DNA of 64,000 nt from Candidatus Loosdrechtia aerotolerans (GTDB lineage: Bacteria; Planctomycetota; Brocadiia; Brocadiales; Brocadiaceae). Under the pieces are notes generated by a model that saw only the letters and a program-made list of their open reading frames with translations, did no database searches and was not told the origin of the DNA. Shown here in pieces: positions 1-64,000 of this stretch; the first letter of the stretch is position 1; each line of letters opens with the position of its first letter. Location of the stretch: assembly GCA_021646405.1 (NCBI GenBank), contig SOER01000002.1, forward strand, positions 124,001 through 188,000, given 5' to 3'. The position numbers and the translations under genes are program-made.

Positions 1-1
1 C

Positions 2-907
2 TTAACACAGGCTGATTGTGATTTTTATTTACCGTATCTTCCAGGGGTACCGGGATACGGTGGAAAGACAAAAGGGTTTCCTTTTGGGGATAACGTATAT
101 CAGATCCCTGCCGAGGAGGTAAAAAATCATGACTTCGATTGTATTGTATTTCAATCGAAAAAAAATTATCAGGAAGACCAGTATCACATTTTATCAGAAA
201 AGCAGAGAAGCCTTCCCCGCATTTATCTCGAACATGACCCACCCCGGGAACATCCAACAGAAACAAAACATATCGTTGACGACCCTGAAATACTATTGAT
301 ACACGTAATCCATTTTAATAATGTAATGTGGGACAACGGGAGAACCCCTACAAAGGTAATTGAACATGGTGTTTATATTCCCTATCCCGGTGCTATGTAT
401 ACGGGAGAACTTGAAAAAGGTATCGTTGTATTAAACGGGCTGGCAACACGAGGGAGGAGAATGGGTTTTGATATTTTTCAAAACGTTCGTGAAAAGATCC
501 CCCTGGATCTCATTGGCATGGAGTATGAAAAGGCAGGAGGGGTAGGTGAGGTTCCGTTAACCGAGTTACCTCTGGTGCTACCACGATATCGTTTTTTCTT
601 TTATCCTGTCCGGTACACGAGTTTTGGACTGGCTGTGTGTGAAGCAATGATGCTGGGATTACCAATTGTTGCACTCGCTACGACAGAGATGGCAACGGTT
701 ATAAAAAATGGTGAGACGGGTTTCATTGATACCAATATTGATTCCTTGATTGATAAAATGAAGCTCCTGTTGAAAGATAAAGGCCTGGCCCGAACGTTGG
801 GAGAGAATGCACGGGCGTATGCTGAACAGCGGTTCGGTATCCAACGGTTTGCAAAAGAGTGGGAGGAGACATTTGCATTCATGGCATCGGGGAAAAATAC
901 GACCTGA
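2..907 (+). CDS. glycosyltransferase family 4-like protein (5' end outside window)
   Basis: The frame is open from base 2, so the gene begins upstream; about 301 residues are visible. The C-terminal half has the usual nucleotide-sugar-binding signature of GT-B enzymes: a Y-T-S-F-G-L-A-V-C-E-A-M-M-L-G-L-P-I-V stretch that fits the E-x7-E region, followed by a segment ending in NGETGFI, then an alpha-helical tail. The visible upstream part contains LEHDPPREHPTE and an NNVMWDNG segment expected of the acceptor/donor cleft. It probably adds a sugar to a lipid-linked or surface polysaccharide in the cytoplasm. It is the first gene seen of the polysaccharide locus. The exact sugar specificity cannot be read. 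Confidence 0.8.
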   Translation, partial: LTQADCDFYLPYLPGVPGYGGKTKGFPFGDNVYQIPAEEVKNHDFDCIVFQSKKNYQEDQYHILSEKQRSLPRIYLEHDPPREHPTETKHIVDDPEILLIHVIHFNNVMWDNGRTPTKVIEHGVYIPYPGAMYTGELEKGIVVLNGLATRGRRMGFDIFQNVREKIPLDLIGMEYEKAGGVGEVPLTELPLVLPRYRFFFYPVRYTSFGLAVCEAMMLGLPIVALATTEMATVIKNGETGFIDTNIDSLIDKMKLLLKDKGLARTLGENARAYAEQRFGIQRFAKEWEETFAFMASGKNTT

Positions 908-1908
908 AGATGTTTGCGGAGAGGAATATGATAAAGACAAAAGTCACACGGAGTTTATGAAAACTGACAGGGATGCATATATCCAGACCATCAGTAAGTT
1001 TAACACGATTACCGCAACAGTAATCGGTGGGATGATTCTGGTTTTACGATACGATTACGGTAATGATAAAGCAATAGCACTCCAGAGGTAATTCAGAAGA
1101 TAAGTAGTTTAAGTAAAATATAATGTATATAATTGCATACAGCGGGTATATTTTTGCAACTGGCTGGAATAAGAGCTAACCACTTTTTTCATAAGGGTAT
1201 ATGATTAACTTTTGTTAATAGTGTATGCAGAGAACTACATTATAAAGGCGTGGGGGTTCAGAATGGAGAACCGATACAATGAAGAGCCCTGACCTGTTTT
1301 ATAACATTCATTATTATAATAACTTATAGATTTAGTATATAGTTCTTGTAAATTTCTCTATTATACCACGATGTGGCAAGTATATTGCGTTTAACGGTTA
1401 GGGTATAACGTTCTTTTAATAATTGCTTTCAGAAACTGAATTTTTATTAGATCTGATAGATAATTTACCTGTGTTGATGATGTACCTGTGTGACAGCCTT
1501 AGATTAGTTCCTTAATATAAGATTGAAAAATCTCTAATACACAACTCATAACCACTTCTATCTGGAATATACCGAGGTTGAATTTTGCGTTGAATGCTAC
1601 GCAAAAACTCAAAAAGTATATGAAAGAGGACTATCCCGACACATACAAATTGAATCAAAATCCACCTCATTCTTCCTCTTGATTCAGCATGGGATTATCA
1701 GCAAGTAGCAGAGTGCTGTCCTTGTTAAACATTCAGGGTAAGACATCCAGGCAATCAGAGACCTAAGGTAACTTGCTTAAATCTCTTTAAGAACATTAAT
1801 TCCTGTTAAGAGAAATTAGCAGAAAATGTTCAAATTGTTGATGCTCAAATCTCAAAAGTTAAATTTTGACTATCATTTATAAACAGCATTTTAAATAGGA
1901 ACATAATA
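908..1908. other. 1-kb gap, possibly decayed coding sequence
   Basis: No convincing gene is visible. Frame fragments at about 1580-1690 and 1800-1870 read for 20-35 codons and are then interrupted by stops, which would fit a decayed gene, but no family is recognised. A frame covering 957-1091 could encode a 44-residue peptide but overlaps nothing conserved and has a poor ribosome site. A sigma-54-like element lies at 1144-1157. Confidence 0.4.
1144..1157 (+). promoter_or_regulatory. possible sigma-54 (-24/-12) promoter
   Basis: GG at 1144-1145, ten bases, then GC at 1156-1157, with the intervening GTATATTTTT resembling the elements at 9541, 14337 and 27252. No paired palindrome is visible upstream and the next gene starts 750 bases away, so the assignment is weak. 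Confidence 0.3.
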
Positions 1909-2640
1909 ATGAGAATAGAAGAAATTAGAAAATTAGCGAATACCATTGAAGGCTGGTTAACAGATAAAGAAGGCGAATTACTTTTTAACCTTGCCAAAAA
2001 TTGCACAAGCGAAAATGGGGTTGTTGAAAAAAGTGTGATTGTCGAAATTGGTTCATGGAAAGGGAAATCAACGATTTGGCTGGGTATCGGGTCAAAGTTG
2101 GGAGGAAAACTTAAGATCTACTCAATAGACCCTCATAAAGGCCATAAACACAGGCCGGAAACAATAGAAACCTTTGAGGAGTTTAAAAGAAACATTAGAA
2201 AGGCAGATATTGATGACATAATAACCCCAATTGTTAAAACATCAGAAGAGGCTGCGAAGGGCTTCGATAAGCCTATTAAACTAATTTTTATTGATGGAAA
2301 TCATGAGTATGATTATGTGAAATTAGATGTAGATTTATGGTTTCCAAAAGTAATGGATGGTGGAATAATAGCCTTTCATGATACGGCAAGTGGTAATAGA
2401 TGGAAAGGGCCTAAAAAGGTTGTGAAAGAACTTATTTTTACGTCTAAAAAACTCAGAAATGTTAAATTTGTAAATTCGATTACTATTGTTGAAAAAGTAA
2501 AACGGGCTTCTGTAAAAGATAGATTGATGAATCGCTATACCCTATTCTTAAAGGATGTTTATGAGTTTACCAATAAACTAAGTTTACCTCAACCAATGAA
2601 AACAATTGGAAAGAGATTGATCAAACAATACACACAATGA
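1909..2640 (+). CDS. class I SAM-dependent methyltransferase (Methyltransf_24 type)
   Basis: A 243-residue protein with a glycine-rich SAM-binding segment near residues 44-60 (VEIGSWKGKSTIWLG), an acidic residue after the second strand (YSIDPHKG), and IFIDGNHEYDYVKLDVD near residue 126, followed by GGIIAFHDT. This order is typical of the Methyltransf_24 family, often found beside glycosyltransferases, where members modify sugars or their precursors. It stands alone, with a 1-kb gap on either side, and is more AT-rich than the genes further along. Substrate unknown. The ATG at 1909 follows a weak AGGAAC ribosome site. Confidence 0.75.
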   Translation: MRIEEIRKLANTIEGWLTDKEGELLFNLAKNCTSENGVVEKSVIVEIGSWKGKSTIWLGIGSKLGGKLKIYSIDPHKGHKHRPETIETFEEFKRNIRKADIDDIITPIVKTSEEAAKGFDKPIKLIFIDGNHEYDYVKLDVDLWFPKVMDGGIIAFHDTASGNRWKGPKKVVKELIFTSKKLRNVKFVNSITIVEKVKRASVKDRLMNRYTLFLKDVYEFTNKLSLPQPMKTIGKRLIKQYTQ

Positions 2641-2743
2641 AATTAAATAACAGAAAATACTGTACTTCCTTCAACCGGTACATTGATCCGACATTCAAGC
2701 AGCAAACTATCGCCTCCGTAAGGAGGCTGTCTCCCTCCGGAGA

Positions 2744-2889
2744 GGGATGAAGGGGGAGGGATCTTTTCTCTTTATCTCCTCTACCACATATGAGATTGTC
2801 TCAACAACTGCATTCTTTACAAGAAATTCCACAACCTGGCGGCTTTGTTGCACAAAGCCCAACCTGGCAGAAAACCTCTTGAATATCAG
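2744..2889 (+). repeat. dispersed repeat, copy 1 (inverted relative to 33836-33955)
   Basis: The stretch from GATGAAGGGGGAGGGATC to CCTCTTGAAT matches the reverse complement of 33836-33955 nearly base for base over about 120 positions, apart from a few substitutions, a short indel in a T-rich run and one 28-bp insertion. The insertion (2841-2868) is described separately. Confidence 0.85.
2832..2868. mobile_element. probable insertion-sequence excision footprint
   Basis: A perfect 19-bp palindromic core GGCTTTGTTGCACAAAGCC (2841-2859) lies between two identical 9-bp direct repeats CAACCTGGC (2832-2840 and 2860-2868). The sister repeat at 33.9 kb has a single CAACCTGGC and no core, i.e. it is the empty site. 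IS903-type members of the IS5 family have ends beginning GGCTTTGTT and make 9-bp target duplications, so this reads as the two joined ends left after near-complete loss of such an element. Confidence 0.65.
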
Positions 2890-3851
2890 ATTCAGAACAG
2901 GTTTGGGTACGTTTGATTCGGAATGGTTTTAGTGAATAATCGGGGGAGATGGATGCGTTTCCTATCCCTATCTCTTGTCCTCTTTACGCTGCTTAATATT
3001 TTTAACCATTAAAAAAAACAAATCTTAAAAAAAATTCAATTTTTTTATTGCCATTTAACATTTACTATGTTATTAATATAACCACATTAGTAAGCCTTTT
3101 AGGGTTTGTTTTTTGAAAACACATTTTATCTGTATCTTATAAACCTTAGTTTTCTCATTTACCTCGTTGTTTCAATGATCTTGTAACGAGGCCTTCAGCG
3201 ACTATTTTTGATTAATGTAGAGTGGCAATTCATGGGGTACCACTCTATAGCTGATTCAAGATTTTTTGAACGTCAAAATTACCGTATACTTTTCATACAA
3301 AGTGTGCATGTATACCGGGTTCCATGCTCTGTGCTATAGTGATTGTTCATCAATCTCTTTTAACCAGGAGCATCTTCCACAGTTTTTTGTCATTTTAAGT
3401 CCGCAAATATTTATAATTTTTAACCACAGGCTATTTGTTTCTAAAATGGTTACACCCTCTGTTTCGACACCACCCCTGTCCACATCGAAATACTTATCTC
3501 TGTAATTAAATAGTATTTCTGTTTATTCTGGTTAAATCAGAGCTGATAACCTGCTAAAAGCAAAAGCGTGTTAGGAATTATTTAATCGGGACTCTCCGCA
3601 AAAATTGCTTATCTTAAGATAGACTTGTGAATATTTTTTAAAATGTGTCTAAATATTTTGTTAAATTAAAAACACGATACTATATCTGAGTTTCTTCAAT
3701 GATTTTGTCTTATTCGTTAAGTATAAGACCAAAGATATCAAAAACTATGCCATTTTTAAAGGTTATTATATTTTTTAATGGTGTTTTTTGTCTTAAATAG
3801 GTCTATTCAAGATATAATTGGGTGAATAGATTGTTCAGTCAGGAAAAAAGG

Positions 3852-3897
3852 TGTGACATGGCACAGGTAGTAGTGTTTAGAGGTGTGCCATGTCACA
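3852..3897. promoter_or_regulatory. paired 14-bp palindromes (site A)
   Basis: TGTGACATGGCACA (3852-3865) and TGTGCCATGTCACA (3884-3897) are each one base from the perfect palindrome TGTGACATGTCACA; starts are 32 bp apart, about three helical turns. Similar pairs lie at 9374, 14193 and 27020. Unlike those, no GG-N10-G promoter element follows before the gene at 4012; a degenerate TATATTTTTTAATGG lies upstream near 3768. Confidence 0.65.
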
Positions 3898-4011
3898 TTC
3901 GGTAAAATAAATTCTCCAAAGGAAGGAGGGGTTTCTTTGTAAGTTGCAATTTTAGTTTCTAACGTTATGAGTGCAACTATATTAAATTGTTTTGTCAGGA
4001 GAAGATGTTTC

Positions 4012-7000
4012 ATGAAGCGAATTATTAGTCTTTTAGGATTTACATTTTTACTTTTTAGCCAGGTATTTTCTTTTCATGGAAATGTTTGCGCAGAAGTGGA
4101 TGGAAAAGGTTACAAAAATTTTTATGGAATTGCTTGGTGTGGTAAACCAGAGGAAGATGTCAAATATGCAAAACAGATGGGATATGAATCTGTTGTTATA
4201 AATCCGTCTTCTTCCATTAAAGACTATCATGATAATCCGGATTGTGAAGGACTAAAATTTTATCTTGTTGATCCATTCTGGTATCCAGAAGTTCTGTCCG
4301 GTTATAGCAAGGAAATAGATACTACAGAACCTATTTCAGATGAGGCAAGGAAATTTTATAACCGGAATATGGTATGGAAAAGCAACGATCCATTTCCTCA
4401 AAATTTAGCAACAGGATATTATCCTTCCCGTACTTCTACAAAATTCTCTGTAATGTGGGATTTCCAGCAACAGGCGGTTATTGACAAAGTTGTAGAGAAA
4501 ATTATTGCGATGATAAAACGTTATGAGAATTCTTATTTATCATTTACCTTTGGTGGATACATTCTTAATGAGCCAAAACTTACCGGTAATTTTTATCGGT
4601 TGGATGAAAATGGTAAGAACATACCGGTTTCTTTATCGCATTGGACGGGTATGAATTCAGGATTAGTACACGGCACTATTACGCATGAATATGTGACATA
4701 CTCTGACGGACTAGCCGCATTTTATAAAATATTACGAATGAGGATTGCGCAGGAGTTCCCGGATGCAAAATGGATTACCCGCTCAACATGGCTCTATAAT
4801 GAAATAGATAATAACGAATGGTTATATCAGATAAAGGATCGTGCAGACAGGGATGAATTAGTTCCGGATATGCTGAGCCAGGGAAGTTCACAGAATACAG
4901 ATTTTGTGGATAATGCGAATATTTTCAACATAGGATTGCCTGTTACAAAAGGTGACGTTGGTAATTCCCATGCAAGTGATGTTGATGGGTACAAGAACCG
5001 CCTTATTGCTGCTAAAGCAGGGATAAACGGTGCATGGTTTAATTGGTTTGGGCAGTTTAGCGATGATGAGGATAGGTCTGATTCCCAGAGTATTACAGAG
5101 GTTTCTCCGGGGCTTAAACTCATACGCTGCATACCTAACTGGGATAATCTCAATAATGTTCCTCTCATCGATCGGTCATGGGACGGTAATATTTATCAGA
5201 GTACAAAGAGTTATGCCAGTAAAGATGTTATCTATTCACAACATCCCAGGACGGGGGGACTTTTTGCCGTTTTTTTAACAACAGGCGGGGTTATAAAGAT
5301 CCGTGAAGATGAGGTAGTAACCTCAGTACAGCGGACGGATGATTTCTTTACTGAATCCGGGGATGGTTTTTCAGATGTTACTATCACCGACACTGAGATT
5401 CGTTTGAAGAATAAGAGTGATATTGGTAAAGGATACATTTTTATGCTTTCAAACGATAAACAGGTAATTGCTGAAAGAGAACCGGGGGTAGATGAAACGC
5501 AGGATATCAGTGATGTATCCAATATCGATAGCAGTGCGACCGATAGTACTGACGATGGATTAGACAGCAAGAGTGCATTATTGAATAAAAGCACACCAGA
5601 TGTTCATAAATCCCCAGATTCTCTGGCTTCTCGCAGCGACCGGCAGGCGTTTGCTCCAATGAATTGGCAACAGGTTCCCATAAGGACTGCGGCCCAGAAA
5701 GCGGCAGGGCTCTCTGGTGGTGAGGGAACACAGTTAATTTATACTATTGCGTATGCTCCATCAGACCCGAACATCGTTTATTTAACGTCTGATACTTCTC
5801 AGGTTTGGAAAAGCACTGATAGTGGTGCTACGTGGAAAATTGCCAATACGGGTTTTTATGCAAAAGGGGGAATCTCACTCGTTGTAGACCCCAGAAACAA
5901 AAATGTCGTGTTTGTTGCTGGTTCTGTTCACACGGTTAGTCGCTCTATCCGATCAAAATCAAGCGGCATCTACAGGACAACAGATGGAGGGAAAACCTGG
6001 AAACAGGTGAAACAAACACATTATCAGAAACCATCTGCAGATGAGAAAGGAGGGGTTCACTTTGCATTTGGATCCTCAAGTAATGTCGTATATGCTGGTA
6101 CTCACGACCAGGGAATATTGAAATCGACGAATGGTGGAGATACATGGACGTCTCTCAATGTTCTTACAACAAAGAAAATTAACGACGTCAAGTCGCATCC
6201 AACTAATCCTTCTGTTTTATTTGTTTCAACTACAGATGGGCTTTACCGGGTAACAGATAATGGCGGCAGTGCGTCTACGAGAAAAATTGGTTCCGGGCTG
6301 CCTACAGATCCGCATACCGTTGTTATTAATCCCAAAAATCCCAAGATCATCTATGCAGCAGTGAGGCAGTATGGGGTATATATGTCAACAAATGGCGGAG
6401 ATAGTTTTAGTTCAAGAAATAACGGATTATCGGAGCTGAGCCTCGGGAAAAAGGTAAGCTATCTTTCTATAAGTCCGGTAGATCCCAATTATCTGTATGT
6501 GAGTTTTTATGCATCATGGTATGTGTATTATACCCACAATGGCGGTGCAAACTGGTATATTCCGGATAGTCTGGATGATAAAAATGGCAACGGGTATGTG
6601 AGCGGTTCTATGGTTAATCCTGAAAACCCCAGTTATATAGGTTTCCTTGCTGCACCAACGGCTTTCCACCCAACGAACAAAAATATTGCTCTTATTGCGG
6701 GAAATGCCTATCACATTAAAAAGACCTACGACGGTGGGGTTAACTGGAAATTCAGGTCCTCAGGGTATACCGGGGCAGCGGTGGCCTGGAATTCAAATTC
6801 AATTAGCTGGGACCCCAATAACCCCGATAGATTTGTATTCTTTTTAACAGATTATGGACCATATCTTACGGAAGATGGTGGCTCTACATTTAGAACTCTG
6901 GATGTTCCGAAGTACGGTGATAAATCAACCCCTGTAGGTGCACTTGATCCTACTCCGGGATCTAAGGTCATCGTAGCCGCTGTAGGTGAATGGTATACCC

Positions 7001-9231
7001 ATGTTCTTTGCATTACGCGGGATAATGGTCAAACATGGAAACAAATAATGAAGGATTCGAATGGAAACAGTACTGAAGATAATTACCGTTTTGTTGCGTT
7101 CAATCCGCAAAACCCTAAGGTAATTTATGCAGGCCGGTTCAAGAGTACGGATAAGGGGTATACGTGGAAGAAACTATCAAAAAGAATATGTGCTATGTAT
7201 CCCAAGGACGGTAATATTGTGTACTCTGCATCAAGTAGTAATGGGGTAAATACGGTTTATAAATCAACTGATGGTGGAGCCACATGGTCTGCCCCTTATG
7301 GATCTTTTAAAGGATCAACAGGTGCAAGTATCAAGGAACTTGCAGTTGATCCAACGAATCAAAACAGATTATATGCTGCGGTTGATTCAAGTGGTGTCTT
7401 CATTTACGACGGCTCCAAATGGATTGAGAAATCATCATCCAGCGGGCTGACAAAGGATTGGTTTGGAAGACAACAGACTCAAACCATAACGGTTGACCCG
7501 GTGCAGCCGAATGTGATATATATCGGACGGGCAGCACCTACATACGGCCAATCAAACGGTGTTTTCAGATCAACCGACTATGGCGTAACGTGGCATAACG
7601 TCAGTTATAACATTGGTCCTGAGATCAATATTAATGCATTGAATGTTAACCCACATACTGGCCATGTATTTGCCGGTTCGTATCATGGAGTATGGAAGTT
7701 GCCACCTCCGTATACAAACCAGAGTGATATTGCTTCACCGACGGTAGATATTACCTCACCCACAACGGAGAGTACTTACACGACGGATAAAAACATCATA
7801 AGTCTTGGCGGTACAGCATCTGATAATGAATCGGTAACCAGCGTTACCTGGACTAACAATAGTGATGGAACCGGAACCGGAAGTGGAATTGCACAGGGCA
7901 CCACGAGCTGGTCAATACCAGAAATAGTCCTGGCAAGAGGTGAGAACATAATTACTGTAACAGCCAGAGACGGAGCAAATAATACCAGTTCAGATACAAT
8001 CACAATTCATTACACAATACCACGTAAATCGCTGGTTGCAAAGAGGGTTACGAAGAGCCCGTTCATAAACGGAAGACTTGGTGAGTCCGAGTGGGATATA
8101 AGCACGAGTGCAACAAAAGTCATTACAGGTACTCCGGATAATGAAGTGCATTTTGGTGCGCTGTGGGATGATAAAAATCTCTATGTAGGGGTCAAGGTGC
8201 TGGACAATGATTTGCACAATGATTCGGCAGAACCGTGGCATGATGATACGATTGAGATCTATATTGATGCGAACTATAATCATGGTATGAGCTACGATAA
8301 ATATGACAGGCAGATTATGGTAAGGTATAAAGATTCAACATTATTTTCCAAGCAAGAAGCAACAGGTATAGAACATGCATGGGCTGCAACTCCTGAGGGA
8401 TATAATGTTGAGGTAGCTATCCCGTGGAGTAATCTCGGTATCACACCCTCTGCGGGAATGAAGATTGGTTTTGATATACAGAACGACGACGATGACAATG
8501 GTGGCGAAAGAGAACATGTAACCGTCTGGAACGGAACAGAATACAACTATTGTGATACCTCAGCTTTTGGTAATCTGAAACTTTCAGCTACTATTGCACC
8601 GCGACGTCCGTTTGCGAGAACATTATCAGAAAAAGATGCACTGTCTAAAACAGCAATGCTGAGAGGTAAGGTTAATCCGGGGGGCTCTTCCACCGAGGTA
8701 TGGTTTGAGTATGGAACCGAGAGTGGTGAGTATACAGACAAAACCTCTGCTGAGAATATAGGCAGTAGCGGGGATTTCGAACTGGTGAGAAAGAAGATCA
8801 ATGCGTTGACACCAGGTGCGACATATTATTATCGTATTGTGGCACAGAATACTGAAGGTACCGCTCATGGTGTTGAGAAATCATTTATGACTAAACCAAT
8901 ATCGGCAACGGCAAGAACCTTATCTACAAAAGATGTGATGGTGAAAACAGCAATGCTGAGAGGCAAGGTTAATCCGGGGGGCTCTTCCACCGAGGTATGG
9001 TTTGAGTATGGAACCGAGAGTGGTGAGTATACAGGCCAAACCTCTGCTGAGAATATTGACAATAGTGGAGATTTTGAACTGGTGAGAAAGAAGATTAATG
9101 CGTTAACACCGGGTGCGACATATTATTATCGTGTAGTAGCAGAGAATAACGGCGGGAGAGTTAATGGTGATGAGAAATCGTTTACAACAGCGGACGCCAC
9201 ATTATCTTCAGGAACAAAGGGGAATATTTAA
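4012..9231 (+). CDS. giant secreted multidomain protein: hydrolase-like head, Asp-box repeats, CBM9-like and Fn3-like tail
   Basis: Start chosen at 4012, where a Lys-Arg/hydrophobic/VCA signal peptide begins behind a CAGGAGAAG ribosome site; the in-frame ATG at 3967 lacks one. The 1739 residues divide into: a TIM-barrel-like head (about 30-490) with YGIAWCGKPEEDV and a WFNWFGQF segment, suggestive of a glycoside hydrolase; about 11 Asp-box/BNR repeats (about 600-1195) such as STDGGKTW and STNGGDTW, which form beta-propellers; an Ig-like domain (about 1243-1340); a CBM9-like domain (about 1342-1525) with NGRLGESEWD; and two 99-residue Fn3-like repeats. No sortase, PEP-CTERM or Por-type tail is visible. 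It probably acts outside the cell on polysaccharide. No enzymatic activity can be assigned firmly. Confidence 0.8.
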   Translation: MKRIISLLGFTFLLFSQVFSFHGNVCAEVDGKGYKNFYGIAWCGKPEEDVKYAKQMGYESVVINPSSSIKDYHDNPDCEGLKFYLVDPFWYPEVLSGYSKEIDTTEPISDEARKFYNRNMVWKSNDPFPQNLATGYYPSRTSTKFSVMWDFQQQAVIDKVVEKIIAMIKRYENSYLSFTFGGYILNEPKLTGNFYRLDENGKNIPVSLSHWTGMNSGLVHGTITHEYVTYSDGLAAFYKILRMRIAQEFPDAKWITRSTWLYNEIDNNEWLYQIKDRADRDELVPDMLSQGSSQNTDFVDNANIFNIGLPVTKGDVGNSHASDVDGYKNRLIAAKAGINGAWFNWFGQFSDDEDRSDSQSITEVSPGLKLIRCIPNWDNLNNVPLIDRSWDGNIYQSTKSYASKDVIYSQHPRTGGLFAVFLTTGGVIKIREDEVVTSVQRTDDFFTESGDGFSDVTITDTEIRLKNKSDIGKGYIFMLSNDKQVIAEREPGVDETQDISDVSNIDSSATDSTDDGLDSKSALLNKSTPDVHKSPDSLASRSDRQAFAPMNWQQVPIRTAAQKAAGLSGGEGTQLIYTIAYAPSDPNIVYLTSDTSQVWKSTDSGATWKIANTGFYAKGGISLVVDPRNKNVVFVAGSVHTVSRSIRSKSSGIYRTTDGGKTWKQVKQTHYQKPSADEKGGVHFAFGSSSNVVYAGTHDQGILKSTNGGDTWTSLNVLTTKKINDVKSHPTNPSVLFVSTTDGLYRVTDNGGSASTRKIGSGLPTDPHTVVINPKNPKIIYAAVRQYGVYMSTNGGDSFSSRNNGLSELSLGKKVSYLSISPVDPNYLYVSFYASWYVYYTHNGGANWYIPDSLDDKNGNGYVSGSMVNPENPSYIGFLAAPTAFHPTNKNIALIAGNAYHIKKTYDGGVNWKFRSSGYTGAAVAWNSNSISWDPNNPDRFVFFLTDYGPYLTEDGGSTFRTLDVPKYGDKSTPVGALDPTPGSKVIVAAVGEWYTHVLCITRDNGQTWKQIMKDSNGNSTEDNYRFVAFNPQNPKVIYAGRFKSTDKGYTWKKLSKRICAMYPKDGNIVYSASSSNGVNTVYKSTDGGATWSAPYGSFKGSTGASIKELAVDPTNQNRLYAAVDSSGVFIYDGSKWIEKSSSSGLTKDWFGRQQTQTITVDPVQPNVIYIGRAAPTYGQSNGVFRSTDYGVTWHNVSYNIGPEININALNVNPHTGHVFAGSYHGVWKLPPPYTNQSDIASPTVDITSPTTESTYTTDKNIISLGGTASDNESVTSVTWTNNSDGTGTGSGIAQGTTSWSIPEIVLARGENIITVTARDGANNTSSDTITIHYTIPRKSLVAKRVTKSPFINGRLGESEWDISTSATKVITGTPDNEVHFGALWDDKNLYVGVKVLDNDLHNDSAEPWHDDTIEIYIDANYNHGMSYDKYDRQIMVRYKDSTLFSKQEATGIEHAWAATPEGYNVEVAIPWSNLGITPSAGMKIGFDIQNDDDDNGGEREHVTVWNGTEYNYCDTSAFGNLKLSATIAPRRPFARTLSEKDALSKTAMLRGKVNPGGSSTEVWFEYGTESGEYTDKTSAENIGSSGDFELVRKKINALTPGATYYYRIVAQNTEGTAHGVEKSFMTKPISATARTLSTKDVMVKTAMLRGKVNPGGSSTEVWFEYGTESGEYTGQTSAENIDNSGDFELVRKKINALTPGATYYYRVVAENNGGRVNGDEKSFTTADATLSSGTKGNI
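8614..9207 (+). repeat. tandem 297-bp coding repeat (two Fn3-like units)
   Basis: Two units, offset exactly 297 bp (99 codons), encode the C-terminal Fn3-like modules. A 91-bp core (8647-8737 and 8944-9034) differs at one base, so the duplication is recent or kept uniform by recombination. Confidence 0.9.
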
Positions 9232-9285
9232 CGGTTATCGCTCTGTATTTTAAGAATAGTTTTTTCATGGAGTAAAGTTATTTTA

Positions 9286-9327
9286 CGGCTTCCTGCAAGC
9301 TAAACCTGTTTGGCTTGCAGGAAGCCG
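9286..9327 (+). terminator. hairpin terminator after the secreted protein gene
   Basis: A perfect 15-bp stem, CGGCTTCCTGCAAGC (9286-9300) with its complement at 9313-9327, closes a 12-base loop. Only a short T-rich stretch follows, so termination may be imperfect or factor-assisted. Confidence 0.65.
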
Positions 9328-9373
9328 GATATTTTCAGTAAGTTCTGCCAAATCATCTCTGTGATACACGTTG

Positions 9374-9421
9374 TGTGTCATGTCGCGATCCTGTATCAAG
9401 ACGTTTCCGTGGCATGTCACA
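9374..9421. promoter_or_regulatory. paired 14-bp palindromes (site B)
   Basis: TGTGTCATGTCGCG (9374-9387) and CGTGGCATGTCACA (9408-9421) are degenerate matches to TGTGACATGTCACA with starts 34 bp apart. The sigma-54-like element begins 120 bp after the pair, a normal distance for enhancer-type sites. Confidence 0.6.
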
Positions 9422-9540
9422 TCTGTCTGTTTACATACCATTTTATCGGTCATATTTCGTTCATTTCTGTTTACCTGTCTTTACCCTCTTTAAACCCTCT
9501 TTTTTTATATTACAGTAAGTAAATCGTTTTTTTCTGGTAA

Positions 9541-9556
9541 TGGTATATTTTTTGAT
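9541..9556 (+). promoter_or_regulatory. sigma-54-like promoter (site B)
   Basis: TGGTATATTTTTTGAT has GG at 9542-9543 and GA at 9554-9555 separated by ten bases, the spacing of -24/-12 promoters (consensus TGGCAC-N5-TTGC), but with GA in place of GC. Predicted transcription start near 9566, 87 bases before the gene at 9653. Confidence 0.5.
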
Positions 9557-9652
9557 AGTGTTCATTGATGTAATGACAAATAGTAAGAAGTGGCGAGTTA
9601 TAGAATAGTCTTCGATACCTTTATCAGAACGAAGTATGGGAAATAATTTTAT

Positions 9653-10897
9653 ATGGTAATACAAACAGAAAATACGTGCCGTTTTTGCAAGACTTATTTG
9701 GATCATACCTTTGTAGATTTAGGAATGTCACCGTTAGCAAATTCCTATTTAAATGCAAACCAACTTCACCGCATGGAACCTTTTTATCCACTCCACGTAT
9801 ACGTATGCAAGAAATGTTATTTAGTTCAGTTACCGCTTCATGAGTCTCCTAAAAAGATATTTGATGATTATGCATATTTCTCCTCATATTCAAATACGTG
9901 GCTCAAACACGCAAGTGATTATGTAGAGATGATGTCCGATCGCTTTAAGTTCAATTCTCAGAGCAGAGTTATTGAAATTGCCAGCAATGACGGTTATCTT
10001 CTTCAATATTTCAGGGAAAAAGGAATACCGGTACTGGGTATAGAACCTGCAAAGAATGTGGCAAAGGCAGCACAAGAAGCTGAAATCCCAACAGTCGTAA
10101 AGTTTTTTGGAACGCAAACAGCTTTAGAGTTAGCTGCTGAAGGTACATATGCGGATCTCCTGATAGGAAATAATGTTCTCGCTCATGTTCCTGATATAAA
10201 CGATTTCGTAAAAGGAATGAAAATAATTTTAAAGCCAAAAGGCATTATTACCATGGAGTTCCCCCATCTTATGAGACTTATGGAAGAAAACCAATTTGAT
10301 ACTATTTATCATGAACATTTTTCGTATTTCTCACTTACTACCGTAGATACTATTTTTAAAAACTATGGTCTAACGATTTTTGATGTAAATGAATTGCAAA
10401 CACACGGTGGTTCTTTAAGGATCTATGCACGCCATAGTGAAGATACTTCGAAACCAATAAACCAGAAGGTATTTCACTTGAAGAATAGGGAGAATGATGC
10501 TGGTTTCAAGCGTATAGAGTTGTATCTTACGTTTTCTGAAAAAGTAAAAGAGATAAAAAGAAAGATATTAACCTTTCTCGTAACTGTTAAGCAAACAGGA
10601 AAATCAATTGCTGGTTATGGTGCACCTGCCAAGGGGAATACCCTTCTTAATTATTGTGGTGTCCGTTCTGATTTTATTGAATATACAGTGGACCTCAGTC
10701 CACATAAACAAAATCATTATTTACCGGGAACACATATACCTATTTATAGCCCCGATAAAATCAGAGAAACAAAACCAGACTATCTGATAATACTCCCATG
10801 GAATATTAAGGAAGAGATTATGCAGCAGATGTCTTATGTCCGTGAATGGGGAGGACAATTCATCGTATTTATTCCTGAAGTAAAGGTGTATGTATGA
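9653..10897 (+). CDS. three-domain SAM methyltransferase, sugar C-methyltransferase type (copy 1)
   Basis: The 414 residues show the family's layout: N-terminal zinc-binding CxxC segment (CRFC near residue 8; CKKC near residue 50), a central SAM fold with VIEIASNDGYLLQYF near 103-117, and a C-terminal domain with GYGAPAKGNT. Family members of known function (for example the TylCIII group) transfer a methyl group to carbon of an NDP-4-keto-6-deoxysugar. It heads a transcript behind the site B promoter and overlaps the next gene by four bases (ATGA), so the two are translationally coupled. Three relatives lie at 17293, 23240 and 25343. Confidence 0.85.
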   Translation: MVIQTENTCRFCKTYLDHTFVDLGMSPLANSYLNANQLHRMEPFYPLHVYVCKKCYLVQLPLHESPKKIFDDYAYFSSYSNTWLKHASDYVEMMSDRFKFNSQSRVIEIASNDGYLLQYFREKGIPVLGIEPAKNVAKAAQEAEIPTVVKFFGTQTALELAAEGTYADLLIGNNVLAHVPDINDFVKGMKIILKPKGIITMEFPHLMRLMEENQFDTIYHEHFSYFSLTTVDTIFKNYGLTIFDVNELQTHGGSLRIYARHSEDTSKPINQKVFHLKNRENDAGFKRIELYLTFSEKVKEIKRKILTFLVTVKQTGKSIAGYGAPAKGNTLLNYCGVRSDFIEYTVDLSPHKQNHYLPGTHIPIYSPDKIRETKPDYLIILPWNIKEEIMQQMSYVREWGGQFIVFIPEVKVYV

Positions 10898-12207
10898 CGA
10901 TTACAGAAATAAAATCACAGGGCTTAGAGGGAATTGGGTTTCCTATGTATCAACTCATCAACGAACTCTATCCCATATGCCGCAGTATAACAGGTAACGG
11001 GGTTCGTGAGACCTTCCGCATATTGAAAAAACATATTCCTGTAACAACTCATGAAGTTCCAACCGGAACCAGGGTATTTGATTGGACTGTACCAAAGGAA
11101 TGGAACATGAGAGATGCATATGTCAAGAACTCCAGAGGAGAAAAAGTAATTGATTTTAAAAAGAATACATTGCATATTCTTAATTATAGTATCCCTGTAA
11201 GAAAAAAGGTTTCTCTTAGCGAACTAAAAGAGCATCTTTTTACGATACCAGAGTATCCGGAATGGATTCCCTATAGGACTACCTATTATAAAGAACAATG
11301 GGGATTTTGCATAAGCCATAATCAGCTTATAGGTTTAGAAGAGGATGAATACGAGGTAGTTATTGATTCTTCACTTGAAGATGGCTCTCTAACATATGGT
11401 GAATACTGCATTCGCGGAAAGAGAACAGATGAGATATTGATATCCTGTCATATCTGCCATCCTTCACTCTGCAATGATAATCTTTCAGGAATTGCACTTG
11501 CTGTTTTTCTTATAAAGCACCTTAGTAGTCTATCCCTCAATTATTCATATAGATTTCTCTTTATTCCGGGAACAATTGGTTCTATAACCTGGCTGAGTTT
11601 ACATGAGGCCCATGTCTCAAAAATTAAACATGGGTTAGTTGCCGCGTGTCTCGGTGACTCTGGTAAGTTTACTTATAAAAAGAGTCGCCGGGGAGATGCA
11701 GAAATTGATCGGGTAGTCATCAATGCCTTGAAAAATTCGACATTTGATTATGAAGTACGTGATTTTATTCCTTACGGGTATGACGAGCGGCAGTATTGTT
11801 CTCCTGAATTTAATCTTCCGGTAGGATGTTTGATGAGGTCTCCTTATGGCCAGTACCCGCAATATCATACATCGTCGGATAATTTAGAATTTATTCATCC
11901 CCGGTATCTCGCTGAATCGTTTTCTCTCTTTTTAATGATTTTTGACACTCTCGAGAATAATAAAGCATATGTAAACCAAAACCCAAAGTGTGAGCCACAA
12001 CTTGGGAAAAGAGGTTTATACCAGATGACGGGTGGGCAACAGGATAGAAAACGGAAAGAACTTGCCATGTTATGGGTCCTGAATTTATCAGATAGGAATA
12101 ATACCTTATTAGACATTTCTGAACGGTCAGGTCTTGCCTTTCCGGTAATCCGGGAAGCTGCTTCATTATTAGTTAAAAATAATTTATTAAGAGAATTTGT
12201 CCAATAA
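10894..12207 (+). CDS. DUF4910-type aminopeptidase-like protein with C-terminal winged helix
   Basis: A 437-residue protein opening with LINELYPICRSITGNGVRET, the hallmark start of the DUF4910/DUF2172 aminopeptidase-like family. A putative zinc-site segment SCHICHPSLCNDNLSG is near residue 187, and HTSSDN sits near 326. The last 70 residues read like a winged helix (LAMLWVLNLSDRNNTLLDISERSGL). Such proteins occur repeatedly inside surface polysaccharide clusters, next to C-methyltransferases and PIG-L proteins, but their substrate is not established. Coupled to the gene before it by an ATGA overlap. Confidence 0.8.
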   Translation: MTITEIKSQGLEGIGFPMYQLINELYPICRSITGNGVRETFRILKKHIPVTTHEVPTGTRVFDWTVPKEWNMRDAYVKNSRGEKVIDFKKNTLHILNYSIPVRKKVSLSELKEHLFTIPEYPEWIPYRTTYYKEQWGFCISHNQLIGLEEDEYEVVIDSSLEDGSLTYGEYCIRGKRTDEILISCHICHPSLCNDNLSGIALAVFLIKHLSSLSLNYSYRFLFIPGTIGSITWLSLHEAHVSKIKHGLVAACLGDSGKFTYKKSRRGDAEIDRVVINALKNSTFDYEVRDFIPYGYDERQYCSPEFNLPVGCLMRSPYGQYPQYHTSSDNLEFIHPRYLAESFSLFLMIFDTLENNKAYVNQNPKCEPQLGKRGLYQMTGGQQDRKRKELAMLWVLNLSDRNNTLLDISERSGLAFPVIREAASLLVKNNLLREFVQ

Positions 12208-12228
12208 TAATAATATTCTGTTTCACAT

Positions 12229-12957
12229 ATGGTTATCTTGAAAGGTCAAAGAGCAGTTGTAACAGGAGCAAGTAGTGGTATCGGTAAGGCCATTGCTTTA
12301 AGTCTTGCATCACAAGGTGTATCCGTTTGTCTTGTGGGGCGTAACCTGCAAGTCCTTGAGGATATGGCTAAAGAGATGAAAGGTGTGTCACCAGGTATAG
12401 AATGTTACCAGGCTGATATAACATTAGATGCAGACATTGAGAAACTGAGGGCCTGTTTACACCGTGACTTCGGGTCAATTGATATACTTATCCATAGTGC
12501 GGGGATATGTTCAATGGGCAGGTTTGAAAACACTTCTGTTGAGCATCTTGATAAACAATATCAAATAAATGTTCGTGCTCCTTACTTACTTACTCAGGTA
12601 TTACTGCCGTTCATCATATCACGGCGCGGACAAATCGTATTTATAAATTCCAGTATAGGATTGAGCACAAAAGCAAATTTTAGTCAATATGCAGCAACAA
12701 AACATGCATTAAAGGCCATTGCTGATACATTGAGGGCAGAGGTAAATACCCGGGGTGTTCGCGTAGTAAGCATCTACCCTGGAAAGACTGCCACACCTAT
12801 GCAGGAAGCGATTCATGAAAGAGAGGGAAGGACTTACCGGCCAGAACAGCTCATGCAAGCGGAAGACATTGCCTCAGTAACGATAAATGTACTCTCTTTA
12901 CCTCGAAGTGCAGAAGTTACCGATATTCATATACGACCATGTATGAAATCAGAATAA
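12229..12957 (+). CDS. short-chain dehydrogenase/reductase
   Basis: A 242-residue classical SDR: cofactor motif TGASSGIGKA at residues 12-21, a serine in INSSIG, and the catalytic YAATKHA (YxxxK). VCLVGRN after the second strand suggests NADPH use. Within this locus it probably reduces a keto-sugar intermediate or a related carbonyl. It lies 21 bases after the aminopeptidase-like gene and is probably in the same transcript. Substrate not determinable. Confidence 0.85.
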   Translation: MVILKGQRAVVTGASSGIGKAIALSLASQGVSVCLVGRNLQVLEDMAKEMKGVSPGIECYQADITLDADIEKLRACLHRDFGSIDILIHSAGICSMGRFENTSVEHLDKQYQINVRAPYLLTQVLLPFIISRRGQIVFINSSIGLSTKANFSQYAATKHALKAIADTLRAEVNTRGVRVVSIYPGKTATPMQEAIHEREGRTYRPEQLMQAEDIASVTINVLSLPRSAEVTDIHIRPCMKSE

Positions 12958-12992
12958 GACTTATCTTATAAAACCTTTTGGATAAAGAATGG

Positions 12993-13925
12993 ATGAATTT
13001 AATTTCACAGCCTCTTATTAGTGTAATAACACCCGTACATAATAACGAGAACTATCTTGCGGAATGTATTGAAAGTGTATTAACGCAGACATATCAAAAC
13101 TGGGAATACATTATAGTAAATAACTGTAGTACAGACCGAACGCCGGAGATTGCTCAGGAGTATTCGAAAAAGGATAAAAGAATCCGTATTCATCATAATG
13201 ATCGGTTCTTGAACGTTATTCAAAATCATAACCTGGCATTTCGCCTTATCTCCAGGAAAAGTAAATATTGCAAGGTAGTGCATGCTGACGACTGGTTATT
13301 TCCGGAATGTTTAATGAAAATGGTGGAGCTTGCAGAGATATATCCTTCCGTTAGCATTGTTGGATCATATCGTGTTGATGGTATTAAGATAAATTTTCAT
13401 GGAATACCCCATGCATGTACCATAATACCCGGACGTGATATTTGTCGGTCTACTATGCTTGGCAGGCAATATGTTTTTGGCTCACCAACAACAGTACTCC
13501 TACGGTCAGATGTTATCAGAAGCCGTGTATCATTCTACAATGAGAGAAACATTCATGCAGATAAAGAGGCATGCTTTGATGTTTTACAGAATTCCGATTT
13601 TGGTTTTGTTCATCAGATACTTTCATTTACAAGAAGGCATAACAAGACAGGAACTATGCTTGCAAAAAAACTGAATACCTATTTTCTGGGGGAGCTCATT
13701 GTATTAAAAAAATATGGTCCTGTGTATTTAAAAGAACAGGAGTACAGGAAAAGATTGAGAGAATGGACAAAAAGGTATTACAGATTTTTTATAAAAAATA
13801 TTTTTTTACGAAGCAGAAAGAGAAAAGAGCTTTGGAACTATTATAGAACAGAATTAAAAGAACTTGGATTTCCTATTAGCTCCAGAGGATTCATAAAAGG
13901 GCTATTCACGCATTATTTTGCTTGA
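12993..13925 (+). CDS. glycosyltransferase family 2
   Basis: About 310 residues. It begins with SVITPVHNNENYLAECIESV and NNCSTDRT, the GT-A nucleotide-binding half, and has VHADDWLFPE as the metal-binding DxD-like site. The ATG at 12993 was preferred over an upstream TTG at 12978 because it immediately precedes the conserved fold; neither has a strong ribosome site. The C-terminus is basic, without clear membrane segments. It probably acts in the cytoplasm on a lipid-linked saccharide and ends the first polysaccharide operon. Confidence 0.85.
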   Translation: MNLISQPLISVITPVHNNENYLAECIESVLTQTYQNWEYIIVNNCSTDRTPEIAQEYSKKDKRIRIHHNDRFLNVIQNHNLAFRLISRKSKYCKVVHADDWLFPECLMKMVELAEIYPSVSIVGSYRVDGIKINFHGIPHACTIIPGRDICRSTMLGRQYVFGSPTTVLLRSDVIRSRVSFYNERNIHADKEACFDVLQNSDFGFVHQILSFTRRHNKTGTMLAKKLNTYFLGELIVLKKYGPVYLKEQEYRKRLREWTKRYYRFFIKNIFLRSRKRKELWNYYRTELKELGFPISSRGFIKGLFTHYFA

Positions 13926-14064
13926 TATTTGATTTTGAAACTAGACTTGTTTCCTTCTTCCCCTCATTATATGAGCGTATAACAGGTACACTTTTGTGAT
14001 TCTTTTCTGTGCCATATCATGCCAATATAATTTCATTTCGACAAATCAAACCACTCTAAACATG

Positions 14065-14136
14065 TTGCTGAATATCAAAGAATGGATGCAGTCATTCACT
14101 TTGCTGAATATCAAAGAATGGATGCAGTCATTCACT
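14065..14136. repeat. exact 36-bp tandem duplication
   Basis: Two identical 36-bp units, 14065-14100 and 14101-14136, each starting TTGCTGAATATC and ending GTCATTCACT, lie head to tail with no spacer. They sit 57 bp before the palindrome pair. Confidence 0.95.
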
Positions 14137-14192
14137 GATAACAGGTAAAAGATAAGTCTCTATCCCTATTCTTTTATTCTGTAATCATCTGA

Positions 14193-14240
14193 TGCCATAT
14201 GTCACAGTGGTGTGCCTGCACAGTATTGTGACATGTCACA
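14193..14240. promoter_or_regulatory. paired 14-bp palindromes (site C)
   Basis: A weak left copy TGCCATATGTCACA (14193-14206) and a perfect palindrome TGTGACATGTCACA (14227-14240), starts 34 bp apart, 97 bp before the sigma-54-like element. Confidence 0.65.
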
Positions 14241-14336
14241 TATGCGCAATTTTCGTTTCGTAACCTTACCATCGCTGTTCCTTTTACAGGCACCTTTTTT
14301 CATTATCAATATAGAATCGGATGATTTTTCCCTGCG

Positions 14337-14352
14337 TGGTATATTTTTTGAT
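14337..14352 (+). promoter_or_regulatory. sigma-54-like promoter (site C)
   Basis: TGGTATATTTTTTGAT, identical to the elements at 9541 and 27252, with GG (14338-14339), ten bases, then GA (14350-14351). A start near 14362 would leave a 16-base leader before the ATG at 14378, which supports that start over an ATG at 14321. Confidence 0.5.
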
Positions 14353-14377
14353 GTATCAAGGATTAGGTTACATAATT

Positions 14378-15307
14378 ATGTCAAAAAACATTTTTAAAAA
14401 AATTATGCGTGAAAAACATCCCCGGGTTAGCATTGGTCTACCAGTTTACAATGGTGGTAAATTTCTCAAAGAAACGTTGGATTCAATATTAATTCAAACC
14501 TTTCAAGACTTTGAATTAATAATATCTGATAACGCATCTGTCGACGATACAAGGGAAATTTGCCACGCTTATATGATGAAGGATCGGCGCATTCGCTACT
14601 ATCGGAATGAAAGTAATCGAGGTGCGTCATGGAATTATAACTATGTCTTTCAGTTATCAGTAGGAGAGTATTTTAAGTGGGCTGCTTCAGATGATATATT
14701 TGCACCAGAATATCTCCATCTGTGTGTCGATATACTAGACAAAGATCCTCAGGTTGTTGTTTGTTATTCAAAAACGAAAATTATTAATGAACATGGAATA
14801 ATAATAAGTGATTATTACGATGGTCTCAATTTACAAGACGAAACACCGATAAAGCGCTTTATTAAATTAATAAGATCCATAAGGATGTGTAATGCCGTTT
14901 TCGGGTTAATGCGGGCGAATGTTTTAAGAAAGACACCACTTATTGGTAATTATATCTCATCTGATAGCTGTTTAATGGCAGAGCTAAGTCTGTATGGCAA
15001 GTTTTTTGAAATCCCCGAAAAGTTATTTTTCCGAAGACTCCATCCGGGAGCGTCTAGCTATGATAAAAGTACAGAAAGGCAGTTGGAATTTTTTGATCCG
15101 AGAAATAAAAAAAAGATTGTTATGCCATGGTGTAGGCGCAGATATGAAAATTTCGTTTCTGTTAAACGATCGCAAATAAAGCTACAAGAGAAGATGTTTC
15201 TGTTTGGGTTCCTTATGTTAAAAACACTTCATTGGTATAAATTATATACGGGTGAGATATTGTTAGCAACAAAGCAATTTCTTCTAAAATATCATAAAAA
15301 TACCTAG
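14378..15307 (+). CDS. glycosyltransferase family 2
   Basis: About 309 residues, with SIGLPVYNGGKFLKETLDSI and SDNASVDDT, then KWAASDDIFAPEYL as the DxD-type site. The start at 14378 is chosen because the upstream in-frame ATG at 14321 would overlap the promoter element. It heads the second polysaccharide transcript, about 135 bases before rfbF. It probably transfers a sugar from a nucleotide donor to a polysaccharide precursor; specificity unknown. Confidence 0.85.
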   Translation: MSKNIFKKIMREKHPRVSIGLPVYNGGKFLKETLDSILIQTFQDFELIISDNASVDDTREICHAYMMKDRRIRYYRNESNRGASWNYNYVFQLSVGEYFKWAASDDIFAPEYLHLCVDILDKDPQVVVCYSKTKIINEHGIIISDYYDGLNLQDETPIKRFIKLIRSIRMCNAVFGLMRANVLRKTPLIGNYISSDSCLMAELSLYGKFFEIPEKLFFRRLHPGASSYDKSTERQLEFFDPRNKKKIVMPWCRRRYENFVSVKRSQIKLQEKMFLFGFLMLKTLHWYKLYTGEILLATKQFLLKYHKNT

Positions 15308-15441
15308 TGTCTGATACGAATTTTTACTGCTGAAGGGCGGCTGAATAAGATAAGTTACATTGGACGCAACGCGTTTGTTTTTTTCGGTTGTATGTTGGAT
15401 ATTTTGAATCACGATATCGTATCTGATGGGAAAGGAGGAAT

Positions 15442-16221
15442 ATGAAAGTAGCAATTCTTGCAGGGGGTGTAGGTACTCGCCTTGTTGAAGAAACAGAAGT
15501 AAAACCGAAACCAATGATTGAAATTGGCGGTAGGCCGATTCTCTGGCACATCTTGATGCACTACTCACATTATGGTTTTAATCATTTTGTCATTGCTCTC
15601 GGATATAAAGGTGAGGCGATAAAAAAGTACATTGTTGACTATTGTTCGTTGAACAGCAATTTAACCGTTAATTTAAAGGATGGTAAAGTACAGATCCACA
15701 ATAGTAATAAAGCAAAAGTGAACTGGATTGTTGACCTGGTTGATACAGGTATCTCAACGCTTACCGGAGGCCGTATTAAACGGCTTGCTCCTTATATAGG
15801 AAATGAAACATTTATGCTGACATGGGGGGATGGGGTATCAGACGTAAATTTACTAAATTTACTCGATTTCCACTATTCTCATGGTAAATATGCTACATTA
15901 ACCGCTGTTCGTCCGGCGGCACGTTTTGGTCATCTTGATTTGAAGAGTGACCAGGTCGTTGAGTTCTCTGAAAAACCTCAAACAAGCGAAGGATGGATTA
16001 ATGGGGCATTCTTTGTCCTTGAACCGCAGATATTTGATTACATCGATAATGACAATACCCAGTGGGAAAAAAAGCCTTTAGAATCATTAGCAAAGGAAGG
16101 GCAACTGATGGCTTATCGTCATACGTCCTTCTGGCAATGTATGGATACACTTCGTGATAAGCGGTTATTGGAAAGTCTTTGGCAAGGTGGCAACGCACCA
16201 TGGAAAATTTGGGAGGATTAA
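15442..16221 (+). CDS. rfbF: glucose-1-phosphate cytidylyltransferase (copy 1)
   Basis: 259 residues with the nucleotidyltransferase signature LAGGVGTRLVEETEVKPKPM at the N-terminus and WHILMHYSHYGF, both typical of RfbF. It makes CDP-glucose from CTP and glucose-1-phosphate, the entry to CDP-deoxysugars. A strong AAAGGAGGAAT ribosome site precedes the ATG. It is followed at once by an SDR gene and a C-methyltransferase, a recurrent trio in surface polysaccharide loci. A paralogue lies at 24495. No canonical CDP-glucose 4,6-dehydratase (RfbG) is seen in the window. Confidence 0.9.
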   Translation: MKVAILAGGVGTRLVEETEVKPKPMIEIGGRPILWHILMHYSHYGFNHFVIALGYKGEAIKKYIVDYCSLNSNLTVNLKDGKVQIHNSNKAKVNWIVDLVDTGISTLTGGRIKRLAPYIGNETFMLTWGDGVSDVNLLNLLDFHYSHGKYATLTAVRPAARFGHLDLKSDQVVEFSEKPQTSEGWINGAFFVLEPQIFDYIDNDNTQWEKKPLESLAKEGQLMAYRHTSFWQCMDTLRDKRLLESLWQGGNAPWKIWED

Positions 16222-16222
16222 C

Positions 16223-17296
16223 ATGCGCATATTAGTAACAGGTCACAAGGGGTATATAGGTACGGTAATGATACCAATGTTGCTGGATAAAGGATATGAT
16301 GTGGTAGGATTAGATAGCGATCTTTATGAGGAATGTACATTTGGTAGCGGGATTCAGGATATACCTGAAATAAAAAAAGATATTCGTGATGTTGAAGCAG
16401 CCGATCTTGATGGAATTGATACCGTAATTCATTTAGCCGGGCTTTCAAATGACCCGCTGGGAGATTTAAATCCGACACTGACGTACGAAATTAATTATAA
16501 TGCTTCAGTATGTTTAGCTCAATTAGCAAAGGAGGTTGGCGTTACCCGTTTTATTTTCTCTTCATCATGCAGTACCTACGGCGTGGCAGGGGAGAACATG
16601 GTGACCGAGGATGCTGAGTTTAATCCGGTTACTCCGTATGGTAAATCTAAAGTACTTGTTGAACAAGAAGTGGCAAAACTGGCAGATTCAGATTTTAGCC
16701 CGGTATTTCTCCGGAATGCAACGGCTTATGGGGTATCACCACGCCTACGCTTCGATCTTGTACTCAACAATTTAGTTGCCTGGGCCTTTACGACAAACCG
16801 TGTGTATATTAAAAGCGATGGTACACCATGGCGTCCCATTGTACATATAGAAGACATATCGCGTGCTTTTATTGCCGTAATAGATGCACCACGGGAACAA
16901 ATACATAATCAGGCGTTCAATGTTGGTATAACAGAAGAAAACTATCAGATCAGGGATTTAGCGAAAATTGTCGAGGAGACAATACCCGGATGCCGGATAG
17001 AATTTGCCGAAGATTCAGGGCCTGATAAACGCTGTTACCGGGTGAATTTTCATAAGTTAATGACAACTCTGCCAGGATATAAACCAAAATGGAATGCACG
17101 ACAAGGTGCAGAACAGTTATATGCCGCCTATAGAACGGTAGGATTAACCCTGGAGGATTTCGAAGGACCTCGATACAAACGCATTGCATATATCAAAAAA
17201 GCATTGAGTGATGACCGGTTAGATGAAACCTTACGATGGAAAAATTGTAAATCTACAGAAACCACAAAAAAATTGGAGACCGATTACGTAATATGA
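16223..17296 (+). CDS. NAD-dependent epimerase/dehydratase (extended SDR)
   Basis: About 357 residues from the ATG at 16223 (GGGAGG ribosome site 11 bases upstream). Cofactor motif [12 protein letters not shown], the serine-rich FSSSCSTYG, and TPYGKSK give the YxxxK active site. It starts one base after rfbF ends and overlaps the methyltransferase by ATGA. By position it probably acts on the CDP-sugar or on the methylated keto-sugar. It lacks the features of RfbG-type CDP-glucose dehydratases, so the pathway step remains open. Confidence 0.8.
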
Positions 17297-18525
17297 TACG
17301 AAAAGAATTAACATGCCGATCTTGCGGATCTTCCGGCCTTGATGTAATTTTATCTCTGGGGAATACTCCGTTAGCCGATGCTCTGATAACAGAAGAACAG
17401 AGGGTGCAACAAGAGTTGATGGTTCCGCTTGATCTGGTATTCTGTTCAGAATGTTCTCTCTTGCAAATAACAGAATCTGTGTCACCGGAGATTCTTTTCT
17501 GCAGAGATTATCCATATTTTTCCTCGGTTTCACAGGCACTTCTCCGGCATTTTCGTGAAAGCGCACAAACGCTTATTGAATCAAGAAACCTCAATGCAGA
17601 CAGCCTTGTTGTTGAAGCTGCAAGTAATGATGGTTACATGCTCAAAAATTATGTGGAAAAGGGAATCCCGGTTCTTGGTATCGATCCTGCAAAAGGACCT
17701 TCTCTGGCAGCACAAAAAGCAGGGATCCCTACCTTATGTACTTTTTTTAGTCTGGATTTGGCAAGACGACTTCGGCAGGAAGAGGGGATCATAGCCGATG
17801 TTTTCTTGGCGAATAATGTATTGGCGCATGTGCCGGATCTCAATGGTTTTGTCGAGGGTATCCGGGTTCTCCTGGCAGAATCAGGCATAGCTGTCATTGA
17901 AGTTCCCTACGTTGTTGATCTTGTTGACCGCAATGAATTTGATACGATTTATCACCAGCACCTCTGTTACTTCTCAGTAACAGCATTGCACAGATTATTA
18001 AAGAGACATTCCCTTTGTCTGAGTGAAGTCAAACGTGTTCCAATACATGGCGGATCATTACGTTTATTTATTGAGCATGGTGAATCCACACCTGAACCGG
18101 TTTCTGTGTTGTTGAAAGAAGAAGAGAAGAGGGGGGTTAACCAGATACAGTACTATCTCAATTTCGCCGATCGTGTACAAAAATTAAGAAGTTCCCTATC
18201 AGACATGTTATGGGGTCTTAAACAGAGAGGGAAAAAAATCGCTGCTTATGGAGCAGCTGCTAAAGCTACCACCTTATTGAGTTATTGTGAGATTGATACT
18301 CGGCTTTTGGATTATATCGTGGATATGAATACCTTTAAACACGGACGCTATATGGGGGGCAATCATATACCAATATTCTCACCAGGAAAATTATTGGAAG
18401 ATTTACCAGATTATGTCTTGTTACTCTCTTGGAATTTTTCAGAAGAGATTTTACGTCAGCAGGATGAATATCGCCGCCGTGGTGGAAAATTTATCATTCC
18501 GATACCGAATCCTACTATTGTATAA
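17293..18525 (+). CDS. three-domain SAM methyltransferase, sugar C-methyltransferase type (copy 2)
   Basis: 410 residues with [10 protein letters not shown] (zinc site), [11 protein letters not shown], a second CSECSLLQI pair, the SAM motif [15 protein letters not shown], and the C-terminal [14 protein letters not shown]. It is closest in layout to the protein at 9653 and more distant from those at 23240 and 25343. Its ATGA overlap with the SDR gene and closeness to rfbF suggest it C-methylates a CDP-linked keto-sugar. Cytoplasmic. Confidence 0.85.
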
Positions 18526-18585
18526 ATTTAGCTTCCGAGGATACCATTACAACTAACAGAGAATATAATAACTGATACAAACGGA

Positions 18586-20103
18586 ATGAAACAACACATA
18601 AAACGGCTAGGCAAGGATTCTGTTATTTATGGTTTAGGAGATGCCTTAAAGCGACTGGTAACATTTCTCTTATTACCTGTATATACAAGATATCTTACTC
18701 CTACAGATTACGGACGGCTGGAAATATTAATGATTACTTCAAGTATCTTATTTACCATTGGTTCCCAGGGAATGAATTCTGCTTTTGCAAGATCATATGC
18801 ATTTTCAAAATCGGAATCACAGAGATCACTCCTCATACGGACATCCCATTATTATTTGATTTTTTCTGCTTGTATTATCTTCGGTCTCTTACACCTGTTT
18901 TCAAAACCGTTAAGTACGGTATTATTTAACCAGGATAATTCATCTTTATCAACCTTGGTAAGGATACTTGCATTTACCAGTCTTTTTCAGATAGTGTCAA
19001 TAATTCCTTTCAGTCTCTACCGGGTAAAATCACAACCGCTGAAATATATTCGGGTGTCGTTAATAGGTTTCTTCTTACAGGCCATACTCAATGTAATCTT
19101 TGTAGCAGTATTGAAAATCGGAGTGAAAGGTGTTCTCCTCGGGAATGCTGCCAGTGCTTTCGTCGTGGTTATATTGAACATCTTCTCAATAAGAAATATT
19201 ACATTTTTTACCTTTTCATTTCCAAAACTCAAGGATTTATTAATGTTTGGCCTTCCGCTGATTCCGGCTGGAATTTTTTCCTGGTTAATGCATTTTTCCG
19301 ATAAATATTTACTTCAAAGGTTTACTTCTGCGCACGAAGTAGGGCTCTATTCAGTCGGAAGTAGATTTTCTAATATATTAAGTCTCCTCATTATTGTTCC
19401 TTTTATGATGTCATGGTCCGCCTATGCCTTCCAAATCGCGGCCTCGGATCATGCAAAACAAACGTTTAAGACAGTTGCAACGTATCTTCTGTTCATCCTC
19501 TGTTCCCTGGGTTTATGCCTCATTGTTTTTACCCCTGTAGTTATTAAATTAATGGCTAATGATCAATTCTGGGATGCACATAAAGTTGTCCTGCCTTTAG
19601 TATATGCAGGTATCGTCTATGGTATGCTTTGTATATTTAATTTAGGAATACATATCGCAAAAAAGACCCATTATTTTCTCTACGTTATGTGCTTTGGGGC
19701 ATTTTTCAATATTATGTTCAATATCTTATTTATTCCGAAATATGGAATGATAGGGGCTGGTTTTATATCGTTTGCGACAAATCTCGTAATTACGTTTATA
19801 ACTTATCAGATAAGTCAGAAATTATACTACGTTCCATATGAAAAGGGTAGGTTTTTAAAAATAGCCTTGGTTTTTATTATTGCATCCGGGTCTTCCCGGG
19901 TATTTGAAATGCCGAATATGTATCTTGATATACTCTTCCGGACTGTGTTAATGATTTCATTTTTTCTGAGCCTGTATTTAGCAAAGTTTTTTGACAAGAG
20001 AGAAATAGATCTTATAAAAAGAACCTGCTACGGTTTAATACAGCAAAAAGGTATTTATAATAAGATTAAATTTGGTTACGAACGTATACGAATACGGTCG
20101 TAA
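18586..20103 (+). CDS. polysaccharide flippase, Wzx-like (MOP superfamily)
   Basis: A 505-residue, strongly hydrophobic protein with about a dozen or more membrane segments. The N-terminus (KDSVIYGLGDALKRLVTFLLLPVYTRYLTPTDYGRLE) is typical of the polysaccharide transporter family, and FGLPLIPAGIFSWLMHFSDKYLLQRF matches the mid-protein conserved region. It is expected to move lipid-linked oligosaccharide across the cytoplasmic membrane. It lies 60 bases after the methyltransferase gene. Its presence suggests a Wzx/Wzy-type pathway, although no polymerase is seen in the window. Confidence 0.88.
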   Translation: MKQHIKRLGKDSVIYGLGDALKRLVTFLLLPVYTRYLTPTDYGRLEILMITSSILFTIGSQGMNSAFARSYAFSKSESQRSLLIRTSHYYLIFSACIIFGLLHLFSKPLSTVLFNQDNSSLSTLVRILAFTSLFQIVSIIPFSLYRVKSQPLKYIRVSLIGFFLQAILNVIFVAVLKIGVKGVLLGNAASAFVVVILNIFSIRNITFFTFSFPKLKDLLMFGLPLIPAGIFSWLMHFSDKYLLQRFTSAHEVGLYSVGSRFSNILSLLIIVPFMMSWSAYAFQIAASDHAKQTFKTVATYLLFILCSLGLCLIVFTPVVIKLMANDQFWDAHKVVLPLVYAGIVYGMLCIFNLGIHIAKKTHYFLYVMCFGAFFNIMFNILFIPKYGMIGAGFISFATNLVITFITYQISQKLYYVPYEKGRFLKIALVFIIASGSSRVFEMPNMYLDILFRTVLMISFFLSLYLAKFFDKREIDLIKRTCYGLIQQKGIYNKIKFGYERIRIRS

Positions 20104-20160
20104 GCGTTATTCCGTTTTATGAAACAAATTATCTGTTATTCAGAACACAGGAGACTCTCC

Positions 20161-21018
20161 ATGAGGCCAAATTTTCTTGTTATCGGGGCAATGAAAAGTG
20201 CAACCACAAGTCTTTGTGAATTGTTAGGAAGTCATACAGATATTTTTATCAGTAAACCAAAAGAACCAGAATATTTTTGCAAAGATGAATTATATCAACG
20301 GGGCTGGAAATGGTATGAGTCACTTTTTTCAGCTGCTGCGGACAAAACCGCAATCGGGGAAGGTTCTGCATCATATACCAAAAGGATTATTTTTCCACAA
20401 ACTGCAATCCGTATAGCACGGGATTTGCCCGGGGTGAAATTAATCTATATAGTCCGTCATCCTTTAGAACGGATCGAATCCCACTGGATCCATTCAACAC
20501 TGAGCGGCCATATCACAACACGTTTTTGTGACACACTGAGGCAATTTCCTGGTTTTATTAATACCAGTCTCTATTTCCACCAGATTAGTGCTTATCGCGA
20601 ATATTTCCCTGATGACCGAATACTGGTGTTGTTTTTTGAAGATTTTAAAAACAATCCACGTAAAGTTCTTGAACGTTGTTTCCGGTTTCTTGGTGTTGAT
20701 CCAACGTTTCAACTACGTGATCCAGAGAAACCACGTAATGTATCCGGTAATCTTGTTGATACGAAGATCATTCGTACGATGAGACAGATACCACAACTCT
20801 ATTTTACAAAACAGTTATTACTACCGGGTGTAATACGCCCGTTGAAGCGAGTATTTCAACGACGCCTCAAAGAATATCCTCAATGGGATAAAAACACACT
20901 TCAGTGGGTTGTTGATCAGGTAGCCCCTGATGCACATGCGTTTCTCAGGTGTTATGGAAAACCTGAAGATTACTGGAAATTGGAGCGCCCTACGTCACCC
21001 TTGAAACTGGCATGTTAA
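20161..21018 (+). CDS. PAPS-dependent sulfotransferase
   Basis: About 285 residues from the ATG at 20161, which has an AGGAG site seven bases upstream; the ATG at 20119 does not. The 5'-phosphosulfate loop is VIGAMKSATTSLCELL near residue 5, and the 3'-phosphate-binding segment is LIYIVRHPLERIESHW, the two signature motifs of heparan-type sulfotransferases. YFCKDELYQRGWKWY fits the catalytic region. It probably transfers sulfate from PAPS to a sugar hydroxyl of the polysaccharide, making it anionic. Confidence 0.87.
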   Translation: MRPNFLVIGAMKSATTSLCELLGSHTDIFISKPKEPEYFCKDELYQRGWKWYESLFSAAADKTAIGEGSASYTKRIIFPQTAIRIARDLPGVKLIYIVRHPLERIESHWIHSTLSGHITTRFCDTLRQFPGFINTSLYFHQISAYREYFPDDRILVLFFEDFKNNPRKVLERCFRFLGVDPTFQLRDPEKPRNVSGNLVDTKIIRTMRQIPQLYFTKQLLLPGVIRPLKRVFQRRLKEYPQWDKNTLQWVVDQVAPDAHAFLRCYGKPEDYWKLERPTSPLKLAC

Positions 21019-21087
21019 GTATCCAGATAAGGAACAATAAAAATTGTCAATACCTTGTAACATGAAAATAACTATTCAAAATGAATA

Positions 21088-22425
21088 ATGGTATTCATTC
21101 GTTTGAAAGTTCTCTGTAAAAATGTGTATCGAGGGAAAAAATTGAAAATTGCCTTTATTAGTCAGCCGTGGAATAATTGTCCACCTGTTAAAACAGGTTC
21201 TGTATCCGTTTGGATTTATGAAGTTGCACGTCGCGTAGCAAAGGCCCATGAAGTTGTTGTCTATGCATGTAATAACAAGGTGCAAAAAAAAGAGGAATAT
21301 GATGAGCATGAGAGAATACACTACCGGCGAGTTTCAATATCCCCTGACAAATTGTTTCTTAAATATTTAAAACGATTTCCAATGCTCAATAAGAACCACA
21401 CGAAACCTCTTTTCGCTTCTCAGCTCTACTATCTGGGATTTATTGCTAAAATAGCAAACGATTTAAGAAAACAGAAATGTGATATTGTCCATATCCAGAA
21501 TTTTTCACAATTCGTTCCTATTATAAAAGCATTGAATCCGGGGATAAAAATCGTCCTGCATATGCACTGCGATTGGCTGGTACAGCTTGACCGGTTCATG
21601 ATAGAAAATCGTCTCCGCCAGGTAGATTTAATTATGGGGTGTAGTGAATATGTAACCCGGAAGATCCGCACCTGTTTTCCTCAATTTGCCGGTCGCTGCC
21701 AGACCATTTACAATGGTGTCGATATAGACCATTTTATTCCTGGAGATGAATCTGCTTTAAAGGAAAAAAACGGTACGAAACGGCTGCTCTTTGTTGGCAG
21801 AATAACGCCGGAGAAAGGAATACATGTTCTATTGGAGGCCTTTCAAATCATCGTCAAACACTATCCTCAGACCAGTATAGAAATTATTGGTCCCGATGAT
21901 AAAACACCCCGGGAGTTTATTGTTGATTTGCATGATAACACTTCAGTCACCAACTTAAAATTGTTCTATACAGAAAACTATCTCTCTCAATTGAGAACAA
22001 TGCTTCCTCCAAAGCTGACAGACCACGTTACCTTTTCGGGGCATATCCAGCAGGAATATTTACAGAGTAAGTACAGCAGTGCATCAATACTCGTCAACCC
22101 ATCGCTGAGCGAAAGTTTTGGAATGAGCCTTATAGAAGCTATGGCCACAAAAATCCCTGTAGTAGCAACACGGGTAGGTGGTATGACAGAAGTTGTAGAA
22201 GAAGATAAAACCGGCATCTTAGTTGAACCAGGAAATGTCTCTGCATTAGCTGAAGCAATCCTTCGTCTCCTTTCAGATGAAGATGAGAGGAGGTCGATGG
22301 GAGATGCCGGACGAAAACGAGCGGTTGATATGTTTTCCTGGGATCGCATCTCTGAAAAATTATTGTATTACTATGAAAATACGTACGGCAACAGTTACGG
22401 GAACAACAGGAATATCTATGCTTAA
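21088..22425 (+). CDS. glycosyltransferase family 4
   Basis: 445 residues. The donor half has YNGVDIDHF, LLFVGRITPEKGIHVLLEAF and SESFGMSLIEAMATKIPVVA (the E-x7-E motif), and the N-terminal half starts IAFISQPWNNCPPV. An alternative TTG start at 21142, behind GAGGGA, would remove an unconserved 18-residue leader and is as likely. It is a retaining GT-B enzyme adding a sugar to the growing oligosaccharide. It overlaps the PIG-L gene by eight bases. Confidence 0.87.
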   Translation: MVFIRLKVLCKNVYRGKKLKIAFISQPWNNCPPVKTGSVSVWIYEVARRVAKAHEVVVYACNNKVQKKEEYDEHERIHYRRVSISPDKLFLKYLKRFPMLNKNHTKPLFASQLYYLGFIAKIANDLRKQKCDIVHIQNFSQFVPIIKALNPGIKIVLHMHCDWLVQLDRFMIENRLRQVDLIMGCSEYVTRKIRTCFPQFAGRCQTIYNGVDIDHFIPGDESALKEKNGTKRLLFVGRITPEKGIHVLLEAFQIIVKHYPQTSIEIIGPDDKTPREFIVDLHDNTSVTNLKLFYTENYLSQLRTMLPPKLTDHVTFSGHIQQEYLQSKYSSASILVNPSLSESFGMSLIEAMATKIPVVATRVGGMTEVVEEDKTGILVEPGNVSALAEAILRLLSDEDERRSMGDAGRKRAVDMFSWDRISEKLLYYYENTYGNSYGNNRNIYA

Positions 22426-23215
22426 ATTTTATTGGAATCTCATGAATTCTCTTATGACCGAACGGGATGGGGACGAATTAAAACACTCTGCCGTTGTTTT
22501 CTCACCGCATCCTGATGATGAAACGTTAGGTTGCGGCGGAACTATTATTCAAAAAATAAACGCCGGTGCAAATGTTTGTGTTGTTTTCATGACCGATGGT
22601 TGCCGGTCACACCCGCATCTGATATCAGAAGAGCAATTAAAATCTGTGAGAAAAACGGAGGCACTTGCTGCAACCCAGATACTTGGCGTAGAACGGAATA
22701 ATGTTCACTTTCTTGAGTTTAAGGATAAAGAATTGTGGCAGAACCAAAAGACGGTTACCGATAAGGTAATCGATATTCTTCTTTATTATAAACCAAAAGA
22801 GGTCTTTATCCCATATCATAAAGAGATTCCATCAGATCATTGGGCTACAAACAGGATTATACTACAGGCTCTTCAGAAATATAGGGAAAAGATAACCGTG
22901 TACGAGTACCCTATTTGGTTCTGGAATCAGTGGCCGTGGGTTCCAACATCATTCGGCCTCCGTTTGAAAACTATAAGAATCTTAAAAAATACCGTTCTCT
23001 CAAATGTACATTTTCTTTCAGACTTCCGGTTTTCTGTAGCAACATATACTGTTTTAGAATCAAAACGAGCTGCATTACATGAATATAAATCACAGATGAC
23101 GAGACTTATTCCTGATCAGAAATGGATTACCTTACCTGATGTTTCACGCGGGAAATTTCTCAATTGTTTTTTTCAACCTCACGAGATTTTCCGAGGTTAT
23201 TGTCTTTATGGATAA
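22418..23215 (+). CDS. PIG-L/LmbE family N-deacetylase
   Basis: About 265 residues from the ATG at 22418, which follows AGGAAT and overlaps the previous gene. The zinc motif SPHPDDETLGCGG is near residues 29-41, with FMTDG and the later SDHWATN for the remaining ligand region. Members remove the acetyl group from GlcNAc-type sugars. Here it probably deacetylates an amino-sugar donor or oligosaccharide made by the locus. Confidence 0.85.
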   Translation: MLKFYWNLMNSLMTERDGDELKHSAVVFSPHPDDETLGCGGTIIQKINAGANVCVVFMTDGCRSHPHLISEEQLKSVRKTEALAATQILGVERNNVHFLEFKDKELWQNQKTVTDKVIDILLYYKPKEVFIPYHKEIPSDHWATNRIILQALQKYREKITVYEYPIWFWNQWPWVPTSFGLRLKTIRILKNTVLSNVHFLSDFRFSVATYTVLESKRAALHEYKSQMTRLIPDQKWITLPDVSRGKFLNCFFQPHEIFRGYCLYG

Positions 23216-23239
23216 TACTAATAAGAATGGATACCAGCA

Positions 23240-24421
23240 ATGACAGAAAACTATTGTTGTTACAATTGTAATTCACCTGCTGTAGAGCTATTTTCTGAAA
23301 TTAAAAACGCACCGGTACACAGCGTTCTTCTTATGCCAGACCGGGAGACAGCCTTACAGTATCCCAAACGGGATATTATATTAGGATTTTGTCAGTATTG
23401 CGGTTTTATCTTTAACGTTGCGTTTGATGCCAGCATGCATGAATATTCTTCACGGTATGAAGAAACGCAGGGTTTTTCACCTACTTTTAACACATTTCAC
23501 AAGAACCTGGCGAATTATCTGATTCATCAATACAACTTGTATAACAAAGATATTATTGAAATAGGTTGTGGAAAAGGTGAGTTTTTAACGATGCTTTGCG
23601 AATCAGGGAACAACCGCGGAGTCGGGTTTGACCCGAGTTATATAATTGAACGTAACCAATCCGCAGGAAAGAACCGAATTACTTTTATCAAGGATTTCTA
23701 TTCGGAAAAATATGCTGCTTACACGGGTAATTTCATTTGTTGTAAAATGACTCTGGAACATATTCAACATACGGCGCAATTTTTAAATACAGTTAAACAT
23801 TCGATAAAAAACCGGCACAATACCATTGTTTTCTTTCAGGTTCCAAATGTTACTCCAATTTTACGGGAAGTGGGCTTTTGGGATATCTACTATGAGCATT
23901 GCTCATATTTTAGCACAGTATCACTTGCCAGACTATTCCGCAAATGTGGATTTGATGTTATGAATCTCTCAATGATTTATCACGATCAATACTTGATGAT
24001 AGAGGCCAGAATGGGTAGCGATGGGAAAGAAATTCCTTTAGAAGATGAAGATGACTTTGAAAAACTATTCGAGGATGTTCAGTATTTTTCCCGAAACTAT
24101 CAAAACAGGTTAGATATATGGAAGCGCAAAGTAAAAGAAATTATTGGAAATGGTCATCGGATTGTGATATGGGGGTCCGGTTCAAAAGGTGTTTCGTTCT
24201 TAAATTATCTTGATTTAAGAGATGAAATTGAGTTTGTAGTCGACATAAATCCTTATAAGCATAACATGTATATGCCAGGGACCGGGCAAAAGATTGTAGG
24301 TCCAACTTTCTTAAAGGAATACAGACCGGATAGTATTATCATTATGAATCCAGTTTACCGTGAAGAAATACAGGACGAGCTCAATCGTTTGGGAGTTACC
24401 GCAGAACTTCTTATTGTTTAA
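23240..24421 (+). CDS. three-domain SAM methyltransferase, sugar C-methyltransferase type (copy 3)
   Basis: 393 residues with CCYNCNSP and CQYCGFIFN as the zinc-binding pairs, IIEIGCGKGEFLTML as the SAM motif, the conserved YEHCSYFS, and a C-terminal nucleotide-binding-like IWGSGSKGVSFL. Together with the protein at 25343 it forms a subgroup (IEIGxGKG instead of IEIASNDG) distinct from copies 1 and 2. Close to the second rfbF, so probably part of a second CDP-sugar branch. Confidence 0.8.
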   Translation: MTENYCCYNCNSPAVELFSEIKNAPVHSVLLMPDRETALQYPKRDIILGFCQYCGFIFNVAFDASMHEYSSRYEETQGFSPTFNTFHKNLANYLIHQYNLYNKDIIEIGCGKGEFLTMLCESGNNRGVGFDPSYIIERNQSAGKNRITFIKDFYSEKYAAYTGNFICCKMTLEHIQHTAQFLNTVKHSIKNRHNTIVFFQVPNVTPILREVGFWDIYYEHCSYFSTVSLARLFRKCGFDVMNLSMIYHDQYLMIEARMGSDGKEIPLEDEDDFEKLFEDVQYFSRNYQNRLDIWKRKVKEIIGNGHRIVIWGSGSKGVSFLNYLDLRDEIEFVVDINPYKHNMYMPGTGQKIVGPTFLKEYRPDSIIIMNPVYREEIQDELNRLGVTAELLIV

Positions 24422-24494
24422 ATTTGTACTATATCATAGTGTTCTTTAATTACAGTGTTCTTTGGTTATTTTTTATCCTAAAAAGGAAAAACGT

Positions 24495-25265
24495 ATGAAA
24501 GTAATCATTCTAGCTGGCGGTATGGGGACACGTCTTGCGGAAGAAACAGAAATAAAACCTAAACCTATGGTAGAAATTGGAGGATATCCGATTATCTGGC
24601 ATATCATGATGCACTACTCCTATTATGGTTTTACTCACTTTGTCATTGCTCTCGGCTATAAGGGTGAAATTATTAAAAAGTATATACTTGATTACTGTTC
24701 ATTCAATAGTAACTTAACGGTCAATCTGGATAACGGGGATACAAAGATTCATGGTACCAATAGACCTGACTGGACAATTGATTTGGTTGATACAGGGATC
24801 TCAACGCTTACCGGAGGCCGTATTAAACGACTTGCCCCTTATATAGGAAATGAAACATTTATGCTCACCTATGGTGACGGTGTATCGAATGTAAACTTAC
24901 ATAAACTGCTCGAATTCCATCGCTCTCATGGAAAATATGTTACGTTAACTGCGGTCAGACCAGTTGCACACCTGGATTATCTCGATCTCGATGGTAATTG
25001 TGTGTTACGATTTTCTGAGAATTTTCGGAGTAATGATGCGTGGATAAATGGCGGTTTTTTCGTTCTGGAACCGGAAGTATTTAATTATATTGGTAGTAAT
25101 GATACCCCGTGGGAAAAAAAACCATTAGAATCACTTGAAAAAGAAGGACAGCTCAAGGCATATCGCCATACATCTTTCTGGCAGTGCATGGATACGTTAC
25201 GCGATAAACAATTATTAGAAAATCTTTGGCAGGAAGGTAATGCCCCATGGAAGATTTGGAAATAG
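24495..25265 (+). CDS. rfbF: glucose-1-phosphate cytidylyltransferase (copy 2)
   Basis: 256 residues from the ATG at 24495 (AAAGGAAAAA upstream). LAGGMGTRLAEETEIKPKPM and WHIMMHYSYYGF match copy 1 at 15442; the two genes stay nearly identical in the stretch encoding DTGISTLTGGRIKRLAPYIG, including at the DNA level. It makes CDP-glucose. Having two copies in one locus, each next to a methyltransferase of a different subgroup, suggests two CDP-sugar branches or a past duplication. Confidence 0.9.
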   Translation: MKVIILAGGMGTRLAEETEIKPKPMVEIGGYPIIWHIMMHYSYYGFTHFVIALGYKGEIIKKYILDYCSFNSNLTVNLDNGDTKIHGTNRPDWTIDLVDTGISTLTGGRIKRLAPYIGNETFMLTYGDGVSNVNLHKLLEFHRSHGKYVTLTAVRPVAHLDYLDLDGNCVLRFSENFRSNDAWINGGFFVLEPEVFNYIGSNDTPWEKKPLESLEKEGQLKAYRHTSFWQCMDTLRDKQLLENLWQEGNAPWKIWK

Positions 25266-25342
25266 TATGCTGCTTTTATATTTCATACTGAAATCATCGT
25301 GCCGATAACTCAGAGGTAGATCCAAATAAGGAAGTAACGTCT

Positions 25343-26542
25343 ATGATATTACAATCTGTTGAGTTGGTAAAGAAATGTCCCGTCTGCTCATCATCGTCAT
25401 TTTCATCTTTCTATACAATATCTCATATGCCAACGCATGTCGGTATCCTGTGGAAAGATAAAAATGAAGCCCTTTCTTGTCCGAGGGGTGATATTGAATT
25501 AGCATGCTGCAGTGATTGCGGGTTTATCTCGAATATAGCTTTTGATCCTTCAATGATGGAGTATACCAGGGAGTATGATAACTCATTATATTTCTCAAAA
25601 TGCTATCGCGATTATACGAAGTCAATTGCTGAACGGTTGATAAAAGGCCACCAATTATACAAGAAAAGAATCATTGAAATAGGGTCTGGTAAAGGTGATT
25701 TTTTATACCTGCTCTGTGAGATGGGAAATAACTATGGAGTTGGTTTTGATCCAAGTGGTGATGAAAATCTGTATCAGCAAAAGTCAGCAGATCGAATGAC
25801 ACTCGTCAAGGATTACTTTTCAAAAAAATACTCCCATTATTACGGAGATTTTATATGCAGCCGTAATGTTTTTGAACATGTACCAGATCCATTAGGATTC
25901 TTAAAGATGCTGCGTGCTGCTGTTCATGGTAAGCATAATACCGTTTTCTATTTTGAGGTTCCTAATATATCGTTAATTCTCAAAGACCTTTCAGTGTGGG
26001 ATATCATTTATGAGCACTGTTCCTATTTCGGATTAACTTCACTTGAAAAGGTGTTTCACGCATCAGGGTTTAATACGATTAAACTCTCTCATGGTTTTGA
26101 AGGCCAGTTTATCAGTATTGAAGCATCTCCTGCAAAAAACATTGAGAAATCATTTATACAGAATCAGGATACTATTAAAGAATTTATCTCTCTCATAAAA
26201 GAATTTTCTTATAACTGCACTATGAAATTAAGATGGTGGGATGATACATTAAGACAGATTGAACAGAATAACGAAAAGACCGTTGTGTGGGGAGCGGGGG
26301 GTAAAAGTGTTAGTTTCTTAAATATCTTAAGGAGTAATAATAGTATTCAGTATGTGGTCGACATTAACCCCCGAAAACAAGGTTGTTACGTCCCCGGAAC
26401 AGGCCAGAGAATTATTTTACCAGAAGAATTAACGGCATACAGGCCTGAGAATGTTATTATTATGAATCCTGTATATCAACAGGAGATCCGGCAACAATTA
26501 GACTTTCTGCATTTAAATCCCAGGGTATTACTTGCCCTGTAA
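25343..26542 (+). CDS. three-domain SAM methyltransferase, sugar C-methyltransferase type (copy 4)
   Basis: 399 residues with CPVCSSSSF and CCSDCGFISN zinc pairs, IIEIGSGKGDFLYLL, YEHCSYFGLTSLEKVF, and VWGAGGKSVSFLN near the C-terminus. It is a clear paralogue of the protein at 23240, sharing the ending pattern IIMNPVYQQEI. An AAGGAAG ribosome site precedes the ATG. Last gene of the polysaccharide locus. Confidence 0.8.
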   Translation: MILQSVELVKKCPVCSSSSFSSFYTISHMPTHVGILWKDKNEALSCPRGDIELACCSDCGFISNIAFDPSMMEYTREYDNSLYFSKCYRDYTKSIAERLIKGHQLYKKRIIEIGSGKGDFLYLLCEMGNNYGVGFDPSGDENLYQQKSADRMTLVKDYFSKKYSHYYGDFICSRNVFEHVPDPLGFLKMLRAAVHGKHNTVFYFEVPNISLILKDLSVWDIIYEHCSYFGLTSLEKVFHASGFNTIKLSHGFEGQFISIEASPAKNIEKSFIQNQDTIKEFISLIKEFSYNCTMKLRWWDDTLRQIEQNNEKTVVWGAGGKSVSFLNILRSNNSIQYVVDINPRKQGCYVPGTGQRIILPEELTAYRPENVIIMNPVYQQEIRQQLDFLHLNPRVLLAL

Positions 26543-26546
26543 AGTT

Positions 26547-26750
26547 TTAGAATAATCCTCCGGGATAGTTTTTCATGAGACATTTATAATAGTTTTTTTC
26601 AAACTCTTTAAGGTTTTCGCACCTGATAGTCTGCGTCTGTGTCCTTTGTTTATTGTAATCCTCCTCAATCCATGCATTTATTTTCTGCTCAGCTTCTTTA
26701 ATGCCTGAGAAACCATTACAATAGATAGTTTTTTCATCTTTATTTTTCAT
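26547..26750 (-). pseudogene. possible fragment of a transposase/integrase C-terminus
   Basis: A 67-codon frame whose second half (INAWIEEDYNKQRTQTQ, then EFEKNYYKCL) resembles the C-terminal tail of IS3-type integrase-core transposases (pattern I-x-x-YIxxYNxxRxH ... EFE). No catalytic DDE region and no terminal repeats are visible. It could instead be a small unrelated protein. Confidence 0.3.
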
Positions 26751-27019
26751 TTTTAATTTCTTTGGTTTAAAAGGTGTTATATCTATTTTTGTAAATTACA
26801 GCTCGGAATCAAGAGAAGTCTATTTCTTTTCTATTGTATACTATGTGCATAAATTGTGCCTTTCTTTAACTGCATCAGGATAAAAACTTAATCGTAAATT
26901 ACGGGTATATCTATTCTGTGAGGTACACAACAGTACAAAAAACAGATCTTCTGAAATGAAATCCTTGATATGGTAACACATTTATGTATTCCTGGTTTTT
27001 ATCTTTTTGTATCCCAAGC

Positions 27020-27066
27020 TGTGACATGTCACATCCTGTGTCTGTGCATTTTTGTGACATGATACA
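27020..27066. promoter_or_regulatory. paired 14-bp palindromes (site D)
   Basis: A perfect TGTGACATGTCACA (27020-27033) and TGTGACATGATACA (27053-27066), starts 33 bp apart, 186 bp before the sigma-54-like element. Confidence 0.7.
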
Positions 27067-27251
27067 AGCCCATAGTTTAATTCTATTTCTATTATTTGAA
27101 TATTTATGAATCACGAGTCATCAGGTAGAGGTAATTCACGAATTACTTATTCTATCATTATATGAAAAAAATAATTGCCGGGACTTAACATGTTGACTTC
27201 TTCGCTGTAACTAGTACTGAGATATAAAATATATCTCTACACTTTTTACTC

Positions 27252-27267
27252 TGGTATATTTTTTGAT
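27252..27267 (+). promoter_or_regulatory. sigma-54-like promoter (site D)
   Basis: TGGTATATTTTTTGAT with GG (27253-27254), ten bases, GA (27265-27266), identical over 16 bases to sites B and C. Predicted start near 27277. Confidence 0.5.
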
Positions 27268-27462
27268 AGTTCAAGTTTAGCCAATACATTTGGCATTTTT
27301 GTTGGTGCAAACCAAATTCTTTGATCATATCATTGTATCGAATTCTTTTAAATTTCTCATGGAACAGACCGCAGAAAAAACTGTTTAGAGGAAAATACTC
27401 AGGGAAATTTCAACAAAAAATCTTAGAATAACAGAAGGGATTATATTACACAGGTTAAAACA

Positions 27463-28944
27463 ATGAGAGAACAATTAGAAAAAGAATATCCGGACTACAG
27501 GAATCAGATAAGAAGTGCCTTTGAGGCCGGGCAACAGCATATCTTCCGGTGGTGGGATGCATTATCCCCCTTTGAGAAGGAAAACCTCTTAAGACAGGTG
27601 GTATCGATAGACTTCCCTTTTCTCCACAAATTGTTTCATACCTATCTTCAAAAACCCGTATCCACTCTCCGGGGCACCCTGGCTCCGCCATACGTTATTT
27701 CCGTTCCGGCTACCCCGGAAGAGAGAAGGTCAGCAGAGCGGATATACCGCATAGGGGAATCATTCCTGAGAAGGGGGGAGATTGCCGTACTTACGGTTGC
27801 AGGAGGGGACGGGACACGGCTGGGAGGGAATGGGCCGAAGGGGACTCTTCACATTGCACCGATTAGCGGAAAGAGTATATTTCAGCTTCATGCCGAGAAG
27901 ATCTGTGCGCTTCAGAAACGTTACGGCACGGTAATTCCCTGGTACATCATGACCAGTGAGACGAATAATAAAGCCACACAGGAGTTTTTTGCATCCCATG
28001 ATTTCTTCGGGCTCGACCCCCGGCACCTGTGCTTTTTCATGCAAGGAATGCTTCCGGTACTCAGTCTTGAGGGGAAGCTCCTGATGAACTCCCGCTCTAC
28101 AATCATTAAGAGTCCTAACGGCCATGGAGGCAGCCTTATTGCATTAAAGGAAAAAGGAATCCTTGCGGATATGAAGAGACGGGGGATTCGCTCTCTTTTT
28201 TATCATCAGGTGGATAATGTCCTGATTAAGATTGCTGATCCGGTGTTTCTTGGCTATCATGTAAGCAATGCGGCAGAGATGTCATTAAAGGTGGTAAGGA
28301 AACGGCAGGGTGGGGAAAAGGTAGGTATTGTGGGATACATTGACGGGCGATTGCAGATTGTCGAATATAGTGAACTGAGTCAGGAGGATATGGAGGCAAG
28401 AGACGAGAACGGCGGCTTGAAATATCATGCCGGGAATATTGCGGTCCATGTTATGAATATTGATTTTCTTGAGAAGGTCTACCAGAGAAAGGATGCTCTT
28501 CCCTATCATATTGCCAGGAAGAAGGTACCTTTTCTGAATGAGCATGGTGATCTTGTTCTCCCTGAAGAGAACAATGCCATAAAATATGAGAGTTTTATCT
28601 TTGATATACTCAAACATGTAGAAAAGGCAACCATTGTTGAGGCGCTGCGTGAAGATGAATTCTCACCGGTAAAGAATATGGAGGGGGAGAATTCCCCTGA
28701 GACGGCAAAACAGGATATGATAAACTTATTCGGGCGATGGCTGCATAATGCGGGAATAACAATTCCGGTAGATGCCCGTGGTAATGTTATTGGTCTGATC
28801 GAGATTAGTCCCTTCTTTGCATTAGATGAAGAGGAACTACGAAAGAAGATACCGCAAACGTTTCAGTTTGACGGACTTTTACATTTAAAGGAACAAATAG
28901 TAATTGATAGACAGGAGCACAGAGACATTTTCAGCCCTGCATAG
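27463..28944 (+). CDS. UDP-sugar pyrophosphorylase (UAP1/UDPGP family)
   Basis: 493 residues with the family's uridine-binding motif TVAGGDGTRLGGNGPKG near residues 107-123, IMTSETNNKAT, and YHQVDNVLIKIADPVFLG. This is the eukaryotic-type UDPGP fold, best matched by UDP-N-acetylhexosamine pyrophosphorylases, rather than the GlmU or GalU type. It probably forms UDP-GlcNAc, UDP-GalNAc or UDP-glucose from UTP and the sugar-1-phosphate, feeding polysaccharide synthesis. The site D control elements lie upstream, which ties it to the polysaccharide locus. More GC-rich than its neighbours. Confidence 0.82.
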   Translation: MREQLEKEYPDYRNQIRSAFEAGQQHIFRWWDALSPFEKENLLRQVVSIDFPFLHKLFHTYLQKPVSTLRGTLAPPYVISVPATPEERRSAERIYRIGESFLRRGEIAVLTVAGGDGTRLGGNGPKGTLHIAPISGKSIFQLHAEKICALQKRYGTVIPWYIMTSETNNKATQEFFASHDFFGLDPRHLCFFMQGMLPVLSLEGKLLMNSRSTIIKSPNGHGGSLIALKEKGILADMKRRGIRSLFYHQVDNVLIKIADPVFLGYHVSNAAEMSLKVVRKRQGGEKVGIVGYIDGRLQIVEYSELSQEDMEARDENGGLKYHAGNIAVHVMNIDFLEKVYQRKDALPYHIARKKVPFLNEHGDLVLPEENNAIKYESFIFDILKHVEKATIVEALREDEFSPVKNMEGENSPETAKQDMINLFGRWLHNAGITIPVDARGNVIGLIEISPFFALDEEELRKKIPQTFQFDGLLHLKEQIVIDRQEHRDIFSPA

Positions 28945-29005
28945 ATAGGGTTTTCCTTTTTCTGTTTTTAGAATTCAGTAAATAAGTTCTCTATGTATGT
29001 AACGT

Positions 29006-29680
29006 TTAATTCCTATAGGGAATCAGATCTGTAATACCTGCTTCTTGAAAGGCCTTTAATCGTAAGAAGCAACTGTGGCATGTGCCACATGCCCTGCCAG
29101 AATCCCTATAACATGACCAGCTAAGATGCAGGGGGGCCTTTAAAGAGATCCCGACCTTTACAATTTCAGATTTCGTTTTCTGTATAAGCGGTGTTTCTAC
29201 CTCAATACAGGTTGTAGGTTTTGTCCCAGCTTTGATAAGTCTGTTAAAGATTTCGTAGTATACTGTTCTGCAATCGGGGTAACCTGGACTATCCTGTTCT
29301 ACTGCACCAATAAATACCTTTTTTGCACCAATAACCTCCCCCCAGGAAACAGCGATTGTCAGAAGAAGTGTATTCCGAAAGGGGACATAAGATGTTGGGA
29401 TTTCTCTATTATGTTTCTTTGCTTCCTGGATATCCATGCGGGTGTCCGTTAAGCTCGACCCTCCAATCTTGCTGAGATAATCGATAGTAGTTATGAGCAT
29501 CCTGTCCTGTGGAATATCATAGTATGCTGCTATATCATTAAATGCCTTTCGTTCTCTTGATGCTGTACGCTGACCGTAATTGACGTGTAAAAATGCAAGC
29601 TGGTATCGGGTATGCGCAATAGCTGCTGTTACACAGCTATCCATACCGCCGCTAACCAATATGATAGCTAAGTCTTTCAT
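29006..29680 (-). CDS. queC: 7-cyano-7-deazaguanine synthase
   Basis: 224 residues. The PP-loop ILVSGGMDSCV is at residues 7-17, and the C-terminal zinc cysteines are in WSCYRDSGRACGTCHSCFLR. It converts 7-carboxy-7-deazaguanine to preQ0 using ATP and ammonia in queuosine synthesis. It lies three bases after queE on the same strand, so the two are cotranscribed. QueD and QueF are not in the window. Confidence 0.95.
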   Translation of the reverse strand: MKDLAIILVSGGMDSCVTAAIAHTRYQLAFLHVNYGQRTASRERKAFNDIAAYYDIPQDRMLITTIDYLSKIGGSSLTDTRMDIQEAKKHNREIPTSYVPFRNTLLLTIAVSWGEVIGAKKVFIGAVEQDSPGYPDCRTVYYEIFNRLIKAGTKPTTCIEVETPLIQKTKSEIVKVGISLKAPLHLSWSCYRDSGRACGTCHSCFLRLKAFQEAGITDLIPYRN

Positions 29681-29683
29681 AGA

Positions 29684-30319
29684 TCAAACACCTCTTGTAT
29701 TAGGCTCCCATAGGTATTTATGGATTTGGAGCTGAAACCGTATCTCAAGATTGTCTTCTAAAGCCCACCGGACAACTGATCTGGGAGAAACAGTATTAAA
29801 GGCCGTCCCAAGCGTTATATTGGTAATCTTCGATAAATCATATTTTTGTATCACACCCTTCATCCAGTCGTAATCTTCCCTGGAAGTAAGAACAAATTTT
29901 ACCTCATCAAGTTTTGTTAAATAACCGATATTTTGCCAATGCATTAAATGGCTCATTTTACTGCCAGGACATTTGACATCCATAATTCTTATGGCTTCCC
30001 GTGGTATAGTACGTATATCGTAACTACCGTTCGTTTCCACTAGTACGGTGTAATTTTCTTTCAGTAGTTCCCTTATTAAGGATGATACACCACTGTTTGA
30101 TAAGGGTTCACCCCCTGTTATACAAATTAATTTTGTTTTGCAACCCCTGGTATATTCAAGAATAGAATCAACCGACATCTCTTTTCCCTCTTCATATGCA
30201 TACGTGGTATCACAGTAGCTACAGCGTAAATTACAACCTGTAATGCGGATAAAGGTACAGGGTAAGCCCGAATACGATGTTTCACCTTGGATACTTTTAA
30301 ATATTTCATTAATTTTCAT
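29684..30319 (-). CDS. queE: 7-carboxy-7-deazaguanine synthase
   Basis: 211 residues. MKINEIFKSIQGE is the typical QueE opening, and C29-x3-C33-x2-C36 (CNLRCSYC) is the radical SAM cluster site. ITGGEPL and VETNGS follow in the expected positions. It converts 6-carboxy-5,6,7,8-tetrahydropterin to 7-carboxy-7-deazaguanine. First gene of the minus-strand queE-queC unit, with a good promoter just upstream. Confidence 0.95.
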   Translation of the reverse strand: MKINEIFKSIQGETSYSGLPCTFIRITGCNLRCSYCDTTYAYEEGKEMSVDSILEYTRGCKTKLICITGGEPLSNSGVSSLIRELLKENYTVLVETNGSYDIRTIPREAIRIMDVKCPGSKMSHLMHWQNIGYLTKLDEVKFVLTSREDYDWMKGVIQKYDLSKITNITLGTAFNTVSPRSVVRWALEDNLEIRFQLQIHKYLWEPNTRGV

Positions 30320-30341
30320 CCTGAAGCCCCTTTCAATTACT

Positions 30342-30369
30342 ATTATAACGAGGCATTAAAGAAAGACAA
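30342..30369 (-). promoter_or_regulatory. sigma-70 promoter for queE-queC
   Basis: On the minus strand, TTGTCT (30364-30369) and TATAAT (30342-30347) are 16 bases apart, 22 bases before the queE start codon. Confidence 0.6.
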
Positions 30370-30487
30370 GTTTTGTACTTTTACTTCTTCATATTTTTCG
30401 TTTTACTATTTTCAGCAATTACGTAAAATCTCTTTTTAAAAGAATAGAATATATTTCAAATCGATTCTGAAATACAGAGCAGGAAAG

Positions 30488-33400
30488 ATGAAAAAACATC
30501 GAAGAAAGACATCTATACCGGCAAAAATAACATTTCCGGTACCGATAAGGGTATACCCAAGAAGAAGATTATTCCGTTTATTAGACAAGATGCTTAATTA
30601 TCCAGTTCTCTGGATAGCCAGCCCTCCGGGATCAGGGAAAACAGCGCTTATTTCAAGTTATCTCGCCGATCAAGAACTACCCTGTATTTGGTATCATGTT
30701 GATGAGAAGGACGGAGATGCTGCTCAATTCTTTTCTTACATGACCCTCGCCGTAAAACATTCAACCTCATCATATAAAAAAAAGCAATTACCGTCTTTAA
30801 CTTCGAAACGTTCAAGGAATATAGTTGCTTTTACAAAACACTATTTTGAGAGTCTTTATAAGTGTCTGAAGCCTCCTTTTTTTATTGTTTTTGACAATTA
30901 TCAGGATATACCGGATATTTCAACATTTCATACGATAATCAATTACGGCCTAGCTATGGCTCCTCAGGGAATACACAGTATAGTGTTAAGCCGAAGGGAA
31001 CCGCCTGATTTATTTATACGATTGCGTGCAAATAACACGATCTGTCTTCTCGGGTGGAATGAAATCCGTTTTACCCTTAAAGAGACGGCAGGGATTGCCC
31101 GGGTAAGAGGAAAAGAGAAACTGTCTGGTGAAAAGATTTCAAAGCTATACCGGAAGACAGAGGGCTGGGGAGCAGGTCTCATACTAATGTTGGAAAGTAT
31201 AAAAACAAAGTATATTGATTTTGAATCGATGAACAAACAAGTACCGGAAGAGATTTTTCGGTATTTTATCAGTGAGATTTTTGGAAAAACAGGCAGGCAG
31301 ATTCAAAAATTTTTGCTGAAAACAGCCTTTTTGCCGACAATGACAATTCAAACCACAAAAAAGCTTACTGGTATTACCTGTTCGAAGCGGATATTGTCCC
31401 ATCTGCATCAAAATAATTACTTTACGGAAAGGCTTTTACCGGATGGGCCTGTTTATCAGTATTTTCCATTATTCAGAGAGTTTTTACTGTCGAAAGCAAT
31501 GAGTACATTTACCAAAAAGGAATTACACCGAATACGGCGAAATGCTGCATCGTTACTCAAGGAAAACGGACAAGGAGAATACGCAGCAGAACTCCTTCGT
31601 GACGCTAAGGATTGGAGGGGGTTATCCCGGCTTATCCGTAATCATACACAATTATTAACAGGGCAGAAGAACAATGAAATTCCTGAGAAATGGCTTGCAG
31701 ACGTTCCGGAAAGTATCATAAGAAAATTTCCATGGTTTTCCTATTGGAAAGGGGTTTTTCTTTTGTCATCTCTTCAGAAGGGAGCTATACCTTATTTTAA
31801 AAGGGCTTTTTTTCTGTTTTATCTGTTTTATAGTAAAAAAGATATATACGGTGCATCTCTGGCATGTTCAGGGATAGTGGATGTGCTTCTCTTACATAAA
31901 GATGACTGCTCATATCTAGACAAATGGATTGTATGGGTGAATAAACATATTGGTAAAAAGCGTTTTTTACTCCCTGTTGGAATAGAAGTAAAAATAGTAT
32001 CAAGTATGTTGGGGGCCATTGCATGGAGACAGCCATGCTATGTTCAAAAAGAATATTGGATAGAAAGGGCAACCGTTTTGATAAAAAGCAACGTTGATAT
32101 TAACGGCAAGATAAAACTTGGATATCACCTGCTTTCTTACTTTCTTTTCAGTGGCAGTTATATACAAGCGACATCTCTTATGGAGACACTTAAACCCTCC
32201 GTTACGTCTAAAAATCTTTTGCCCTGCATACATCTCATGTGGTGTCTTATGGAAGCATCCTTTTCGTATCATGTTTTCGTATCACCTGAATCGTGTTTGA
32301 AATCAGTCAGAAAAGGTCTTGAAATATCAAAAAAGACAAACAGTACATTTCTTAATCAATCTTTTTTTCTGTATGGGGCTTTCAGTACCCTCATCCTGGG
32401 CAATCTCAGTATAGTTGAAAAATTTTTGGAAAAATTAACCCTTCTCATGCCTACATTCACGGACATTGATCTGTCAGACTATTATTATCTGTGCGGCAGC
32501 ATAGCTTTTTATAAAAAGGATTATCATCGTGCACTGTATAATTTTCAAGTCGCTTTACAATTATCCGCAAAAGTCAGGGCACCTGTTCATGAATTTATGA
32601 AACAGATAGGGGTTGTACTGGCTTTCTATGAATTAGGCGACAGGAAAAAAGCAACGGGCCAGTTCTTAAAGGCTCGTCGTGTTATTCGCGGGATACAGAA
32701 TAACCTGGCAGAATTTACCGTATTGCTTTTTCAAGCACAAAGAACCCTTGATAAGGGAGACGAGCCAAAAGGTATGAGGATACTGCATAAAGCGTTAACA
32801 TTGGGCAAGGAAGGGTGTCTTACGAATACCATGGGGCAGATGCCCCCATGGATACTAAGACTTTTTATGAGGGCCCTTGATGCAGGAATTGAGGTTGCGT
32901 ATGTACGGGGCTTCATACAGAAATACCATCTTATACCTGATATTCCACCGTTAGATATTGAGAACTGGCCTTGGCCGCTAAAAATATATACCCTCGGACA
33001 ATTTCATCTTCAGAAACAAGGAAAACCAGTACAATCTTTAAAAAAAGCACAACAAAAGCCTTTGACTATGTTGAAGGTATTAATAGCCCTTGGTGGTAAA
33101 GAAATCAAAGAAGAACGATTAACTGATATTCTTTGGCCTGATGCAGAAGGAGATGCTGCTCACAGCGCTTTTACAACAACCCTGGCTCGTTTACGTCGGT
33201 TGATTCTGTGTAAGCATGTGATTCTGGTTCATGAGGGTATGATAACATTAAACCCCCGTTACTGCTGGGTTGATGTATGGGCATTCGATAGGATCTTTGA
33301 TCAGTTTGAAAGGAAGTGGGAAAATACGAAATTAATGAAAGATACAGACCAGGCAATAGTATTATCATTATCTGAAAAAATCTTTCATTTATACAGAGGA

Positions 33401-33736
33401 CAATTTTTACCCTCAGATACTCAACAGGTATGGACACTGTCATCCCGTGAGCGCTTAAGGAATAGGTTTATTCGTTTTGTTGCTCATATAACGCAGTACT
33501 ACGAACAGAAAGGAGAATGGGAAAAGGCGAAAGAATACTATCAAAAAGGAATTGATATTGACGATACTGCTGAAGAACTATATCAGGGCCTTATGATATG
33601 TTATCTTCAAACCAACCAGCAGTCTAAAGCAATTGAAGTTTATCAACGGTGTAAAATCATACTTTCTAAAGTACACAGATTAAACCCTTCATCGAAAACA
33701 AAAGTAATTTACCAATCAATGTTTCTTCCAAAATAA
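30488..33736 (+). CDS. large P-loop/TPR/BTAD transcriptional regulator (MalT- and SARP-like)
   Basis: 1082 residues. A P-loop ATPase lies at the N-terminus (WIASPPGSGKTALIS near 36-50, and FIVFDNYQDI for Walker B), followed by a STAND-type middle (LSRREPPDLFIRLRANN and KTEGWGAGL). About 400 residues of TPR-like helices come next. The C-terminal third, from about residue 828, has a winged helix (LTDILWPDAEGDAAHSAFTTTLARLRR) and a bacterial transcriptional activation domain (about 920-1080). This resembles MalT-type activators in which the LuxR helix-turn-helix is replaced by a SARP-type DNA-binding unit. Effector and targets unknown. It is divergent from queE and precedes a repeat-rich gap. 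Confidence 0.85.
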   Translation: MKKHRRKTSIPAKITFPVPIRVYPRRRLFRLLDKMLNYPVLWIASPPGSGKTALISSYLADQELPCIWYHVDEKDGDAAQFFSYMTLAVKHSTSSYKKKQLPSLTSKRSRNIVAFTKHYFESLYKCLKPPFFIVFDNYQDIPDISTFHTIINYGLAMAPQGIHSIVLSRREPPDLFIRLRANNTICLLGWNEIRFTLKETAGIARVRGKEKLSGEKISKLYRKTEGWGAGLILMLESIKTKYIDFESMNKQVPEEIFRYFISEIFGKTGRQIQKFLLKTAFLPTMTIQTTKKLTGITCSKRILSHLHQNNYFTERLLPDGPVYQYFPLFREFLLSKAMSTFTKKELHRIRRNAASLLKENGQGEYAAELLRDAKDWRGLSRLIRNHTQLLTGQKNNEIPEKWLADVPESIIRKFPWFSYWKGVFLLSSLQKGAIPYFKRAFFLFYLFYSKKDIYGASLACSGIVDVLLLHKDDCSYLDKWIVWVNKHIGKKRFLLPVGIEVKIVSSMLGAIAWRQPCYVQKEYWIERATVLIKSNVDINGKIKLGYHLLSYFLFSGSYIQATSLMETLKPSVTSKNLLPCIHLMWCLMEASFSYHVFVSPESCLKSVRKGLEISKKTNSTFLNQSFFLYGAFSTLILGNLSIVEKFLEKLTLLMPTFTDIDLSDYYYLCGSIAFYKKDYHRALYNFQVALQLSAKVRAPVHEFMKQIGVVLAFYELGDRKKATGQFLKARRVIRGIQNNLAEFTVLLFQAQRTLDKGDEPKGMRILHKALTLGKEGCLTNTMGQMPPWILRLFMRALDAGIEVAYVRGFIQKYHLIPDIPPLDIENWPWPLKIYTLGQFHLQKQGKPVQSLKKAQQKPLTMLKVLIALGGKEIKEERLTDILWPDAEGDAAHSAFTTTLARLRRLILCKHVILVHEGMITLNPRYCWVDVWAFDRIFDQFERKWENTKLMKDTDQAIVLSLSEKIFHLYRGQFLPSDTQQVWTLSSRERLRNRFIRFVAHITQYYEQKGEWEKAKEYYQKGIDIDDTAEELYQGLMICYLQTNQQSKAIEVYQRCKIILSKVHRLNPSSKTKVIYQSMFLPK

Positions 33737-33835
33737 AAACAAATCCAACAGGTAGCCACAGGTCTTTAGCCTGCACACATTCACGCTCAAATCCCGAAAA
33801 AAGTACAGCAAAATTCCCTGGCTTGCTGCCTATAG

Positions 33836-33955
33836 CTGACATTCAAGAGGTTTTCCTGCCAGGTTGTGGAATTTCTTGTAAAGAATGCAGTTGTTGAGAC
33901 AATCTCATACGTGGTAGAGGAGATAAAAAAAAGATCCCTCCCCCTTCATCCCCCT
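33836..33955 (-). repeat. dispersed repeat, copy 2 (empty-site copy)
   Basis: Reverse complement of the repeat at 2744-2889, without the 28-bp insertion. Here the sequence corresponding to the insertion point has a single CAACCTGGC on the minus strand. Confidence 0.85.
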
Positions 33956-34007
33956 AATGATGTTACTATGATGCAACAGTGATTCTTTATGTTCAATTGT
34001 TTTTCAT

Positions 34008-34208
34008 CCCGAAGGGATGCCATGATTATAGCAAAAGACCTCAAAAGAATTGTAAACCCCGAAGGGGTGACATACTTGTAAATAAAAAATGAAAATAACA
34101 GCTAACCCGGAACGGTAGTGCCAAAACACAGCTTCATAATGTCACCCCTTCGGGGTTATTAGTCTGTGGTTTATTCTTTTGCTATAATCATTTCACCCCT
34201 TCGGGGTT
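34008..34208. repeat. four REP-like CCCCGAAGGGG boxes in inverted pairs
   Basis: Boxes at about 34008-34018, 34057-34069, 34142-34156 and 34193-34208. The first two read CCCGAAGGG(A/G)TG, the last two are the reverse complement. The outer pair extends into a shared 30-base arm (34008-34037 with 34176-34205, containing ATGATTATAGCAAAAG), so the region could fold into nested stems. Confidence 0.8.
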
Positions 34209-34238
34209 AAAAGTACATGCTTAGGAATTTCAAAGTAG

Positions 34239-34303
34239 GGCGACCCTTTAGGGTTGCCTCCCCGTACAGGTATTCTGGCGGGAAAGCAAGGCTAAAGCCT
34301 TGC
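34239..34303. repeat. two adjacent palindromes
   Basis: GGCGACCCTTTAGGGTTGCC (34239-34258), near-perfect, and GCAAGGCTAAAGCCTTGC (34286-34303), perfect arms of seven bases with a four-base loop. Confidence 0.75.
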
Positions 34304-34736
34304 CCTACATCTTTACGACAGACAAAAGTCGCCGAAGGCCTAACTTGATAAAAACCTCTTGAATGTCAGCTATAGGGCAATGTCATACCTGGTTTTTAAC
34401 CCTGAACCTTTAACTCTGAACCTGAGTAGTTAAAATGTTTTTAAAAAAACTATACTTATGTTACCAATATGTGACTAGTAAATAGATATTATATTATATT
34501 TTTTGTGTATATGTTTACTGCGATTTAAATCAATTTTGCAAGGTTGGATTTATCGGAAATCAAAAGCGACAGGAACACAAATAATTCTGCTGAGGTGCTG
34601 TTTTTATCGCTGGCGAAAATATTTTATTGAATAGTGATGGTATATGAGATATTATTGTGCACGTTCGAAAATATCGTATAGTAATGGATGTGTTATCCCT
34701 GCGGATGTTTTCTTAAATTTAAGAAAGGGGGAATTT

Positions 34737-35357
34737 ATGGAAACGATTTTAAAGGCAGATGTCTTGCATGAAAAAAGTTCAAATGCTGCGGGCAAAGAAA
34801 AAATAGATAAAATAATGGATACCATCATTGAACAGGCTAAGATACCTGAGCAAGAGAATGCAGAAAATGCGGAGGGTAAAACACCGCAGGAACCTGTGAA
34901 ACCCAAAGGAAAGGCTGATAAAGAACGGTTTATCTTCAGTAGTGAGACAATAATATCCGGTGAGGAAAAAGCAGACCTAGAAGAGATCAGAAACAGGCTT
35001 ACTAAGGAATTAAAACCTTCAAATGAAATTGAATTAATAATTGTGGACAGAATTATATCAAGCATCTGGCGGTTAAAAAGATGTTTGGTAATTGAAAAGA
35101 AAACTATGGAATATAACGCATCTTGTATTCAGGAATACGAACAGGGCTTTTTGAAGACAAGAAAAAGAACGGACGAAGAGATACAACAATTGAAGGCGGT
35201 TAAAATAATCGAAGACAGAAACAAACGGGAAGAGCTATCCCGATACGAAACAATGCTGGAGAGACAAATTTACAGGGCGCTAAGCGAACTTGACCGACTA
35301 AGAAAACGGGAATCAAAACAAGAGAGAAAGACGGCGAGAAAGACTAAAAGAAAATAA
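34737..35357 (+). CDS. hypothetical protein, charged helical (planctomycete-type family)
   Basis: 206 residues from the ATG at 34737, which sits behind AAAGGGGGAA; an upstream in-frame ATG at 34644 has no ribosome site. It is highly charged, mostly helical, and ends in a Lys/Arg-rich tail. The middle (LTKELKPSNEIELIIVDRI followed by IWRLKRCLVIE) matches the pattern L-x2-EL-x-P-x3-E-x2-LV-x2-I-x4-WRLRR found in a family of uncharacterised proteins common in Planctomycetota. No function is known. It stands alone between a repeat-rich gap and the lipid operon promoter. Confidence 0.6.
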   Translation: METILKADVLHEKSSNAAGKEKIDKIMDTIIEQAKIPEQENAENAEGKTPQEPVKPKGKADKERFIFSSETIISGEEKADLEEIRNRLTKELKPSNEIELIIVDRIISSIWRLKRCLVIEKKTMEYNASCIQEYEQGFLKTRKRTDEEIQQLKAVKIIEDRNKREELSRYETMLERQIYRALSELDRLRKRESKQERKTARKTKRK

Positions 35358-35714
35358 ATGTTTATAATACAAAACCAGCAACAACCGGAGAATAATGTTA
35401 CAGACGGGTACATTACCAAATACATCAATGTTACAAATAACAGGTTAATCAGGTTAATAATGTATTGATAATGCACCAGAACCATAATTTGCTACAAAAA
35501 CCACCGATTTTGTAACATAATATATATTATCAGACGTTATAAATTTTTATAACTTCATTTGTGGTGTTTGATATTTCTTTGTTTTAACGAAGAAATCTTA
35601 TTGACAACATAAATCATGTCTGATAGTATGTTTTTTTCCTGTTTCCGATTTTTTATGTATGAAATACTATACAATATTCTTTAGATGTACTCAATTTATG
35701 TAAGGAGGACAATC
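35358..35714. other. intergenic region upstream of the ladderane-candidate operon
   Basis: AT-rich, with no gene; carries a strong sigma-70 promoter at 35601-35629 and an 85-base leader before the ACP gene. Confidence 0.7.
35601..35629 (+). promoter_or_regulatory. canonical sigma-70 promoter of the ladderane-candidate operon
   Basis: A perfect TTGACA (35601-35606), 17 bases, then TAGTAT (35624-35629). Predicted transcription start near 35636. Confidence 0.75.
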
Positions 35715-35984
35715 TTGAACGCTGAAGAAATTGAAAAAGGTGTGACAAATATTGTAGCTGAGGTTACAGAGTTAGACGAGAAGGAGATATGGGATAAAAG
35801 AGATGCTAATTTCTTTAAAGACCTTGAAATTGACTCTCTCTTAGCCCTTGAAATTCTTGCGCTCATTGAAAAAAAGTTTAAGGTGCAAATACCTGAAGAG
35901 AAGCTAGTCGATATTACATCATTGAGCGCTACAATCGATTTGACAAAATCGGTCCTGGCGGAAAATGGAAAACTTACATCGTAA
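35715..35984 (+). CDS. acyl carrier protein
   Basis: 89 residues from a TTG at 35715, chosen because TAAGGAGG lies six bases upstream; the ATG at 35685 would place that ribosome site inside the gene. The phosphopantetheine serine is S41 in LEIDSLLALE. It is acidic and helical like other ACPs, but distinct from a typical housekeeping AcpP (DSLLALE instead of DSLDTVE). It probably carries the growing acyl chain for the dehydratase and ketosynthases that follow. First gene of the operon, which points to a dedicated rather than general carrier. Confidence 0.9.
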   Translation: MNAEEIEKGVTNIVAEVTELDEKEIWDKRDANFFKDLEIDSLLALEILALIEKKFKVQIPEEKLVDITSLSATIDLTKSVLAENGKLTS

Positions 35985-36063
35985 ACAGTCAATCAATAAT
36001 ATAAAGCGCAAGAATTTATAGGGCTATAGATATACATGCTTCAAAGGAAAAAGGTTTACAGAG

Positions 36064-36513
36064 ATGATACCTTTTGAGGAAATTAGATCTCTTCTTCCAC
36101 AAAAATATCCTTTTCTATTTATCGATAAGGTACTTGAGATTGAGGAAGGAAAAAAGATTCTCTGTATAAAAAATATCTCCGGCAATGAGCCTGTCTTTGT
36201 CGGGCATTTCCCTGATTTCGCTATCATGCCTGGTGTTTTGATTATCGAAGCAATGGCCCAGGCCTCTATAATCCTGTTCAGGAAAAGCCTTCCTATTAAG
36301 AGCGGTAAGGATACGGTGTTTTTGTTAGCATCCGTTAGTAACGCGCGCTTTACAAAACCTGTCTTCCCTGGCGATCAACTCCATATCGAAATTACAGTAG
36401 AAAAAATTGTATCAAAAGGTGCCATTGTTCAGGCAAATGTAACGGTGAGTGGAAAAACTGCTGCCAAAGCTCATTTAACATTTGGAATTGCGGAAAAAAG
36501 CGAATTACTATAA
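36064..36513 (+). CDS. fabZ: 3-hydroxyacyl-ACP dehydratase, FabZ type
   Basis: 149 residues, a hot-dog-fold enzyme with the active-site pair H48 (in VGHFPDF) and E62 (in PGVLIIEAMAQ), the usual FabZ residues and spacing. It dehydrates 3-hydroxyacyl-ACP to trans-2-enoyl-ACP. It lies 79 bases after the ACP gene and nine bases before the ketosynthase. The residues after GHFP (DFAI) differ from the usual xxPI, which may reflect an unusual acyl chain. A second, different dehydratase lies at 45960 on the other strand. Confidence 0.9.
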   Translation: MIPFEEIRSLLPQKYPFLFIDKVLEIEEGKKILCIKNISGNEPVFVGHFPDFAIMPGVLIIEAMAQASIILFRKSLPIKSGKDTVFLLASVSNARFTKPVFPGDQLHIEITVEKIVSKGAIVQANVTVSGKTAAKAHLTFGIAEKSELL

Positions 36514-36522
36514 ATACATTCT

Positions 36523-37743
36523 ATGAATAAACGCGTTGTTATAACTGGCTTAGGAATGATTACCCCGATTGGATCCGGAAAGGATACCTTTTGGAATGCC
36601 CTTATTGCCGGGGTATCAGGTGTCGACAAGGTAACAGGTATTGACACCTCTGAATACAAGGTTCATAAAGGGTGCGAGGTTAAGGATTTTAATTATTCTG
36701 ATTATATAAAGAATGGTGTTCTAAAAAAGATTGGAAAAGGTTCTCAGTTTGGAATAGCCGCCGCAAAACTGGCATTAGATGATGGTAGGCTTGACCTAAA
36801 GGAAATTAATTTAGAGAGAATCGGTGTTTCTGTCGGAACAACTGCGGGTGAAATTCAGATACTGGAGAAGGTTAATTACATCCGGCACAAAGAAGGTGAA
36901 GATATGGTTGACCCCGAGCTCTTTTTGATGCACCCCTGTAACAATATCCCTTCGAATATTGCAATCGAATTTGGATTTAAAGGCCCTAACACAATTATTC
37001 CAACGGCTTGTGCTGCCGGCAACTATGCAATTGGGTATGCCTGTGATTTGATTAAATTTGGACGGGTGGATATGATGGTCGCCGGCGGTTCAGACCCCTT
37101 TTCAAAAGTAGCGTATACGGGATTTGCGAGGCTTGGCGCTATAGCCCCGGAAATATGCCAACCTTTCGATAAAAACCGAAAAGGTATGATGGTTGGTGAG
37201 GGTGCAGGTATCCTTCTTCTGGAATCTCTTGATCATGCAAAAAAGAGAAATGCCCATATTTATGCTGAAATCATAGGCTATGGCCTTAGTTGTGATGCCT
37301 ACCATATAACCATTCCGCATCCAAATGGTGAAGGTGTTATCTCTGCAATGAAAAAGGCCCTCCAGAGTGCAGATTTGAAACCCCAGGATGTCCAATATAT
37401 TAGTGCGCATGGAACGGGAACACCCGCCAATGATAAAGCGGAGACGATTTCCATTAAAAAGGTGTTTGGAGATAAACCCGGTCATTTGGCGATTAGCTCG
37501 ATAAAATCGATGATTGGTCATACCATGGGAGCTGCAAGTGCAATAGAAGCAATTACTTGTGCGCTCGTTGTTCAAAACGACATCATTCCTCCGACCATCA
37601 ACTATGTAACGCCGGATCCAGAGTGTGATCTGGATTATGTACCGAACGTCATGAGAAGGCAGCAGGTAACAATTGCGCTGAATAATGCTCATGCATTCGG
37701 CGGTAATAATAGCTGTCTGGTTGTTAAAAAATTTAGAGGTTAG
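36523..37743 (+). CDS. fabF: 3-oxoacyl-ACP synthase II-type ketosynthase (active partner)
   Basis: 406 residues. Full catalytic set: C163 in [12 protein letters not shown]296 in [15 protein letters not shown]328 and H333 in [12 protein letters not shown]. It condenses malonyl-ACP with acyl-ACP. It ends two bases before a second ketosynthase that has lost the same residues, an arrangement found in type II polyketide and aryl polyene systems. Cytoplasmic. The name fabF refers to the family; a housekeeping role is unlikely given the context. Confidence 0.9.
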
Positions 37744-37745
37744 TA

Positions 37746-38987
37746 ATGGGAAAAAAAAGGATCGTTATTACAGGTGTTTCTGTTATCTCACCTATTGGAA
37801 CAGGTAAAGATGTTTACTGGAAGAATTTAACCGATGGTGTATCTGGTATAAAACCAATCACCCTGTTTGATGTAAGTAAATTTAAAAGCAAACAGGCTGG
37901 TGAGATCTCCGATTTTGATGCCAAGATTTATCTTGGACCAAAAGGAATTCGCCATATCGATAGAACATCCCTGCTTGTATCTTCAGCAACAATCCTTGCT
38001 ATCAAAGATGCTAATCTCGAAAATAATACGGTATATGGCGGGGATGATTTAGGCATAGTTGTTGGTTCTACATACGGAAGTATAGACAGTATTAGTTCTT
38101 TTGATTTCCAATCGTTGCGTGAAGGTCCTAATTATGTAAATCCTATGGATTTCCCAAATACTGTCTTAAATGCACCGGCAAGCCGTGCATCTATTTTTTG
38201 TAAAGCTACAGGATTGAATACCACAATTTCAAATGGTGTAACAAGCAGTATCGATGCGATTATTTATGCGTCTGATTTTCTGAGAATGGGCCGTGTAAAG
38301 GCTGTAATCGCAGGAGGTGTGCATGGGTTAACCCATGATATATTCTGGGGATCGCATAGTGCCCAGATTTTATCAGGCAGTATAGAGGGAACTCCGGAAA
38401 TCTGTGCCCCCTTTGATAAAAGGCGTAACGGATTGGTCATTGGTGAAGCGGCAACGCTCGTTATCCTTGAAACGCTGGAAGACGCCCGGAAAAGGAATGC
38501 CCATATTTATGCAGAGGTAACAGGGTATGGAACGGCTTTTGAACCTAAAATGGCTGTAAGCGAAGATTACCAAATACATGGTAACAAAAGGGCCACCTTA
38601 GAGGCGATTAAAGATGCTAACTTAACGTTGCATGATATTTCTTATATATCTGCCAATGCTTATTCCGGAAAATATGGCGATGCAATGGAAACCCGGGTCA
38701 TCAAAGAGGTATTTGGAATGAGAGCGAATCTTATTCCTGTAACAGCTATTAAGTCTATGACAGGAGAATGCTTTGATGCCTCGGGAGCACTGCAGACGGT
38801 AGCGGCCGTAATGTCTCTTAATACCCACATAATTCCGCCTACGATTAATTATAAAGAGCGTGATGAAGAATGTGATCTCAATTATGTAACAGAAAAAACT
38901 ACATTACCGGTAAAAAATGTATTGATAAATTCCTTTTCACGGCTAGGAAATAATTCTGCCCTGATTGTCTCCAGATACAAGCAGTAA
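37746..38987 (+). CDS. ketosynthase-like protein lacking all catalytic residues (chain-length-factor-like)
   Basis: 413 residues, clearly homologous to the gene before it over its whole length (shared blocks [24 protein letters not shown]). When aligned on the GRV anchor, the catalytic Cys is V165, the first His is N304 (YISANAYSG) and the second is E341 (IKSMTGECFDASG). It therefore cannot catalyse condensation by the usual mechanism. By analogy with KS-beta/CLF subunits it probably forms a heterodimer with the active ketosynthase and shapes chain length or the product cavity. Codon use and length show no sign of decay, so loss of activity looks selected. Confidence 0.85.
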   Translation: MGKKRIVITGVSVISPIGTGKDVYWKNLTDGVSGIKPITLFDVSKFKSKQAGEISDFDAKIYLGPKGIRHIDRTSLLVSSATILAIKDANLENNTVYGGDDLGIVVGSTYGSIDSISSFDFQSLREGPNYVNPMDFPNTVLNAPASRASIFCKATGLNTTISNGVTSSIDAIIYASDFLRMGRVKAVIAGGVHGLTHDIFWGSHSAQILSGSIEGTPEICAPFDKRRNGLVIGEAATLVILETLEDARKRNAHIYAEVTGYGTAFEPKMAVSEDYQIHGNKRATLEAIKDANLTLHDISYISANAYSGKYGDAMETRVIKEVFGMRANLIPVTAIKSMTGECFDASGALQTVAAVMSLNTHIIPPTINYKERDEECDLNYVTEKTTLPVKNVLINSFSRLGNNSALIVSRYKQ

Positions 38988-38990
38988 TAC

Positions 38991-40454
38991 ATGTTTCATT
39001 CCAATACACCTGTTCGGTCTACCCAAAAAGATCAGTTATACCCTTTTTATGATGCAATTGTGATCGGTGCCGGTATAGCAGGTCTTATTTGTGGTACATT
39101 TCTTGCCAAAACCGGCAAAAAAGTACTTATTGTAGAGCAGCATTCTATTCCGGGTGGTTATTGCACTTCTTTTAAAAGAAAAGGCTTTAACTTTGATGCG
39201 GCAGTTCACCATATCGGAGGTTGTGGAAGATGGAGTGTGGTTGGTCGCTGTTTGAGAATACTGGGGATAGAAATGGATTTTTCCTGTCTCGACCCAATGG
39301 ACAATCTTATATTTCCCGATTTTAGCATTGAGATTCCCGCTGATCTGGAAAGATATATTTTGGGCTTGCAAGACCGATATCCACCAGAAAAAGATCGGAT
39401 TAAGAGTTTTTTTCAGGATTACACAAAACTTTACCGCGCCACTTTTCATAACGAAAAAAGTCAAATTCTTGAAACATATAAAAACATAACCTATGGCGAT
39501 ATGCTGAATAGGTATTTTGAGAACGATGAACTCAAAACGATACTCTCCGGTCAATGGGGCTACATAGGCCTCCCCCCTTCACAAGCGTCTGCAATTGCTA
39601 TGTGTCAAATGATGGTTAACTATCTCAAGGACGGTGCCTATTTCCCTTCCGGTGGTACGCAAGGGTTTGCCAATGCAATTTTTAAGAAATTTATTGATTT
39701 TGGCGGACATGTTATGTTATCATCCGAGGCGATAAAAATACACCTCAATGGCACTGCTGTAAACGGTATTACCTTGCGCGGAGGCAAAGAAATATCCTCG
39801 GGTTTGTTAGTTTCAAACATTGATGCACGAAAGACGTTCCTGGAACTCCTGGAGGGTGAAATGGATCCATCCTTCCTTAAAAAGATTCACGGGATGAGGA
39901 GGAGTTGTTCCTTCTTTCTTTTATACTTGGGCTTAGGAGGAGATGCAGATGTAAGCAATTTAAAGAGAGGGTTTTATCATCAGGCAACAAATTCGAATTC
40001 CCTAGATAGGGAATGGATGTATATCTCTGTTCCGACAAGGATATGTCCAGACCTTGCTCCGTTGAACAAAAAAATAATCTCTGTAGTCGTTTCAATAAAC
40101 GAAGAGACATACGAAGACGTTACTAATTGGGATTCTTTTAAAGAACATATGACACGCGTTATCCTAAACCGGCTGGAAGAATATGTTCCTAATATTCAAA
40201 AGTATATTGAAGTAAAAGAAGCGGCTACCCCAAAGACGCTGGAACGTTACACATCAAATACCAAAGGTGCCGCTTATGGCTGGGCGGTTACCGTAGACCA
40301 AATGTGGGACAACAGACTACCACATGAGTCACCAATTAAGAATTTGTATTTAGCTGGACATTGGACAAGGCCAGGCCCTGGAATTGCCGCTGTGGTCTCT
40401 TCGGGTTGGAGTGTTGCTAATTTAATTATAGAGAATTGGAGGCAAACAATATGA
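38991..40454 (+). CDS. phytoene-desaturase/CrtISO-like FAD oxidoreductase
   Basis: 487 residues. The Rossmann FAD motif AIVIGAGIAGLICGTFLAKT runs from about residue 23, with E at the end of the second strand (VEQHSIPGG), and the C-terminal FAD segment is NLYLAGHWTRPGPGIAAVVS. This fits the CrtI/CrtISO family, which desaturates or isomerises polyenes. In an operon with ACP and ketosynthases and no carotenoid synthase, the substrate is more likely an acyl chain. Homologues in anammox bacteria have been proposed to act on ladderane precursors; activity has not been shown here. It lies three bases after the KS-like gene. Confidence 0.88.
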   Translation: MFHSNTPVRSTQKDQLYPFYDAIVIGAGIAGLICGTFLAKTGKKVLIVEQHSIPGGYCTSFKRKGFNFDAAVHHIGGCGRWSVVGRCLRILGIEMDFSCLDPMDNLIFPDFSIEIPADLERYILGLQDRYPPEKDRIKSFFQDYTKLYRATFHNEKSQILETYKNITYGDMLNRYFENDELKTILSGQWGYIGLPPSQASAIAMCQMMVNYLKDGAYFPSGGTQGFANAIFKKFIDFGGHVMLSSEAIKIHLNGTAVNGITLRGGKEISSGLLVSNIDARKTFLELLEGEMDPSFLKKIHGMRRSCSFFLLYLGLGGDADVSNLKRGFYHQATNSNSLDREWMYISVPTRICPDLAPLNKKIISVVVSINEETYEDVTNWDSFKEHMTRVILNRLEEYVPNIQKYIEVKEAATPKTLERYTSNTKGAAYGWAVTVDQMWDNRLPHESPIKNLYLAGHWTRPGPGIAAVVSSGWSVANLIIENWRQTI

Positions 40455-41911
40455 GTAAAAAAATGATGTTGATTAATCCACATAAACCAGGCAGATGTGG
40501 TGAAGAGAGTATTACGGTAATTGTCCAAATGCCTTTGAATCTTGCTTACATTGCTGCCCTTACACAGGGTGATTGGGAATTTGATGTAATTGACGAGAAT
40601 ATCGAACTGGCAATAGACGATAATGACGAAATCACCTTTGCACCCGTTGATCTTGTATGTATTACGGCAGTTACCTACCAATCACCAAGGGCTTATAAAA
40701 TTGCTGAGGCCTGCAAGAAAAAAGGTATGACGGTTATTATGGGTGGCATCCATGCCTCTGTTATGCCTGAAGAGGCCGAGAACTATGTTGATGCAGTTTT
40801 TGTCGGTGAAGCAGAAGAATTATGGCCACAAGTAATAAAAGATTTTGAAGAGGGAAAATTAAAAAAGGTTTACCATGGGGGCTTACCTTCACTTAGTCTT
40901 ATGAAAAAGGTGCACCCAAATAGAGAACTCATGAAAAGAAAGTACAATTATAAGTTCTCTTCTATCGTTACCACAAAAGGATGCCCTAATTATTGTGATT
41001 TCTGTAGCGTACCTACATTCCAGGGGAGAAAATTCAGGGAGAGGCCTTACGAAGATGTGCTCGATGAAATGATGGCGACCGATTATAAAGGTTTGATGTT
41101 GGCAGAAGATAATTTTTACGGGCATGGTAAAAAGTCGAACGAAAGGGCACGGGACCTTTTTAAAGGAATGGTTGAGCGCGGCATACGCAAAGACTGGTTG
41201 GGATTCACGGCCTTAAACATCTCTCAAGATCCTGAAACCCTTGATTATATGGCCAAGAGTGGTAATTTCGGTATGCTCATTGGTATTGAGTCAACCAACG
41301 ATGCTGTTTTACAAAAGATGAATAAACGGGTGAACCTTAAACTCGGTACTGATAGTTACTACGATTGCATACAGAAAATTCATGATGCAGGGCTTGTTGT
41401 TTGGGGATCAGTAGTATTTGGGGCCGATGGGGATGATAAAGATTCTTTTAAGAGAATGACCGAATTTATATTGGAAAATAATATCGATATCCTGACCTTT
41501 GGTATTAATTGCCCCTTTCCAAAAACACAACTGTATGCAAGATTAGACTCAGAAAAAAGGATTTTCCGGAAGAATTATCCTGAAGACTGGCAATACTATG
41601 ATACAGCAAATGTTGTTCACCGGTTTGTCGATATGTCACTGGAAGATTTTATTCATGGTATGCAGTATGTTTATGATCATCTATATGCTGGTGATAATTT
41701 GAGAACACGCTTCAGAAATTCTATCAGGACAACGAAGAACCCGAGAAACTCCATGTTCGCATTTCGTGTTGGTTCTGATTGGAAACAGGTGTTCGAACAG
41801 GTACTGCAGGGATTAAAGGAACTGTATGATTCAGGTGATTATTACAAAGATTGGTATACTTCAAACGCTGTAACAGTAAAAAACCCGATTATGGAAACTG
41901 CTACAACGTAA
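40451..41911 (+). CDS. B12-binding-domain radical SAM enzyme
   Basis: 486 residues from the ATG at 40451, which overlaps the stop of the previous gene (ATGA) and follows GGAGG by eight bases. The N-terminal 140 residues form a cobalamin-binding-type domain, without the DxHxxG base-on motif. C178-x3-C182-x2-C185 (CPNYCDFC) binds the 4Fe-4S cluster. Members include BchE-like cyclases and methylases acting on unactivated carbons, a chemistry suited to forming carbon-carbon bonds in cyclobutane rings. Anammox homologues are long-standing ladderane candidates. The C-terminal 120 residues resemble those of hopanoid- and cyclase-type members. Confidence 0.88.
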   Translation: MSKKMMLINPHKPGRCGEESITVIVQMPLNLAYIAALTQGDWEFDVIDENIELAIDDNDEITFAPVDLVCITAVTYQSPRAYKIAEACKKKGMTVIMGGIHASVMPEEAENYVDAVFVGEAEELWPQVIKDFEEGKLKKVYHGGLPSLSLMKKVHPNRELMKRKYNYKFSSIVTTKGCPNYCDFCSVPTFQGRKFRERPYEDVLDEMMATDYKGLMLAEDNFYGHGKKSNERARDLFKGMVERGIRKDWLGFTALNISQDPETLDYMAKSGNFGMLIGIESTNDAVLQKMNKRVNLKLGTDSYYDCIQKIHDAGLVVWGSVVFGADGDDKDSFKRMTEFILENNIDILTFGINCPFPKTQLYARLDSEKRIFRKNYPEDWQYYDTANVVHRFVDMSLEDFIHGMQYVYDHLYAGDNLRTRFRNSIRTTKNPRNSMFAFRVGSDWKQVFEQVLQGLKELYDSGDYYKDWYTSNAVTVKNPIMETATT

Positions 41912-41979
41912 GACAGACCCCGCCTGATAGCAGAGTATTTACAGGGGTTGGGGATATGGTTTTTATAAAAACAACGGTA

Positions 41980-42022
41980 ATCATAAAGGCACGTCAAAAC
42001 TTCAATGATGTGCCTTTATGAT
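41980..42022 (+). terminator. 13-bp perfect hairpin after the radical SAM gene
   Basis: ATCATAAAGGCAC (41980-41992) and its exact complement (42010-42022) with a 17-base loop. No T-run follows, so it may be an RNA stabiliser or processing element instead of a terminator; it separates the operon from the small gene at 42076. Confidence 0.5.
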
Positions 42023-42075
42023 TCTTGATAAAATGATCTCGAAACTCAAAAACTCTCTGAGGAGGTAAATGGAAT

Positions 42076-42204
42076 ATGATCGGTAAATTATTATCTTTCG
42101 CAATGGAAAAAAGTGTTATACCAGATATTAGCCCAAAGACAATTATGCTTGTTACCGTAGCGCTTTTATTTGTTATCCTATTTACATGGAAAAAGGAAGG
42201 ATAA
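42076..42204 (+). CDS. 42-residue membrane peptide
   Basis: The frame starts with ATG ten bases after GAGGAGG, one of the best ribosome sites in the window, and ends at TAA. The product has a polar N-terminal third (MIGKLLSFAMEKSV), then a single hydrophobic segment MLVTVALLFVILF and a TWKKEG tail. It looks like a one-pass membrane peptide. No family is recognised. Its position directly after the ladderane-candidate genes makes a membrane accessory role possible. Confidence 0.65.
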   Translation: MIGKLLSFAMEKSVIPDISPKTIMLVTVALLFVILFTWKKEG

Positions 42205-42600
42205 TTGTCCGGGAAGATCGCATCTGTAAATTCACAACTATTGGCACTGTGCCCGTAGGTTGCATTGCTGCAATATAATAGCCCAACCTAGAATAGAGAG
42301 CCCTTATAGATAAAAACAGAATTGGTGGTTTCTGTTTACAGAAAAGCTGTATTCCAACAAAAGCGCTGCTCTATAAACGGAAAAGGTGTTGGTAAAATTA
42401 CAGCGATAAATATTTTATATTGCTATCGGGTCTGTTCCGTACATCTCTGATGGAATTCCGTATATCCGCATGATGGAAAAATCGCCTTTACAAGCGATGG
42501 TATCCTCATAAAGGTGAAAAGGAAGATCACTCCTATTTTTACAAATCTATGGGAAAGTTGTTACAATTTCATGAAAAACTATTAAAAATGTATTAAAACC
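42205..42600. other. intergenic region without recognisable gene
   Basis: About 400 bases, mixed composition. No open frame of note, no strong promoter and no repeat seen. The sequence just before 42601 is AT-rich with a weak TTGTTA/TATTAA pair. Confidence 0.5.
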
Positions 42601-44241
42601 ATGAAAGCATCGGATCTACTCGTCAAATGTTTAGAAAATGAAGGTGTTAAATACATCTTTGGAATTCCTGGAGAAGAAAATCTGGATATACTGAATTCCC
42701 TCTTAGATTCTCACATACAGTTTATCACTACCCGCCATGAACAAGGTGCGGCCTTTATGGCTAACGTTTACGGCCGGCTAACGGGAAAGGCAGGTGTTTG
42801 TTTATCAACACTCGGTCCCGGAGCAACCAACCTGGTAACGGGTATTGCTGATGCAAATCTTGACAGGGCACCTCTTGTTGCCATTACCGGCCAGACAAGC
42901 CTCGATCGTATGCATAAAGAATCGCATCAGTACATGAACACCGTTGATGTATTCAGGCCCGTCACGAAATGGAATACCCTGGTTCATACACCTGAGATTG
43001 TTCCGGAGGTTGTCCGAAAGGCATTTAAGATTGCTCAAATGGAAAAGCCAGGTACAACGCATATCGATATTCCCGAGGATGTTGCAAAAGCAGACATACT
43101 CGGTCAACCAATCCCAAGAAAAGAAGAGTTCCATGTACCTCACCCTACCATAGAGACATTAAAGATTGCAGCCAGAATGATTTCTGATGCCCGTTATCCA
43201 ATTATCCTTGCCGGAAACGGAGTATTGAGGGCACGGGCGGCTGAAGCATTAACGAGTTTCGCTATAAAACTCGATATTCCTGTTGCGACAACATTCATGG
43301 GGAAAGGAGCTATTCCTGATGATTGTCCTCTTTCTTTACTTGCAATAGGTCTGCAGGATAATGACCATATCTCCTGCGGTTTTGATCAGGCAGATTTGAT
43401 AATATCCGTGGGGTATGATCTTGTGGAATATCATCCTCATAATTGGAACCCGTTTAAGACAAAAAGAGTTCTGCACATCGATACCACTCCAAGCGAAGTG
43501 GATGCATATTACAATGTCGATCTAGAAGTGATCGGGAAAATCACTGAGACATTGAACCACCTGTCACGGATGACTCGGATAAAAGAGCCGAGACACATCA
43601 TAAGTCTTTTACGAAATTCCGTTATGCAGGAATGTAAGACAATGAGTGAAGATAGATCCTTTCCTGTAAAACCACAGAAGATAGTATGTGATATCCGCCA
43701 GGTCCTGGGTCCCGATGACATCCTCATTAGTGATGTTGGTGCTCATAAGTTGTGGGTTTCACGCATATATCCGGTATATAAACCCAATACATGCATCATC
43801 TCCAATGGTTTTGCTTCCATGGGTATTGCTCTGCCAGGTGCTATTGCAGCGAAACTCGCTTATCCGGAACGTCAGGTTATTGCTATAACCGGTGATGGCG
43901 GGTTTCTTATGAACTCACAGGAATTAGAGACCGCCCTGCGGCTTGGTATATCCTTTGTATTATTAATTGTTAACGATAACAGTTACGGGGTAATTAAAGC
44001 AAAACAGATAAACACCTTTGGGCGAGCTGCATTTGTTGATTTTACCAACCCGGACTTTGTTAAATATGCTGAAAGTTTTGGTGCAAAAGGCTATTATGTA
44101 AAGTCCGGCAGTGAATTAAAAACAATCCTCTACGATGCACTCAAACAGCAATGCCCTACTGTTATTGATTGTCCGGTCGAGTATAAAGAGAACATTATTC
44201 TTACAAAAAAAATTAGTCAACATATTCCGTATGCAAAATGA
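42601..44241 (+). CDS. acetolactate-synthase-like thiamine diphosphate enzyme
   Basis: 546 residues with the three ThDP-enzyme domains: N-terminal PYR domain with catalytic Glu in RHEQGAAFMA (about residue 49), central domain, and C-terminal PP domain with GDGGFLMNSQELETA and NDNSYGV (the GDG-x-N motif). It is the catalytic-subunit size of acetolactate synthase; no regulatory subunit gene follows, which fits the AlsS-type or a related decarboxylase/ligase. It overlaps the phosphorylase gene by ATGA. Whether it serves branched-chain amino acid synthesis is uncertain. Confidence 0.8.
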   Translation: MKASDLLVKCLENEGVKYIFGIPGEENLDILNSLLDSHIQFITTRHEQGAAFMANVYGRLTGKAGVCLSTLGPGATNLVTGIADANLDRAPLVAITGQTSLDRMHKESHQYMNTVDVFRPVTKWNTLVHTPEIVPEVVRKAFKIAQMEKPGTTHIDIPEDVAKADILGQPIPRKEEFHVPHPTIETLKIAARMISDARYPIILAGNGVLRARAAEALTSFAIKLDIPVATTFMGKGAIPDDCPLSLLAIGLQDNDHISCGFDQADLIISVGYDLVEYHPHNWNPFKTKRVLHIDTTPSEVDAYYNVDLEVIGKITETLNHLSRMTRIKEPRHIISLLRNSVMQECKTMSEDRSFPVKPQKIVCDIRQVLGPDDILISDVGAHKLWVSRIYPVYKPNTCIISNGFASMGIALPGAIAAKLAYPERQVIAITGDGGFLMNSQELETALRLGISFVLLIVNDNSYGVIKAKQINTFGRAAFVDFTNPDFVKYAESFGAKGYYVKSGSELKTILYDALKQQCPTVIDCPVEYKENIILTKKISQHIPYAK

Positions 44242-45935
44242 ATAACGAAGCAAAAATTGCCTATTTTTCCATGGAGATTGGCATCTCCTATGATATTCCG
44301 ACATATAGCGGGGGACTCGGCGTCCTTGCCGGAGATACGATAAAATCATGCGCGGATCTTAAAATACCCCTTGTTGCCGTTACCCTTATTTCAAAAAAAG
44401 GTTATTTCTGTCAGGATATAGATAACGACGGCAGGCAGATTGAGTCCCCTATTGACTGGGACCCCTCCAGCGTTATGATGCGTTTATCAAAAAAAGTTAT
44501 GATTCATATTGAGGGACGTAAGGTTTATCTTCAGGCATGGTGCTATAAAGTAAAAAGCGTTACAGGTGGTGAAATAGATGTATTATATCTTGATACAGAC
44601 GTTGAAGAGAATTCCAGAGAAGACCGGGAGATAACACATGTTCTCTACGGTGGTGACGACAGTTACCGGCTCAAACAGGAAATGGTACTTGGTATTGGTG
44701 GCGTACGAATGCTCCGCGCCCTTGGATATCATATAAAAAAATACCATATGAATGAAGGGCATGCCAGTCTGTTAACCCTGGAACTTCTCTTAAGGCACAA
44801 GCGAGACGTTGAAAGTGTATGGCATGAACAATGGGTCTGGGATATTGATACCGTAAGAGACTTATGTGTTTTTACAACCCATACCCCTATTGAGGCAGGC
44901 CATGATCGGTTCCCTTATGAATTAGTAAGAAAAATTCTTGGCGATATTATTCCCCTGGATGAATTGAAGAGGCTTGGAGGCGAACAACACCTCAATATGA
45001 CCCTATTGGCATTAAATCTGAGCAGGTATGTTAACGGTGTAGCAAAAAAACATGGCGAGGTATCAAAAAATCTTTTTCCCGGTTATGAGATCTATGCTAT
45101 TACCAATGGAGTACATTCATTTACCTGGACTTGTTCAAGCTTTAAACAGTTGTATGATAAATATATCCCCAGCTGGGCAAATGAACCGGAGTTATTTGTC
45201 AGGGCAGAAACTATCCCTGATTCTGAAATATGGGAGGCGCATCTTTCTGCAAAAAAGGACCTGTTCGATTATGTTAACGTAAGCACAGGTATAGAGTTAA
45301 ATCCTGATATTCTTACTATTGGATTTGCAAGGAGATTTACCTCGTACAAACGGGCAGATTTAGTATTTTCAAACATAGAACGGCTCTTGTCGGTCTGCAA
45401 AAAGGGAAAATTGCAAATTATCTATGCAGGAAAGGCCCATCCTAAAGATAAACCCGGTAAAGAGATCATAAGAAAAATTCATGAGTTCTCGAAAATGTAT
45501 AATCACGAGATTACAGTCATATTCTTAAAAGACTATAATGTTGCGATGGCCTTAAAGTTAATCTCAGGGGTCGATATCTGGCTGAATACGCCGTTACGCC
45601 CGCGTGAAGCATCTGGCACAAGTGGCATGAAAGCAGCTCATAACGGTGTGATCAACTTCAGCATACTGGATGGATGGTGGATTGAGGGACATATTGAAGG
45701 AGTTACCGGTTGGTCCATCGGGCCGAAACCATTGGAATCCTCACTTGCAACAATTAATGACATATCGGATGCTGAGGATCTCTATACCAAGTTAGAAAAT
45801 ATTATTATCCCTATGTATTATCACGATAAAACTCAATGGATAAAGATCATGAAAAACTCTATTGGAAAGGTTGCCTATTATTTTAATAGCCACCGCATGA
45901 TGCGCCGATATGTAACAGAAGCTTATCTTGATTAA
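44238..45935 (+). CDS. alpha-glucan phosphorylase (GT35, short form)
   Basis: 565 residues. IAYFSMEIGISYDIPTYSGG opens the family-specific domain, KYHMNEGHASLLTLE follows, and the C-terminal GTSGMKAAHNGVINFSILDG includes the lysine region for pyridoxal phosphate. It releases glucose-1-phosphate from glycogen or maltodextrin. It is shorter than classical GlgP (about 800 residues), like the second copy at 61574. Translationally coupled to the ThDP enzyme. Glucose-1-phosphate is also the substrate of the RfbF enzymes in this window. Confidence 0.88.
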   Translation: MNNEAKIAYFSMEIGISYDIPTYSGGLGVLAGDTIKSCADLKIPLVAVTLISKKGYFCQDIDNDGRQIESPIDWDPSSVMMRLSKKVMIHIEGRKVYLQAWCYKVKSVTGGEIDVLYLDTDVEENSREDREITHVLYGGDDSYRLKQEMVLGIGGVRMLRALGYHIKKYHMNEGHASLLTLELLLRHKRDVESVWHEQWVWDIDTVRDLCVFTTHTPIEAGHDRFPYELVRKILGDIIPLDELKRLGGEQHLNMTLLALNLSRYVNGVAKKHGEVSKNLFPGYEIYAITNGVHSFTWTCSSFKQLYDKYIPSWANEPELFVRAETIPDSEIWEAHLSAKKDLFDYVNVSTGIELNPDILTIGFARRFTSYKRADLVFSNIERLLSVCKKGKLQIIYAGKAHPKDKPGKEIIRKIHEFSKMYNHEITVIFLKDYNVAMALKLISGVDIWLNTPLRPREASGTSGMKAAHNGVINFSILDGWWIEGHIEGVTGWSIGPKPLESSLATINDISDAEDLYTKLENIIIPMYYHDKTQWIKIMKNSIGKVAYYFNSHRMMRRYVTEAYLD

Positions 45936-45959
45936 CGATAGAGAAAAAAACTTAATATG

Positions 45960-46433
45960 CTAAACGACCATACCAATAATAACCCCTTCAAATACTAACT
46001 TTTCATCCACAATTCCCTGGGCATCAAAAATGGCCCTTCGTGAGCGCAGCTCTCTATTTTTAGCAATCAAAATAAGTTTATCACCAGGTACAACCTTTCC
46101 GCGGAACTTAACATTGTTAATACCGCCAAAACCCAGGAACCGATCGTCCTTTGTCACCTGCTTATAATAATAGGTGCACAACTGGGCGGCAGCCTCAAGC
46201 ATCAATACACCAGGCATGAGGGGACGACCGGGAATATGCCCTCTTACCCAGAACTCACTATCTGAGATATCCTTATACCCTACAATGATACCCTGTTCAA
46301 TATCGAATTTTAAGATACCGCTCAACTGTTCCATTTCGTATCGATGAGGTATAACAGTACGAATATCGTCTATATTCTTTACTGGCTTATTCATATCTAT
46401 AGTACTTAAATCTATTAATATCTCTTGTGGCAT
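45960..46433 (-). CDS. FabZ-like 3-hydroxyacyl-ACP dehydratase (second copy)
   Basis: 157 residues with RGHIPGRPLMPGVLMLEAAAQ, the FabZ/FabA active-site segment (His and Glu kept), preceded by VIPHRYEMEQL. It is distinct in sequence from the fabZ at 36064. It converges on the phosphorylase gene, 24 bases away. It probably dehydrates hydroxyacyl-ACP or shapes a specialised acyl chain; a link to the lipid operon is plausible but not shown. Confidence 0.85.
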   Translation of the reverse strand: MPQEILIDLSTIDMNKPVKNIDDIRTVIPHRYEMEQLSGILKFDIEQGIIVGYKDISDSEFWVRGHIPGRPLMPGVLMLEAAAQLCTYYYKQVTKDDRFLGFGGINNVKFRGKVVPGDKLILIAKNRELRSRRAIFDAQGIVDEKLVFEGVIIGMVV

Positions 46434-46552
46434 TGGTATATTCTTCTCATAAAAATGATACAGAAAATTATAGAATCACGCGAAATGGTTTATGTTAATG
46501 AGATGTGATTGTTATGTCAATGAAAATTTAAATTGCCGGGACAAAAATATAA

Positions 46553-46581
46553 TTGACAATTATACGGCATTTTGATATAAG
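46553..46581 (+). promoter_or_regulatory. strong sigma-70 promoter for the Cys-rich peptide gene
   Basis: A perfect TTGACA (46553-46558), 17 bases, TATAAG (46576-46581), giving a leader of about 80 bases. Confidence 0.75.
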
Positions 46582-46668
46582 TTTATGAGTTTCTGTACGG
46601 TTTTGTATGGGTACATCTGATGGTCGGTTTTATGTCGATTATCCCTTTATGAAAGGAGTTATCATCTC

Positions 46669-46842
46669 ATGAAAAAATTAAGGATTACATTGGTAGTGTT
46701 AGGTGCACTCGTATTCAGTCTCGGTTTAGCAAATGTACCTACCATTATTAAGTCTGCAGTTGCTGGCGCCTGCCAATGTCCTGAGGGTTGTCCTTGTAGT
46801 CACTGTTATGGAAAATCTAGCTCCTGTAACTGCGGAAGATAG
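46669..46842 (+). CDS. 57-residue secreted Cys-rich peptide
   Basis: ATG ten bases after AAAGGAG. Residues 1-34 form a signal peptide (MKKLR, then LVVLGALVFSLGLA, then a possible SAVAGA cleavage site). The remaining 23 residues hold seven cysteines (C35, C37, C41, C43, C46, C53, C55) plus a histidine, in the order CQCPEGCPCSHCYGK then CNCGR. This fits a small metal-binding or disulfide-rich exported peptide; no family is recognised. A promoter, a leader and an intrinsic terminator bracket it as a one-gene transcript. Confidence 0.75.
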   Translation: MKKLRITLVVLGALVFSLGLANVPTIIKSAVAGACQCPEGCPCSHCYGKSSSCNCGR

Positions 46843-46924
46843 GTATATTATCCGTCTTATCCGTTGATTTATAATGAGATGAAGATGGAGAGCATTCATA
46901 AGCGGTAGTGTATTATGGAATAGG

Positions 46925-46955
46925 AAAGCGCCTGTAGTTATCACAGGCGCTTTTT
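46925..46955 (+). terminator. intrinsic terminator of the Cys-rich peptide gene
   Basis: AAAGCGCCTGT (46925-46935), a seven-base loop, the exact complement (46943-46953), then a T-run. Confidence 0.9.
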
Positions 46956-46983
46956 AATTTTACTCGTATAAGGATATAAAACA

Positions 46984-47418
46984 ATGAATAGTTTTATGGC
47001 TAAAAAAGAAAATGTGGAGAGGAATTGGTACATAGTCGATGCCAGTGATAAAGTTCTGGGGAGGATGTTAACCACTATCTCCAGGGTACTCCAGGGGAAA
47101 CACAAACCTGAATATACTCCCCATGTTGATACAGGAGACTTTGTCATCATTACCAATGCCAGCAAGGTAAAACTTACTGGAAAAAAGATGGAAGAAAAGA
47201 TTCACTACTACGTAACTGGTTATCAGAGCGGTTTGCGAAAACGAATGGTCGGGGAAACCCTTCAAACAGCGCCTGAGAAGGTGTTTAAACGATCGGTGAA
47301 AAGGATGTTACCCAGATCGAGATTGGGAAAGGCTATGTTAAAAAAATTAAAAATTTATGCGGGCTCTGAGCACCCGCATCAGGCACAACAGCCAAAAGAG
47401 TTAATTATTCGGAATTAA
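46984..47418 (+). CDS. rplM: 50S ribosomal protein L13
   Basis: 144 residues with the L13 signatures WYIVDASDKVLGRMLTTISR, GDFVIITNA and KRSVKRMLPRSRLGKAML, and ending in a typical YAGSEHPHQAQQP segment. Part of the large ribosomal subunit. The ATG at 46984 follows AAGGAT; a second ATG at 46996 is possible. Cotranscribed with rpsI, as in most bacteria. Confidence 0.97.
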   Translation: MNSFMAKKENVERNWYIVDASDKVLGRMLTTISRVLQGKHKPEYTPHVDTGDFVIITNASKVKLTGKKMEEKIHYYVTGYQSGLRKRMVGETLQTAPEKVFKRSVKRMLPRSRLGKAMLKKLKIYAGSEHPHQAQQPKELIIRN

Positions 47419-47432
47419 TTGAAGGAGCGAAT

Positions 47433-47828
47433 ATGGCAGAAGAACAGTATATTTGGGGTACCGGAAGACGAAAAACATCGATTGCAAGAATACGGTTGAA
47501 GAAGGGAGACGGAAAGATTACCGTAAACAAAAAGGATTTGGATACCTATTTCCCTATTGAACGGGAAAAGGGTACTGTGCTTTCTCCTTTAGAAACTACT
47601 GAGACACTTCATGAATATGATATATGGATAAACGTTAGAGGAGGCGGCATAACTGGTCAGGCAGGAGCCATATCCCTTGGAATAGCACGAGCTCTGTCAA
47701 AATCAGATCCCTCCCTCATAAACAGTTTACGTAACGGAGGATTCTTGACCAGAGATAGCAGAATGAAAGAGCGTAAAAAATATGGTCAAAAAGGGGCAAG
47801 AAAGAGCTTTCAGTGGACAAAACGATAG
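47433..47828 (+). CDS. rpsI: 30S ribosomal protein S9
   Basis: 131 residues, GTGRRKTSIARIRLKKGDGK at the start and the basic ending GQKGARKSFQWTKR, both typical of S9. A GAAGGAG ribosome site precedes the start, 14 bases after rplM. Confidence 0.97.
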   Translation: MAEEQYIWGTGRRKTSIARIRLKKGDGKITVNKKDLDTYFPIEREKGTVLSPLETTETLHEYDIWINVRGGGITGQAGAISLGIARALSKSDPSLINSLRNGGFLTRDSRMKERKKYGQKGARKSFQWTKR

Positions 47829-47927
47829 TCGTTTCTCCATTATTATCGACTCCCTGTTTACATCAACACTATACATATCTTACCGTATTATTTTCATGTT
47901 GTTAGTAGAAGTATCTATCAATACATT

Positions 47928-47965
47928 AAGATGTTCCCTTTTAGTAATTAGAAGGGAACTATCTT
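47928..47965. terminator. bidirectional terminator between rpsI and the epimerase gene
   Basis: GTTCCCTT (47933-47940) pairs with AAGGGAAC (47952-47959), extended by AAGAT/ATCTT with one bulge; A- and T-runs lie on the two sides, and it overlaps the stop of the minus-strand gene. Confidence 0.75.
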
Positions 47966-48887
47966 ATTTTTTTTGATAGTACTCCGTTGCTACCTGAACG
48001 CCCTCTTCAAAATGTATCTTGGGCTTCCAGTTGAGTTCTTTTGCTGCCTTTGTACTGTCCAAACTTATATGATCAATTTCTCCAGGCCTTTTTTGACCAA
48101 AAATTGGCTCAATATTTGACTTCAGTGCCCTTCGGACGGCATAGAATACATCAAGATCGGAAATTTCTTTTCCCCAGCCCAGGTTGTAGACCTCACCGTT
48201 CCCCCTATCATCCATTACCGCTAAATTGGCTGTTACGATATCATCAACAAAAACATAATCCCTTGTCTTCGTACCGTCTCCGAAAATCGTAGGACTCATA
48301 TTCTTAAGGATAAGTTCACTGAAGATGGCAACCACCCCAGCTTCTCCATGCGGAGATTGTCTGGGCCCATATACATTCGGGTAACGCAGGATGGTAAAAT
48401 GCAGGCCGTATAATTTATGAAAAATCGACAAATAATGTTCTACGGTATGCTTACTTACTCCATACTGCGAAAGAGGTTCAATCGGGTTCGTTTCTTTTAC
48501 GGGTAAACTCTTTGGCTCTCCGTATACAGCACCTCCTGTTGATACATAAATAAATTTTTTAACCTGATATTTCCTCCACAGTTCACAGAGGTTCAGAGAA
48601 CCTAAAATATTAATACTCGCATCATAAACCGGCATCTCAACCGACTTACGTACATTAACATGTGCAGCATGATGATTTATAATATCTGGTGTTTCTCTCC
48701 TGAATACCTCTTCCAGGGCTGCAGCATCACAGATATCTATCTTGTAAAAGAGTGCTTTGGGGTGTACATTTTCTCTTCGCCCGGCGGAGAGATTATCAAT
48801 TACAATTACATGATGGCCTTCCGTGATTAATCGGTCGACCAAATGAGATGCAATGAAACCAGCACCACCTGTCACAAGTATTTTCAT
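47964..48887 (-). CDS. NAD-dependent nucleotide-sugar epimerase (GalE-like)
   Basis: 307 residues from the ATG at 48887, which follows AAGGAGG; a longer frame begins at 48908. NAD motif VTGGAGFIASHLVDRL, serine region YVSTGGAVYGEP, and YGVSK for the YxxxK active site. It probably epimerises UDP-glucose, UDP-glucuronate or UDP-GlcNAc at C4. The start overlaps the CpsB-like gene by ATGA. Confidence 0.87.
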   Translation of the reverse strand: MKILVTGGAGFIASHLVDRLITEGHHVIVIDNLSAGRRENVHPKALFYKIDICDAAALEEVFRRETPDIINHHAAHVNVRKSVEMPVYDASINILGSLNLCELWRKYQVKKFIYVSTGGAVYGEPKSLPVKETNPIEPLSQYGVSKHTVEHYLSIFHKLYGLHFTILRYPNVYGPRQSPHGEAGVVAIFSELILKNMSPTIFGDGTKTRDYVFVDDIVTANLAVMDDRGNGEVYNLGWGKEISDLDVFYAVRRALKSNIEPIFGQKRPGEIDHISLDSTKAAKELNWKPKIHFEEGVQVATEYYQKK

Positions 48888-49648
48888 ATAACCTCCTTCT
48901 TCTTCCAAAATTTCTTACACTGTTCTAACGGCATTCCTTCTAATATCATCTTAGGGTAATCCCATACCGTTTTCATGGCCGATTCTTCACCTATCATATC
49001 TATCGCAATCTTCACTGCCCGGGAGAGTATTGGTGGTCTCCCCGCCGGTGAATGAGCATCAGAGGCAATTACCTGTACAAGGTTATTATATAACATCCAA
49101 TGGGCACATTTCTTTGGTGCCCTGCCAAAATCTCCAGTAATACTCTGTGCTGTTACCTGGATAATTGCGCCTAACTCTACAAATCGCTCAACTATGGTAG
49201 GATTTTTTTGAACCCTGGAATTTCGCTCAATATGAGGTAAAACAGGAATAAATCCCCTGCTCTTTAATAAAAAAATGATCCGTTCTGTTTCCGGGGGGAT
49301 CAAATGAAAAGAGAATTCCAGCAAAACGTATTTCTTATTGCCGTTTAACGTTAAGAAATCACTCGTTTTGAGGATTTCTGTATTTAATAACTGATCGTTC
49401 ATGTGTACTTCCGCACCCGGAAATATTACGAGGTCTAAGCCTTCCTGGCTCAGTAATCTGTTCATCATACGTACTTTTTCTTGTATTACACTTGCGTCTA
49501 TCGTATAGAGTCCATTTCCTACATGAGGCGTGGCTATCATCTTCTTTATTCCATCATTTACAGCAATTTTACACATTTCGATAGCATCCTCAACTGTTGC
49601 GGGACCATCGTCAACCATCGGCAGTATATGTGTATGTATATCAATCAT
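48884..49648 (-). CDS. CpsB/CapC-type PHP-family tyrosine phosphatase
   Basis: 254 residues with the PHP metal sites DIHTHILP (start), IATPHVGNG, LPHIERN, and ASDAHSPAGR. Homologues dephosphorylate bacterial tyrosine kinases that control capsule or exopolysaccharide assembly. Coupled to the epimerase by an ATGA overlap. It is a candidate regulator of the polysaccharide pathway at 1-26 kb, although no kinase is in the window. Confidence 0.87.
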   Translation of the reverse strand: MIDIHTHILPMVDDGPATVEDAIEMCKIAVNDGIKKMIATPHVGNGLYTIDASVIQEKVRMMNRLLSQEGLDLVIFPGAEVHMNDQLLNTEILKTSDFLTLNGNKKYVLLEFSFHLIPPETERIIFLLKSRGFIPVLPHIERNSRVQKNPTIVERFVELGAIIQVTAQSITGDFGRAPKKCAHWMLYNNLVQVIASDAHSPAGRPPILSRAVKIAIDMIGEESAMKTVWDYPKMILEGMPLEQCKKFWKKKEVI

Positions 49649-49972
49649 TGAAAAGCAAGCTTGTGCAAAAATCTCCGTAAAAGGTTCCTCGTTATCTCTG
49701 TTTTTTCTGAAGAAAGAGATGCGCGGTAATTTGGTTTGAATAATACGAGCAATATTAAATAATCTTAAAAATTTTCATCATGATTCATTCAATATAACAA
49801 AATTATTACCGGTAATCAATAGAATAGCATCAAACCCAGAATAAATTGTTGAACGCCGGCTTAAACCAATTTTTTATATTACCCTTGCATATTTTACAGT
49901 ACGTAGAATATAATGATAACAGAGTCGTAAAATCCTTAACAAGAAATCACAACTTTTCAGGAAAGTCTTACT
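49649..49972. other. divergent intergenic region between the CpsB-like gene and the BlaI-type repressor
   Basis: Contains a 12-bp palindrome ATTACCGGTAAT (49805-49816) and the promoter/operator at 49885-49914. No gene. Confidence 0.6.
49885..49914 (+). promoter_or_regulatory. sigma-70 promoter with possible BlaI/CopY-type operator
   Basis: TTGCAT (49885-49890), 18 bases, TATAAT (49909-49914). The spacer holds TACAGTACGTA (49895-49905), with TAC and GTA half-sites like those recognised by BlaI/MecI/CopY repressors (TACA-N2-TGTA), but with an altered centre. Confidence 0.5.
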
Positions 49973-50428
49973 ATGGGACAAGAATTAAAATTTCATTTTA
50001 ACCCGTTCAAACAAGGATTAAACCAGGTTTTGGGAACGCTGGAAAAAGATATAATGGAAGTACTGTGGAAACACGGTGAATCCAGTATAAAAGATATAGT
50101 GGACACCATCTCTACAGATAAGAAGATATCATACTCTACGGTAATTACCGTTACTAACCGGATAGAAAAGAAAGGACTCCTGAGAAAAAGAAAGGTAGGA
50201 AAGGCTTATTTTTACCAACCAGTATATACGAAAGAGCAATTTTTAGAACTTGTATCAAAAAAGATCGTAGAGGGCGTTTCCGAGTTTTCACTACAATCAG
50301 TAATGGTACATTTTATTGATTGTATGGCAGAACTAGATCCGGCAAAAATAGAATATTTCTCCAAACTCATAGAAAAGAAAAAACAATCGTTGATCTCAGG
50401 AAATAGTAGGTATCCAAAAAAGGCATGA
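49973..50428 (+). CDS. BlaI/MecI/CopY-family transcriptional repressor
   Basis: 151 residues. The winged helix LGTLEKDIMEVLWKHGESSI and VITVTNRIEKKGLLRKRKVG is typical of the family, followed by a C-terminal dimerisation region. The family includes the penicillinase repressors and the copper repressor CopY. Here it heads a metal-efflux locus and is coupled by ATGA to an M56 protease, so it probably represses this locus until the protease cleaves it. Confidence 0.87.
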   Translation: MGQELKFHFNPFKQGLNQVLGTLEKDIMEVLWKHGESSIKDIVDTISTDKKISYSTVITVTNRIEKKGLLRKRKVGKAYFYQPVYTKEQFLELVSKKIVEGVSEFSLQSVMVHFIDCMAELDPAKIEYFSKLIEKKKQSLISGNSRYPKKA

Positions 50429-51423
50429 AGTTCTCATTTTCTATAAATCAACAAAGAAAAGCACAGATATTCTTTATAGCAGTTCTCCTTGTTAATATTT
50501 TTGTTTCGTCCGTAACGGTTACAGGAATCATACTTGGGGTCGGTGGATATATAGCACATACGCAATTTATCTATAAAACGGTAACCTGTTGTGGATATAT
50601 CTGCTCAAAATGTTTTTTTACTTTATCAACTTTTTATACGTTGTTTCCCTGGACCTGTATTGTAATATTTTTTGCCGGGGTATGTACAGCTGTTTACAAG
50701 GTATACTCTATGCTCCTTTTGAATTATCGTTTTGTCCGATCTCTTAAATCCCTCCCTGCCGAGAGCCATACAAAATTACAAAAAATCATCCCGAGGGTAT
50801 ATCCACATAACAGGGTTGTACTTTTAGACACTCCCCGGTTTATGTATGCCTTTACGTCAGGGTTATGGAAACCAAAAACATATGTATCTACAGCCATCTG
50901 CTCCTATTTAACATCCGGAGAGCTTTTTGCTGTTATCCTTCATGAAACACACCACGCGAGGAGCAGAGATCCGCTAAAACTATTTCTTGTACAAATATTC
51001 CGTTCCCTTAATTTCTTTCTACCAATTAATAGTCATCTAATGAAGCTGTATTATTCTGCGTCAGAGAAGGCAGCAGATGATACTGCCATAAGCACTTCTG
51101 GAGAGGCCCTCGATCTTGCCAGTGCATTGGTAAAGTTGTCTCAATCGAATACACCGGATAAACATTCTTTTCCGGTGGCATTCTCTCAAGGGCAGAACAT
51201 AGTAGAAGACCGGTTACGCCGTATACTTGTACCGGATACGGCTCCCCCCTATTTACGAAATATATATTTTTACCTCTCTTCCCTTCTATCATTTTTCATC
51301 GCTGCAGCAGTCTGTTTGCCCCTGTTCTATAAACCATTTACCCATACCGGTATGATTGAATGCAGGGCGAAGATGTGCCATGTAACCCTTTGTGGAGATC
51401 GTGACCATGTGTCTATACGCTAA
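50425..51423 (+). CDS. M56-family membrane protease (BlaR1-like) without penicillin-binding sensor
   Basis: 332 residues. There are about four membrane segments, with the zinc protease motif HETHH near residue 173 and the expected downstream Glu in the SEKAADDTA segment. Instead of the BlaR1 penicillin-binding domain it has only a short tail, IECRAKMCHVTLCGDRDH, and an outer loop with TCCGYICSKC; both are rich in Cys, Met and His. By analogy it would cleave the partner repressor on sensing a signal. The Cys-rich segments and the efflux genes downstream suggest the signal is a metal. Confidence 0.82.
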   Translation: MKFSFSINQQRKAQIFFIAVLLVNIFVSSVTVTGIILGVGGYIAHTQFIYKTVTCCGYICSKCFFTLSTFYTLFPWTCIVIFFAGVCTAVYKVYSMLLLNYRFVRSLKSLPAESHTKLQKIIPRVYPHNRVVLLDTPRFMYAFTSGLWKPKTYVSTAICSYLTSGELFAVILHETHHARSRDPLKLFLVQIFRSLNFFLPINSHLMKLYYSASEKAADDTAISTSGEALDLASALVKLSQSNTPDKHSFPVAFSQGQNIVEDRLRRILVPDTAPPYLRNIYFYLSSLLSFFIAAAVCLPLFYKPFTHTGMIECRAKMCHVTLCGDRDHVSIR

Positions 51424-52750
51424 TCCCCTGTTTATACGATATCTATGTTTTTCTCTCTTCCTTACTTTTTTCCCTGTATTTGCAAGTGTCCGGGGAGAGG
51501 ATAACAGGACTCCAGAAAAACCGGCTACCCGTAAAAACAACACTGTTCAGGAGGACAAAACCGAAACACTGTTAAATCTAAAATGGTTGATCCGGGAGGC
51601 CAGGGAAAACAACCCGGAAATTATTGCAGCTCAGAAACGTTTAGAGGCAGCGAAGACAAGGATTCCACAGGCCAGGTCTTTGGAAGATCCTATGATCGGT
51701 ATTGGTTCATTTGATATGTCCGATCATCCCCTCAATGTTAATGGTGAAACACCCATGCTTCAACAGCGTTACAATGTATCCCAAAGAATACCTTTTCCGG
51801 GAAAACTCCGTTTGAGAGGTGAAATAGCCGGAGAAGATGCTGTTATGGTAGAAAAGGAGTTTCAAGCAAAGATACTGGAAATTATAGCCCTTGTAAAATC
51901 CGCATATTACGAGTTCTTTTATATTAACACAGCCATTGATATTACAGAGGATATCAGAGACCTGCTGCGCAGATTCGCTAAAATTGCTGAGACAAAATAT
52001 GCAGTTGGTGAGACTACTCAAAGGGATGTACTGGCAGCGCAGGTTGAGCTCTCTACCCTGGCGAATGATGTTATTGTCTTAGGGAAGGAAAGGGAGTCCA
52101 TCGTTGCCAGAATAAATACCCTGTTAGACAGGCATCCGCAAACCCCATTAGGAAAACCGCGTCCTGTAAAAAAACATACCCTGCATCTGTCACTTAAGAG
52201 ATTAGAAGATATTGCCTTGAAAAACCGGCCTGAACTCGAGAGATTTAACCACGCAATTCAGAGAAATGAAGCGAATGTAAAACTCTCTAAGAAAGAATAC
52301 TATTTTTCGGATTTTGAACCGATGGTTGAGTATATGCAGGAAGACGGGCGATCCGATACGTGGGCATCTGCTATTACCATCAATGTTCCCTGGCTCTGGC
52401 CGAAAAACCGATATCAGGTAAAAGAAGCAAAACAGGAACTCTCTGCCGCCCGATCAGATTATCGTTTCATCATAAATAGAACATTGTTTGAAGTAAAGGA
52501 CCTGTTCGTTAAGATACAATCTGCGGAAAGTACCATAAATCTCTATAAAACAGGGGTAATCCCTCAGGCCGAACAATCATTAAAAGCTGCCCGTATTGGT
52601 TATGAGGCAAACAGGGTCGACTTCCTCGCCCTGCTTGATAGTGAAAGGACCCTTTTAAACGCAAGACTGCTTTATTACAGAGCCCTTACCGGATTCGAAC
52701 AAAATCTTGCCAGCTTAGAAAGGGTTGTTGGCATTCAATTAACACACTAG
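51407..52750 (+). CDS. outer-membrane efflux channel, TolC/CusC-like
   Basis: 447 residues from the ATG at 51407 (TGGAG site upstream), with a signal peptide ending near SVRG. Two outer-membrane efflux repeats: ARENNPEIIAAQKRLEAAK and the second ALKNRPELERFNHAIQRNE, each continuing into long helices. It is expected to form the outer-membrane exit duct of the adaptor/pump encoded next. It overlaps the protease gene by 17 bases. Confidence 0.85.
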   Translation: MCLYANPLFIRYLCFSLFLTFFPVFASVRGEDNRTPEKPATRKNNTVQEDKTETLLNLKWLIREARENNPEIIAAQKRLEAAKTRIPQARSLEDPMIGIGSFDMSDHPLNVNGETPMLQQRYNVSQRIPFPGKLRLRGEIAGEDAVMVEKEFQAKILEIIALVKSAYYEFFYINTAIDITEDIRDLLRRFAKIAETKYAVGETTQRDVLAAQVELSTLANDVIVLGKERESIVARINTLLDRHPQTPLGKPRPVKKHTLHLSLKRLEDIALKNRPELERFNHAIQRNEANVKLSKKEYYFSDFEPMVEYMQEDGRSDTWASAITINVPWLWPKNRYQVKEAKQELSAARSDYRFIINRTLFEVKDLFVKIQSAESTINLYKTGVIPQAEQSLKAARIGYEANRVDFLALLDSERTLLNARLLYYRALTGFEQNLASLERVVGIQLTH

Positions 52751-52780
52751 TTAACCGACAAGAGAGAGGAGTTTTATCCT

Positions 52781-54910
52781 ATGTTCCTAAAACACATAAT
52801 CTCTTATAAGAAATACATTATCATTATCTTCATCAGTATCTTTGTTATCTTTTTTGGTACCTTCGCATTTTATAAAATAAAATCTCATTCTAATATATCT
52901 CTGCCACATGCATTGGGTCCTACTCCCGTTTCTGCAGAAGAAACAAAAGAGGATATCCCGGTAAAAGAGGAAGCAAAGGAGACAACAAAAAAAAAGATAC
53001 TATACTGGACGTGTGGAATGCATCCGTCTGTCAAAATGGATAAACCCGGTAAATGTCCCATTTGTGCTATGGATCTCGTCCCTGTATATGAAAAAGGTGC
53101 GGGTATTGAGGAAGACGGTGCGTTAGCTACTGTAGAATTAAGTGAACGGGCACGAAAACTGGCACAGGTTGAAACAGATACTATTACATTTCGATCACTT
53201 ACCAAGGATATCTATACGGTAGGGTTGATTGATTATGATGAAAGACTTAAGGCCATTGTTTCCGCATGGATTCCGGGTAGAATTGACAGACTTTTTGTAG
53301 ATTTTACCGGTACACAGGTAGTAAAGGATGAGGCGATGGTCTGGATGTACAGCCCTGAACTTGTGTCTACACAGGAAGAATATTTGTTAGCATTGGAGAC
53401 TGCTGAAAAAATTAATGATAGCACATTTGATGAGGTAATACGGGGAGGAAAATCACTCCTTGATGCGGCGAAAAGAAGACTGTTATGGTGGGGTATGACA
53501 GAAAAACAGATTGAAAAACTTGCAGAAGAAAAACAGGTAAGGCAGCATACCATTATTTATGCCCCTATTAGCGGTATTGTAACAGAGAAAAAATCTCTGG
53601 AAGGACAATACGTTGCACAGGGTGATCCGATTTATACCATCGCGAATCTTTCAAACGTTTGGATGATGGCAAATATCTATGAATACGAAATGGCGTGGGT
53701 TAAGATCGGACAAGAGGTGGAGGTTACAACCCCTACCTATCCGGGCGAGGCATTTATTGGAACAGTATCCTTTATTGAACCATTTTTAGACGATAAAACA
53801 CGTTCCGTAAAGATCCGTTGTAATATTCCAAACCCGAAGTTTAAATTAAAGCCCTCTATGTACGTTAATGCACGAATACGAATACCTGTTGAAGCGTTTG
53901 CCCAGGAGGGTGGTTATTATACGAGCGGACTGGATTATTATTGCCCGAACCACCCGGAAATAAGATCCAGCAGACCCGGGATATGTCCAATAGATAATGT
54001 CCTTTTTATCAAGAAACCCCTGACCGAAGACGAGCCAATTCCTCCAAAGAGCGATGTCTCAACCCTGGAAGAAGGAATTGAGTATGAGTATATGTGCCCT
54101 ATGAACTGCCATAGCTCTGATAAGCCTGGAAACTGCCCTGATTGCGGAATGAAACTGGAAAAGGTGCCGGTTTCTGAGGATATTGATTATGAATATATAT
54201 GTCCGATGAAGTGTTACAGTTCTCAAGAACCGGGAGACTGTCCCGTCTGTGGAATGGAGTTAGAAAAAGTTCCTGCCTCAAAAAAGTTGGATTGTATATG
54301 CCCGCAAGAATTGGATCCGGCTACGGAACTAAAGGCATGTCCTATGTGTGGCATGTTGTTACAGACAAGTATAACGGTAACCACACCTGAGGGCGGGGAA
54401 AAACAAAAATTCATATATGTGTGTCCTATGGCTTGTATGACCTCTGATAAACCCGGGAAATGTGATCAGTGTAAGAGACCACTGGGCCGATGGGAGGTTA
54501 AAGATGGATTGGAAGTAAAAGGAAAAAAAGCTGATCTCAAGAAGCGTGTCATTTACACATGTCCTATGCACCCGGAGGTAACCTCTGACAGACCCGGAGA
54601 TTGTCCAAAATGCGGAATGCGCCTGGAAAAAACAGCGCAGGTACTTGCCGTTCCTGTTACAGCCGTACTGGATACCGGCATACGAAAGATCGTTTATCTT
54701 GATAAGGGCAATGGGCAATATGCAGGAAAAGAGGTTATTCTCGGCCCGAAGGCCGGCAATTACTATCCGGTTTTGGAAGGATTGGAAGAAGGTGATAAGG
54801 TTGTCACGAAAGCCAATTTCCTCATTGATTCTCAGAGCCAACTTACAGGCGGTGCAAGTGCTTTATACGGTGGGGCTATGGAGTTTAAGGAAGAAAAACA
54901 CCAACATTAA
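52781..54910 (+). CDS. CusB-type periplasmic adaptor with seven heavy-metal-binding motifs
   Basis: 709 residues: an N-terminal membrane anchor (about 10-31), a first metal motif (residues 74-103: YWTCGMHPSVKMDKPGKCPIC), then the CusB-like hairpin/barrel core (about 110-380, with FIEPFLDDKTRSVKIRCNIP). Six more motifs follow at roughly 386, 435, 469, 503, 545 and 590 (pattern C-P-M-x-C/H ... P-G-x-C-P-x-C-G-M). The membrane-proximal domain resumes at about 615. Typical CusB proteins are about 400-500 residues and carry at most one or two such motifs. The motifs probably collect copper, silver or a similar ion in the periplasm and hand it to the pump. Confidence 0.87.
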   Translation: MFLKHIISYKKYIIIIFISIFVIFFGTFAFYKIKSHSNISLPHALGPTPVSAEETKEDIPVKEEAKETTKKKILYWTCGMHPSVKMDKPGKCPICAMDLVPVYEKGAGIEEDGALATVELSERARKLAQVETDTITFRSLTKDIYTVGLIDYDERLKAIVSAWIPGRIDRLFVDFTGTQVVKDEAMVWMYSPELVSTQEEYLLALETAEKINDSTFDEVIRGGKSLLDAAKRRLLWWGMTEKQIEKLAEEKQVRQHTIIYAPISGIVTEKKSLEGQYVAQGDPIYTIANLSNVWMMANIYEYEMAWVKIGQEVEVTTPTYPGEAFIGTVSFIEPFLDDKTRSVKIRCNIPNPKFKLKPSMYVNARIRIPVEAFAQEGGYYTSGLDYYCPNHPEIRSSRPGICPIDNVLFIKKPLTEDEPIPPKSDVSTLEEGIEYEYMCPMNCHSSDKPGNCPDCGMKLEKVPVSEDIDYEYICPMKCYSSQEPGDCPVCGMELEKVPASKKLDCICPQELDPATELKACPMCGMLLQTSITVTTPEGGEKQKFIYVCPMACMTSDKPGKCDQCKRPLGRWEVKDGLEVKGKKADLKKRVIYTCPMHPEVTSDRPGDCPKCGMRLEKTAQVLAVPVTAVLDTGIRKIVYLDKGNGQYAGKEVILGPKAGNYYPVLEGLEEGDKVVTKANFLIDSQSQLTGGASALYGGAMEFKEEKHQH

Positions 54911-54936
54911 CCGCAAAGAACGCAGAGGACGCGGAG
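54908..54936 (+). repeat. short sequence resembling a widespread intergenic repeat
   Basis: TAACCGCAAAGAACGCAGAG and the following bases match a motif found scattered in many environmental genomes; only one copy is seen here, so it is a tentative call. Confidence 0.3.
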
Positions 54937-55052
54937 ATGAACCAAGAAAAAAATTTAAGTTGATGCAGGTTTAAAGGTTGCACAACAAAAACCACTTCCT
55001 GTTATATATCGAGGGGTAAAACTTGAATGGTGAAAAAAATTAGTTATTATCC

Positions 55053-58000
55053 ATGATCAATAAACTTATCGAAATCTGCCTAAAAAATCGATTCCTGGTA
55101 ATTAGTTTCTACCTCATGGTGATATTCGGTGGCATCTTTGCCGTAAGGAATATCAATATGGACGTCATTCCCGATATCGGAGAAAACCAGACCATTGTCT
55201 TTACCGATTGGCCAGGACGAAGCCCGCAGGATGTCGAGGATCAAATCACCTACCCATTAACGGTTAACCTCCTGGGTGTACCCGGCGTAAAGGTTGTACG
55301 GTCCCAGTCCGGATTTGGTTTTTCGATGATATATATTATTTTTAAGGAGAATGTCGATTTTTACTGGGCACGTTCTCGTGTACTGGAGAGACTAAATTTT
55401 GTACAAGCATTACTGCCAAAAGACGTTGTACCACGGCTCGGACCCGATGCTACAGGACTCGGTCAGATATTCTGGTATACCGTAGAAGGGCCTGGATATG
55501 ACCTTGGTCAGTTGCGGTCTTTACAAGACTGGTTTATCCGTTACCAGCTCAATGCCGTAGAAGGCGTCTCAGAAGTCGCAAGTGTAGGTGGCTTTGTAAA
55601 ACAATACCAAATCGATGTGGACCCGAACAAGATGTTTGCATACGGTATATCAACGGCAGACGTGTATGGAGCGGTTCAGGGGAGCAATCTCGATGTAGGC
55701 GCCAAGGTTGTAGAGCAGAACAGCATGGAATTTATTATCCGTGGACTTGGATTCATCAAAAACGTTACTGATATTGAAAACATTACCGTGGGCAGCTATA
55801 ACGGTATACCTATACTGGTTAAAAATATAGGCATTGTTCAGGTTGGTGGCGATTTTAGACGCGGTGCCCTGGATAAAGAAGGTGCTGAGGTTGTTGGTGG
55901 CGTTGTTATTATGCGTCAGGGTGAAAACCCCTTAAAAGTAATTCAACGGATAAAAGAGAAGATTAAAGAAATAGAGCCTGGATTACCGCCCGGTGTAAAG
56001 ATTGTGCCCTTCTACGACCGGGAAGGACTCATCTACCGCGTTATTAATACCCTGAGAGAGGCATTAACAGAAGAAATTATTATTACTTCATTTGTTGTCG
56101 CACTATTCCTCTTACATGTCAGGAGTATTATTATCTGTTGTCTTGGATTCCCTCTGTCTATACTTATCTCCTTCCTGGGTATGTATTTTATGGGTATTGA
56201 CTCTAATATCATGTCCCTCACAGGTATTGCCATTGCCATTGGTGAAGTAAGCGATATGTCGATTATAATGACGGAGAATATCTTTCGGAACCTCATAGAG
56301 CAAAAAGATAAGAAACCAAGGGCTCAAATTATTTTCGATGCATCAAAAGAGGTTGGGTCCTCTATCTTCTTTGCAGGATTAACAACCGTCTTTATGTTTC
56401 TTCCCGTGTTCGGCCTTACAGGACAGGAAGGAAAACTCTTTAAACCACTGGCATGGACAAAGACATTTGCTATTGGTGCATCAATCATTATGGCAATTAC
56501 CCTGGTTCCCATCCTCTGCACCCTTCTGCTCAAGGGAAAAATGAAACCCATGGAGGAGAACTTTACCTCCCGGGCGCTTTTAAGAGGCTATCAGCCTGCC
56601 CTCAGATGGGTATTGAACTACAAAAGGACATTCTTACTCATTCCCCTTATTATTGTTATTCTATCGATGTTTCTTGCCAAAAGAATAGGAAGGGAATTTA
56701 TGCCGCCTCTTGACGAGGGTTCCATTATGTTCATGCCGGTAATGTTGCCGAGTGTTGCACTGACAGATGCCCTCGAGGTCATGCAGAAACAGGATGTAAT
56801 TATTAAGTCATTTCCTGAAGTGGAAACGGTTGTAGGAAAATTGGGCAGGGCTGATACCCCTACAGATCCTGCACCTGTCGAAATGTTTGAAACGATTGTT
56901 ACCCTAAAACCAAAAGAGGAGTGGCGAATGAAAAGGATTGAGTATGGATTTCTGGACCACATACCTTCCTTTTTTCATCCTGTCTTTCATTTCTTTTTAC
57001 CCGATGAGCGAAGGATTACGAAACAAGAAATTATCAGGGAAATGGACGAGGCATTGAGGGTACCCGGTGTGGCAAATATATGGACACAACCAATTGTTAA
57101 CCGCGTCGATATGTTAGCTACAGGAATCCGTACTTCCGTAGGGGTCAAGATATTTGGAAACGACCTCAACATCTTGCAGCAATTAGCCTTTGACGTTGAG
57201 AAGGCACTTCAGGATGTACCGGGAGTAGCAGACCTTTATGCAGAGAGGATTACCGGAAAGCCCTATCTGGAATATGAGATTAAACGTGAGGAGATTGCCC
57301 GTTACGGTATGAATGTTCTTGACGTACAGAATATTATTGAATCTGCCATTGGAGGAGAGAATATTACAACAACTGTAGAGGGTCGTGAACGATATCCTGT
57401 GCGTGTCAGGTACCTGCGTGAGTTACGTGATAATTTTGAGGCATTGAAAAGGGTCTATGTACCGAGTTCTACAGGAAAACATATCCCTATCACGCAGTTA
57501 GCCGATATCCGTTTCGTTATTGGGCCTGCTATGATTAGCAGTGAAAACGGCCTCCTGAGGGCATATGTACTCATGAACGTTCGCGGGAGAGATCCTATAA
57601 GCTTTGTAGAAGAGGCATCCGGGGTCGTATCGCAAAAGGTGATGCTGCCCCAGGGCTATTTTATCCAATGGAGTGGTCAATTTGAAAACCAGGTCAGGGC
57701 GAGAAAGAGCTTGCAGATCCTTGTACCTTTGTCACTGTTTGTTGGTTTTATCCTGATTTTTATGGCATTCAAGTCTATCCCACAAACAATGTTTATCCTA
57801 TTTGCAGGAATACCAACAGCCATTGCAGGTGGCGTTATACTTCTTTACCTTTTTGGCTTTAACTTCAGTGTCGCTGTTTGGGTTGGTTTTATCTCCATCT
57901 TTGGCATCGTAGATGATGACTCCGTTTTGATTACAACCTATATCAACGATCTGTTTGGTGAGAGAAAGATGAAAAGTATTCAGGACATCCGTGATACTAT

Positions 58001-58262
58001 TTTGTTGGCAGGCACACGGAGAATAAGACCGAGCATGATGACATCCGTTACCACCTTTATCGGACTCCTCCCCATTCTCTGGGCAACAGGTGCCGGTGCC
58101 GAGATAGCCAAACCCATGGCAATCCCTTCTATCGGAGGTATGGCAATGGCGGCTATCACTGTTTTCATCATCCCCTGCCTGAATGCCTGGCACAAGGAAT
58201 ACAAATTTAAGAAGGCGCTAAAGAAAGATCCGAGTGTTGCAGAAACAGGGATTTTCGTGTAA
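55053..58262 (+). CDS. heavy-metal RND efflux pump, CusA-like
   Basis: 1069 residues with the RND layout of two sets of membrane segments and two large periplasmic loops. The fourth membrane segment reads GIAIAIGEVSDMSIIMTENI, close to the CusA (Cu/Ag, HME4) group and not to the CzcA (Zn/Co) group. DVIPDIGENQTIVFTDWPGRSPQDVE near residue 37 is also characteristic. It forms the tripartite complex with the adaptor and channel encoded just upstream, exporting monovalent metal ions. No strong ribosome site precedes the ATG. Confidence 0.9.
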   Translation: MINKLIEICLKNRFLVISFYLMVIFGGIFAVRNINMDVIPDIGENQTIVFTDWPGRSPQDVEDQITYPLTVNLLGVPGVKVVRSQSGFGFSMIYIIFKENVDFYWARSRVLERLNFVQALLPKDVVPRLGPDATGLGQIFWYTVEGPGYDLGQLRSLQDWFIRYQLNAVEGVSEVASVGGFVKQYQIDVDPNKMFAYGISTADVYGAVQGSNLDVGAKVVEQNSMEFIIRGLGFIKNVTDIENITVGSYNGIPILVKNIGIVQVGGDFRRGALDKEGAEVVGGVVIMRQGENPLKVIQRIKEKIKEIEPGLPPGVKIVPFYDREGLIYRVINTLREALTEEIIITSFVVALFLLHVRSIIICCLGFPLSILISFLGMYFMGIDSNIMSLTGIAIAIGEVSDMSIIMTENIFRNLIEQKDKKPRAQIIFDASKEVGSSIFFAGLTTVFMFLPVFGLTGQEGKLFKPLAWTKTFAIGASIIMAITLVPILCTLLLKGKMKPMEENFTSRALLRGYQPALRWVLNYKRTFLLIPLIIVILSMFLAKRIGREFMPPLDEGSIMFMPVMLPSVALTDALEVMQKQDVIIKSFPEVETVVGKLGRADTPTDPAPVEMFETIVTLKPKEEWRMKRIEYGFLDHIPSFFHPVFHFFLPDERRITKQEIIREMDEALRVPGVANIWTQPIVNRVDMLATGIRTSVGVKIFGNDLNILQQLAFDVEKALQDVPGVADLYAERITGKPYLEYEIKREEIARYGMNVLDVQNIIESAIGGENITTTVEGRERYPVRVRYLRELRDNFEALKRVYVPSSTGKHIPITQLADIRFVIGPAMISSENGLLRAYVLMNVRGRDPISFVEEASGVVSQKVMLPQGYFIQWSGQFENQVRARKSLQILVPLSLFVGFILIFMAFKSIPQTMFILFAGIPTAIAGGVILLYLFGFNFSVAVWVGFISIFGIVDDDSVLITTYINDLFGERKMKSIQDIRDTILLAGTRRIRPSMMTSVTTFIGLLPILWATGAGAEIAKPMAIPSIGGMAMAAITVFIIPCLNAWHKEYKFKKALKKDPSVAETGIFV

Positions 58263-58479
58263 CTCAAAGGGTTATACATCATCTCGTTTCAACGCTCTGC
58301 GCTGGGACGTGGAAAGCAATGATAAGGAAAAATGTTTTTGTAAGGTATTATAATTGCTAACAATCCATAGAAAGGATAGATTAAACGAAGTGAATCCACC
58401 ACTGTATCTTTTCAGACAATCTCCCTATCGGATTCAGGTTTGCAGTCCAAACCCTGGAATTTATTTGAGGTAAAGTATA
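58263..58479. other. short gap after the pump gene
   Basis: 217 bases, with no gene or clear terminator seen. Confidence 0.4.
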
Positions 58480-59514
58480 ATGCATATATCTCATGAAAGA
58501 TTCAGATATAATCTCAGGATCTTCAGAAAGGCATTTTTACCCTGGGTTCTATCTTCACCGATACACATATGGATGACCTGGGGATTTTATAGAAAAGTGA
58601 AGAAGAAGTATAAGCTCAATATCCACTTACAAAACCGACTTGATTATCCCATCCCCCATTCCTTTGTTTTAAGCCTTACCTCTGATTGTAATCTATCCTG
58701 CGATCATTGTTATGCGCGTGTATATAAAGAACCAAAGATGTTACCACAAAATGTATTAGAGGGTGTTCTGGAGCAGGCAGGTTCATTAGGCTGCTTCTTT
58801 TTTGTCCTTACGGGCGGAGAACCCATGCTATATCCGAACCTGTTGGATATTTTACGTCGTTATAATAACAGCCTGTTTATCTTGATAACCAACGGTACCA
58901 TGGTATCCGGTGATGTCGCTAAAAAGCTGGCCCGTTTGTCCCTTATAATACCAGTAATCAGCCTGGAGGCGGGTCTGGAGGATACCGATAAAAGGCGTGG
59001 TACAGGCGTATACAACAAGGTTATTTACGCTTTTGATAACCTCCAAAGGAACAAGATACTGTATGGATTTTCTATAACGGTTACAGCGGAGAATGCAGAA
59101 CAACTTCAAAAAGAGGAGATATTTGATGAAAAGTACCCTTATGGTGCCCGGCTGGGATGTTTTATAGAATACATCCCAACGGGAAAAACGCCGAATGCAG
59201 ATTTATGTTTGTCATCCGCGGAAAGGGATTCATTTCGGCAATGGTTTTTAAAACTGAAGGAGAGATCAAATACGTATTTAATTCATTTTCCCGGAGATGA
59301 AGAACTTATGGATAACTGCCGGGAGGCAGGAAAAGGATTCATTCATATCAATCCGGAAGGATATATAGAATCATGCGCCCTATTGCCTTCAAGTAACTAT
59401 AACATCATAGGAACGCCTCTTGCAATATGTTTAAGGAACTTGTATATGGATACTCAGAAATGTTCCCATGGCTATGAAGCACTTGGAAATCACCCTTGTA
59501 TGAGCCATAGATAA
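58480..59514 (+). CDS. radical SAM protein of unknown specificity
   Basis: 344 residues. C-x3-C-x2-C (SDCNLSCDHCYARVYKEP near residue 69) binds the cluster, and LTGGEPMLYPNLLDIL follows. The tail has cysteines at ESCALLP, KCSHG and HPCMSH, reminiscent of a SPASM-type extra cluster but with fewer ligands. Typical substrates of relatives are peptides or cofactors. Between a metal pump and a broken P-type ATPase; no evident precursor peptide is adjacent. Confidence 0.75.
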   Translation: MHISHERFRYNLRIFRKAFLPWVLSSPIHIWMTWGFYRKVKKKYKLNIHLQNRLDYPIPHSFVLSLTSDCNLSCDHCYARVYKEPKMLPQNVLEGVLEQAGSLGCFFFVLTGGEPMLYPNLLDILRRYNNSLFILITNGTMVSGDVAKKLARLSLIIPVISLEAGLEDTDKRRGTGVYNKVIYAFDNLQRNKILYGFSITVTAENAEQLQKEEIFDEKYPYGARLGCFIEYIPTGKTPNADLCLSSAERDSFRQWFLKLKERSNTYLIHFPGDEELMDNCREAGKGFIHINPEGYIESCALLPSSNYNIIGTPLAICLRNLYMDTQKCSHGYEALGNHPCMSHR

Positions 59515-59605
59515 GATTTATGTTAAAATATTTCTCTTTGATACAACGCATAATTGGGTTTAAATTTTGATACTATGCCTATGAAAGGATGGTGCAGTAA
59601 ATAGT

Positions 59606-61535
59606 ATGATCGAAGCCCTCTGGCATACTATGCAGACTAACGAAGTAATAAAGACCCTTGATACCAATATGGATTTAGGGCTTAACCAGGCTGGGGTTGA
59701 AAAGAGGCTTAAAGAATATGGGTATAATCAACTGGAAAAGAAAGAAGGCATATCTCCCATAATACTCTTTCTGGAGCAATTTAATAATTTTATTGTCTGG
59801 ACACTAATCGCGGCCGCTATTACCTCAGGGGTCTTGAAGGAATGGATTGATACAGTAGCCATTATCGCTATCGTTATCATTAATGCCATTATTGGATTTA
59901 TTCAGGAGTACCGTGCAGAGAAATCGCTTGCAGCCCTACAAAAGTTATCTGCCCCTTTTTCAAAGGTAATGCGAAATGGTGAGATATCATCAATCCCTTC
60001 CCGATATATTGTACCGGGAGATATTGTCTTGCTGGAGGCAGGAGATAATGTCCCTGCAGATAGCAGACTCTGTTCTTCTTTTGGACTGAGAATTCAAGAG
60101 GCATCGCTTACCGGAGAATCAACATCGGTAAGCAAATCAACAGAACCACTACAAAACCCCTCTTTACCTGTGGGAGACAAGAAAAATATGGTCTTTATGG
60201 GTACCTCGGTAACAAGCGGCAAAGGTACCTGCGTTATCGTATCAACAGGAATGCAGACCGAATTGGGTAAGATCGCAGGTCTTCTTCAAAGAGCAGGAAA
60301 AGAGGAGACTCCCCTTCAACATAAACTCCAGGTGTTTGGAAGAAAACTCGTTTATCTATGCCTGGGAATTGTGATAATCGTCTTCCTTTTAGAAATCTTG
60401 AGAAAAGATCCTCTATTAGAGGCATTCCTCATATCAGTGAGCCTTGCAGTTGCTGCCATTCCGGAAGGGTTGCCTGCCATAGTAACAGTTGCCCTGGCTT
60501 TAGGTGTACAGCGTATGGTAAAGCGTCACGTATTAATTCGAAAGCTGCCAGCCGTAGAAACGTTGGGAAGTACGATGGTAATATGCTCAGATAAGACCGG
60601 TACGTTAACCCAAAACGAAATGACAGTGAAAAAAGTGTTTATCTATGACAAAATGATTAATGTCTCGGGAACCGGCTATGCCCCTGAAGGCAGCTTCAGT
60701 CATAACGGTATGCCTCTTTCAGAAGTTGATTGGCAAGCGCTCAGGAAGATTTTAGAAATTGGTGTATTGTGTAATAACGCATATCTGAAAAGAGAAGATA
60801 CTACCTGGAAGGTCATTGGAGACCCTACGGAAGGAGCTTTGTTGACTGCTGCTGCTAAAGTAAACATCTGTAAAGATAAATTTGAAAAGGATTATCCACT
60901 TATCTTGGAAATTCCTTTTGACTCCGAACGAAAGAAGATGTCCACGATCAGAAAAACATCTGATTCCGCCCTGCTCGTTTATGAGAAAGGTGCACCAGAT
61001 GTCATCCTAAAGGATTGTACAAAAATATACATGAATGGAGAAATAAGGGATTTAACAAAAAACGACATCAGGACCATCTTAAACGCAACCTGTGAGATGG
61101 CAGAGGCTGCATTGCGCGTTCTCGGTGTGGCATTCAAATTACTTGATCATGATGCAGACCCAGTGCCTGATACGGTAGAAAAGGATATGGTCTTTGCGGG
61201 ATTATTGGCAATGATTGATCCACCCAGGCCAGAGGTAAAAGATGCTATTGCTGTCTGTAATAAGGCATGTATAAGAACGGTTATGATTACGGGAGACCAT
61301 AAAAACACGGCGAAGACAATCGGTGAAGAATTAGGACTCCTTTACGAATAAGAAACTTCTGTTGGCAACCGGATTTTCGCTGGCTATGCAGGCAGCCATT
61401 ATCTATATCCCTTACTCTGAAGATGTTTTTAAAATAACGCCCTTGGGATTACAGGATTGGATTATTATCTTTGGGTTTTCCTCCCTTACTTTTTTTATCA
61501 TGGAGATAATAAAATGTTTTATGAGAAAGAAATAA
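59606..61535 (+). pseudogene. P-type Ca2+-like ATPase broken by internal deletion and frameshift
   Basis: The first 581 codons show a PMCA/SERCA-like pump: LTGES actuator near 168, phosphorylation site DKTGTLTQNE near 329, KGAPDVIL, and MITGDHKNTAK near the end. The frame then stops at 61351. Directly after it, in a different frame (about 61347-61535), comes the normal C-terminus (NKKLLLATGFSLAMQ to IKCFMRKK). The hinge TGDGVNDAPA and membrane segments 5 to about 9 are missing. So roughly 240 codons are lost, with a frame change; it cannot be an active pump unless the assembly is wrong. Confidence 0.85.
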
Positions 61536-61573
61536 ACAATAACTGAAAAGGAACAGAGAAAAAGGCATAAGCA

Positions 61574-63406
61574 ATGATAAAAGACCCTGTTTGTGGAATG
61601 ATAGCAAGAGAAGAGCTGCAGTACGAGTACAAAGGCCAGTTATTTTATTTCTGTTCAGAGTTCTGTAGAAACGAATTCCAAAAATCTCCGGAGAATTATA
61701 GCGGCCAACGGCGTATCACCATTACTGCAGGAGAAAAAAAGGAACGAAAGATTGCCTATTTCTCAATGGAAATAGGTATCGATCCACATATTCCTACGTA
61801 CAGCGGAGGATTGGGAATTTTGGCAGGAGATACGATAAAATCTTGTGCTGATTTGAAAGTACCAATGGTAGCAGTTACTCTTTTATACACCCATGGGTAT
61901 TTTTTTCAGAAATTAGATGTACAAGGAAATCAGCAAGAATTCCCTGTTCAATGGAATCCCAAAGATTTCTTAAAACCTTTGCCAAATAAAGTTCTTGTAC
62001 AAATAGAAAAGAGAACAGTAATTATTCAGGCCTGGCAATTGGATATTTTTGGCATAACGGGATATCCTGTGCCTGTCATATTTTTAACTACAAACCTCAA
62101 AGAAAACAGCGAATATGATAGAAGCCTGAATGACTCCCTATATGGAGGAGACCAAACATACAGATTAGCCCAGGAGATTGTTCTTGGAATTGGTGGAGTA
62201 CGTATGCTCCGTGATTTGGGTTATACAGAAATAGAAAAATATCATATGAATGAAGGTCATGCGAGTTTATTAACGTTGGAATTATTACAAGAGCAGAAAA
62301 CAAAGAAAGAATTATTATGGGATTATGAGACAGTAAGAAACCTCTGCGTATTCACCACTCATACACCCGTACCAGCGGGACACGATCAATTTCCGTATGA
62401 TTTAGTAAGCCGTGTTTTGGGAGAATTTGTGCCTTTTGACATTCTGAAAATGCTCGCCGGCGAAGAAAAGTTAAATATGACCTTGCTTGCCCTGAATTTA
62501 AGTACATATATCAATGGTGTGGCAAAAAGGCATGGTGATGTTTCAAAATCGATGTTTCCCGGCTATCCCATCGATTCCATAACCAACGGTGTGCACTCAA
62601 ATACCTGGATTTGTGATAGTTTTAAGAACCTTTACGACAAGTACATGCCGGGGTGGAGAAATGACCCCTTTAGTTTAAGATATGCTTTGAGCATTCCGGA
62701 GGAAGAGATATGGCAGGCGCATACTGAGGCAAAGAGGAAACTTATTGATTATGTAAACGAAGAGACAAACGCAGGCCTTCATTACGATACCTTTACCATT
62801 GGCTTTGCAAGGCGTGCAACGCTCTACAAGAGGGCAGATTTGATATTCTCAGATATCAACAGGCTGATCCATATTGCTAACACTTCAGGCAACATCCAAT
62901 TTATCTTTGCTGGTAAAGCCCATCCACAAGACCGGCCCGGAAAGGAGGTGATTAAAAAGATTTTTTCGGGTATCGACCAATTAAGAGATCAAATAAAAAT
63001 ACTCTATCTGGAAAATTATGATATAGGGATGGGAAAACTCCTTACTTCCGGGGTAGACCTCTGGTTAAATACCCCCTTACGGCCAAATGAGGCATCAGGT
63101 ACTTCCGGTATGAAGGCGGCACATAACGGTGTACCGAGTTTTAGTGTTCTGGACGGCTGGTGGATTGAGGGGCACATTAAGGGTGTTACCGGTTGGTCTA
63201 TTGGACCGGAAACATTTGACAGTGGATATGACAGTAAAAAAGATGCTGAAGAATTATATAGGAAACTAGAGGAGGTCATAATACCCATGTTTTACCAGAA
63301 CCGAAGAAAATGGCTTACTATTATGCAGCACTCTATTGCTATGAATGCCTCATTTTTTAATACTCACAGGATGGTCCAGCAGTATGTTTTAAATTCATAT
63401 TTTTAA
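61574..63406 (+). CDS. alpha-glucan phosphorylase fused to an N-terminal YHS metal-binding domain
   Basis: 610 residues. The first 45 form a YHS domain (KDPVCGM, then FYFCSEFCRNEFQKSPENY, with C7, C27, C31), normally found in copper ATPases and metal-trafficking proteins. From about residue 59 a full short-form GT35 phosphorylase follows (IAYFSMEIGID, KYHMNEGHASLLTLE, GTSGMKAAHNGVPSFS), paralogous to the protein at 44238. The linker RRITITAGEKKERK joins them in one frame with no frameshift. It would release glucose-1-phosphate from glucan; the fused domain could sense or bind a metal. Cytoplasmic. No strong ribosome site is seen before the ATG. Confidence 0.88.
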   Translation: MIKDPVCGMIAREELQYEYKGQLFYFCSEFCRNEFQKSPENYSGQRRITITAGEKKERKIAYFSMEIGIDPHIPTYSGGLGILAGDTIKSCADLKVPMVAVTLLYTHGYFFQKLDVQGNQQEFPVQWNPKDFLKPLPNKVLVQIEKRTVIIQAWQLDIFGITGYPVPVIFLTTNLKENSEYDRSLNDSLYGGDQTYRLAQEIVLGIGGVRMLRDLGYTEIEKYHMNEGHASLLTLELLQEQKTKKELLWDYETVRNLCVFTTHTPVPAGHDQFPYDLVSRVLGEFVPFDILKMLAGEEKLNMTLLALNLSTYINGVAKRHGDVSKSMFPGYPIDSITNGVHSNTWICDSFKNLYDKYMPGWRNDPFSLRYALSIPEEEIWQAHTEAKRKLIDYVNEETNAGLHYDTFTIGFARRATLYKRADLIFSDINRLIHIANTSGNIQFIFAGKAHPQDRPGKEVIKKIFSGIDQLRDQIKILYLENYDIGMGKLLTSGVDLWLNTPLRPNEASGTSGMKAAHNGVPSFSVLDGWWIEGHIKGVTGWSIGPETFDSGYDSKKDAEELYRKLEEVIIPMFYQNRRKWLTIMQHSIAMNASFFNTHRMVQQYVLNSYF

Positions 63407-63459
63407 TCTCCCAGGAAAACCAATTTAGCAAAAATTAGTAAAGCAGGGTTAACTGTATA

Positions 63460-64000
63460 ATGTCTGAACTCGAAAAGGTAATTTTAAAGAAGAAACGAAT
63501 TAATGATTACACACCACTTATCGGTCAGGAAAAAATTGTACATTTGAAAGAACTTGCAAAGCCGATACAGGGCCTCCGTATACTCCACGTGAATGCAACG
63601 GCTTACGGTGGAGGCGTTGCGGAATTGCTTAACTCTGCAATCCCGCTTCTCAATAGTCTTGGCCTGAACGCTGAGTGGGGACTTCTTTGCAAAGAAGAAC
63701 CTTTTTTTGAGGTGACAAAAAATTTGCACAATGCTTTACAGGGAAAGGATTATACCCTCACCCCAAAAGCCCGGGAAGTATATCTTAAGCGTAACATGTT
63801 GTGTAGTAATATGGTCGGTAATGATTATGATATTGTTATTATCCATGACCCTCAGCCGGCGGCCTTACGGCACTTTCACGGGAGAGGAAAAGCGAAATGG
63901 ATCTGGCGCTGCCACATTGATACTTCACGTCCGAACCGGGGGATATGGAATTTTATAAAACCATTTGTTGAAGAATATGATGCAACCGTATTTACCATGA
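63460..64000 (+). CDS. trehalose-synthase-type glycosyltransferase (TreT-like, 3' end outside window)
   Basis: The ATG at 63460 opens a frame that runs to the last base with no stop. The 180 visible residues contain LRILHVNATAYGGGVAELLN and FFEVTKNLHNALQGKDYTL, both characteristic of trehalose-forming GT4 enzymes (TreT), then YDIVIIHDPQPAAL. It would join glucose from NDP-glucose to glucose, forming trehalose. It follows the phosphorylase by 53 bases, suggesting a glycogen-to-trehalose unit. Only the first half is visible. Confidence 0.85.
   Translation, partial: MSELEKVILKKKRINDYTPLIGQEKIVHLKELAKPIQGLRILHVNATAYGGGVAELLNSAIPLLNSLGLNAEWGLLCKEEPFFEVTKNLHNALQGKDYTLTPKAREVYLKRNMLCSNMVGNDYDIVIIHDPQPAALRHFHGRGKAKWIWRCHIDTSRPNRGIWNFIKPFVEEYDATVFTM

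What the first reader, a model, noticed from the sequence alone, without database searches (positions are those of the whole stretch)
37746..38987. Second ketosynthase has lost Cys, His and His: likely a chain-length-factor partner
Aligned on shared anchors with the active ketosynthase, the catalytic positions are V165, N304 and E341, while the fold and length are kept. In type II polyketide systems such a dead partner sets chain length. Here the Cys is Val rather than the Gln common in CLFs, so it may be a separate lineage. A heterodimer would explain how an unusual long polyene chain is built before ring closure.
Basis: partly seen in the sequence, partly recalled or inferred. Interest (0 to 1): 0.75.

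Follow-up and report, generated by a model that had tools for sequence, protein, structure and literature searches.

The report
Inactive ketosynthase partner for ladderane lipids
In ammonium-oxidising (anammox) bacteria, this gene encodes a ketosynthase-shaped protein without catalytic residues that very probably pairs with the active enzyme next to it to build the chains of their ladder-shaped membrane lipids; the residue loss was published in 2009 and both proteins' close relatives already lie together in one solved structure.

Summary
In detail: the 413-aa product of 37746-38987 keeps the FabF fold but has V165, N304 and E341 where FabF has Cys, His and His. It is not strain-specific. All 50 anammox orthologues lack all three, while 54 of 54 neighbouring KS1 proteins keep them. 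The gene lies in an ACP-FabZ-KS-CLF-CrtI-B12/radical-SAM operon conserved across Brocadiales. It is the orthologue of Kuste3606, whose identical substitutions were tabulated in 2009. PDB entries 9s5h and 9s5i contain close homologues of this protein and of the 36523 product together; 9s5i also contains the operon's ACP. So the partner reading is supported.

New here: KS and CLF trees mirror each other; a second KS-CLF pair (Kuste2804/2805 type) occurs in nearly all Brocadiales; related KS-CLF clusters occur in a few Acidobacteria; KS1 carries features of the polyene ("highly reducing") type II PKS group, including a 6-residue loop deletion shared with Iga11 and ApeO.

"Val instead of Gln, so a separate lineage" is not supported as argued: that site varies, and a common clade with actinobacterial CLFs is not rejected (p-AU 0.45). 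Chain-length control is inferred, not shown.

The parts
37746..38987 (+). CLF1: ketosynthase-fold protein without catalytic Cys/His/His (orthologue of Kuste3606)
   Evidence: PMC2649909 Table 2
38238..38240 (+). codon 165, Val in place of the nucleophilic Cys163 of FabF
38655..38657 (+). codon 304, Asn in place of His303 of FabF
38766..38768 (+). codon 341, Glu in place of His340 of FabF
38052..38201 (+). CLF1 residues 103-152: most conserved block (68% invariant in 50 orthologues, 25% elsewhere); corresponds to the stretch that in other KS-CLF pairs lines the dimer interface and tunnel (that last point from general knowledge)
38073..38075 (+). codon 110, aromatic (Tyr, Phe in some families) at the FabF Ile108 pocket position
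36523..37743 (+). KS1: active partner ketosynthase with Cys163/His296/His333 (orthologue of Kuste3605); ends 2 nt before the CLF1 start codon, with AGAGG just upstream of it
36064..36513 (+). FabZ-type dehydratase (Kuste3604 type)
35685..35984 (+). dedicated acyl carrier protein (Kuste3603 type); close homologue is chain E of 9s5i
38991..40454 (+). CrtI/phytoene-desaturase-like FAD oxidoreductase (Kuste3607 type)
40436..41911 (+). B12-binding radical SAM protein (Kuste3608 type)

Best explanation
The protein is the non-catalytic, chain-length-factor-type subunit (CLF1) of an obligate KS-CLF heterodimer with the product of 36523-37743 (KS1), working on the operon's own ACP in anammox ladderane lipid synthesis. 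KS1 does all the condensation chemistry (Cys163, His296, His333). CLF1 supplies the other half of the interface, so that only one active site works and the growing chain lies in an asymmetric pocket at the KS-CLF boundary, capped by CLF1 residues such as Tyr/Phe110. With FabZ and a reductase encoded elsewhere this would give an unsaturated chain, which the CrtI-like and B12/radical-SAM enzymes then modify. Shown here: residue loss, conservation, invariable pairing, congruent trees. Shown by deposited structures: close homologues of KS and CLF in one entry, and of the ACP with them. Inferred: the heterodimer as the functional unit in this strain, pocket capping, chain-length control, the chain's nature and the step served.
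For: PDB 9s5h/9s5i hold a close homologue of CLF1 (chain C, E 2.5e-232) and of KS1 (chain B, E 2.4e-245) in the same two entries, eight chains of each in all; 9s5i also holds the ACP. All catalytic residues lost in 50/50 CLF1 and kept in 54/54 KS1. The order ACP-FabZ-KS1-CLF1-CrtI-rSAM is found across the Brocadiales families wherever the contig is long enough. CLF1 in 59 of 62 Brocadiales genomes (a few as contig-end fragments), none in 13 other genomes of the class, and only in Brocadiales in a phylum sample of 343; in the three genomes without CLF1 no KS1 was found either. KS tree ((KS1, acidoKS), KS2) mirrors CLF tree ((CLF1, acidoCLF), CLF2), also with catalytic columns removed (the CLF1+acidoCLF node itself is weak, 86/41 and 63). 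KS1 shares with Iga11 (6kxd, the ishigamide KS-CLF) the TACAAGNY motif, the Glu of GTTxGE and a 6-residue loop deletion also found in ApeO and absent from FabF and KS-alpha. The 103-152 block is the most conserved part of CLF1.
Against: The biological assembly of 9s5h/9s5i was not seen, only the chain lists, and no paper on them was found. No product is known; expression of the Kuenenia gene set, this cluster included, in E. coli is described in PMC4790861 (that ladderanes were not obtained is from general knowledge of that paper). Iga11 Asp113, said to promote release of the beta-ketoacyl-ACP in a polyene type II PKS, is Ala or Gly in KS1. KS1 still scores higher against FabF than against Iga11 over its whole length. 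The CLF1 monomer model was of modest confidence (pLDDT 65) and gave nothing on the interface.
Confidence: 0.82

Rival explanations
1. Cyclisation or conformation factor: CLF1 pairs with KS1, but its pocket mainly folds or orients the bound chain for later ring closure rather than setting length, as proposed for AmcG, the 'cyclization factor' partner of AmcF in cispentacin synthesis.
For: A KS-fold partner with a proposed non-length role exists (PMC10698177). The operon contains a CrtI-like and a B12/radical-SAM enzyme. The CLF1 interface block is unusually conserved. KS1 matches the AmcF model only below its cut-off.
Against: AmcG is described as lacking some secondary structures of CLFs and having little similarity to them; CLF1 is full length. 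Acidobacterial relatives without an obvious radical-SAM gene in the stretch read also have the pair.
Confidence: 0.12
2. A separate enzyme with altered chemistry that recruits a ladderane moiety made outside fatty acid synthesis into the pathway (Rattray et al. 2009, pathway b).
For: Proposed in PMC2649909 because the active site cannot work as FabF.
Against: The would-be catalytic sites vary among orthologues (V/E/T/I; N/C; E/D), while the interface block and K336/Q350 are fixed. Close homologues of CLF1 and KS1 are in the same PDB entries. Such a variable site is unusual for a catalyst.
Confidence: 0.05
3. A degenerating FabF copy that lost its residues only in this strain.
For: None found beyond the loss itself.
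Against: The loss is shared by 50/50 orthologues and by the sister groups CLF2 and acidobacterial CLF; the CLF clade is supported at 100/98 and contains no active KS; strong purifying selection.
Confidence: 0.01

Closest known systems
Kuste3605/Kuste3606 of Kuenenia stuttgartiensis (PMC2649909, PMC4790861) and PDB 9s5h/9s5i chains B and C
   Same: Same operon order (kuste3603-3608), same Val/Asn/Glu substitutions, lysine and glutamine kept; 9s5h/9s5i homologues are very close to KS1 and CLF1 over full length.
   Different: The 2009 paper read the dead paralogue as a possible recruiter of ladderane moieties, not as a CLF. No paper for 9s5h/9s5i was found. The 9s5h chain C sequence is not identical to any orthologue fetched here (best 93.9%).
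Polyene (highly reducing) type II PKS KS-CLF: Iga11-Iga12 (6kxd), ApeO-ApeC (6qsp, 7f28)
   Same: Active KS plus dead partner with ACP, dehydratase and a reductase; shared loop deletion and TACAAGNY and GTTxGE motifs in the KS; a Streptomyces KS-CLF didomain (L060) branches next to both anammox clades (long branches).
   Different: Iga11 Asp113 is Ala/Gly in KS1; the partner is full length, unlike ApeC; neighbours are CrtI-like and B12/radical SAM enzymes; the setting is membrane lipid rather than secondary metabolism.
Aromatic type II PKS KS-alpha/CLF (actinorhodin, 1tqy)
   Same: KS paired with an inactive KS-fold partner encoded next to it.
   Different: Actinobacterial CLFs have Q/E, D and R at the three sites and form their own supported group; KS-alpha lacks the loop deletion. 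A common CLF clade is not rejected (p-AU 0.45).
AmcF-AmcG (KS-CYF) of cispentacin synthesis
   Same: KS similar to the polyene group with a non-catalytic partner in a ring-forming pathway.
   Different: AmcG is reduced and CLF-unlike; KS1 and CLF1 score far below the AmcF cut-off.

Membership tests
KS-CLF heterodimer (type II PKS-like) | partner has KS fold and length but no catalytic Cys/His/His | tested here: met
   50/50 orthologues
KS-CLF heterodimer (type II PKS-like) | partner gene adjacent to and always found with an active KS | tested here: met
KS-CLF heterodimer (type II PKS-like) | physical KS-CLF complex | tested here: inconclusive
   close homologues of both chains in the same PDB entries, with ACP in 9s5i; assembly not inspected, proteins of this strain not tested
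KS-CLF heterodimer (type II PKS-like) | partner determines chain length | not testable with these tools
   needs reconstitution and mutants
Polyene (highly reducing) type II PKS | KS in the Iga11/ApeO group: loop deletion, GTTx[10 protein letters not shown] | tested here: met
   loop length 8 in KS1, KS2, acidobacterial KS, Iga11, ApeO against 14 in FabF and KS-alpha; Glu shared with Iga11; tree placement with ApeO only 88/90
Polyene (highly reducing) type II PKS | Asp at Iga11 position 113 | tested here: not met
   Ala or Gly in KS1; whether the group as a whole needs this Asp was not established, and PMC8358021 reports no similar residue in ApeO-ApeC
Polyene (highly reducing) type II PKS | conjugated polyene product | not testable with these tools
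   product unknown
Actinobacterial aromatic-type CLF | Gln at the Cys site | tested here: not met
   V/E/T/I in anammox CLF1; Q in one of six acidobacterial relatives and Q or E in Streptomyces CLFs, so a weak criterion
Actinobacterial aromatic-type CLF | branches with actinobacterial CLFs | tested here: inconclusive
   free tree separates them; joint clade not rejected, p-AU 0.45
FabF (active, strain-specific loss) | groups inside active FabF | tested here: not met
   CLF clade 100/98 without active members

The most novel reading that the evidence does not exclude
Anammox bacteria build the ladderane precursor with two dedicated polyene-type KS-CLF synthases (KS1-CLF1 and KS2-CLF2, each next to its own B12/radical-SAM enzyme) rather than by desaturating a finished fatty acid, so that a type II PKS-like system makes a main membrane lipid, and the CLF pockets present the chain in the shape needed for ring closure.
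Probability: 0.25. Interest if true: 0.85.

Novelty: new member of a known kind. Interest (0 to 1): 0.45.

Why it matters
How anammox bacteria make ladderanes is a long-standing open question. Reading Kuste3606-type proteins as CLF partners, instead of as recruiters of an outside ladderane moiety, tells experimenters to purify KS1 with CLF1 and ACP. It also flags a second pair of the same kind and points to acidobacterial clusters with the same core whose product might be easier to study.

Tried and rejected
1) Structure prediction of CLF1 from 12 orthologues gave pLDDT 65, pTM 0.72, with the interface region (109-166, 195-232) below 50. Foldseek returned FabF structures and the ishigamide KS-CLF; its PDB copy ends 2026-04-08 and 9s5h was not among the 50 rows shown, so its title and date were not obtained.
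2) A text search for 9S5H found no paper on it; searches for ladderane with FabF, chain length factor or ketosynthase found none naming Kuste3606 a CLF.
3) Hydrazine synthase alpha (PF18582) as an anammox marker was not clean: missing in many incomplete genomes, and found in 11-16 copies in two genomes outside the order.
5) The first E. coli CFT073 stretch missed the aryl polyene genes and was not used.
6) An independent origin of the CLFs could be neither shown nor excluded (p-AU 0.45 for one CLF clade, 0.17 for duplication inside the KS lineage).
7) Val165 as a lineage mark was rejected because the site varies.

Full report
OBSERVATION. The ORF at 37746-38987 (+) gives an uninterrupted 413-aa protein that matches both ketoacyl-synthase domains of Pfam over their length. 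Against E. coli FabF, the nucleophile Cys163 is V165, His303 is N304 and His340 is E341; the lysine is kept as K336. The partner gene 36523-37743 (KS1) has Cys163, His296 and His333. It ends 2 nt before the CLF1 start codon, with AGAGG just before that start, so the two are probably translated in a coupled way (inference).

NOT A LOCAL ACCIDENT. Orthologues at 55% identity or more occur in 59 of the 62 Brocadiales genomes searched (a few as contig-end fragments), and in none of 13 other genomes of the class. In a sample of 343 genomes of the phylum, matches occur only in this order. In the three Brocadiales genomes without CLF1, KS1 was not found either; in one of them a contig edge cuts the operon at its radical-SAM gene. 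In 50 full CLF1 sequences the three sites are V36/E8/T5/I1, N38/C12 and E44/D6, while K336 and Q350 never vary; in 54 KS1 sequences Cys, His and His never vary. dN is 0.075 against a near-saturated dS of 1.9 relative to the L055 relative, lower than the dN of the CrtI neighbour (0.16). Conservation peaks in residues 103-152 (68% invariant, 25% elsewhere). In other KS-CLF pairs this stretch lines the interface and tunnel (general knowledge, not tested here).

OPERON AND ORGANISM. The gene order ACP-FabZ-KS1-CLF1-CrtI-B12/radical SAM holds in Kuenenia, Brocadia, Jettenia, Scalindua, Anammoxibacter and unnamed Brocadiales, as far as contigs reach. This is the kuste3603-3608 cluster, called the second most highly expressed candidate gene cluster in PMC4790861. 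The window's own genome has a hydrazine synthase alpha domain. Rattray et al. 2009 (PMC2649909) list for Kuste3606 Val163, Asn298, Glu333 and Gln342, the same substitutions, and proposed that it may recruit a ladderane moiety.

SOLVED RELATIVES. Entries 9s5h and 9s5i contain chain C, a close relative of CLF1 (E 2.5e-232), and chain B, the same for KS1 (E 2.4e-245), eight chains of each over the two entries; 9s5i also has a close relative of the window's ACP. This is strong evidence that the pair forms a complex with its ACP, but I saw only chain lists, not the assembly, and found no paper.

TREE. In a 72-protein tree (IQ-TREE, LG+C20 PMSF) all anammox and acidobacterial CLFs form a clade with 100/98 support and no active member; KS1, KS2 and the acidobacterial KS form another at 100/99. 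The inner order is the same in both: the acidobacterial protein is nearest to pair 1, with pair 2 outside (100/95 for KS; weaker, 86/41, for CLF). A quick tree without the catalytic columns gives the same groups. So the pair travels as a unit, and the loss predates the split of pair 1, pair 2 and the acidobacterial pair. Whether these CLFs share an origin with actinobacterial CLFs is open: a joint clade is not rejected (p-AU 0.45), and neither is duplication inside the KS lineage (p-AU 0.17).

WHICH KIND OF KS-CLF. KS1, KS2 and the acidobacterial KS have a loop of 8 residues before PFDK, as have Iga11 and ApeO, where FabF and KS-alpha have 14; these KSs share the Glu of GTTxGE with Iga11, and KS1 shares TACAAGNY with it. 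This puts KS1 nearest to the polyene type II PKS group. Iga11 Asp113, described in PMC8358021 as promoting release of the beta-ketoacyl-ACP for reduction, is Ala or Gly in KS1. CLF1 has Tyr or Phe at the FabF Ile108 position, CLF2 has Leu, the KSs Ala, Gly or Ser. That CLF1 caps the KS1 pocket with this aromatic residue is my inference.

Val in place of Gln does not mark a lineage: most anammox CLF1 have Val, others Glu, Thr or Ile; acidobacterial relatives Leu, Gly or Gln; Streptomyces CLFs Gln or Glu. The tree, not this residue, is the evidence for a distinct clade.

MECHANISM. Most likely KS1 condenses malonyl units on the operon's ACP, FabZ dehydrates, a reductase from elsewhere reduces, and CLF1 is the silent half of the dimer that shapes the pocket; CrtI-like and B12/radical-SAM proteins act later. 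The step CLF1 serves, chain length and product are not shown by anything here.

VERDICT. A real and conserved KS-CLF partner, ordinary in kind but in an unusual setting, known since 2009 as a non-canonical FabF. What is added is the CLF assignment with tree, pairing and motif evidence, the second pair as the same kind, and the acidobacterial relatives.

Noticed in passing
L039 (own genome contig C24) 3499-8207: Second KS-CLF pair: AcpS, B12/radical SAM, active KS2 and dead CLF2 (Phe/Asn/Glu at the catalytic sites), the Kuste2802-2805 arrangement; found in nearly all Brocadiales genomes and the same in kind as pair 1.
   Followed up: partly
L116 5286-14243; L118, L149-L154: A few Acidobacteria MAGs carry ACP, KS and a dead CLF nearest to anammox pair 1; in L116 followed by HMG-CoA reductase, FabG, a CrtI-like oxidoreductase and an acyltransferase. 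Found in 7 of 200 genomes sampled from that class.
   Followed up: partly
L042 4014-8090 and 8005-16725 (own genome contig C6): Two very long ORFs (1358 and 2906 aa) with ketosynthase domains, apparently a multidomain polyketide-type synthase in this anammox genome.
   Followed up: no
window 44238-45935 and 61574-63406: Two alpha-glucan-phosphorylase-like proteins in one window; the second has an N-terminal extension reading like a short metal-binding (YHS-type) domain.
   Followed up: no
window 45960-46433 (-): A second, divergent FabZ/ApeI-like dehydratase on the opposite strand 4 kb downstream of the operon.
   Followed up: no
genomes G064 and G065 (same class, other families): 11 and 16 matches to the hydrazine synthase alpha Pfam model in large proteins outside the anammox order, so the model alone is not an anammox marker.
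   Followed up: no
G040 and G058: Two rather complete Brocadiales genomes (94% and 93%) lack the whole KS1-CLF1 pair but keep pair 2; binning gap or real loss was not settled.
   Followed up: partly
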